Program-made: the position numbers and the translations under genes
The notes under the pieces: model-generated
What the model was told of the DNA's origin: nothing
Seen by the model: only the letters and a program-made list of their open reading frames with translations
The model's database searches: none
Shown here: positions 1-33,786 of the stretch, one piece after another
Layout of the letters: each line of letters opens with the position of its first letter
Numbering within the stretch: the stretch's first letter is position 1
Assembly: GCA_020831525.1 (NCBI GenBank)
Contig: JAFIGH010000055.1
Coordinates: 1-33,786, forward strand
From: Opitutales bacterium
GTDB lineage: Bacteria; Verrucomicrobiota; Verrucomicrobiia; Opitutales; Oceanipulchritudinaceae
Reading direction: 5' to 3'
Length of the DNA stretch: 33,786 nucleotides

Positions 1-73
1 CCGCCGCAAAACCGTCGGCCGATCCCTGCCCAAGACCGTCGCTAACGATTGGGGCACGGAACCATCATTATCC

Positions 74-478
74 TCAGAGATTTTTGTTGGGCACGAAGGT
101 GCGTTCGATCAGGCGACCGTTTCGGCGGGTTCCGTCGGGGAGGATTTGAACGATGCCTTCGGGGTCAGTCGGATCAGCTTCGTAGAGGGGATGGCCCGGC
201 GCGGCGAGGGCGGCGGTGGCAGTTGCGTAGGGCGGGTCTGTGCGCAGTTGATCGAGGAGGTTCAGGAGTCTCGCTTTTTCTGCGGTTTCTTCGATCTTGT
301 CGAGGTGGCCGTCGTATTTCTTCAGGGCGGCTACGGCGCGGCTGTCCAGTAGGGGCTCTACCGCTTTTCCGAGGCGGGCCCAGTGCTCGACTTGCCCCGT
401 GAGCGAACGGTCGTTGTCGGTTGCCGCTGCGCGGGCAGTCTCCGCAAGCTTCGAGGATATTTTGATCGCCGAGGACAT
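74..478 (-). CDS. ParD-like type II antitoxin (PF11903-type)
   Basis: A 134-aa protein opening with MSSAIKISSKLAETARAAA and then SLTGQVEHWARLGKAVEPLL. The 'SR/SLTGQ-EHWARLG' block is the hallmark of the ParD-like antitoxin family, a short ribbon-helix-helix-like module expected to bind DNA and neutralise a toxin. The N-terminal ~50 residues carry the family signature. The remainder is Ala-rich and ends with a 'DPEGIVQILPDGTRRNGRLIERTF' region that I do not recognise as a domain. An open frame continues upstream to 601, but I chose the ATG at 478 because family homology starts exactly there. Any toxin partner would lie to the left of the window; only ~70 bases follow the stop and no toxin can be identified in them. 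The family assignment is from motif recognition; the toxin-antitoxin role is inferred. Confidence 0.75.
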   Translation of the reverse strand: MSSAIKISSKLAETARAAATDNDRSLTGQVEHWARLGKAVEPLLDSRAVAALKKYDGHLDKIEETAEKARLLNLLDQLRTDPPYATATAALAAPGHPLYEADPTDPEGIVQILPDGTRRNGRLIERTFVPNKNL

Positions 479-809
479 GGTTTCGGGTTCGGTTTTCAGT
501 TTATTCGAGGTGGTAGTAAGTGGCGGAAAGTAGCAAAACGCAACCCAATTCGATTGAAGATTCCAAGGGAAGGAAAGATCCTTGTGCAGCGCCCCCATCA
601 ATGTTCACAGAAATCGAATCTTCGGTGTGGTGTCGCGCTTCCGAGTGCGGACGTGCGGTCAGGCGGTTGAGATAAGGATCGGGCACCGGGGAGCGCTTCA
701 GTCGGATGCGACTCAGCCCAGGGCTTTTTGGGTTTTACCAGCCGCAGCCCCGCGCGCGGGGCACCAGCTCCATTTTCGAGTCACCTATTCATCCGGGCAC
801 CATGCCGCC
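479..809. other. non-coding stretch with a GC palindrome
   Basis: No convincing gene on either strand; the short open frames are overlaps of the ParD-like reading frame. It contains a perfect 16-base palindrome, GCCCCGCGCGCGGGGC, at 747-762, about 50 bases past the stop of the GntR regulator gene that is read leftwards. The palindrome lacks a T-run on either side, so it is not a standard Rho-independent terminator, although it could still form a transcription-end hairpin. Confidence 0.4.
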
Positions 810-1841
810 TCACCGCTTGTCCGCGAAATAGACTTCGTGGGGGATGACTTTGTGCTCCATCTCGCCCCGGAATCCGCGCACCCGTTTGATGAGCTGCTTG
901 GCGGCGCTCTCACCGAGGCGGCGGGTGCGCTTAAGGACGATGTGGGCGGCGAGGTGGGCGGGAAGCACTTCGCCCGTTTCGAGAAGCACGGCGAGATCGA
1001 AGGGATAATCCTTGGTCCACGGTCCGCGGTTGAGGAGTTCCAGGTCGGAGGGGTAGTCGGGAGGGACGCCGATGACGAGATTGCCCTCCCAGCCTTCTTC
1101 GCAGAGTTGGGCGGCGCGCTTGAAGACGGTGGTGCGCTGTTTCTCGAGCGTCTCGATCTCCAGGCCCCCGTTCTTTCCCAGACCCACTTGGAAGCCCTGC
1201 AGGCGGGCGAGCGACGGGATGCCGTGATAGCAAAGAAACTTGACCGGGCCTTTGCAGTGTTCCCGGAAATACTCGCCGAGTTTGCGGAAGGCCGAAAAGT
1301 GGTCGGGCATGACAGAATCCGCGCGGATGCCGGGCAGCGGCAGGCAGGTGACGATCGGAAGCTGAAGTTCACGGAACTTTCGTAACAAGTCCTCATTCTC
1401 TAGATGAAAGAACGTCGACGTCGATAATTCCGCGATGATCCCGGCGAAACCCATCTGCTGCATCGTGGAGAGCACCTCGTGCGGCTCGTCAAAGATGTCC
1501 CGCGGACCGAAGTCCGCCGCGTGAAAATCGAATCTTTCCACCGTATCGCGGATGCCCTCAAGGAACCGTGCGTGGGAGTGGGGGGCGACTTCGCTGTCGC
1601 TGTAGATCCCCACGACATGGTTCTTTGTCTGGATGTCATTGACGTAAACTCCGCTCCCGCGCCGCCGCGCGACAAGCCCCTCGCGCTCCAGCTCGTCGAG
1701 ACAGCGCTCGATGGCGGACTGACTGACCTTGTATGTCGCCATCATGCGGCGGATAGGCGTCAAACGCACGCCCGGTTCGGCCTGTTCGACTTCGCGCCGA
1801 AGCCGTTCGAGAACAGTCTGGTATTTTGGTGTGAAGCTCAT
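810..1841 (-). CDS. GntR-family regulator with LacI-type sensor domain
   Basis: A 343-aa transcription factor. Residues ~5-68 form a winged helix of the GntR type (LTPIRRMMATYKVSQSAIERCLDELEREGLVARR, then the wing RGSGVYV). From residue ~75 (NHVVGIYSD) to the end there is a periplasmic-binding-protein-like, LacI/GalR-type ligand domain. This architecture is known from AraR-like regulators, which release palindromic operators when a sugar or sugar acid binds. It is transcribed away from the TonB-dependent receptor, with 345 bases between the two starts containing two copies of a GTATCATAC palindrome, the probable operators. The start ATG at 1841 is the only reasonable one for the HTH. It is likely the local repressor of the sugar-utilisation locus; the ligand cannot be read from sequence. 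Confidence 0.9.
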   Translation of the reverse strand: MSFTPKYQTVLERLRREVEQAEPGVRLTPIRRMMATYKVSQSAIERCLDELEREGLVARRRGSGVYVNDIQTKNHVVGIYSDSEVAPHSHARFLEGIRDTVERFDFHAADFGPRDIFDEPHEVLSTMQQMGFAGIIAELSTSTFFHLENEDLLRKFRELQLPIVTCLPLPGIRADSVMPDHFSAFRKLGEYFREHCKGPVKFLCYHGIPSLARLQGFQVGLGKNGGLEIETLEKQRTTVFKRAAQLCEEGWEGNLVIGVPPDYPSDLELLNRGPWTKDYPFDLAVLLETGEVLPAHLAAHIVLKRTRRLGESAAKQLIKRVRGFRGEMEHKVIPHEVYFADKR

Positions 1842-1955
1842 TGGCGTGTGCGGTCTATAGTTGGCGGGGACGGAGGCGGGTAAAGCGGGAAATCAGCAGG
1901 TTCCGCGGCACCACTGGATCCCGCAGCCGAGACGGAAATACTGCGGTTCAGCGTA

Positions 1956-1970
1956 TTTGTATCATACGAA
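1956..1970. promoter_or_regulatory. candidate GntR/LacI-type operator 1
   Basis: TTTGTATCATACGAA is an inverted repeat around a central C; the inner GTAT-C-ATAC is perfect and the outer arms match at 6 of 7 positions. It lies about 115 bases upstream of the GntR regulator start. It resembles the TTGTA-N-TACAA layout known for AraR-type regulators (GntR head, LacI-type sensor), which is the architecture of the neighbouring gene. Confidence 0.5.
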
Positions 1971-2111
1971 AAGGGCGGGTTGTCAAGATGGTTCATTCGG
2001 CTCGATACGCGTTACAGATGGGAAACGATTGGGAAAAACGCAAGAAACTCCCTTGACAGCGGTCAATCCATATTTCAAGGTGGTCCCGATTTAGTATGTT
2101 ACGGTAATGAT

Positions 2112-2122
2112 TGGTATCATAC
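2112..2122. promoter_or_regulatory. candidate GntR/LacI-type operator 2
   Basis: TGGTATCATAC repeats the GTAT-C-ATAC core of operator 1 exactly. It sits 65 bases upstream of the TonB-dependent receptor ATG, a place where a bound repressor would block transcription. A short ATGAT/ATCAT inverted repeat overlaps it (2107-2120). Confidence 0.5.
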
Positions 2123-2186
2123 TGCTTGGAGGCGCTGCATGCGGCTGCCGAAGGGCATGTCTCCTAACCCCACAATAAAGACGACC

Positions 2187-5069
2187 ATGAACTATGCGAA
2201 GAACCCAACGCCTTGCGGCAGCCTTTCGGCTGTACGCTGTGTCGAGCCGGAAACCGGCGCGGCGCGAATCCCGAAAGCGATCCTTCTTGGCCTGGCCGCT
2301 CTGGTAGCGGCACCATTTGCGCAAGCCCAGGCACCGGCGGATGACGACGTCGTCATTCTCGAGGACTTCATCGTCGGCTACCGCGAAGTGCTCGCGCTGA
2401 ACCTCGGTTTGCAGCGCGACGCTTCGAATCTGATCGAAGTCATGACGGCGGACGACATCGGCAACCTGCCCGACAAGAACCTCGCCGATACGCTCAACCG
2501 GATGAGCGGGATTTCCATCCAGCGGTCCCAGGGGGAGGGCCGGTATGTATCCATCCGCGGGATGGAGCCGGGCCTGAACAATGTGACGGTGAACGGGCAA
2601 ACCATCGGCGCGTCCGACGTGCGGGCGCGCGGGGGCCGTCCGCCGCCCCTCGAGCTGTTGAGCGCGGGCATGATCGGCGGGCTCGAGGTCCACAAGACGG
2701 TCACACCCGATATGGACGGCCATTCCATTGGCGGAACCGTGAATCTGATCCAGCACAGCGCGTTCGACCGCGAGCAGCGGCAGTTTGCCTTTGCATCGGC
2801 TGCATGGGGCACGAACGACACCCTTGCGCGCACGATGTCCCCCGGCGGGACGGACATCTATGAAGGCTCGCTCGGCTGGGGCGGGCGCTTTCTCGAGGGC
2901 GAGCGACTCGGAGTCTTTGTCGGCGGTAACTACTCCTCGCGCGATTACAATCTGCACGAGATCAATGCCCGCGGTCATTTCGATGTCGGTCCGCAGCTTG
3001 GCGTGGACGAGGTCGTTCCGGTTCCGGAGCGTTTTGAGCAGCGCGGAATCACCGGCAACCGCGAGCGCTGGGGCCTTTCGACGAACATTGAGTTCCGCCC
3101 CACCTTCCAAACGAGTCTTTACTTCCGCTCCTTTTTCACGCGGTTGGATGACGACAGCTACGCTACCTTCCCGGAGATCCGGGTGCGCGGTGTCACAGAG
3201 GTTTTCAATGAGACGAGCGGCACCGGTCCTTCGACCTACCAGCTCGACAACCGCTCGCAACTGGAGCGGCGCGAGACGTGGCAGTTCATCTTCGGCGGGG
3301 AGCATATGCTCAACGACGACTGGACCATCGAGGCAGCGCTCAACATCAGCGAAGGCCGCGAGGTGCGCGACGAGATCGCCCATGAGTTCAAGACCATGCC
3401 CGACGGTCGCGGTCGTCCGCTAACGGAGTGGGACCTCTCGGAACCGTGGTTCCCGCGCGCGGTTGTTCCCGACCCGGACAATCCGGGACGCAACCTCATG
3501 GAAGACCCGGACGAGTTCATCCACGACCGCCTGCGCTTCGAGCCTTCGACGGTGCCGGAGCGCGTATGGAGCGCGAATGTCGACCTGCGCCGCGAGCTGG
3601 ATCTCTACGGCCACGGCGGCTTTCTCAAGTTCGGGGGCAAGTTCCTCGACCGCGAGAAAAATGTGGACAACAAATCAATCCGGTTCGTCCCGACGCCGGG
3701 CGGCCCGCTCGACGCGGGAATGGGGCAGCTCGGGCTCGACCGCACCTCGGGTGACTATCATGGCGCGTTTGCGGACGGCCGCATGCGTGCGCATCCGGCG
3801 GCGGACTACCGGCAGCACTTGGATGTATTCCTCGCCACCGCGCCGCAATACAGTGGTGCGCGCGCGACGGCCGGACGCCGCACGCAGGGGCTGCGCTTCT
3901 GGGGCTTCGACGACATCGGTGCGCCCATGGCGGGCAGCAACGAGTATTGGACCTATCAGGATGCCGCTTCGATATCCAATTCGTTCGAGGACAACTACTT
4001 CGTCGAGGAGAACATCTATGCGGGCTATGTCATGGCGGATATCCGGCCGAACGAGCAGTTGACGCTCATCGCGGGTGTCCGCGTGGAACGCACCGAGGTC
4101 GACCTCATCTCCAACTCGGTCATCGCCGACACAGAGGGGCTTGACGGCGTCGGGGCATTGCCGCCGGGAGCGGATGTCTTTATCGAGCCGATACGCAGCG
4201 ACAAGAAGTTCACAAACTGGTTGCCGAATCTCCAGGCGCGCTACGAGGTGAACGATAACCTGCTCCTGCGCGGAGCGATTACCTACACGATCGGGCGCCC
4301 GGACTATATCGCCATGTCACCGCTCAATGAGCTGGAGTTGGAGAATAACATCGGCCCGAATCAGTGGGAACTGGGGGATCTGGAGATCGGCAATCCCGAT
4401 CTCGAGCCCTTCGAATCGACGAACGTCGACTTCTCCGCGAGCTACTTCATTCCGGACGGTGCATTGTCGGTCGGCTTCTTCTACAAGCGTATCAAGAACC
4501 CGATCTATCCGTTCTCAGAGATCCGGAACAACACGGAGTTCCAAGGGCAGTTCATCGAGTCCCTCAGCGTGGACAGCGTGCGCAACTCCGACCCCGGTAA
4601 CATCCGCGGGATTGAGTTGAGCTACCAGCAGCACTTCGCCTTCCTTCCCGAGCCGTTTGACGGCTTCGGCATTCTGCTGAATTTCACCTACATCAGCTCG
4701 AGCGTGAGTGTGCCGGAGCGTCCGGGTGAGTCGTTTGATTTCTTCCGCCAGCCGAGCAAGATCGGCAATGCGCAGATCTACTACTCGAAGGGCGGCTTCG
4801 AAGCGCGCCTCGCCTACACATGGCAGGACGACCAACTCGACACCCTCGGCGGGAGCATCCTTGGCGACGTCTATGAGGACAAGTCATCGTACCTCGATTT
4901 CCGTGCGAGCTACCGTGCGACCGAGAACTGGTCGATATTCTTCGAGGTAGCCAACCTGACGCGCGAAACGCAGCGATTCTACGTTGTGCGTCCTGGCGTA
5001 GGGGAGCGCGGTCCGGGTTATCTGCCCATCGGACGCACGTTTATGATCGGTGTGAACTGGAGGATGTAA
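2187..5069 (+). CDS. TonB-dependent outer-membrane receptor
   Basis: A ~960-aa outer-membrane importer. The ATG at 2187 is chosen because it precedes a signal peptide with a 27-residue N-region and hydrophobic core (residues ~30-48, AILLGLAALVAAPFAQAQA). The frame is open further upstream, but that part covers the operator region and looks non-coding. The plug domain follows at ~75-215, with LPDKNLADTLNRMSGISIQR, then the YVSIRGMEPGLNNVTVNGQ stretch typical of carbohydrate-type (CirA/SusC-like proteobacterial) receptors. The rest is beta-barrel with alternating aromatic strands, ending RTFMIGVNWRM. It probably takes up the oligosaccharide degraded by the downstream enzymes, using energy from TonB/ExbBD encoded elsewhere. 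It faces its probable regulator and is followed by a strong terminator, so it is likely a monocistron. The substrate is not deducible from the sequence. Confidence 0.93.
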   Translation: MNYAKNPTPCGSLSAVRCVEPETGAARIPKAILLGLAALVAAPFAQAQAPADDDVVILEDFIVGYREVLALNLGLQRDASNLIEVMTADDIGNLPDKNLADTLNRMSGISIQRSQGEGRYVSIRGMEPGLNNVTVNGQTIGASDVRARGGRPPPLELLSAGMIGGLEVHKTVTPDMDGHSIGGTVNLIQHSAFDREQRQFAFASAAWGTNDTLARTMSPGGTDIYEGSLGWGGRFLEGERLGVFVGGNYSSRDYNLHEINARGHFDVGPQLGVDEVVPVPERFEQRGITGNRERWGLSTNIEFRPTFQTSLYFRSFFTRLDDDSYATFPEIRVRGVTEVFNETSGTGPSTYQLDNRSQLERRETWQFIFGGEHMLNDDWTIEAALNISEGREVRDEIAHEFKTMPDGRGRPLTEWDLSEPWFPRAVVPDPDNPGRNLMEDPDEFIHDRLRFEPSTVPERVWSANVDLRRELDLYGHGGFLKFGGKFLDREKNVDNKSIRFVPTPGGPLDAGMGQLGLDRTSGDYHGAFADGRMRAHPAADYRQHLDVFLATAPQYSGARATAGRRTQGLRFWGFDDIGAPMAGSNEYWTYQDAASISNSFEDNYFVEENIYAGYVMADIRPNEQLTLIAGVRVERTEVDLISNSVIADTEGLDGVGALPPGADVFIEPIRSDKKFTNWLPNLQARYEVNDNLLLRGAITYTIGRPDYIAMSPLNELELENNIGPNQWELGDLEIGNPDLEPFESTNVDFSASYFIPDGALSVGFFYKRIKNPIYPFSEIRNNTEFQGQFIESLSVDSVRNSDPGNIRGIELSYQQHFAFLPEPFDGFGILLNFTYISSSVSVPERPGESFDFFRQPSKIGNAQIYYSKGGFEARLAYTWQDDQLDTLGGSILGDVYEDKSSYLDFRASYRATENWSIFFEVANLTRETQRFYVVRPGVGERGPGYLPIGRTFMIGVNWRM

Positions 5070-5156
5070 ACCGGTTGGGACCGACGTTGGATTCTGTAGC
5101 AAATAGGTTATTCAGTGAGGGTCGTGTCATCCCGCGACCGCAATGATCCCATCCAG

Positions 5157-5200
5157 ACCGTCCCGGAGACCCTCCGCGGGCTCCGGGACGGTTTTCTATT
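5157..5200 (+). terminator. Rho-independent terminator after the TonB receptor
   Basis: A perfect 12-bp stem (ACCGTCCCGGAG at 5157-5168 with CTCCGGGACGGT at 5181-5192), a 12-base loop and a T-rich tail TTTTCTATT. It lies 88 bases past the receptor stop and separates the receptor transcript from the enzyme operon. Confidence 0.9.
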
Positions 5201-5296
5201 CGCTGTTACCCCGCAGAGTGCGGGCAACCCGTAGTCCGGAGTCTCATGGCCCCCGTGGTTCCGGTTGCATAGCGCGTCTTCTTTACGGAGGAACGT

Positions 5297-5380
5297 ATGC
5301 AGGTTTCTGTCGCCTTTCCGACCGACTTTTGGCCCGGTTCTTTCTGCGGACCGAACCGTATTTGTATCCATGAAGATTAA
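5297..5380 (+). CDS. 27-aa upstream ORF overlapping the enolase gene
   Basis: An ATG at 5297 is preceded by an excellent Shine-Dalgarno sequence, GGAGG at 5287-5291 with a 5-base spacer, and opens 27 codons (begins MQVSVAFPTDFWPGSF) ending with TAA at 5378-5380. It overlaps the first codons of the enolase-superfamily gene (ATG 5370) by 11 bases in another frame. The enolase start itself has no Shine-Dalgarno, so translation of this short frame could deliver ribosomes to it, as a coupling or leader peptide. No homology is recognised. It could also be fortuitous; the strong ribosome site is the main support, as most genes here lack one. Confidence 0.4.
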   Translation: MQVSVAFPTDFWPGSFCGPNRICIHED

Positions 5381-6536
5381 GAGTATTGAATCTATCGTGC
5401 GCACGGCGCCATATATCCGTCCGCACAGCCCTCCCGGCCATCCCGCCAACGGCGTGCGCAATTGTGTCTGGCTGCGCATTGTGACGGACGAGGGCCTTGT
5501 CGGCTGGGGCGAAGCCTACTGGGGCTGCTACGCGCCGGAGGCAACTGCGGCGGCGCTGCGCCGCTTTGAGCGCAGCCTTGTCGGTAAGGACCCTCTGGAT
5601 ACGGAGACGACACTCGCCGACCTCCGTTTCCGCAACCGCTACTGGGCCATGCGCGGTCTCGGGGCGCACTGCACGAGTGCCGTCGAGGCCGCCCTCTGGG
5701 ACATCGCGGGCAAGGCGAAAGACACGCCCGTGTGGCAACTGCTCGGGGACGGGCGCGAGCACCCCGTCCTTCTCTACGCCAGCGCGGGGGAGAGCGCTCT
5801 GCCGCCGGAGGCCATCCGCGATGAAGTGGGCGATTACGTCCGGCGCGGCTTCCGCGCCTACAAGATCCGCTGTGGCGGGCGGCTCGATGACCGCGGTGAT
5901 CGTCTCGCTGTCGACACGGAGCGGGTGGCGGCGGCGCGCGAGGCCCTCGGGCCCGACCGCATGCTCTTTGTCGATGTTGCGGTGCCCCAAAAGTCAGCCG
6001 ACTGGGATTTCGATAAAATCGTGCGCTACATGGAGGCCCTCTCGCCGTACAACGTGCGATTCCTTGAGGAGCCGGCCATGACCTATGATGTGGCGACCTA
6101 CCGCCGCCTGCTCGATCTCGGGATGATTCCGACCGCCGGAGGCGAGTCCTTTACGTGCCCGGAGGAGTTTGAGCCGTTCTTCGAGGCGGGGGCGTTCGGC
6201 GTCGCGCAGCCGGACGCCGCCGTGGTTGGCGGACCGGCGAGCTGCGTGGAGGTGATCCGGCGGGCGGGGGAGTGTGGTGTGCCCGTGGCCGTGCATGCAT
6301 GGGGCGGGGGCGTGGGGCTTGCCCAGAACCTGCACGCCGCATGCGCCCTCGACGGTGTCCTCGCCATGGAATTTCCCCTTTCCACCCACGCCCTTACGAC
6401 AGAGCCCTTCGCGCCGCTCCACCGCTTTAAGGACGGTTACCTTCTGCCGCCGGACCGCCCCGGCCTGGGTGTCGAGGTGACCGACGAATTTCTCGCACAA
6501 TACCCGTTTCAACCGGAGACCGAACGGGACTTTTGA
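5370..6536 (+). CDS. enolase-superfamily dehydratase/racemase (mandelate racemase type)
   Basis: A 388-aa cytoplasmic enzyme of the mandelate racemase/muconate lactonising family. The capping domain is residues 1-~125 and the barrel follows. Catalytic elements visible are K165-x-R167 (AYKIRCGG), metal ligands D202 (FVDVAVP), E233/E234 (FLEEPAM) and E259 (GGESFT), and the D282/H309 dyad (QPDAAV; VHAWGGG). Such enzymes abstract a proton alpha to a carboxylate; many family members dehydrate sugar acids to 2-keto-3-deoxy acids, which suits the aldolase-like genes nearby. KxR instead of KxK occurs in several acid-sugar dehydratase groups, but I cannot name the substrate. The gene is first in a unit with the 2-hydroxyacid dehydrogenase (2 bases between) and an aldolase-like gene. 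The start lies directly after TATTTGTATCC and lacks a ribosome site; a 27-codon ORF overlaps it. Confidence 0.92.
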   Translation: MKIKSIESIVRTAPYIRPHSPPGHPANGVRNCVWLRIVTDEGLVGWGEAYWGCYAPEATAAALRRFERSLVGKDPLDTETTLADLRFRNRYWAMRGLGAHCTSAVEAALWDIAGKAKDTPVWQLLGDGREHPVLLYASAGESALPPEAIRDEVGDYVRRGFRAYKIRCGGRLDDRGDRLAVDTERVAAAREALGPDRMLFVDVAVPQKSADWDFDKIVRYMEALSPYNVRFLEEPAMTYDVATYRRLLDLGMIPTAGGESFTCPEEFEPFFEAGAFGVAQPDAAVVGGPASCVEVIRRAGECGVPVAVHAWGGGVGLAQNLHAACALDGVLAMEFPLSTHALTTEPFAPLHRFKDGYLLPPDRPGLGVEVTDEFLAQYPFQPETERDF

Positions 6537-6538
6537 AA

Positions 6539-7480
6539 ATGGATACGAACATCCTCGTCACCCTGCCCATGACGGACGCTGATCGCCGCCGTCTCACCGA
6601 GCGCGCGGTCAACTGCCGCGTACGCACCTCGACCCCGCCGGGGGCGACAGCGGAGGATCTCGGGTGGGCCGACTGTGTTCTCGGCAACCTCAAGCCGCCG
6701 GCGGTTCTCGAACGTTATCCGAACATCCGCTGGATACACACACCCAATGTCGGGCTCGACGCCTATGCACCGCTCGCGGAATCCCGCCCCGACCTGAAGA
6801 TCACCAACATTAGAGGAATCGCCGATCACCCTGTCTCCGACCATGTGCTCGCGCTTTTGCTCACCCTGGCGCGTGCCCTGCCGCGGGTGCTCCATACTGC
6901 GGGCAATCCCTGCAACTGGGGTGCGCGCGAGGATTACGGTCCCCATTGCATGACCCTTGCGGGCAAAAATGTGCACGTGCTAGGCTACGGCTCCATTGCG
7001 CGTTGCCTTGTGCGTAAACTCGCCGGTTTTGATGGCGCGGTTACCGTCTACCGGCGCCGAGGCGAAGGAAACGATCCGCACGTCGCCCGCTTCCGCGCAC
7101 TCGGCGAACTGACCTCAGAGGTGCGGGAGGCTGATGTACTTATCAACCTGTTGCCCAGCCTGCCGGAAACGCGGTGCCTCGTCGGTGCCCCTGTGTTCGC
7201 CGCCATGCGCGCGGACGCATTGTTTATCAATGCCGGACGCGGGTCGACGGTCGACGAACCGGCGCTGATCGACGTGCTGAAAAACGGGCGGCTGTGCGGG
7301 GCAGCGCTCGATGTCTTCACGGAAGAGCCGCTTCCGGAAGACTCGCCGCTCTGGTCCCTGCCCAATGTAATCCTCACGCCGCATGTCGCGGGCCGCTTCG
7401 ACGGCGAGATGCGCGCGCACATTGATTTCTTCTTCGACAGTCTCGAGCGTGTGGCGTCTGCTGACGCGACCACGCCTTAG
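6539..7480 (+). CDS. D-isomer-specific 2-hydroxyacid dehydrogenase
   Basis: A 313-aa NAD(P)-dependent oxidoreductase interconverting 2-keto acids and D-2-hydroxy acids. The catalytic substrate-binding domain is split (residues 1-~95 and the C-terminus) around a Rossmann domain with VLGYGSIA (~147-154). Catalytic residues are recognisable: R234 (NAGRGSTVDE), E263 (DVFTEEPLP) and H282 (LTPHVAG). The ATG at 6539 lies 2 bases after the enolase stop; a TTG at 6533 in frame would add two residues. In this operon it may reduce a glyoxylate- or hydroxypyruvate-like cleavage product or act on the keto acid itself; that role is inference from position only. Confidence 0.92.
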   Translation: MDTNILVTLPMTDADRRRLTERAVNCRVRTSTPPGATAEDLGWADCVLGNLKPPAVLERYPNIRWIHTPNVGLDAYAPLAESRPDLKITNIRGIADHPVSDHVLALLLTLARALPRVLHTAGNPCNWGAREDYGPHCMTLAGKNVHVLGYGSIARCLVRKLAGFDGAVTVYRRRGEGNDPHVARFRALGELTSEVREADVLINLLPSLPETRCLVGAPVFAAMRADALFINAGRGSTVDEPALIDVLKNGRLCGAALDVFTEEPLPEDSPLWSLPNVILTPHVAGRFDGEMRAHIDFFFDSLERVASADATTP

Positions 7481-7496
7481 CCGACTCCTCTGAACG

Positions 7497-8489
7497 ATGG
7501 CCCATCCGAACACAACCACGCTTCGCGGCATCTGGCCGCCAATCCTTATCGAGTCCGGAGAGGACGGGCGCGTCGATCTCGAGGCAGTCGCGATGTCGGT
7601 GAAACATTTTGCGGAGTCCGGTATTCACGGTATCTATACCGCCGATACGGCAAGCGAATTCTACACCATGGAGTTTGAGGAGTGGGAGGATCTGGCCGTC
7701 CACTTTCGCGCCGCCGCGCGCGAGGCCGGGTTGCCCGCCGGAATCGGCTGCACATGGACCAATCAGGCCGGTAGCTTAAAGCGCATCGAGCGCGCCCGTG
7801 AGCTGGGCTACGACAACATTCACCTGTCCCAGCCGTATTGGGTCCGCCTCAACTCTGCCGCGCAGGAAACCTTCTGGAAGGCCGCGGGGGAGGCTGCGGG
7901 CAATGATCTCAAGATCATCGTCTATGCGGGCAGCCAAGGGCAGTTTCCGCTCGACGGAGAGTCGCTCCTTCGCCTGCGGAACTACTGCCCCGCCATCGCG
8001 GGTTCGAAGTCGCTCGGGTTCGACGCCGTCGCCACGAACAGCCTCCTCGCGCGTTGTCCGGACCTCGCCCATTTTGTGCATGAACAGGTCCTGTGCGCGT
8101 GGAGCGCGCTCGGTGCGGTCGGCTGTTTCTCCAATCTCGCCGGGCTCGCCCCCGCCTTTGCCGTCGATTGGTTCGGGTACATCGAACGCGGTGAATGGGC
8201 CGCCGCCTTCGAGATCCAGCGCCGTGTGAACCGGTTCTACGAAGAGGGCGCCGTCCCGATCCGCCGCGCGGGCTACTTCCTCGACAAAGCCATGGCCGTC
8301 ATCGGCGGTGTCCCCGGGCTCACCACCCGGCAGCGCCCGCCCCACGCCTCCGTTCCGGCGGATCTCATCGATGCCCTCAGAGCCGCCGTCCGCCGCCACC
8401 TCCCCGAAATCTTCTCCTCTCCAACATCTCCTGAGCGCAGCGAAGTCCCGCCCGAGCGGGATTCCTCTCCCGCCTCTTCACTTGAATGA
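7497..8489 (+). CDS. DHDPS/NAL/KDG-aldolase family protein (divergent)
   Basis: A 330-aa class I aldolase-like TIM barrel. The Schiff-base lysine is K171 (AIAGSKSLGF) and the catalytic tyrosine is Y143 (IIVYAGS), at the expected 28-residue spacing for the dihydrodipicolinate synthase family. The usual GTTGE loop is replaced by DTASE (50-54), so the second threonine of the pair is an alanine; substrate or chemistry may deviate from DapA. In sugar-acid loci such proteins cleave 2-keto-3-deoxy acids to pyruvate and an aldehyde, or dehydrate them. The last ~23 residues (rich in Ser, Pro and Glu) are encoded by a hairpin-forming, repeat-like sequence (8446-8461) and look like an acquired tail. Third gene of the enzyme operon; a terminator follows. 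Confidence 0.88.
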   Translation: MAHPNTTTLRGIWPPILIESGEDGRVDLEAVAMSVKHFAESGIHGIYTADTASEFYTMEFEEWEDLAVHFRAAAREAGLPAGIGCTWTNQAGSLKRIERARELGYDNIHLSQPYWVRLNSAAQETFWKAAGEAAGNDLKIIVYAGSQGQFPLDGESLLRLRNYCPAIAGSKSLGFDAVATNSLLARCPDLAHFVHEQVLCAWSALGAVGCFSNLAGLAPAFAVDWFGYIERGEWAAAFEIQRRVNRFYEEGAVPIRRAGYFLDKAMAVIGGVPGLTTRQRPPHASVPADLIDALRAAVRRHLPEIFSSPTSPERSEVPPERDSSPASSLE

Positions 8490-8514
8490 TACAAAGGTTC
8501 GCAATGCTCATACG

Positions 8515-8543
8515 CCGGACGTCCGTTGGCTTGTCCGGTTTTT
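8515..8543 (+). terminator. Rho-independent terminator after the enzyme operon
   Basis: Stem CCGGAC (8515-8520) pairs with GTCCGG (8533-8538) across a 12-base loop, followed directly by TTTTT. It lies 25 bases past the aldolase-like gene. The stem is only 6 bp but GC-rich. A perfect palindrome CGGACGTCCG (8516-8525) overlaps the left arm. Confidence 0.55.
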
Positions 8544-8626
8544 CCAGAATTTTCGAAAAGCTCCTTGAAATACGAGCATACAGGGCAAAACTTGCACTGT
8601 TCTCTCGTAAGACACAGTTTTGAGTA

Positions 8627-8637
8627 GTATAGTACAA
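8627..8637 (-). promoter_or_regulatory. candidate GntR/LacI-type operator 3
   Basis: Read on the minus strand this is TTGTACTATAC, matching operator 1 (TTGTATCATAC) at 9 of 11 positions. It lies in the 197-base AT-richer gap before the second gene unit, 50 bases upstream of its first ATG (8687), and would bring that unit under the same regulator as the receptor. No clear -35/-10 pair could be assigned. Confidence 0.35.
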
Positions 8638-8686
8638 TGAGTATTCTTAGCGTTGATCACATCGTTATACTCGCTCCCAACCCCTC

Positions 8687-10081
8687 ATGAAGCTCCCTCG
8701 CATGATCACCCGACTCACTCCGAAAGGTTACTACATCGACGCCTGCGGTCTCTCCGGCGAGACGAAGGCGGAGCGCTGTTTTCCGGCGCAGCACAATACC
8801 CTGCGCCTGAGGAAAGACCGTTGGCTGGTCGTCTACGAGACGCGGGGCTTCCGCGGCATCGACGACAACCGGAGCGTGGTCTATCAAGTGCGGGCAGACG
8901 CACCGACGGGCGCCGTCCTCTCCGAAGGTTACCTCGACAAATGCGTTTTCGACTGGGATCCGCTCGGCGACGGGAGGAGATTCCAGAAGCTGTGCAACCA
9001 CACGGTGGTCTTCGGCGTGCCGGAAGGCGCGACACGCGACGGGATTCCCCTACCGCACGGCGGCTGTTTTGCGGCGGCCTGGCGGCGAAACCCGCGCATC
9101 TACGACGCGGAGCGCCAGTATGTGCTCTCCGACGACGAGGGCATTGCGGCGGGTGCCCCGGGCGAGGGCTATCGCTGTTATTGGGCGCAGTTCCGCCTGA
9201 ATGACCGGGGCGATGATATCGAGATCACGCAGCCGCCGCACGAGCTGCGCGAACTCGGCCTTGAGGACGGTCCCGCTCCGAGCCGTCACAACGGTCTTCT
9301 CATCATGAACCAGGGCTACGTCAATCCGGTGCCCTACAACGCCGTCGCTTCCGAGTGGGCCTTTCTCCTGCACTGGAGCCGCGGTGCCTGCGATGTGGAA
9401 GGCCTTTGCACACCGATTCGTTTCCGTTGGAACAAGAAAACCCGCCTCTACGAATGGGCCGAGACCGGGCCTGTGCTCGACGGACCCGGCGAATACGGAA
9501 TCTTCGAGGGTGGCATTGCTCCTTTCCGCGACGAGTGGCTCGTTTCCGCACGGGTAACGCGCACTCCCAAGAAGAACCTTGGCAATATTTGGTTCCGGGC
9601 CAAGGATCTGTTCAACTTCGATCCCGTGCCTCACTACGCACATGAACCCCGCAGCCATGCCCCGCGGACAACCTTCACCGGACCCGACGGTACTGTGCGC
9701 GTCTATACAACCGACCAAGAGGCCTCGCCCTATGCCGATGGCAAGGGAGGCGATCCCCGCATGCCGCTCTCCGTCTTCGACATCGACCCCGACGACGCCT
9801 TCCGCGTGACGCGGCACGCCGTCGTCTTCGACAGCTTCGAGGCGGGCCTGCCCATCCGCCGGGAATCCGGTCCGACGGCCCACTTCTGCCGCCAGCTTCC
9901 TCACGACGGCGGGAACCGGGGCCTGCTCACCTACTCGGTGCGGCCCCGCGCCCTTCTGCACGAGCGCCCCGGGGGGAAGTTCAAGGGGCTTGTGAACGAG
10001 GAGGAAATGGCGGTCTCCGGCGTCTACTGCGCGGAGATCGAATACGACCGCGATCACCCGCCCGCATGGGAGTTTGCCTGA
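8687..10081 (+). CDS. uncharacterised protein, probable beta-propeller (glycosidase/sialidase-like)
   Basis: A 464-aa protein I do not recognise as a named family. It is rich in Trp, Tyr and Gly with regularly spaced short strands (for example HNTLRLRKDRWLVVYETRG, GCFAAAWRRNPRIY, EWAFLLHWSRGACD, RDEWLVSARVTR), the look of a five- to seven-bladed beta-propeller such as sialidase-like or GH43/GH32-like hydrolases. There is no signal peptide (starts MKLPRMITRLTPKGYYI), so it is expected in the cytoplasm. It heads the second gene unit and is followed after 39 bases by a sulfatase; context suggests action on the sulfated saccharide. No catalytic residues can be assigned. The start has no Shine-Dalgarno sequence. 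Confidence 0.7.
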   Translation: MKLPRMITRLTPKGYYIDACGLSGETKAERCFPAQHNTLRLRKDRWLVVYETRGFRGIDDNRSVVYQVRADAPTGAVLSEGYLDKCVFDWDPLGDGRRFQKLCNHTVVFGVPEGATRDGIPLPHGGCFAAAWRRNPRIYDAERQYVLSDDEGIAAGAPGEGYRCYWAQFRLNDRGDDIEITQPPHELRELGLEDGPAPSRHNGLLIMNQGYVNPVPYNAVASEWAFLLHWSRGACDVEGLCTPIRFRWNKKTRLYEWAETGPVLDGPGEYGIFEGGIAPFRDEWLVSARVTRTPKKNLGNIWFRAKDLFNFDPVPHYAHEPRSHAPRTTFTGPDGTVRVYTTDQEASPYADGKGGDPRMPLSVFDIDPDDAFRVTRHAVVFDSFEAGLPIRRESGPTAHFCRQLPHDGGNRGLLTYSVRPRALLHERPGGKFKGLVNEEEMAVSGVYCAEIEYDRDHPPAWEFA

Positions 10082-10120
10082 GCCGAAACCCGCCCAACCC
10101 GAACCCACCGACCATCGACT

Positions 10121-11545
10121 ATGAAAAAACCGAACATTCTCTTTATCATGACGGACCAGCAGCGGGCCGACACCATTGAGTGCTGTGCCCGCGGCGCCTA
10201 CCAGATCGAAGCGCCCAACCTCAACCGCCTCGCCGGCGAGAGCGTGGTCTTCCGCAACGCCTATTGTACCCAGCCCGTCTGCACGCCCTCGCGGTCGAGC
10301 ATGATCTCCGGGCAATGGCCGCACACGACCGGCTGCATCGGCAACAACATCGCCCTTCCGGCGGATGCGCCGTGCGTCGCGCAGGGGCTGGGGGAGGACT
10401 ATCACTGCGCCTACTACGGCAAATGGCACCTAGGCGACGAACTCGACGCGCAGCGCGGCTTCTCCGAGTGGCTGAGTATCGAAGACGGCAAATACCGCTC
10501 CTACTATTCCGATCCCGAATCGCTGAAGCGCCGCAGCGACTACCACAATTACCTGATCAGCCATGGGTATCCGCCGGACAAGAAAGCGCCCGACGGGGCG
10601 ATGGTCTTTTCCCGCAATTTCGCGGCGGGCCTTCCCGAACGGCACACAAAATCGGCCTTCCTCAGCCGCGAGGCGGCGCGCTTCATCCGCGAATACGACA
10701 AGGACAAACCGTTCTTCCTCACCGTCGGCTTCCTCGAACCGCATCCGCCGAATTTCAGCGAACTGAACGAACTCTACGACCCCGACGCCCTTGAGGTCGG
10801 GCCCGCTTTCTTCAAAAAGCCCGGGCGCGATGCGCCGAACCGCATGCGGATGCTCGCCGAGCGTTTTGCCGCCGAGGGCTGCCGCGACCATCCGTCCGCG
10901 ACCGAGGCCGACTGGCGGCGCATCCGCGCCAATTACTACGGGCTCGTCACCCTCATCGACCGCGCGCTGGGACGGATTCTCGCCGCCCTCGACGAATCGG
11001 GCCAAGCCGAAAACACGCTCGTGATCTTCACGTCCGACCACGGCGACATGACCGGCGACCACGCCCTCGGAAAGAAGGATGTTCTCTATGAACAGTCTTC
11101 GCACATTCCGTTGCTCATGCGCGCGCCGTGGCTCGGGCGGGAGCAGCGCCTCGTCGACGGGCGGATAAGCCTCATCGACCTCGCCCCCACCATCATTGAC
11201 ATGGGCGGCGGCAAGATCCCGGAGGCCATGCAGGGCGTCAGCCGCAAGGATGTTCTCGAAGGCAAGGCGACGCTCGACGACAACGACATCGTCGTCGAGG
11301 TCGATACGGAGGAAGAATACCTCTTCATTCCGTGGCGGAGCATCGTCAGCTGCGAGGGCTGGAAAATGAACCTCTGTGCGAACGACCGGGGCGAGCTTTA
11401 CGACCTCAACACCGACCCCGACGAACTGCACAACCTCTACGACGATCCGGCGCAGCGTGAGCGCGTGCGCGATCTCCATGCCCGCCTGCGGCGCTGGCAG
11501 AAAGCGAACAACGATCCCGCCGCGCTTCCCGAGGTGCCCGCGTAG
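10121..11545 (+). CDS. type I (formylglycine) sulfatase, no signal peptide
   Basis: A 474-aa sulfatase of the alkaline-phosphatase fold hydrolysing sulfate esters, presumably on a sugar. The CTPSR motif at 54-58 supplies C54, converted to formylglycine by a maturase encoded elsewhere. Other active-site elements are D12-Q13 (MTDQQRAD), K101/H103 (GKWHLG), H208 (EPHPP), D306-H307 (FTSDHGD) and K319. The protein begins MKKPNILFIMTDQQ, the first strand of the catalytic domain, leaving no room for a signal peptide; it should act in the cytoplasm, unlike most characterised carbohydrate sulfatases. It lies between two genes of presumed saccharide-active proteins. The specific sulfate position is not deducible. 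Confidence 0.93.
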   Translation: MKKPNILFIMTDQQRADTIECCARGAYQIEAPNLNRLAGESVVFRNAYCTQPVCTPSRSSMISGQWPHTTGCIGNNIALPADAPCVAQGLGEDYHCAYYGKWHLGDELDAQRGFSEWLSIEDGKYRSYYSDPESLKRRSDYHNYLISHGYPPDKKAPDGAMVFSRNFAAGLPERHTKSAFLSREAARFIREYDKDKPFFLTVGFLEPHPPNFSELNELYDPDALEVGPAFFKKPGRDAPNRMRMLAERFAAEGCRDHPSATEADWRRIRANYYGLVTLIDRALGRILAALDESGQAENTLVIFTSDHGDMTGDHALGKKDVLYEQSSHIPLLMRAPWLGREQRLVDGRISLIDLAPTIIDMGGGKIPEAMQGVSRKDVLEGKATLDDNDIVVEVDTEEEYLFIPWRSIVSCEGWKMNLCANDRGELYDLNTDPDELHNLYDDPAQRERVRDLHARLRRWQKANNDPAALPEVPA

Positions 11546-11570
11546 TCCGGAATTCATGACACTTTGAGCG

Positions 11571-13433
11571 ATGCCTGAAGCGAAGCAACATCCCCACTAC
11601 GCCGGCGACGAAACGGCGAACGTGGACTACCACCACGGCATGCTGCGCCCGGTGGTGGGGGCGTCGCACTTTCAGGTCCTGCGCGCCAACCGCTCCCGTT
11701 TCGAACACGCCGACGGCTATGGCTGGACCTACAACCACGCCCCCATGCTGGCCTACTGGCGCGACCGCTTCTGGCTGCAATACCTGAGCAATCCCTCCGG
11801 CGAGCACGTTCCGCCGGGCCACACGCTCCTGACCACCTCGGAGGACGGCACGGCGTGGGACTTTCCGCGCGAGGTCTTTCCCTTCTACCGCATCGAGCCG
11901 GGCGTGCATCCCGTGCCGGAGGGCGTGCGCATGGCGGAGCCCGCCTATGCCGTCATGCACCAGCGCTCGGGATTCTACACCGCACCGGACGGGCGCCTCC
12001 TCACCCTTGGGTTCTACGGGGTCTGCACGACGACGATGGACTACCCGAACATCGGCGACGGCATCGGGCGCGTCGTGCGCGAAATCCATGCCGACGGATC
12101 GTTCGGGCCGGTTTACTTCCTCCGCTACAACCGGCACAGGGGCTGGGATGAAACCAATACGTCCTTTCCCTCTTACCGGACCTCAGAGGACGCTGGATTT
12201 GTCGAGGCCTGCGATGCGCTCCTCGCCGACAAGCTCGCCACCCTGCAGTGGTGGGAGGAGGACCGCTCGGAGGACGGGTTCTATGCGGTGGCGGGTGGCA
12301 AGGCGCTCTCGTATTACCACCTTGATGGCGGTCGCGTCGTCGGCCTCTGGAAACACTCCCTCGTCGCCCTGAGCGAGGACGACGGCAAAACGTGGACGAC
12401 CCCCCGCCGCGAACCCTCTTTTGTCATGGCGGGCGGAAAGGTGTGGGGGCAGCGCACGCCCGACGGGCGCTACGCCATGCTCTACAACCCCTCCACAGAT
12501 AATGTCCACCGCTGGCCCCTCGCCGTGGTCACGAGTGACGACGGCATCCGCTACGACCATCTGCTCCTCGTAAACGGCAAGGTCGCCGTGCGGCGCTACC
12601 AGGGCGGACACAAGGATCCCGGGATGAACTACGTGCGCGGGATCGAGGAGGGCCACGGCGAGCCGCCCGGCGACGCCTTCTGGGTCGCCTGCAGCATGGG
12701 CAAGGAGGATATCTGGGTTTCGCGTATTCCCGTTCCTGTCACGGGCGCGGTGGCGGAGCATGTCGATGACAGCTTCAATCGCTTTGCACCGGGGCGGATC
12801 GTGCCCGGATGGAACACCCACTGCGGGAAATGGACGACGGTGGAAGTCGTGGCTAGAAAGATCGGCAACCTTCTGCGTCTCTGCGATGAGGACCGTGCCG
12901 AGACCGCCCAGGCGGAACGTGTCTTTCCGGAGAGCCGGGCCGTGGAGATTGCGTTTTCGGTATTGCCCGCGCAGACCTCCGGGGGATGCCTCCATATCGA
13001 GGTGACCGATCCGCGGGGGCTTCCCGCCGCGCTCCTCATTTTCCATGAAGACGGCCGGGTGTGGGCGCGCGACGGTTGTGTCATGCGCCCGCTCTGCCCC
13101 TACCGCTCGGGTCAGGGGCATCCGGTGCGCCTGCGGGTCGACGCCGCAGCTCAGCGGTATGGCCTCACCGTGGAGAATGAAGGCGAATGGGACGGTTTCT
13201 TTCTCTTCCGGCCCGTGCGGACGGTCTCGCGCATTTGTTTCCGCACGGGGCCGGTGCCGGACGATCCCTCCCTCACATTGCAGACGACGCGCCTGCCGCA
13301 CGAGGACGAGCTGATCTTTACCTCCATCCCCGGAGCGGACGACCCGGCCCCGACCGCTGTCTTCGAACTCGGGTATTTGCAAACCCGTGACCTCCGCGCG
13401 AATGCGTCGGCGAAGGAAGGGGGAACGCCGTGA
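11571..13433 (+). CDS. sialidase-like (Asp-box) protein with C-terminal beta-sandwich
   Basis: A 620-aa protein of two parts. Residues ~1-390 look like a beta-propeller of the BNR/sialidase type, with Asp-box-like turns TTSEDGTAWDFP and LSEDDGKTWTTP and VTSDDGIRYDH. Residues ~400-600 look like a concanavalin-A-type beta-sandwich (DDSFNRFAPGRIVPGWNTHCGKW onset). No signal peptide is visible. It could be a glycoside hydrolase or lyase on the imported saccharide; catalytic residues are unassigned. Its last bases overlap the first permease gene (GTG 13430), so it is translationally coupled to the importer, the position normally held by the substrate-binding protein. It does not resemble an SBP_bac_5 binding protein. 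Confidence 0.75.
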   Translation: MPEAKQHPHYAGDETANVDYHHGMLRPVVGASHFQVLRANRSRFEHADGYGWTYNHAPMLAYWRDRFWLQYLSNPSGEHVPPGHTLLTTSEDGTAWDFPREVFPFYRIEPGVHPVPEGVRMAEPAYAVMHQRSGFYTAPDGRLLTLGFYGVCTTTMDYPNIGDGIGRVVREIHADGSFGPVYFLRYNRHRGWDETNTSFPSYRTSEDAGFVEACDALLADKLATLQWWEEDRSEDGFYAVAGGKALSYYHLDGGRVVGLWKHSLVALSEDDGKTWTTPRREPSFVMAGGKVWGQRTPDGRYAMLYNPSTDNVHRWPLAVVTSDDGIRYDHLLLVNGKVAVRRYQGGHKDPGMNYVRGIEEGHGEPPGDAFWVACSMGKEDIWVSRIPVPVTGAVAEHVDDSFNRFAPGRIVPGWNTHCGKWTTVEVVARKIGNLLRLCDEDRAETAQAERVFPESRAVEIAFSVLPAQTSGGCLHIEVTDPRGLPAALLIFHEDGRVWARDGCVMRPLCPYRSGQGHPVRLRVDAAAQRYGLTVENEGEWDGFFLFRPVRTVSRICFRTGPVPDDPSLTLQTTRLPHEDELIFTSIPGADDPAPTAVFELGYLQTRDLRANASAKEGGTP

Positions 13434-14428
13434 TCCATTTCATCCTCCGGCGGCTTCTCAACATGATCCCGACGATGTTCATCATCTCGGTTGTCAGCTT
13501 CGTCATCATCCAGGCCCCGCCGGGCGACATGCTCTCGTACCGGCTGGCGCACCTCGAGGAGCAGGGCGCCCTCGGTTCGGTGAGCGCGGTGGAGCAACTG
13601 GAGGCGCTGCGCGAACAATACGGGCTGAACGATCCGCTCCATGTGCAATACTTCCGCTGGATTGGCGGCATCGTTCTGCGGGGCGACTTCGGCGACTCCT
13701 TCACCTACGAGATGGGCGTCATGGAGCTGATTGGCGAGCGGATCGGCATGACCTTTGCGCTCACGCTTGCGACGATGATTTTCACGTGGGCCGTCGCCAT
13801 CCCCATCGGCATCTATTCGGCGACCCACAAATACTCCATCGGCGACAACGCCTTCACCCTCATCGGATTCATCGGCCTGGCCTCACCCAACTTCCTCCTC
13901 GCCCTCATTTTAATGTATGCACAGGTGACGGTCTTCGAGGCCTCTTCGGTCGGCGGCCTGCTTTCGCCGGAATTTATCGGCGAACCGTGGTCTGTCGCAA
14001 AGTTCTTCAATTTCCTGTCCCACGTGTGGGTGCCGGTGGTGGTCATCGGCACCGCCGGAACGGCCGCTGTCATCCGCATCATGCGCGGCAATCTTCTCGA
14101 TGTTCTCGACCAACAGCACATCCAGACAGCCCGTTCCAAGGGACTCTCCGAATCCGTCGTGGTGAACAAATACGGTGTGCGCATTGCCATCAACCCGCTT
14201 GTCAGCCGCATCGGCCTCGAACTCCCCAACCTCCTCTCCGGCGCGGTCGTGGCGGGCATCGTCCTCGGTCTCCCGACGGCCGGGCCGATCTTCTACAACG
14301 CCCTCATTTCGCAGGACATGTATTTGGCGGGGGCCTTCCTCATTCTCTCCGGCATGTTCCTCCTCTTCGGCAACCTCATTGCGGACATCCTCCTCGCTTG
14401 GCTCGATCCGCGCATTCGCTATGACTGA
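13430..14428 (+). CDS. oligopeptide-type ABC importer permease (DppB/OppB-like)
   Basis: A 332-aa inner-membrane subunit. It has the family N-terminus (FILRRLLNMIPTMFIISVVSFVIIQ, first membrane helix, then PPGD), a periplasmic loop with LREQYGLNDPLHVQYFRWIGGIVLRGDFG, and five further hydrophobic helices. The cytoplasmic coupling region is QTARSKGLSESVVVNKYGVR. The GTG start overlaps the preceding stop by 4 bases and its 3' end overlaps the next permease by 8 bases, indicating one translationally coupled transcript. Members of this family transport peptides, but also oligosaccharides in several bacteria; carbohydrate import is favoured here by context. Confidence 0.95.
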   Translation: MIHFILRRLLNMIPTMFIISVVSFVIIQAPPGDMLSYRLAHLEEQGALGSVSAVEQLEALREQYGLNDPLHVQYFRWIGGIVLRGDFGDSFTYEMGVMELIGERIGMTFALTLATMIFTWAVAIPIGIYSATHKYSIGDNAFTLIGFIGLASPNFLLALILMYAQVTVFEASSVGGLLSPEFIGEPWSVAKFFNFLSHVWVPVVVIGTAGTAAVIRIMRGNLLDVLDQQHIQTARSKGLSESVVVNKYGVRIAINPLVSRIGLELPNLLSGAVVAGIVLGLPTAGPIFYNALISQDMYLAGAFLILSGMFLLFGNLIADILLAWLDPRIRYD

Positions 14429-15605
14429 GAACCCGACGCTTGTTCAACGACTGACCGATCTCGGGCGGCGTGCGCTCGGGATGCGTCGTCGTCTTCCCTC
14501 CGCTCCGCCGCCGCCCGCCGAGCGGAAAAAATACAAAGGATATTCCCAGTGGCGGCTCGTCTGGCGGCGGTTCCTGCGCAACCGGGCCGGCGTGGCGGGC
14601 GGTGTCGTTATTCTCTTCATCGCCTTCTGTGTCTTCTTCGCCGAGTTTCTTTCGCCCCATCACGTCAACACGCGCTACAATGAGTACACGCACATGCCGC
14701 CGCAGCGCGTTCACATCTTCTCCGCCGACGGCATCCACCTGCCCTTTGTCTATGCCATCCGCGGATACGTCGATCCCGAGACGGGCTTGCGCAAATACGT
14801 CGAAGACCGCTCTACGCGGCACACGATCCGCTTTTTCACGCGGGGCGACACCTATTCCTTCTACGGCATTTTCGAGAGCGATATCCGCTTCATCGGCGCG
14901 GGACAGGGCAACCCCTTCTTTCTCCTCGGCACCGACCGTTTCGGGCGCGACCTGCTCTCGCGGATTCTCGTGGGCGGGCGGGTGTCCTTCACGGTGGGGC
15001 TCCTCGCCGTTTTCCTCAGCCTCACGCTCGGGACGATGATGGGCATGATCTCCGGCTACTACGGCGGGGTGATCGACAACTTCGTGCAGCGGACGATCGA
15101 GGTGATCTATTCGTTTCCCTCCATTCCCATCCTCATGGCCCTCAGCGCGCTCCTTCCCCCGCATTGGCCCGGCTACCTGACCTTCATGGGCATTGTCACG
15201 GTCCTGGCGCTGGTCGGGTGGGGCGGGCTGGCGCGCGAAATCCGCGGCAAGACCCTCGCCATCCGCGACAGCGATTTCGTCCTCGCCGCGCGCGTCGCCG
15301 GCGCGAAGGACGGGCGTATCATCTTCCGCCATGTCCTCCCCGCCATGTCGAGCCACGTAATCGTCATCACCACGCTCGCCATTCCCTCCTTCATTCTTTC
15401 GGAGAGCACACTCAGCTTTCTCGGCCTCGGAATCAAACCGCCCATGACGAGCTGGGGCTTGCTCCTTTCCGACGCGATGAATATCTACGTGCTCGCCCTC
15501 TACCCGTGGCTTCTTTTTCCGGGGCTTTGCATTCTCATCACGGTGCTTGCCTTCAACTTTCTTGGCGACGGCATCCGCGACGCCACCGCACCCTTCGGTC
15601 ATTGA
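14421..15605 (+). CDS. oligopeptide-type ABC importer permease (DppC/OppC-like) with extra periplasmic domain
   Basis: A 394-aa partner permease. The start ATG at 14421 lies inside the end of the first permease gene. An N-terminal cytoplasmic segment (WRLVWRRFLRNRAGVAGGVV, OppC_N type) leads to helix 1 (~58-76). A ~90-residue insert follows (79-167, with HMPPQRVHIF and IHLPFVYAIRGY) before the family motif LLGTDRFGRDLLSRIL (168-183). Five more helices and the EAA-like loop (REIRGKTLAIRDSDFVLAAR) complete the protein. The insert makes it about 100 residues longer than ordinary DppC and probably forms a periplasmic lid near the binding-protein docking face. Confidence 0.94.
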   Translation: MTENPTLVQRLTDLGRRALGMRRRLPSAPPPPAERKKYKGYSQWRLVWRRFLRNRAGVAGGVVILFIAFCVFFAEFLSPHHVNTRYNEYTHMPPQRVHIFSADGIHLPFVYAIRGYVDPETGLRKYVEDRSTRHTIRFFTRGDTYSFYGIFESDIRFIGAGQGNPFFLLGTDRFGRDLLSRILVGGRVSFTVGLLAVFLSLTLGTMMGMISGYYGGVIDNFVQRTIEVIYSFPSIPILMALSALLPPHWPGYLTFMGIVTVLALVGWGGLAREIRGKTLAIRDSDFVLAARVAGAKDGRIIFRHVLPAMSSHVIVITTLAIPSFILSESTLSFLGLGIKPPMTSWGLLLSDAMNIYVLALYPWLLFPGLCILITVLAFNFLGDGIRDATAPFGH

Positions 15606-15613
15606 GAAAGCGT

Positions 15614-16702
15614 ATGAACAAAACGGATACAGTCACGGATACCGCCGCGAAGGAAACGGACGCGCAGGGCCGCCCCATTCTTCTTGATATCCGCAGTCTG
15701 CGCACGACCTTCCATACCGACGACGGTCCGGTGCGCGCGGTCGACGGGGTTTCGCTGAAGATCCACCGGCAGGAAACGCTTGGCGTTGTCGGTGAAAGCG
15801 GGTGCGGCAAGAGCATCACGGCGATGTCGGTCATGCGCCTCTTCCCCAGCCCGCCTGGGCGGATTGAGGGCGGCGAGATTCTCTTTCACGCCAGCGGGGC
15901 GGAGAGCGGTCCCGTTGATTTGGCCAAGGTGGATCCCAAGGGGCGTGTCATCCGGCGCATCCGCGGCAATGAAATCGCCATGATCTTCCAGGAGCCGATG
16001 ACCTCGCTCAGCCCGGTGCACACAGTCGGCAATCAGATTTCCGAGACCATTCGCCTGCACCAGAAGGTCGACAAGAAGGAAGCGCGCGAGCGCTCCATCG
16101 AGATGTTGCGCAAGGTCCGTCTGCCCAAACCCGAACGCCAGTTCGATGCCTACCCCTTTGAGTTGAGCGGGGGCATGCGGCAGCGCGCCATGATTGCCAT
16201 GGCGCTATCCTGCAACCCGTCGCTCCTGATCGCCGACGAGCCGACGACCGCCCTCGATGTCACGGTGCAGGCGGAGATCCTCTACCTCATCAAGGAGTTG
16301 CAGGAGGAGATCGGCATGGCCGTCATGCTCATCACACATGACCTCGGTGTCATCGCCCACATGGCCGACACCGTCGCCGTCATGTACATGGGCAAGGTTG
16401 TCGAGCGCGCGTCCACGCGCAATGTCCTGAAAGATCCGCGCCATCCCTACACCGTGGGGCTGCTCCGCTCCATCCCCCGTCTCGGGGCGAAGCGTGCGCT
16501 TGTTCCGATCAAAGGCACCGTGCCCGATCCCTTCAAACTGCCGCCGGGCTGTTCCTTCGGCCCGCGTTGCCCGCGTCAAGTGTATCCGGGATGGGATACG
16601 GATCCACCGCTGCTCGAGGAGGTCGCGCCCGGGCATTTCACCCGCTGTTGCGGCACCGTCTGTGAAGAGGCGGATGAACAACCGGAGACCGCCGCACCAT
16701 GA
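15614..16702 (+). CDS. oligopeptide-type ABC importer ATPase (DppD/OppD-like)
   Basis: A 362-aa nucleotide-binding subunit. It shows Walker A GESGCGKS (60-67), Q-loop Q126 ([11 protein letters not shown]), signature LSGGM (184-188), Walker B LLIADEP (204-210) and H-loop H242. The C-terminal OppD/F extension has the cysteine motif typical of these ATPases (GCSFGPRCP... then FTRCCGTVC), which in the family binds an Fe-S cluster or stabilises the tail. It pairs with the following ATPase to power the two permeases. It starts 8 bases after the second permease; its stop overlaps the next start (ATGA). Confidence 0.96.
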
Positions 16703-17877
16703 ACGCACCGTCGACACATCCCGCGCCCGCTGCGACGGAGAAGGCCGACGACATCATCCTCGAGGTGCGCGGCCTCAAAACCTATTTTCCGGTCAAGAAG
16801 GGAATTTGGCGGCGCGTCGTCGGGCACGTGAAGGCGGTTGACGGCGTCGACCTCACGCTTCGGCGCGGCGAGACGCTCGGACTTGTTGGAGAGAGCGGCT
16901 GCGGCAAGACCACCCTCGGCCGCTCCATCATCCGCCTCATCGAGCCCACGGCGGGGAGTATCCATTTCCACCACGGCGGCGAGCGCATTGACCTCATGCA
17001 ACTCGGACGCGGGGAGATGCGGAGGCTGCGGCGCGAGCTGCAATACATTTTCCAGGATCCGTTCTCCTCCCTCAATCCGTGGATGAATGTCTTCGACATC
17101 GTCTCCGAGCCGCTCGTGGTCAACCGCGTTGCTTCGGGCAGCGAGTTGCGCGGGCGCGTGGAATCCTTGATACGGCGCGTTGGTCTCAAGCCGGACCACC
17201 TGCGGCGCTACCCTTACGCCTTCAGTGGCGGGCAGCGCCAGCGTATCGGCATCGCCCGCGCCCTTGCCCTTAACCCCAGCCTCATCATCGCCGACGAGCC
17301 GGTCTCCGCCCTCGACGTCTCCGTGCAGGCGCAGATTCTCAACCTTCTCGAAGAACTTCAGGACGAGTTCAACCTCACCTATATTTTTGTCGCGCACGAT
17401 CTCAGCGTCGTCGAGCACATCAGCGACCGCGTCGCCGTCATGTACCTCGGGGAGATCGTGGAGACGGCGGAGTCCGGGGAACTCTACCGCAATCCCTCCC
17501 ATCCCTACACCGCCGCGCTTCTCTCGGCCGTGCTCGATCCCGATCCGGACCGCCGCCCCGAGCGTCCCCGCATGAAGGGCATCGTGCCCGATCCCGCCGA
17601 TGCGCCGCCGGGCTGCAAGTTCCACACGCGCTGTCTCTACGCCGAGCCGCATTGCGCCCGTGAGGTGCCGGTGTTGCGCGAGGTCGCGCCCGGCCATGAA
17701 TCCAAGGCCTGCGCATCCTGTCTCGAACGCATGCGTGCGGAGGCGACGGGTCGTGCCGCGGAAGGCGTGGAAAGTGCTTCTGACAGGGCGGAGGACGTCC
17801 CGCACGTGTCTCCGGCGCCGCTCGCCGCTCCGGTCGAAGACGCCGACAATTCACCCTCGAACGAAGGCAAGCAATGA
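16699..17877 (+). CDS. oligopeptide-type ABC importer ATPase (DppF/OppF-like)
   Basis: A 392-aa second ATPase. Walker A GESGCGKT (64-71), Q119 ([11 protein letters not shown]), signature FSGGQ (175-179), Walker B LIIADEP (195-201) and H233 are all present, so it should be active. The OppF-type C-terminal cysteine region is present ([15 protein letters not shown]). After about residue 335 a ~55-residue Ala/Pro/Glu-rich low-complexity tail is added that ordinary OppF lacks. ATGA overlaps join it to the preceding ATPase and to the following DHDPS-like gene, tying transport to catabolism in one transcript. Confidence 0.96.
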
Positions 17878-18791
17878 ACATAGAACCCGGTATCTTGCCA
17901 GCGGTTGTGACGCCGCTGAATGAAGATGAAACGATCGACACCGAAAGCCTCGAACGCCTCGTCGAGCACCTTCTCCGCACGGAGGTCAAGGGGCTCTTCA
18001 TGGGCGGAACGATGGGCGAGGGCGGTGCCCTGCGCGACAGCGAAAAGGCCGCCCTCTACCGCGAGACCGTGCGGTTTGCGCGGGGGCGGGTGCCCGTTCT
18101 CGCCAGCGTCTCGGACCAAGGCACCAGGCGCGTGATCGACAATGTCCGCCTCGCCGAGGCGGGCGGGGTCGACGCCGTTGTCCTCACGCCGCGCCTCTGC
18201 TTTCCCCAGCGCGGCGAGGACGAGTCGGTGCGGCTTGTCGAGGCCGTCGCGCGGGATTCATCGGTGCCCGTTTGGTTCTACGAAAACCCGGAGGTTTCGC
18301 CGGTTACCTCGAGATTCGAAATCCTCGCGCGCATCGCCGCGCTTCCCAACGTCGGCGGGCTCAAGCTCACGACAAAGGACCGCGTGCTTTTCCAGCGATG
18401 CCTTACAGAGATTCCGGAGAAACTACCGTGCTTCAACGGGGTCGTTTCCGAGATTGCATTCGCCGCCTCGATCGGCGGCGGAGCCATCAGCGGTATCGGC
18501 AGTATGTTGCCGGGGCTGTGTATCCGGGTCTTCAATGCCGCCAAGGCGGGTGAAATGGACGAGGCCAAACGCTACCAGGACGCCATCAACGCCACCTACG
18601 CCATTTACAACGGCGCGGGGTGGCCCCTCTGGCCCTCCGCGCAGAAGCACGTTCTCAAACGTCTCGGCATCCTTCGCACAAGTGTGGCCACCGCCCCCTT
18701 CCTCCGCCTCGGCCCCGAAGAGGAGCGGGCGATTGACGCCGTCCTCGACACATTCGAGGATTGGATACTCGAGCCGGCGCGGGTCGTTTGA
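17874..18791 (+). CDS. DHDPS/NAL/KDG-aldolase family protein
   Basis: A 305-aa class I aldolase-family enzyme with canonical features: the GGTMGE loop (44-49, equivalent to GTTGE), catalytic Y136 (VWFYENPE) and Schiff-base K164 (GGLKLTTKD) with the usual 28-residue spacing. It probably cleaves or dehydrates a 2-keto-3-deoxy sugar acid in the cytoplasm; DapA activity itself is unlikely given the operon. It differs clearly from the first DHDPS-like protein (7497-8489), so the locus has two non-redundant paralogues. The start overlaps the preceding ATPase stop (ATGA). Confidence 0.93.
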
Positions 18792-18841
18792 CAGGGCACC
18801 CGGAGAGCACACGCGGTCAACCTTCAATCCAAAGCAACACC

Positions 18842-19588
18842 ATGAGCGATAAAAGCACATCAAAGATCATTCTCATAACCGGAGCGGGCACCGGCATCGG
18901 CAAAGCGACCGCCCTCGATCTCGCCCCCGGCAACGAGATCATCATTCACTACAATAGCTCCGCCGACGCCGCCCGCGCGGTTGCGGATGAAGTGGAGAAG
19001 CGCGGCGGAAAGGCGCACACCCTGCAGGCCGACATTGCCTCCGAAGCCGGGTGCCGCGCCCTCGCCGATGCCGTCAAGGGGCTGGTTTCCCGCCTCGACG
19101 TGCTCGTCAACAACGCCGGCGGCATGATTCGCCGCCAGTCCACGCGCGAGTTTGAGTGGTCGCTCATGGAAGAGGTCTTTGCCCTCAACACCTTTTCCGC
19201 GCTCCAACTGACGTCGATGTGCCTGCCTCTGCTCGACAAGGGACGCTCCCCCTGCGTCATCAACCTCACGACCATTGCCATGCGCCATGGCGGGCCCACC
19301 GCCATCCTCTACGCCGCGAGCAAGGGCGCGCTCGATTCCGCCACGCGCGGGATGGCCAAGGAACTCGGACCGCAGATCCGCGTCAACGCTGTCGCCCCGG
19401 GCGTCGTCGAGACACCCTTCCACGAAAAAATGTCGACCCCCGAGCGCATGGCCGGCTTCGCCGAAAACACCGCCCTCAAGCGCAACGGCAAACCCGCCGA
19501 AGTCGCCCACGCCATCCGCTTCCTCATCGAAGCCGAGTTCCTCACAGGCGAGACCGTCGACGTCAACGGCGGCCTCTTCATGCACTGA
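18842..19588 (+). CDS. short-chain dehydrogenase/reductase
   Basis: A 248-aa classical SDR. Cofactor motif TGAGTGIG (13-20), NNAG (90-93), catalytic Y157 and K161 (YAASK) and the C-terminal LTGETVDVNGG stretch are intact. The position of the catalytic serine (13 residues before Y157) is T144 within INLTTIA, an uncommon replacement. NAD(P)H-dependent oxidation or reduction of a sugar or sugar acid is expected; the position between an aldolase-like gene and a sulfatase suggests the sulfated-sugar pathway. The ATG at 18842 is chosen because it sits just before the first beta-strand. It is separated from the preceding stop by 50 bases. Confidence 0.93.
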   Translation: MSDKSTSKIILITGAGTGIGKATALDLAPGNEIIIHYNSSADAARAVADEVEKRGGKAHTLQADIASEAGCRALADAVKGLVSRLDVLVNNAGGMIRRQSTREFEWSLMEEVFALNTFSALQLTSMCLPLLDKGRSPCVINLTTIAMRHGGPTAILYAASKGALDSATRGMAKELGPQIRVNAVAPGVVETPFHEKMSTPERMAGFAENTALKRNGKPAEVAHAIRFLIEAEFLTGETVDVNGGLFMH

Positions 19589-19644
19589 GTGTTCGGCGTT
19601 CGGTGTTCAGCGTTCAGTGTTCGGTGTTCAGCGTTCGGCGTTCA
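19589..19644. repeat. tandem heptamer array, 8 copies of GYGTTCR
   Basis: Directly after the SDR stop, eight uninterrupted 7-base units of the form G-T/C-GTTC-G/A fill 56 bases. It is a minisatellite-like array without open reading frame value, and its copy number may vary between strains. Confidence 0.85.
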
Positions 19645-19678
19645 TCATCCATTAGCCATCATCGATCATCCATCAGCC
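19644..19678. repeat. imperfect direct repeat ATCATCCATYAGCC
   Basis: ATCATCCATTAGCC (19644-19657) recurs as ATCATCCATCAGCC (19665-19678), 13 of 14 bases identical and 21 bases apart, abutting the heptamer array. Simple-sequence character; no function visible. Confidence 0.6.
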
Positions 19679-19724
19679 ATCCTCCCCCTTCAGGTCTCCG
19701 GTTTCCGCCTTCCGCCCTCGAAGA

Positions 19725-21125
19725 ATGAAACAGCCTAACATCCTCTGGATCTGCACGGACCAGCAGCGCGGTGACACGATACGTGCGCTCGGAAACGCGC
19801 ACATCCGCACACCCAACCTCGACCGCCTTGTTGCGGAGGGCACGGCCTTTACCCGCGCCTATTGCCAGAGCCCCATCTGCACGCCCTCGCGCGCGAGTTT
19901 TCTCACCGGCAAATACGCCAGCACCGTGCGCTGCTGCCGCAACGGCAATGACCGCTGGGACGAAGCCGCGCCGCTCGTCACCAAGCTCCTGCGCGACGCC
20001 GGCTACACCTGCGGCCTTGTCGGCAAGCTGCACCTCGCGGGCACCTCGGGGCGCGTCGAGCCCCGACCGGCGGACGATGGCTACTCCACCTTTGAGTGGA
20101 GCCACAGCGCCCGCGATCTCTGGGAGGAGGGTCACGCCTACGCCGACTGGGTGCGTTCGCAGGGCGGGAAGCTCGGCGAGTTGCGCGAGCGCCTCGGCTA
20201 CATCCCCGCGCACCTGCACCAGACCAAATGGTGCGCCGACCGCTCCATCGACTTCATTCGCCGCCACGCCGCCGGCGACACTCCGTGGCTCCTCAGCGTC
20301 AACATTTTCGATCCCCACAAGCCCTTCGATCCGCCCCCCGAGTACCGAAAACGCTACGACGCTGACAAACTCCCCGGCCCGCACTTTCGCGAAGGCGACC
20401 TCGAAGCGCAGGCGCGCATCGGGGCCGAATTCCAGACCTCCCCTCGCCACCCCGACGAACTCGACGCCAAAGAGTATCAGGCGCGCTACCACGCCATGAT
20501 CGAGCAGGTCGACGAACACGTCGGTCGCATTCTCGATGCTTTGGAGGAGAGCGGGCAGCGCGAAAACACCCTCGTGCTCTTCATGAGCGACCACGGCGAA
20601 ATGCTCGGCGACCACGGACTCCTCCTCAAGGGCTGCCGATTCTACGAGGGGCTCACGCGCGTGCCCTTGATCGTCTCATGGCCGGGCCGCATCAGGGCCG
20701 GGCGGGTCTGCGACGGCTTGGTTGAACTCACCGATATCGCGCCCACCCTCCTTGAACTCGGCGGCGCGCCCCCCGGAGAAGGCCTGGCGGGCCGCTCCCT
20801 CGCCCGGGTCCTCACGGAGGGCACCGAACCCGACCGCACCTTCGTCCGTTCCGAATACTACGCCGCTCTCAATCCCAAGCTCCTCGCTTCCGGTCGCTTC
20901 ACGACGAACTACGCCACGATGTATCGGGACAAACGCTACAAGCTCGTCGTCTACCACGGCGGCCCCGTCGGCGAACTCTTCGACCTCGAAAACGACCCGC
21001 ACGAATTCGACAACCTTTGGGACGACCCCGCCCACCGCGCCGCCCGCGACCACCTGCTCCTCGCCTCCTTCGACGCCACCGCCCGCGCCTTCGACCTTGG
21101 TCCCCCGCAAACCGGCGATTATTGA
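19725..21125 (+). CDS. type I (formylglycine) sulfatase, no signal peptide
   Basis: A 466-aa sulfatase. CTPSR at 52-56 provides the formylglycine precursor C52. D11-less start MKQPNILWICTDQQRGD carries the metal-binding D12-Q13. Further elements are GKLHLAG (K and H near 100), NIFDPHKPFDPP with the metal-site His, and FMSDHGEMLGDH in the C-terminal half. Like the first sulfatase it starts at the first catalytic beta-strand, so no export signal exists and action in the cytoplasm is expected. The two sulfatases differ enough to imply different sulfate positions or sugars. It lies after a repeat-filled 136-base gap, so it may have its own promoter. Confidence 0.93.
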   Translation: MKQPNILWICTDQQRGDTIRALGNAHIRTPNLDRLVAEGTAFTRAYCQSPICTPSRASFLTGKYASTVRCCRNGNDRWDEAAPLVTKLLRDAGYTCGLVGKLHLAGTSGRVEPRPADDGYSTFEWSHSARDLWEEGHAYADWVRSQGGKLGELRERLGYIPAHLHQTKWCADRSIDFIRRHAAGDTPWLLSVNIFDPHKPFDPPPEYRKRYDADKLPGPHFREGDLEAQARIGAEFQTSPRHPDELDAKEYQARYHAMIEQVDEHVGRILDALEESGQRENTLVLFMSDHGEMLGDHGLLLKGCRFYEGLTRVPLIVSWPGRIRAGRVCDGLVELTDIAPTLLELGGAPPGEGLAGRSLARVLTEGTEPDRTFVRSEYYAALNPKLLASGRFTTNYATMYRDKRYKLVVYHGGPVGELFDLENDPHEFDNLWDDPAHRAARDHLLLASFDATARAFDLGPPQTGDY

Positions 21126-21465
21126 CCCGTAGCCACAGTGCCCCGCCTCCGTCCGAGCCCTGCCCACGCGCAGCAACAACCGCGACGACCCTGGGGGCAG
21201 GGCGGGCATGTTTTGTGCCGTCGGCACCTTGACTGCCTTTCGACAGGCTCAAGGCCCTGAGCCTGTCGAAGGGCGCGCAGCCTGCTGCGGTGTTTGCGAC
21301 ATTCGGAGGTCGCCGAGATCCCTTCATGACCGACCGCTGCTCTGGACTTTTTCGACCATGGTTTTGGGGATTTCATGGATGGGGGGGGATGGGCACAGGC
21401 AAGGGAGTCCCATGCTTTAGCCGCGGAACCCGGTATCCCCCGTGACTCAGCCGGTCGGGAGCGGC
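21126..21465. other. non-coding stretch with palindromic repeat
   Basis: No gene recognised on either strand. It holds the palindromic element at 21236-21273 (annotated separately) and a G8 run near 21379. It marks the boundary between the sugar locus and a decayed toxin-antitoxin zone. Confidence 0.5.
21236..21273. repeat. palindromic repeat, TTCGACAGGCTCA / TGAGCCTGTCGAA
   Basis: Two 16-base arms (21236-21251 and 21258-21273) match as inverted repeats at 15 of 16 positions around a 6-base spacer. The core TTCGACAGGCTCA is a well-known dispersed intergenic palindrome seen in many GC-rich bacterial genomes. It is a candidate mobile REP-like or structural element; no T-run follows, so it is not a classical terminator. 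Confidence 0.7.
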
Positions 21466-21873
21466 TTAGGGTGCGATCACCTGAAGAAGATGGCGCTCGC
21501 GATTCCAGCGAAGAATCTTTTCGTCGGCGGTGATCAGGGGGACCCCCAGCAGGCGGGCGGTGGCCACAATGATCCGGTCCGCAGGGTCGCCGTGAAAGCC
21601 GGGCAGACGGCAGCTCTCCGCCGCAATCGCCCCGGATAGGGGCTCCAAAATCGCGGGTGCCGCCAGGTTGGTCTGTATCCAAGCCTCCGTGGAAGGTTCC
21701 AAAGCCAACCGTCCCTTGCTCTCCAACATGGCCACTTCCCACAAAGATATGGCGGAAATGATGCACAGTCCACGGTAGCCGCTCATCGACGCGGCGCGCG
21801 CCTCGCCCGCCGCCGTCCACACCCAGACGTGCGTGTCAAGGACCGCCCCCCGTACATGTTCAAGCGTCGGCAT
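21466..21873 (-). CDS. PIN-domain toxin (VapC-like)
   Basis: A 135-aa PIN-domain ribonuclease, the toxin of a type II pair. The acidic active-site residues are visible: D13 (VLDTHVWVW), E46 (SLWEVAML), D96/D99 (GDPADRIIVATA) and D117 (LITADEK). The ATG at 21873 is chosen since family homology starts at VLDTH; the frame is open further upstream but overlaps the antitoxin. It overlaps the end of the truncated Phd-type antitoxin by 14 bases, the usual coupling of such modules. The gene appears intact although its antitoxin is 5'-truncated. Confidence 0.87.
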   Translation of the reverse strand: MPTLEHVRGAVLDTHVWVWTAAGEARAASMSGYRGLCIISAISLWEVAMLESKGRLALEPSTEAWIQTNLAAPAILEPLSGAIAAESCRLPGFHGDPADRIIVATARLLGVPLITADEKILRWNRERHLLQVIAP

Positions 21874-22042
21874 CCCAGCTCTCACCGGTTGTGAAGAGGT
21901 CCCCGTGGATCCGCGTCGAGGCGGCGGACCGGCCCCAAAGCGGGTGGGCGGGCTCCTCACCAACCGGAATCAGCTCGGCGGCCGCTTTTCCGTATTTCAT
22001 GGTGCGCACCCGACAACGCTCGGTGCGCACCTTGTCCACCAC
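21860..22042 (-). CDS. Phd/YefM-type antitoxin, N-terminally truncated
   Basis: The frame reads QSSQFKAKCLGVVDKV (from ~22078), then MKYGKAAAELIPVGEEPAHPLWGRSA and ends GDLFTTGESWDADA, a Phd/YefM-like antitoxin with the C-terminal toxin-neutralising tail. The usual initiator Met just before 'xIQSSQFKAKC' is absent: upstream in frame there is PRE and then a stop. The first possible start is GTG at 22042, giving 60 aa and losing ~12 N-terminal residues that form part of the DNA-binding dimer. It may still neutralise the PIN toxin but autoregulation is doubtful. The break coincides with the truncated hicB on the other strand. Confidence 0.65.
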   Translation of the reverse strand: MVDKVRTERCRVRTMKYGKAAAELIPVGEEPAHPLWGRSAASTRIHGDLFTTGESWDADA

Positions 22043-22071
22043 ACCAAGGCACTTCGCCTTGAATTGGCTGG

Positions 22072-22227
22072 ATTGAAGAGCTTCCCGGGGTCAATAGCCA
22101 GGGAAAGACCCGTGACGATCTGATCAAAAACCTCTCCAGCGCGTTGCGCGAGGCCATTGAGATGCACCGCAAAGAGGCCATTGCCGCAGCGGAGGGGGAT
22201 TACCAGGAGCAAACGCTGGTGCTGTGA
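22072..22227 (+). pseudogene. hicB: hicB antitoxin remnant (5'-truncated)
   Basis: The frame reads IEELPGVNSQGKTRDDLIKN, then LSSALREAIEMHRKEAIAAAEGDYQEQTLVL and a stop, clearly the C-terminal part of a HicB antitoxin (ELPGVNSQGKT is the family core). The N-terminal strand and start codon are missing; immediately upstream the sequence belongs to the opposite-strand Phd-type antitoxin. The stop overlaps the hicA start by GTGA, preserving the ancestral hicB-hicA arrangement. HicB normally blocks the HicA mRNA interferase. Confidence 0.82.
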
Positions 22228-22415
22228 GCTTCAAAAGCCGCGATTTCATTCGCCACCTGACCCAACAGGGCTGTGTGTTGAAACGTGAGGGCGGCAACCA
22301 CTCCTGATGGGAGAACCCGGCCCAGAACCGGCGATCATCGGTTCCGCGTCACAACGAGATCGACCGCCACTTGGCCTAGAAAATTTGCCGCGACCTGGGC
22401 ATCGGAGCCATGTGA
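22224..22415 (+). pseudogene. hicA: hicA toxin with two in-frame stop codons
   Basis: The frame from GTG 22224 reads SFKSRDFIRHLTQQGCVLKR and EGGNHS, then TGA (22305-22307), WENPAQNRRSSVPRHNEIDR and HLA, TAG (22377-22379), KICRDLGIGAM and TGA. Without the two stops this is a full-length HicA mRNA interferase of ~63 residues, with the catalytic His retained in GGNHS. The frame is otherwise conserved, so the damage is two point mutations. It is predicted inactive, consistent with the broken antitoxin next to it. Confidence 0.85.
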
Positions 22416-22560
22416 CGGGTGTCGTGGTTGAATTTTTTGGAGAATCGCCGTCTTATCAGGTATCCATGCGAATGCTCCTGCACTGAAGTCGGTGTTGGAC
22501 GATTGCTGTTCCAGGGATTGTGATCGGAATCACCATCTGGGCGACTTGGTGGGGATTGGT

Positions 22561-23823
22561 TCACTCCCGCGGCAATGCGTGGATTTCTGTCGTGAAGCTG
22601 GGGTATTTGCGTAGGGTTTGTGTGTGGCGGAGGCCGTGCATTAGGCCGCGGATTTCGGCGAGTCCCCGCATGCGGCCAATGGAAGGATAGCCGGGGGTGA
22701 TGACGACGGATTTGTCTAGATCGTCCATCATGACGTGGCCGTGGTCAGGGCGGAAGGTGATTTGGCAGTCGCGGCGGCCTTCAGCTTGGCGGCGGTCTTG
22801 TTCGTTGAGGAGGGCGCGGACGATGCCCGCCATGTCGGCGGAGCCATCGAGGTGCCCGCCTTCGTAGAAGGTGCCGTCGTCCTTGCGCTGCGTATTGCGC
22901 AGGTGGGCGGCATGGATGCGGGAGCCAAAACGTTCGATCATGGCGACAAGGTCGTTGTCTGGGCGGGCGCTGAAGGAGCCGCTGCAGAAACACAGACCGT
23001 TGGCCGGGTGGTCGGCCAGTGCGAAGACGGCCTCGATGTCCGCCGCTGTGCTGAGAATTCGGGGCAGGCCGAGTATGGGGAAAGGCGGGTCGTCCGGGTG
23101 GATCGCCATGCGGATGCCGACTTCTTCCGCGACGGGGATCACAGCGGAGAGGAAGCGTTCAAGATTGGCCCTCAGTTCTGCGGTATGGATGCCCTGATAC
23201 CGGTCCAGCATCTGGCGGATATGATTGAGGGTGAGTCCCCATTTGACCCCGGGGAAAACGTCGATGACGGTTTGGATAAACCGCTCTTGACCCTTCGTAT
23301 CCAGCGTCCGCCACCAGCGGTCGGCGGCTTCTATTTGCTCCGGGCTGTAGGTGTCTTCCGCGCCGGGGCGCTTGAGGGCGTGGAGTTCGAAGGCGGCAAA
23401 GCGGATCGGGTCGAAGTGGAGGCTGCGGGCACCGCCGGGCAAGGGCCAGCTCATGTCGGTGCGGACCCAGTCGAGCACCGGCATGAAGTTGTAAACGACT
23501 GTCCGTATGCCGGCTTCGGCGAGGTTGCGCAGGCTCCGGCGGTAGTTGCCGAGTAGGGTGCGCAGATTGCCCCGGCCGGTTTTCAGATCCTCGTGCACGG
23601 GGAGGGACTCGACGATACGCCAGCTCAGACCGGCGGCCTCGATCGCGGCTTGGCGTTGGCGGATGGCCTCCAGCGGCCAAGTCTCACCATACGGGATTTC
23701 GTGAAGGGAGTTGAAGAGGGCGGAGGCTCCGGTTTGCCGGATGTGGCTCAACGGGACCGGATCGTCCGGGCCGAACCAGCGGAAGCCTTCTTCTAGCAGG
23801 GTATGTGGCGATTGTTCCGGCAT
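22561..23823 (-). CDS. uxuA: mannonate dehydratase UxuA
   Basis: A 420-aa enzyme dehydrating D-mannonate to 2-keto-3-deoxy-D-gluconate in hexuronate catabolism. Family landmarks are YNFMPVLDWVRTD (111-123), the metal-site region IHPDDPPFP (241-249), C278/C280 in LCFCSGSF, H307 (AAHLRN) and D360-H361 (FRPDHGH). It is slightly longer than E. coli UxuA (394 residues) through an insert near 150-175. The ATG at 23823 lies 3 bases after the stop of an SDR remnant that probably once was the paired fructuronate reductase; the remnant's last codons supply a GGAG ribosome site. It is transcribed opposite to the sugar locus but adds KDG formation to the regional chemistry. Confidence 0.95.
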   Translation of the reverse strand: MPEQSPHTLLEEGFRWFGPDDPVPLSHIRQTGASALFNSLHEIPYGETWPLEAIRQRQAAIEAAGLSWRIVESLPVHEDLKTGRGNLRTLLGNYRRSLRNLAEAGIRTVVYNFMPVLDWVRTDMSWPLPGGARSLHFDPIRFAAFELHALKRPGAEDTYSPEQIEAADRWWRTLDTKGQERFIQTVIDVFPGVKWGLTLNHIRQMLDRYQGIHTAELRANLERFLSAVIPVAEEVGIRMAIHPDDPPFPILGLPRILSTAADIEAVFALADHPANGLCFCSGSFSARPDNDLVAMIERFGSRIHAAHLRNTQRKDDGTFYEGGHLDGSADMAGIVRALLNEQDRRQAEGRRDCQITFRPDHGHVMMDDLDKSVVITPGYPSIGRMRGLAEIRGLMHGLRHTQTLRKYPSFTTEIHALPRE

Positions 23824-23826
23824 CGC

Positions 23827-23928
23827 TTACGCTCCGGGAAAGTCTACGGACCCACCGTCCACCGGTAGCACAGCGCCGGTGGCGACGATGGTTCTGTTGG
23901 CTGCGTCAAAGAGAGAAGGTGCGGTCAT
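23827..23928 (-). pseudogene. SDR remnant with central deletion (possible fructuronate reductase)
   Basis: A 33-codon frame that fuses the first ~18 residues of a short-chain dehydrogenase (MTAPSLFDAANRTIVATG, the strand leading into the TGxxxGxG motif) to the last ~17 (TGAVLPVDGGSVDFPGA, the typical SDR C-terminus). Everything between, including the cofactor loop, NNAG and YxxxK, is gone. The TG shared by both ends suggests recombination at a short repeat. Being just upstream of uxuA, the ancestor was probably a mannonate/fructuronate oxidoreductase of the SDR type; that identity is inference. Confidence 0.7.
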
Positions 23929-24038
23929 GAACGGGAACGGTGTCGCAGGTGTCTTCAGGGCGGAGCAAACCTCTTCTATTACCCCGCTTCCTGCGAGAGT
24001 CGCTTGTCCGTGCGTCCCCGCGGTCTGAAGAGGGCGCG

Positions 24039-25058
24039 TCAGGCGCGTTGTCCGGAAGCCGCCGCGTCGCTCTCGGACAGGGCGGGGCTTTCCGTCGACT
24101 CAAGGTAGACGCCCATGTTGCGGTATTTGTTGTAGCGCGCGTCGAGGCGGTCCTCCGGGTCGAGGCTTTCCAACTCTTTGAGGTTCCTGCGCAGGGCTTC
24201 GCGGAGAGAGTCGGTGGCGGCGTCGATGTCGGCATGGGCACCGCCCATGGGCTCGGGGATGACTTCGTCGGCGATTCCCTGTTCGCGGAGTTCGCGCGCG
24301 CCGATGCGCAGGGCATTGGCGGCTGCCTCGGAAAAGCGGCGGTCGCGCCAAAGGATGGCCGCGCAGCCCTCCGGCGGAATGACGGAGTAGTAGGCGTATT
24401 CCTGCGCCAGCAACCGGTCTACCACGGCGATGCCGAGAGCGCCGCCGCTTCCGCCTTCGCCGATGATCACGCCGAGGATCGGCGTGTTGAGGACGGCCAT
24501 CTCCCGGAGGTTGCGCGCGATCGCCTCGGAGACATGGCGTTCCTCCGAACCGATGCCGGCGTAGGCGGCTTTGGTGTCGATAAAGCTGATGACGGGAAGA
24601 CCGAACTTCTCGGCCGTCTTCATGAGGCGCAGCGCCTTCCGGTAACCTTCCGGGTGGGGCATGCCGAAGTTGCGCTTCAGGTTTTCCTTCACGTCGCGCC
24701 CTTTCTGCTGGGCGATCACCATTATCGGGCGTCCGTCGAACCACGCGATTCCCCCGATCAGGGCCTGGTCGTCTCCGAACGCTCGGTCGCCGTGCATTTC
24801 CTGAAATCCTTCGAAGATGCGCGCGATGTAATCCAGGCTGTAGGGCCGCTTCGGGTGGCGGGCGAGCTGCACCCGCTGCCACGGGGTGAGGTTGCTGTAG
24901 ATGCGCCGCTTCGTCTCTTCGATCCGATTCTCGATCGCCGCAACCTCGGTCGACACATCAAAGTCCTGTTCGGCGGAGGCGCTCTGCAACTCCGCCAACC
25001 GGCGCTGCAACTCCCGCAAAGGCTTCTCAAAATCCAAGCTGAAATCGGCTTTGTCCAT
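24039..25058 (-). CDS. accA: acetyl-CoA carboxylase carboxyltransferase subunit alpha
   Basis: A 339-aa subunit that with AccD transfers carboxyl from biotin to acetyl-CoA, making malonyl-CoA for fatty-acid synthesis. The N-terminal helices (LDFEKPLRELQRRLAEL; ENRIEETKRRIYSNLTPWQRVQLARHPKRP in two parts) and the crotonase-like domain are characteristic: HGDRAFGDDQALIGGIA, QKGRDVKENLKRNFGMPHP, GIGSEERHVSEAIARNL and GEGGSGGALGIA (200-211). The usual DTPGAYPG segment reads DTKAAYAG here (161-168). accD is not adjacent. A promoter with repeated elements lies upstream at 25141-25246. Confidence 0.97.
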   Translation of the reverse strand: MDKADFSLDFEKPLRELQRRLAELQSASAEQDFDVSTEVAAIENRIEETKRRIYSNLTPWQRVQLARHPKRPYSLDYIARIFEGFQEMHGDRAFGDDQALIGGIAWFDGRPIMVIAQQKGRDVKENLKRNFGMPHPEGYRKALRLMKTAEKFGLPVISFIDTKAAYAGIGSEERHVSEAIARNLREMAVLNTPILGVIIGEGGSGGALGIAVVDRLLAQEYAYYSVIPPEGCAAILWRDRRFSEAAANALRIGARELREQGIADEVIPEPMGGAHADIDAATDSLREALRRNLKELESLDPEDRLDARYNKYRNMGVYLESTESPALSESDAAASGQRA

Positions 25059-25140
25059 GAAAGAGAACCGGTTCTACACGCCCCGGCCCCGCCGTGTCAA
25101 CGCCCGCCCGCTGCCGTAAATCACCGCAAATAATATTTTT

Positions 25141-25246
25141 ATGAGATAGAAATTTGCACTTCTATATCTATGGGACAGAAATCTCTGCGTCAAATAATTT
25201 ATTTCGGCTTTGAATATTTGTGCTTTCATAACTGTGGGACAGAAAA
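25141..25246. repeat. three copies of a GGGACAGAAA-type element around the accA promoter
   Basis: ATGAGATAGAAAT (25141-25153), ATGGGACAGAAAT (25170-25182) and GTGGGACAGAAAA (25234-25246) are direct copies; the first differs from the second at two positions, the third at two. The middle copy fills the promoter spacer, one lies downstream and one upstream. The pattern suggests binding sites for a regulator of accA. Confidence 0.55.
25165..25193 (-). promoter_or_regulatory. putative sigma70 promoter of accA
   Basis: On the minus strand, TTGACG (25193-25188) and TAGATA (25170-25165) are separated by exactly 17 bases, about 107 bases upstream of the accA ATG in an AT-rich gap. The -35 is near consensus, the -10 weaker. 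The spacer is occupied by one copy of the GGGACAGAAA repeat. Confidence 0.5.
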
Positions 25247-25287
25247 AAGTTTCGCGGTTGACGGGCGGGGCGGCGGGGTGCCGGGGG

Positions 25288-27471
25288 TCAGAACGTCCAT
25301 TCGATTCCCGCCCGCACACTTCTTCCGGGCAGGGGGGCGATGTCTTTGAGGAAGGAGGGGTGGTGGCGTGCCTCGCGGTTGAGGAGGTTTTCGCCGCGGA
25401 GGATGAAGCGGAAGTCGGAGCTGCCCGTCGCCAAGGGGATGCTGAGGCCGGCATTGAGGAAGGTGTAGGCGGGGGTCGGGGCTTGGTGGGCGAGGGTGCC
25501 GAAGACGGAGTCGGGCACGCGGTTTTGCGCGAAGGCGCGGCGTGTTTCGAAGAAGGCGGAAAGCCACTCGGTCTCGGCGGCGAGGCGGGCGGAGACGCGG
25601 GCGGGGGGAATCCGGGGCAACGGCTGGTCGCGCCCGCGGTCCTGCCCGCGCAGCAGGTCGGCGTCGACTTGCAGGTAGACGCGGCGCTCCGCTTCTGTCC
25701 ACAGGGCGAAGCGCGCCGTCCCCTCGAGTCCGTGGAAGCGGGCGGGGCTCTGCACGTGGCGGTAGGCGACGAGCCCCTCGATCTCGAAGCCCTGGTTGCG
25801 GAGGAAGATGAAGCCGTCGAAGTCGCGGACAAACGCGTTGGCCTGGAGGAGCAGGCGCTCCCCGCGGTAGAGGGCGACGACCTCGGCACTGCGCACGCGC
25901 TCTTGCCGCAGGGCGGGGTCGGGGATGCGGTAGATGCCGGTGGCTTCGTGGGGGGCTTCGATAAAAAGTTCCTCGCTGGCGGGTCCGCGGCGGCCTTCGG
26001 CGAGATGGAGGCTGACCTCTAGAGCGGGCGTGACTTGAAAGCGGAGCCCGGCCGCAGTCGAGAGTGTGGCGAATCGCCGCGAACGAAGGTCTTCGGGGAA
26101 TCCCTCCGGCGGGTCGCGCCGCGCGGCGTGGCGGATGCCGAGGTGCGCGCCGGCTTCGACCGTCCAGCGCTGCCCGACTGGTTGCTCGGCGAGGGCGAAG
26201 ACGGCGCCGCCGTGGTCGCGGCTTGTGAGGATGTCCTCGATGGGGCGGCCGAGGAAGTAGCTTGTGTTGCGGTTACGGTAATCGGCGCGGAAGGCGGAGA
26301 GACCGCCGGAGAGGAGACCGCCCGCCTGTGTCGAACGCAGGACCTCGCCCCGCGCCTCCGCTTCGGTGCGGCGGAAGGAATTGGTGAGGAAGGCGCCCTC
26401 GCGCTCGTCCTGGCGGAAGCGGGAGAATCTGCCGCGCGTGTCGAGCGTTGTCCCGTCTCCCTGCGCCGGTCGGCGCGCGACGGAGAGGACCCGCAGGTTT
26501 TCGAGGTCGATGCGCACGGGGTCGAATGCGCTGGGAGCGGTCTCGCCGGGCTCGGAAAAGGGATTTCCGTGGCTGTGTCCGTCAGTCGGGACTCCGTAGT
26601 CGGTGAAGTATCCGTTTGCGGCGGCGCCGATTTCCCATCCGCCCGCGGCTGTGAGCGCGCCGACTCCGGCGGAGCGGGCGCGCATTCCGGTGTTGGGCAC
26701 GCGGCCATGCGGGTTGGGGGCGGGGGCGGGGATGGTCGGGGGCAGGCGGATGTGGTTGGCTTCGTCGTAGGCTTCGGTGCGGGCATAGCCGGGAATCCTG
26801 TAGTCGCCGGCTTCGCGGTAGAGCGCCTGGCCGCGCACGAGCGTGGAACCCGCCGCCGCGGTGTGTTCGGCGGCGGCGAGTCTGCCATCGTTGACCGTTT
26901 CGGCTTGGGCGAGAAGGCGGGTGTGCGGGGTCGCGTCCGGCTGCGGGATCCATCCTCCGTCGATGTCGACAGCCCCGCCGATGGCCGCTCCGCCGAAGCG
27001 GAGGGCGGGTGTGCCTTTGTAGACGGTGACCCGCCGCATGAAGGCGGGGTCCATGGCGACGGCGTGGTCGGGGCTGGTGTCGGAGACATCTCCCGTGCCG
27101 AGGCGGTTCTCGAAGACGCCCACGCGGTAGCCGTCGAGCCCGCGGACGATGGGTCGGCTGGCGGCGGGCGAGTAGAAACTGGCGGTGATGCCCGGCTCCC
27201 ATGCGAGGATATCGGCGAGGGTGCCGGCGAGGCGGTCCGTGAGGTCGGCGGCCTCGATGTCGCGGGTGAGTCCGAGGGCGAGGGCGGGGCGCGGCGCGGC
27301 CTCGGCGCGGCCGCGGGCTTCGAGGGGATCGAGTTCGTGGACGTCGTCGCCGGGTTCATCTGCTGTGGCGCTGACGCACATGCAAAGCGCGCCGCAGAGA
27401 CCGAACAATAGGGCCTTCAGGCGGTTTCCGGGGGGCGCGGACGCGGTTGTTTTATTGCAAATCACTTGCAA
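25288..27471 (-). CDS. TonB-dependent receptor, ZnuD-like
   Basis: A ~725-aa outer-membrane receptor. Signal peptide LKALLFGLCGALCMCVSATA lies at ~18-37. The plug is close to the zinc receptor ZnuD: SRPIVRGLDGYRVGVFENRL, GTGDVSDTSPDHAVAMDP and RVTVYKGTPALRFGGAAIGG, followed by GAVDIDGGWIP. A 22-strand-type barrel follows, ending AGIEWTF. The exact start is uncertain: the outermost start codons (TTG 27471, GTG 27465) fall within a regulatory-looking palindrome and no ATG precedes the signal peptide, so a downstream non-ATG start is possible. It diverges from a choice-of-anchor M protein, a family repeatedly found with metal-uptake genes, supporting a zinc or other metal substrate. Confidence 0.9.
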   Translation of the reverse strand: MQVICNKTTASAPPGNRLKALLFGLCGALCMCVSATADEPGDDVHELDPLEARGRAEAAPRPALALGLTRDIEAADLTDRLAGTLADILAWEPGITASFYSPAASRPIVRGLDGYRVGVFENRLGTGDVSDTSPDHAVAMDPAFMRRVTVYKGTPALRFGGAAIGGAVDIDGGWIPQPDATPHTRLLAQAETVNDGRLAAAEHTAAAGSTLVRGQALYREAGDYRIPGYARTEAYDEANHIRLPPTIPAPAPNPHGRVPNTGMRARSAGVGALTAAGGWEIGAAANGYFTDYGVPTDGHSHGNPFSEPGETAPSAFDPVRIDLENLRVLSVARRPAQGDGTTLDTRGRFSRFRQDEREGAFLTNSFRRTEAEARGEVLRSTQAGGLLSGGLSAFRADYRNRNTSYFLGRPIEDILTSRDHGGAVFALAEQPVGQRWTVEAGAHLGIRHAARRDPPEGFPEDLRSRRFATLSTAAGLRFQVTPALEVSLHLAEGRRGPASEELFIEAPHEATGIYRIPDPALRQERVRSAEVVALYRGERLLLQANAFVRDFDGFIFLRNQGFEIEGLVAYRHVQSPARFHGLEGTARFALWTEAERRVYLQVDADLLRGQDRGRDQPLPRIPPARVSARLAAETEWLSAFFETRRAFAQNRVPDSVFGTLAHQAPTPAYTFLNAGLSIPLATGSSDFRFILRGENLLNREARHHPSFLKDIAPLPGRSVRAGIEWTF
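27455..27471. promoter_or_regulatory. candidate metal-responsive operator (Zur-like)
   Basis: TTGCAAATCACTTGCAA: two TTGCAA hexamers separated by 5 bases, 14 of 17 positions symmetrical. It sits in the divergent region between the ZnuD-like receptor and the choice-of-anchor M gene (31 bases before its ATG), placed to control both. Assignment to Zur is inference from the neighbours; the sequence does not match a classical Zur box known to me. Confidence 0.4.
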
Positions 27472-27501
27472 AAGAGAAGAAGTGGCTCACGTTCGTTTTC
27501 G

Positions 27502-28503
27502 ATGTTCCGGGTGTCAACGCAGCATTCCGTTTGCCTCCTCGCCGCGGCGTTTGCTTCCTCCGCCGCCGGCGCGACTTCGTCGTACACGGTCATCTCGTCG
27601 GGACACTACGACCTCGGTGCGCATTACGACCCGGACAGCGGTTGGCACGGCTATGTGTGGGACTTCGAAGCGCGGAAGGCTCTCGACGCGGAGCGCACCG
27701 TCCTATGGGCGGGGCCGGAGTACCGCCGCGAGGTGCCGGCCGCGAATTTCGACCGGCTGGCCGATCCCGGCAGCACCGTGTGGGTGCTGCCCGACCGCCT
27801 GCCGGACCATCTCACGTGGGACGAGTTTCTGTATCTCGGCCTCGGCACGCAACAGCAGGAGCCGGGCGTCTTCCGGGGCGGCGCAAACCAACGCGGCGAA
27901 AAGGCCATGCGGCTTGTGTCGGTGGAGGGCTCCGGGGTGGACCGCGGCGGACACTTCGCCATGTGGTATACGGAAGGCTTGGAACGTCTGATTTGGATAT
28001 TCACGACGCGCGACGGCATTGACGAAAGCGACCGCTTCGAGGAACTACGGGCGGGTTTTCACGGCCACTACAACACCGGTTTCTCGCAGCCCGGCCGCTA
28101 CGATGTGACCGTCGAATTCTACGGTGATCTGCGCGAGGCGTATGGAGGCGGCTCGACGGCGCATGAGGTGACATGGACGTTCTATGTGAGCGACGGGAGC
28201 ATGGACTGGGCGCAGGCAATCGAGGCGGACGATGGCTGGTATTACTCGCCGGCCTTCGGATGGCTCTATCCGGTGGACGACCGGTGGGTGCACAGTGCGG
28301 ACCATGGATTTTGGTATGTCCGTCCGAAAGGAAACGGTGTCGCCTACGTCTTCGACCCGCAGTGGGATTCATGGGTTTTTCACTCCGCGGACCTTCACCC
28401 GTGGGCCTACGATGCCGAACTCGGCTGGGTGACCGGGGCGGAGGCGGGCGGACGCTGGCACTTTGTCGAGGGCAACGGCTGGCGCATTCAGCAACGGTCG
28501 TGA
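27502..28503 (+). CDS. choice-of-anchor M domain protein with Trp-rich C-terminus
   Basis: A 333-aa secreted protein. The ATG at 27502 gives a clean signal peptide ([24 protein letters not shown]). An in-frame TTG at 27466 lies inside the palindrome and is disfavoured. Residues ~29-218 match the surface-anchored-protein/choice-of-anchor M pattern: [35 protein letters not shown] and [21 protein letters not shown]. Residues ~225-333 hold repeated W-x-Y/F motifs ([41 protein letters not shown]), a C-terminal module common in this lineage and probably cell-surface-associated. In actinobacteria the domain accompanies Zn/Mn uptake systems; here it faces a ZnuD-like receptor. Its molecular function is unknown. 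Confidence 0.8.
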
Positions 28504-28599
28504 GGCTCCGGCTCTCTGCTCAGGAACCCCCGCCACGCCGAAAGATATGCGCACTTGGCGCTTGAAACGGCTGCGGAAACGAATCTTCTCTTCATTCCC

Positions 28600-29746
28600 A
28601 TGGCAGTCGAACCCGAAACCCGTAACCAGATCGAAGAAATCGCGAAGCGCGCCGGATACCTCTGGAGGTATCTTTGACGTCCCGGCCAAGCAGAAAGAGA
28701 TCGGCGCGCACGAGGCGCGCATGGGCGAACCCGGATTTTGGGACAAGTCCGACGGCGCCCAAGCCACGGCAACCAAGCTCAGCCAGCTGAAGGGCGTGGT
28801 CGGGCCGGTCATGGAGTTCAACCGCAAGCTGGACGACGTCAAGACGCTGCTCGAGCTTGTCGACGACGCGGACGCGGACGAAGCCGACGCCTACGTCGCG
28901 GAGATCACCGACGCGGTGAAGGACCTCCGCTCGCGCTTGGACAAGCTGGAGCTGCAGAGCTTTCTCAGCGGCAAGATGGACCGCAACAACGCCATCCTCA
29001 GCGTCAACGCGGGGGCGGGCGGCACGGAGTCCTGCGACTGGGCGGATATGCTCCTGCGCATGTACACGCGCTGGGCGGAGTCCAATGGCTTTGAGGTCGA
29101 GGTGCAGGATATCGCGCCCGGCGACGAGGCAGGCATCTCCAGCGCGACCATCCGCATCATCGGTCCCAACGCCTACGGCTACGCCAAGGCCGAGCGCGGC
29201 GTCCACCGGCTCGTGCGGATCAGCCCGTTTGATTCCAACGCGCGCCGTCACACCTCCTTCAGCGCCGTTGATGTCATCGCCGAGGTCGACGACGACGTCG
29301 CGGTGGAGATCAACGAAAAGGACCTGCGCGTCGACACCTACCGCTCCTCCGGCAAGGGCGGGCAGCACGTCAACAAAACCGACTCGGCCGTGCGCCTGAC
29401 GCACTTGCCCACGGGCATCGTCGTGGCTTGCCAGAAAGAGCGTTCCCAGCACAAAAACCGTGCCGAGGCCATGCGCATCCTCAAGAGCCGCGTCTATGAA
29501 AAGATGGAAGACGAGAAGCGCGCCGAGATGGAACGCTTTTATGGAGAAAAAGGGGAGATCGGCTGGGGCAACCAGATCCGCTCCTACGTCTTCCAGCCCT
29601 ACCAGATGGTCAAGGACCTGCGTACGGGCGTGGACACCGGCAACGTCCAGGCCGTCATGGACGGCGACCTCGACCGCTTCATCCACGCATGGCTGCGCGC
29701 GGGCTGCCCGCGCACGCGCAACAAAGATATCAAAATGGATGATTGA
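28600..29746 (+). CDS. prfB: peptide chain release factor 2 (programmed +1 frameshift)
   Basis: RF2 recognises UGA/UAA and releases the nascent protein. The first 25 codons from ATG 28600 ([25 protein letters not shown]) end at an in-frame TGA (28675-28677). A +1 shift at CTT-T yields [20 protein letters not shown] and the rest, 381 aa in all. The stop-recognition tripeptide SPF is at 208-210 ([15 protein letters not shown]) and the catalytic GGQ at 253-255 ([10 protein letters not shown]). The frameshift autoregulates RF2: low RF2 slows termination at TGA and favours the shift. The stop overlaps the next gene by 8 bases. The zero-frame open frame starting at 28463 upstream is not the real N-terminus. 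Confidence 0.97.
28664..28678 (+). other. prfB: RF2 programmed frameshift signal
   Basis: GGAGG (28664-28668), a 3-base spacer, then CTT-TGA-C (28672-28678). This is the classical arrangement of an internal Shine-Dalgarno sequence, slippery CUU codon and UGA stop followed by C, which promotes +1 frameshifting in bacterial prfB. Confidence 0.97.
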
Positions 29747-31166
29747 CGCGCGCGCCGAGTCCACCGCCCCGGAGCTTTCGCTCGAAGCCCTTCGGGAGGC
29801 CTTTGACAACCAGGCGTTGTTTGAGAACAAGACGTGGCGCCTGTCGCCCGGGGCATGGCCGCTCACCGAAGCCGAGGTGGAGACCGTCCGTGAAATCGGG
29901 CGCGCCTGCCTTGAGTTCCACCGCGCCATGGAACTGCTCTACACGCGTTCGCGCGAGGGCCGCAACCTCCTCCGCAACCGCAATCTCGAAGCGCCGTGGG
30001 TCGCGGAATACCTCGACCGCGGCAAGCCCGAAGGCCTCCGCCGCCACGCCGCCGCCAAAGCCGTGCGCGGCAGCCACCCCGTCGTCATCCGCCCGGATCT
30101 CCTCGTCACCGAGCATGGCTTCGCCCTCACCGAAATCGACTCCGTGCCCGGGGGAATCGGGCTCACCGCCTACCTCAACCGTCTCTACGGCGGGCAGGCG
30201 GGCATCGTCGGCGCGGGCGACGCTATGATCGAGCGGTTCGCGGCGAGCCTTGCCGCCCTGCGCCCCGACAAGGCAGACCCCTCCATCGGCATCGCCGTCT
30301 CGCAGGAGGCCGCCACCTACCGCCCGGAAATGCAGTGGATGGCGGACGAACTCGCCGCGCGCGGGCACCGCGCCCACTGCCTCGATCCCGACGAACTCAT
30401 GACGCTCGGGGACTCGCTTTGCGCCGATGTCAAAGGCAATCCCGAGGAGATCGACGTGCTCTACCGTTTTTGGGAGCTGTTTGACCACCCGAACCTCTCC
30501 GTCGCGCCCCACCTCATGGAGCTTCTGGAGGGCGGTGCTCCCTTCGTCGTGACGCCGCCGATGCGGCACTTCCAGGAAGAGAAACTCGCCCTTGCTCTCT
30601 TCCACCACCACCTCCTCGGCGACTTTTGGCGGGAGAACCTGAGCAAGCGCTCACACCGCCTCCTCAATCGCATCGTGCCGCGCGGCTGGATCATGGATCC
30701 CGTCTCACTTCCGCCCAACGCTGTCCTCGACGCCCCCCACGTGGGCGGCGGACCGATCTGGTGCTGGGAACAGCTCATCGACGCCTCGCAGCGCGAGCGC
30801 AACCTCATTCTCAAGCTCTCCGGATTTCACGAAAACGCGTGGGGGGCGCGCAGCGTCCTCCTCGGCAGCGACGCCTCGCGCGACGAGTGGGCGGAGGGCA
30901 TCGCGGAGGCCATCGAAAGCGCCCCCGACAACCTCTACATCCTTCAGGAATACCGCAAACCGCGCCGCCTGCGCCACCCCGTCTACGGCGAGGACGGCGG
31001 CCTGCGGCCTATGGAAGGGCGCCTCCGGCTGTGCCCCTACTACTTCGTTGAGGGCGATGAGGCGGAGCTGGCCGGAATTCTCGCCACTTTCTGCCCCGCC
31101 GACAAAAAAATCATCCACGGCATGCGCGACGCCGCTCTGCTGCCCTGCCGCGTGCGCGGGGAGTGA
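29739..31166 (+). CDS. uncharacterised protein, ATP-grasp-like
   Basis: A 475-aa cytoplasmic protein starting at ATG 29739 inside the end of prfB. The frame is open earlier but that part is the prfB shadow. Segments such as [20 protein letters not shown] followed by [13 protein letters not shown] resemble the acidic metal/ATP site region of glutathionylspermidine-synthase-like ATP-grasp proteins, and [20 protein letters not shown] and [13 protein letters not shown] would be the ATP-binding lysine and QEY strands. The assignment is tentative; the substrate is unknown. Coupling to prfB is by overlap only and does not prove a translation role. A GC hairpin follows the stop. Confidence 0.7.
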
Positions 31167-31167
31167 G

Positions 31168-31183
31168 GGGGGCGCCCGCCCCC
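31168..31183 (+). terminator. weak GC hairpin after the ATP-grasp-like gene
   Basis: GGGGGC (31168-31173) and GCCCCC (31178-31183) pair across a 4-base loop directly after the stop. The tail is AAATTCT without a T-run, so termination would be inefficient. Confidence 0.3.
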
Positions 31184-31210
31184 AAATTCTACATGTAAAT
31201 CACCAGACCA

Positions 31211-31225
31211 CCCATTGGTAATGGG
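31211..31225. promoter_or_regulatory. inverted repeat upstream of the URO-D family gene
   Basis: CCCATT-GGT-AATGGG is a perfect 6-3-6 inverted repeat, nested within a wider GACCAC (31206-31211)/GTGGTC (31242-31247) pair, in the 131-base gap before 31298. A -10-like GATAAT (31236-31241) follows, with a weak TTGGTA 15 bases upstream. It could be an operator overlapping a promoter. Confidence 0.35.
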
Positions 31226-31297
31226 GTAGTAAAGTGATAATGTGGTCGCCATGAAAGGATTGGAGAGACCGGCGTTCCGCTTTCCGTCAATCTGCGC

Positions 31298-32389
31298 ATG
31301 AACTCTTTGGAAAATTTCCATGCCATGCTCGGCGGCGGGAAGCCGTCCTGGCTGCCCTTTGATCTCCCCGTCACCGATCCGGTGCGGAAGAGGATTGTGC
31401 GGAAGACCGGTCTTTCTCCGGAGGAGGCGTTTCAGTCGGATTTCCGTCACTTGAGTGTGAAGATGAAAGGGGAGTCTCCCCGGCGATGGCGGGCTGCGTT
31501 GGAGAAGACTGGTTTCCGCTTTCCGGAACGGGCCGTTGTGGGAGAATTCGGTATTTCGTGGCAGCGCCCGCCGCGAAAATCTCTCGGTAAGGCCGTTCAT
31601 CTACGCGAGATGCTTCACCCCCTGGCGGACGTTGACTCTGTCGAGAGCCTCGCGGCGCTGCCGTGGCCGGATCCCTCCGATCCCGCCCACTATGCCGGTC
31701 TTGCGGACCGATGCGCCGAAATCCACGCCAGCGGAAAAGTCGCGAGCGGCCAATGTGAGTGTACCCTCTTTGAGCACACATGGTATCTCCGCGGAATGGA
31801 GGGCGTGTTCTTTGACTGGGCGGACGAAAATCCCGTCACCGAATGGTTGCTCGACTACTTCACCGAACGATCCATCCACCGGTGCCGGGCATTTGTCCGT
31901 GCTGGATGCGACCACATTCGCCTCGGCGACGACGTGGCTTCCCAGAACAGCCTCTTGCTTTCCGCCGAAATGTGGCGCGAGAACCTGAAGCCGCGCCTAA
32001 AGCGCGTAATCGACGCCATCCGCGAGGCAGCGGGTGACCGAAGAGTGTGGGTACAGTATCACTCCGACGGCAATATCACTGCGCTTATCGGTGAGCTGAT
32101 TGAAACCGGGGTGGACATCCTCAATCCCATGCAGCCTGAATGCGTTGATCTTGAAGCGATCGCGGCTGAACACCGTGACCGCGTGGCCTATTCGGGTATG
32201 ATCGGCACCCAGACTACGTTTCCCTTCGGATCACCGGATGACGTGCGCGAGGCAGTCGCCCGCTGCCGCCGGATGCATGCGCAGGGGGCACGGGTGATCG
32301 TAGCGCCCACTCATGTTCTCGAACCCGACGTTCCCATGGACAACATCATCGCCTTTGCGGAGGCGGCCGCGCAGCGCCTTTTGTCTTGA
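31298..32389 (+). CDS. uroporphyrinogen decarboxylase family protein
   Basis: A 363-aa TIM-barrel protein of the URO-D/MtaA superfamily. Recognisable segments are FDWADENPVTEWLLDYFTE, CDHIRLGDDVASQNSLLLS and WRENLKPRLKRVIDAI, then VWVQYHSDGNITALIGELIE, TGVDILNPMQPECVDL and FSSP-like GSPDDVREAVARCRRM. Housekeeping HemE arginine motifs at the N-terminus are not evident, so it is more likely one of the methyltransferase-like or orphan paralogues common in carbohydrate-degrading Verrucomicrobiota than haem synthesis. The ATG at 31298 lacks a ribosome site and overlaps (ATGA) the stop of a 16-codon frame (31251-31301, MKGLERPAFRFPSICA). Confidence 0.88.
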   Translation: MNSLENFHAMLGGGKPSWLPFDLPVTDPVRKRIVRKTGLSPEEAFQSDFRHLSVKMKGESPRRWRAALEKTGFRFPERAVVGEFGISWQRPPRKSLGKAVHLREMLHPLADVDSVESLAALPWPDPSDPAHYAGLADRCAEIHASGKVASGQCECTLFEHTWYLRGMEGVFFDWADENPVTEWLLDYFTERSIHRCRAFVRAGCDHIRLGDDVASQNSLLLSAEMWRENLKPRLKRVIDAIREAAGDRRVWVQYHSDGNITALIGELIETGVDILNPMQPECVDLEAIAAEHRDRVAYSGMIGTQTTFPFGSPDDVREAVARCRRMHAQGARVIVAPTHVLEPDVPMDNIIAFAEAAAQRLLS

Positions 32390-32597
32390 ACCAGTCACCG
32401 GGCAAATCAAGTTGGAAACGCCGGTGAGGCCGGGTTTTCCGCGACCGGAGGGCGGCCTTCGCGACGGCGCGCCCGGGGTGTTTCCGGTGATTTCCGCGCT
32501 TGCCCGCCGCGCCCGGGCGGCGCCGGGGGGGGCGGGGGTTGTGAGGGGGGGGGGCGGCAGGGGGGGGGGGGCGCAAGTGAAAACCACCGACAACCCC
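32390..32597. other. GC-extreme gap with poly-G runs (possible assembly seam)
   Basis: No gene recognised. G-runs of 8 (32525-32532), 5, 10 (32545-32554) and 12 (32560-32571) occur within 50 bases, preceded by GC palindromic sequence. The character of the sequence on the right side differs from the left. Confidence 0.55.
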
Positions 32598-32858
32598 ATG
32601 CACCCAGCCCAGCGCCTTGCTGCCGCGCCTCGATGCACGGCAACGGCAAAAAGGACCGGATGCCGCTGCAATGCCCCAGCCGTAAAGGGCTGGAACGTCT
32701 GCCGGATGCATGGCGCGCGCGGTGGCGCACCCTCTGGCCCTGCCAATGGTCGCTGGCGTCATGGCAACCGGACAAGAGCTAACGAGGCCCTGCGCCGCGC
32801 CCTGGCCGAACTGATTATGCAGGCTCGATACACCGCCACGTCGCTGGGGCGATTCTGA
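32598..32858 (+). CDS. small Cys/His protein (HGGxSTG-like)
   Basis: An 86-aa basic protein with RCTATAKRTGCRCNAPAVKG, then WNVCRMHGARGGAPSGPANG: four cysteines (13, 22, 24, 35) and H38 followed by a Gly-rich stretch. This pattern resembles the short 'RCGA-TR-G-PC-NPAV-G--RCRMHGG' proteins frequent in proteobacterial prophages and mobile regions. A metal-binding knuckle is likely; function unknown. A GTG at 32577 in frame would add 7 residues. Its presence supports the right end being a mobile or foreign segment. Confidence 0.6.
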   Translation: MHPAQRLAAAPRCTATAKRTGCRCNAPAVKGWNVCRMHGARGGAPSGPANGRWRHGNRTRANEALRRALAELIMQARYTATSLGRF

Positions 32859-32926
32859 AGCGGGGGGGGCTTGCAAAGACTGACCCAGCCAAAGCGATGA
32901 CCGGCGCGACAGCGACAGCGCCATAA

Positions 32927-33085
32927 ATGGCAAGAAAAAGGGCTTGGGCCGGGGTTAGGAAAAACTTCAACAGGAACAATAGGTCAGGCCAGCCCATCCG
33001 GCGATTCAAGCGTTTTTTCTATGTGGGGCTCTTTGTGGGGTATGCCTGGTGCATTGCCATTTTATTCAATGGAATCAATGCATAG
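32927..33085 (+). CDS. possible 52-aa membrane protein
   Basis: ATG 32927 to TAG 33085. The first 29 residues are strongly basic (MARKRAWAGVRKNFNRNNRS) and the last ~23 hydrophobic (FFYVGLFVGYAWCIAILFNG), the layout of a single-pass small membrane protein. It ends one base before the tRNA gene on the other strand. No homology recognised. An overlapping minus-strand frame is also hydrophobic, so the call is weak. Confidence 0.3.
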   Translation: MARKRAWAGVRKNFNRNNRSGQPIRRFKRFFYVGLFVGYAWCIAILFNGINA

Positions 33086-33175
33086 TGGCGGAGACGATGG
33101 GATTCGAACCCACGAGACGGTTTCCCGCCTACTCCCTTAGCAGGGGAGCGCCTTCGACCACTCGGCCACGTCTCC
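33086..33175 (-). tRNA. tRNA-Ser (anticodon GCU)
   Basis: A 90-nt tRNA with encoded CCA. The acceptor stem GGAGACG pairs with CGTCTCC, followed by G and CCA. The D-arm begins TGGCCGAGTGGTCGAAGGC, the anticodon stem-loop CTCCCCTGCTAAGGGAG carries GCT at 33141-33139, there is a long class II variable arm, and the T-loop is GGGTTCGAATCCC. It decodes AGC/AGU. Confidence 0.97.
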
Positions 33176-33786
33176 ACCGACGCGGATAGCAGCGTTTAGA
33201 GCCCAGATACAAGAGGAAAAACGGCTTTCGCCGCCAAGCACTCGGTGGCCCGCGCCAGGTGGCTTATGCAGAACGCCGCATGAACATGCGGCGAGCAGCG
33301 AGAAAATCGGCAGAATACTGTCCCGACCTTACTGCCCAATTTGTGACCTGCGGTTTTCCTCCGGAGTGACCTGCCTGCGAGAAGGTCTTGGGTATTGAAT
33401 GGCGGGTTCGCGTGGCGGGTGATGGCAACAGGTTCATGGGGCGGTGCGGGGTTACAATGCTCCGGCGCCCAGGCTAGCGGCATTGGCCCGATGACATGAA
33501 AGCCCGGATCACTGCCAAGCGCCTGCAGTCCGGTGCACGAAACGCCGCGCGGCAAAGTCCGCCTGAACTAGATCGGGGGCCATATCCTTCACAATGAAGG
33601 CCGGTGCGTCGCGCCATGGCTTCTGATTCCAACACCCCTGCCGCACATGTGCGCACAAAATACAAAGCTCAGATCAAGGATGGCAGGAGGTGATTGGAAA
33701 AATCCACCCCACCCGAAGCCGGGAAACCGGATGATTACAGTATTTCCGTCATAGTAACGCGTGAAACCCAGGGTGAGGCTTCGGTT
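33176..33786. other. no recognisable gene
   Basis: Open frames on both strands are short or lack protein character (for example a minus-strand 119-codon frame at 33196-33555 with irregular composition). I find no integrase, IS or RNA gene. GTGACCTGC occurs twice about 25 bases apart near 33342-33375, without further structure. Confidence 0.4.

What the first reader, a model, noticed from the sequence alone, without database searches (positions are those of the whole stretch)
25288..28503. ZnuD-like receptor divergent from a choice-of-anchor M protein across a TTGCAA-N5-TTGCAA box
Anchor-M proteins accompany Zn/Mn uptake genes in other phyla. Here one faces a receptor with ZnuD-like plug sequences, sharing a compact divergent region with a symmetric 17-base box. 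This suggests a metal-regulated pair in which the anchor-M protein may act as a surface or periplasmic metal carrier.
Basis: partly seen in the sequence, partly recalled or inferred. Interest (0 to 1): 0.5.

Follow-up and report, generated by a model that had tools for sequence, protein, structure and literature searches.

The report
Zinc-type gene pair, one switch
A bacterium carries a zinc-type outer-membrane receptor gene back to back with a gene for an exported surface protein, over one short DNA switch that related bacteria also place before other zinc-uptake genes, so the pair is probably turned on together when zinc is scarce.

Summary
A ZnuD-like receptor (minus) and a choice-of-anchor M protein (plus) diverge from a perfect TTGCAA-N5-TTGCAA box. 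The genome has 4 exact boxes: two in a repeated hairpin element, two at the only two anchor-M loci. The second locus holds two more anchor-M genes, a fused MFS/spermidine-synthase-like gene and a Fur-family gene; in two other genera both loci form one cluster. The four zinc ligands of meningococcal ZnuD align with D135, H136, E356 and H508. Box-only searches of 384 class genomes gave 30 sites; 18 (own locus included) lie at the start of ZIP-Fur operons, znuA, ZnuD-like, anchor-M or Fur genes, and a ZigA zinc-chaperone gene found separately also has a box. The box thus looks like a zinc (Zur-type) operator, although it equals the published Streptomyces nickel Nur box. Against: own znuABC lacks it, the G016 pair lacks it, 12 of 30 class sites are not at such genes, and the Fur proteins score nearer iron Fur than Zur. 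Most likely: anchor-M proteins catch zinc and the receptor imports it, under zinc repression. Repressor binding, zinc binding by anchor-M and hand-over are inferred; nothing was tested at the bench.

The parts
25288..27471 (-). ZnuD-like TonB-dependent receptor (727 aa from the TTG at 27471; start uncertain, GTG at 27465 also possible, both inside the box)
   Evidence: Pfam Plug and TonB barrel; NF038289 best NCBIfam match; best PDB match 4rdr ZnuD, E 5.9e-37; D135, H136, E356, H508 align with the four ZnuD zinc ligands and are invariant in six-sequence alignment A2
27455..27471 (.). 17-base palindromic box TTGCAA-ATCAC-TTGCAA, proposed Zur-type operator shared by both genes
   Evidence: block conserved in G009, G010 and G002
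27502..28503 (+). choice-of-anchor M protein (333 aa), exported by its N-terminal hydrophobic helix (read by eye); modelled beta-sandwich domain about residues 29-235, low-confidence C-terminal part
   Evidence: NF038134 over its cut-off; model m8f70b9b88468; H187 and H189 invariant, H35 nearly invariant among 18 sequences

Best explanation
The divergent pair is one half of a small zinc-starvation regulon. A Fur-family repressor (Fur8, encoded at the second box locus on contig C8) binds the TTGCAA-N5-TTGCAA box when loaded with zinc and blocks both genes. When zinc is scarce it lets go. The anchor-M proteins are exported and capture zinc at or outside the cell surface, and the ZnuD-like receptor takes zinc into the periplasm through the four-residue site of ZnuD. 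The C8 locus, with two further anchor-M proteins and a membrane MFS/spermidine-synthase-like protein, answers the same signal. Shown from sequence: the genes, the box, its exact copies in the genus (5 of 7 at anchor-M loci, the other 2 in a repeated element), its presence at zinc-type genes in the class, and the zinc ligands. Inferred: repressor binding, zinc as effector, zinc binding by anchor-M, hand-over to the receptor.
For: (1) The ZnuD zinc ligands Asp-99, His-100, Glu-340, His-499 (PMC4557270) align with D135, H136, E356, H508, invariant in A2 (A2 holds the receptors of 6 of the 7 pairs, G004 left out). (2) Receptor and anchor-M are divergent neighbours in 7 of the 8 family genomes with anchor-M (8 of 17 have it); the box between them has at most 1 mismatch in 5 of 7. 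(3) The second box locus has two anchor-M genes, MFS-SpdSyn and Fur in all 3 species of the genus held, with two boxes in tandem there and in G002, and is joined to the first locus in G002 and G003. (4) Box-only retrieval over 384 class genomes: 16 sites (control 2) and 24 sites (control 3), 30 distinct. 17 by profile search, 18 with a ZIP found by Pfam (L160), lie at the 5' end of a ZIP, ZnuA, ZnuD, anchor-M/MFS-SpdSyn or Fur gene. (5) Boxes precede two COG0523 genes in L100, one a ZigA zinc chaperone at 608.5 of 600 bits. (6) Of the genome's five Fur-family proteins Fur8 is closest to a profile of three ZIP-linked Fur proteins: 81.7 bits against 36.3, 30.7, 21.1 and no hit. (7) In Corynebacterium diphtheriae the anchored-repeat transporter genes and neighbouring surface-protein genes are zinc- and Zur-regulated (PMC6711530, passages).
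Against: The genome's znuABC (C132), second ZnuA (C42) and best COG0523 gene (C60) have no box upstream in the stretches held. The G016 pair has none within 2 mismatches. No Fur gene was found in the 26 kb read around the G002 cluster. 12 of 30 class sites are not at such genes, and only 5 of 13 exact sites in the family are at anchor-M loci. The 18 sites are not independent: one is the own C8 locus, five are from one genus (g54), and two further pairs share a genus. The class patterns ask for more symmetry than the window's own box has and do not match it. NCBIfam scores Fur8 higher as iron Fur (65.5) than Zur (40.1), and the ZIP-linked Fur proteins tested as iron Fur at 106-109 against Zur at about 32, all below cut-off. 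NCBIfam named no family for three ZIPs tested and ZupT below cut-off for the fourth (46.4 of 252), so ZIP does not prove zinc. The box equals the Nur-box consensus. No sigma-70-type promoter was found in 27300-27650. The anchor-M C-terminal part has no confident model.
Confidence: 0.7

Rival explanations
1. The box is a nickel (Nur-type) operator and the pair serves nickel uptake: the Fur-family protein responds to nickel and the receptor carries nickel or a nickel complex.
For: [quoted passage not shown] 3eyy, which I recall to be Nur, is among the PDB relatives of Fur8 (55.6 bits).
Against: In the class the box precedes ZIP, ZnuA, ZigA and ZnuD-like genes; the receptor keeps the ZnuD zinc ligands. 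Fur8 scores 69.6 bits with M. tuberculosis Zur, though an iron Fur scores 69.5.
Confidence: 0.1
2. The pair and box respond to iron or haem (Fur box, haem-type receptor), and the zinc look of the receptor is residual.
For: The receptor also matches haem receptor models at 82.8-83.7 bits; Fur8 and the ZIP-linked Fur proteins tested score higher as iron Fur than as Zur in NCBIfam.
Against: ZnuD model 155.3 bits; Asp and Glu of the zinc site kept as well as both His; ZnuA, ZigA and ZnuD-like genes under the same box in relatives.
Confidence: 0.12
3. The genes are zinc genes, but the box is bound by another regulator or is only a conserved promoter element, and the anchor-M protein is a structural surface protein without metal.
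For: The box overlaps the possible receptor start codons; 12 of 30 class sites are not at such genes; box absent from own znuABC.
Against: Tandem boxes at the second locus in three species and G002, Fur genes recurring in the box operons, HxH invariant.
Confidence: 0.15

Closest known systems
ZnuD of Neisseria meningitidis (zinc TonB-dependent receptor under Zur; PMC4557270)
   Same: Plug and barrel, the four zinc ligands conserved; best PDB match
   Different: Far below the NCBIfam ZnuD cut-off (155.3 of 950); head to head with an anchor-M gene over a shared box
Actinobacterial anchored-repeat ABC transporter clusters (C. diphtheriae troA-dip0445, zinc- and Zur-regulated; PMC6711530)
   Same: Anchor-M-type domains (TIGR03773, TIGR03772, TIGR03769 also hit) in zinc-regulated gene groups
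   Different: Here the anchor-M genes sit with an outer-membrane receptor, an MFS/SpdSyn protein and Fur, not with an ABC transporter
ZepA, Zur-regulated PEP-CTERM zinc exoprotein of Anabaena with TonB receptors, COG0523, ZupT and FUR genes nearby (PMC10957091)
   Same: Exported, sandwich fold, His-based site proposed, neighbours of the same kinds, homologues also in the PVC group
   Different: The ZepA motif H-X2-9-H-F/Y-H is absent from the window protein by eye; the family is NF038134; divergent ZnuD-like partner
Nur box of Streptomyces (tTGCaa-N5-ttGCAA; PMC3919588)
   Same: Identical consensus and spacing
   Different: Published for a nickel regulator; here found at zinc-type genes

Membership tests
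ZnuD-type zinc receptors | Plug and beta-barrel of a TonB-dependent receptor | tested here: met
   PF07715 47.6 bits, PF00593 89.2 bits
ZnuD-type zinc receptors | High-affinity site Asp-99, His-100, Glu-340, His-499 | tested here: met
   D135, H136, E356, H508 by the alignment (chain offset 14, counted by hand); invariant in A2
ZnuD-type zinc receptors | NCBIfam NF038289 curated cut-off (kind 'exception') | tested here: not met
   155.3 of 950 bits; hence called ZnuD-like, not ZnuD
ZnuD-type zinc receptors | Zinc transport and zinc repression | not testable with these tools
   needs a bench test
choice-of-anchor M (NF038134) | Domain score over the curated cut-off | tested here: met
   59.3 of 55 bits; of the two on C8, 90.9 met and 28 not met
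Actinobacterial anchored-repeat ABC transporter system | ABC transporter genes in the same cluster | tested here: not met
   Anchor-M only on C8 and C116, ZnuA family only on C42 and C132; no ZnuA, ZnuB or ZnuC match in the 19 kb read around C8
ZepA | Motif H-X2-9-H-F/Y-H | tested here: not met
   No H-F/Y-H in the window protein printed (read by eye)
Zur regulon member | Zur-type box at the promoter, shared with other zinc genes | tested here: inconclusive
   18 of 30 class sites, but not at this genome's own znuABC
Zur regulon member | Zur binds the box; zinc-dependent expression | not testable with these tools
   gel shift and transcript test needed
Nur regulon member | Box consensus tTGCaa-N5-ttGCAA | tested here: met
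Nur regulon member | Nickel-sensing Fur-family protein as regulator | tested here: inconclusive
   Fur8: M. tuberculosis Zur 69.6, an iron Fur 69.5, 3eyy (recalled as Nur) 55.6 bits; the metal cannot be read from sequence

The most novel reading that the evidence does not exclude
Choice-of-anchor M proteins are a widespread class of extracellular zinc-catching proteins in Gram-negative bacteria. They work with ZnuD-like receptors and with an MFS/aminopropyltransferase-like membrane protein that makes or exports a zinc ligand, under a Fur-family zinc repressor whose operator is letter for letter the Nur box. Parts of the set occur in Verrucomicrobia, Kiritimatiellae, Planctomycetes and Myxococcales.
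Probability: 0.3. Interest if true: 0.75.

Novelty: new variant of a known kind. Interest (0 to 1): 0.55.

Why it matters
It offers a concrete candidate operator for zinc control in this class and ties choice-of-anchor M proteins in Gram-negative bacteria to zinc through a receptor with a conserved zinc site. One earlier report names a single palindrome before zepA in Luteolibacter yonseiensis (PMC10957091); its letters are in a figure I could not see, so it may or may not be the same box. The case also shows that a consensus published as a nickel box can mark zinc-type genes elsewhere, a warning for regulon annotation. The recurring MFS/spermidine-synthase-like neighbour is an untested candidate part of zinc acquisition.

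Tried and rejected
Nur reading: considered because of the identical consensus; set back after the box was found at ZIP, ZnuA, ZigA and ZnuD-like genes. Boxes at C12 and C105: not taken as regulatory, since they lie in a repeated element where the box is part of a longer hairpin. One-mismatch sites: C57 lies inside an ORF that I name coaE by eye, also in G010; C91 inside an ABC ATPase ORF; C63 lies between ORFs that were not identified and C171 outside any called ORF. The one-mismatch sites G009 C19, C134, C178 and C546 and G010 C243 and C333 were not looked at. C60 COG0523 gene: no box within 2 mismatches in the stretch held. PDB search with the anchor-M profile: nothing at E 0.1. Fold search with the anchor-M model: no Foldseek match at E 0.001; VIA-align best Z 6.5, arginine deiminases, fimbrial lectin domains and a multicopper oxidase, which may mean only a common sandwich arrangement. 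Plasmid search with the anchor-M protein: no match. Whether H35, H187 and H189 meet in the model could not be measured, as no coordinates were returned.

Papers. Searches were. None of the listings showed an anchor-M/ZnuD pair or TTGCAA boxes at zinc genes (TTGCAA with Zur and zinc: two unrelated papers; none); the library lacks most subscription journals. PMC3919588, PMC6711530, PMC4557270 and PMC6103462 were seen as listing and passages; PMC10957091 as abstract, passages and sections 10, 12, 13 and 18; the rest as listing only.

Full report
Observation. The receptor ORF (25288-27471, minus), the anchor-M ORF (to 28503, plus) and the box TTGCAAATCACTTGCAA (27455-27471) are present. The anchor-M gene starts at the conserved ATG 27502. 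The receptor's TTG and GTG start candidates lie inside the box. One of 100 shuffles of the window held such a box. The genome holds 4 exact boxes and 0 of the reversed control.

The four boxes. C12 and C105 lie in one repeated element in which the box is part of a longer hairpin. The other two are this one and C8:22067; C8 has a second box with two mismatches 34 bases on. The C8 boxes lie between a 267-aa anchor-M gene and a minus-strand run of an 828-aa MFS/spermidine-synthase-like gene, a 386-aa anchor-M gene and a 154-aa Fur-family gene. The genome has 3 anchor-M matches, two on C8 and one on C116. With up to one mismatch the genome holds 8 sites against 2 for the control. Of the four extra ones C57 and C91 lie inside ORFs; C63 and C171 were not tied to a zinc gene. 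In the three species of the genus there are 7 exact boxes, 5 at anchor-M loci and 2 in the repeated element.

Relatives in the family. Anchor-M occurs in 8 of 17 family genomes. In 7 of these 8 a ZnuD-like gene stands divergent to an anchor-M gene: own, G009, G010, G002, G003, G004 and G016. The box between them is exact in own and G009, has one mismatch in G010, G002 and G004, is a weaker palindrome in G003 (read by eye), and is absent within two mismatches in G016. In the eighth, G006, no ZnuD-like match lies in the 7 kb read. In G002 and G003 the two loci are one cluster. Fur lies in the second cluster in own, G009 and G010 but was not found in the G002 stretches. Exact boxes in the family number 13 in 7 of 17 genomes; 5 are at anchor-M loci, 8 are not.

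Receptor. NF038289 ZnuD is the best NCBIfam family at 155.3 bits, below its cut-off of 950; haem receptor models score 82.8-83.7. The best PDB entry is ZnuD 4rdr, E 5.9e-37. [quoted passage not shown] In the alignment these fall on D135, H136, E356 and H508 (chain offset 14, counted by hand). All four are invariant in the alignment of six receptors, which includes G003 (34% identity) and G016 (29%) but not G004.

Anchor-M protein. NF038134 scores 59.3 over a cut-off of 55. In an alignment of the window protein with 17 of 43 anchor-M ORFs, H187 and H189 are invariant and H35 nearly so. The model has mean pLDDT 73; the ten-residue blocks from 31 to 230 average 75-97 and most of the rest after 237 is under 50. 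No Foldseek match reached E 0.001; the best VIA-align row has Z 6.5.

What the box marks elsewhere. Two box-only searches of the same 384 class genomes gave 16 sites in 13 genomes (control pattern 2) and 24 sites in 21 genomes (control 3). Together they are 30 distinct sites. The two patterns are more symmetric than the window's own box and do not match it. By profile search 17 of 30 lie at the 5' end of a ZIP, ZnuA, ZnuD, anchor-M/MFS-SpdSyn or Fur gene. An eighteenth, L160, is at a ZIP gene by Pfam. The 18 are ten ZIP-Fur operons, two znuA, two ZnuD-like, two Fur, one anchor-M, and the own C8 locus. The ZIP profile was built from four of these loci and the anchor-M and MFS-SpdSyn profiles include the own locus, so those match by construction; Pfam confirmed ZIP in the five tested (L133, L139, L153, L160, L169) and ZnuA in both. 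Five of the ZIP-Fur genomes are one genus. Twelve sites are not at such genes; one of these, L165, lies about 500 bases before a ZnuD-like gene and was not counted. Apart from these searches, L100, a Verrucomicrobiales MAG, has boxes before a COG0523 gene followed by MFS-SpdSyn and anchor-M, and before a ZigA gene (608.5 of 600 bits). G016 has a ZigA gene (620 of 600 bits) next to its ZnuD-like gene.

Companion protein. Of 40 loci found with the MFS-SpdSyn alignment, 25 hold an anchor-M match at E below 1e-10 and 23 have it within 500 bases; flanks were short in many of the 40. The 25 include Verrucomicrobia, Kiritimatiellae, Planctomycetes such as Rubripirellula obstinata, and Myxococcales; in one Myxococcales MAG the order is anchor-M, anchor-M, MFS-SpdSyn, ZnuD-like, Fur. 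The query was chosen from anchor-M clusters, so this share is not a census.

Regulator. Fur8 is the closest of the genome's five Fur-family proteins to a profile of three ZIP-linked Fur proteins (81.7 bits; then 36.3, 30.7, 21.1 and no hit). NCBIfam puts Fur8 nearer iron Fur (65.5) than Zur (40.1), and two ZIP-linked Fur proteins at 106.3 and 109.3 for a Bacillus-type iron Fur model against 32.5 and 31.8 for Zur, all under the cut-offs. phmmer gives Fur8 69.6 bits with M. tuberculosis Zur, 69.5 with 2w57 (a ferric uptake regulator) and 55.6 with 3eyy, recalled as Nur. Sequence alone does not fix the metal; the neighbourhoods point to zinc.

Nickel, iron or zinc. [quoted passage not shown] ZIP alone does not prove zinc; ZnuA, ZigA and the ZnuD-like receptors argue for it. 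The genome's own znuABC has no box, so the regulon here is small or znuABC is controlled otherwise.

Known relatives. C. diphtheriae anchored-repeat genes are zinc- and Zur-regulated (PMC6711530, passages). ZepA is a Zur-regulated zinc exoprotein with similar neighbours, with homologues in the PVC group and one palindrome reported before zepA in Luteolibacter yonseiensis (PMC10957091). The present system shares the logic but uses another protein family and a ZnuD-like partner. I found no description of it in the searches.

Noticed in passing
window 28600-29746 (+): prfB (release factor 2) after the anchor-M gene: ATG at 28600, in-frame TGA at 28675 in the context AGGTATCTTTGAC, and the rest in another frame, which looks like the classical programmed frameshift (motif recalled).
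   Followed up: no
G000:C12:5033 and G000:C105:5135 (loci L022, L023): Two contigs share a repeated element with a hairpin that contains the TTGCAA-N5-TTGCAA string.
   Followed up: partly
L133, L139, L140, L153, L154, L157, L169: In these Verrucomicrobiae loci an L33 gene, an S18 gene, the box, a ZIP gene and a Fur-family gene follow one another; the L33 copies printed have a single Cys and may be the zinc-free type (L33 confirmed for L139).
   Followed up: partly
L021 7550-10036 (-), and loci L092-L131: A fused MFS/spermidine-synthase-like protein is a recurrent neighbour of anchor-M genes in several phyla; function unknown.
   Followed up: partly
window 29739-31166 (+): ORF of 475 aa after prfB, with like-sized counterparts in the same place in G009 and G010, not identified.
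   Followed up: no
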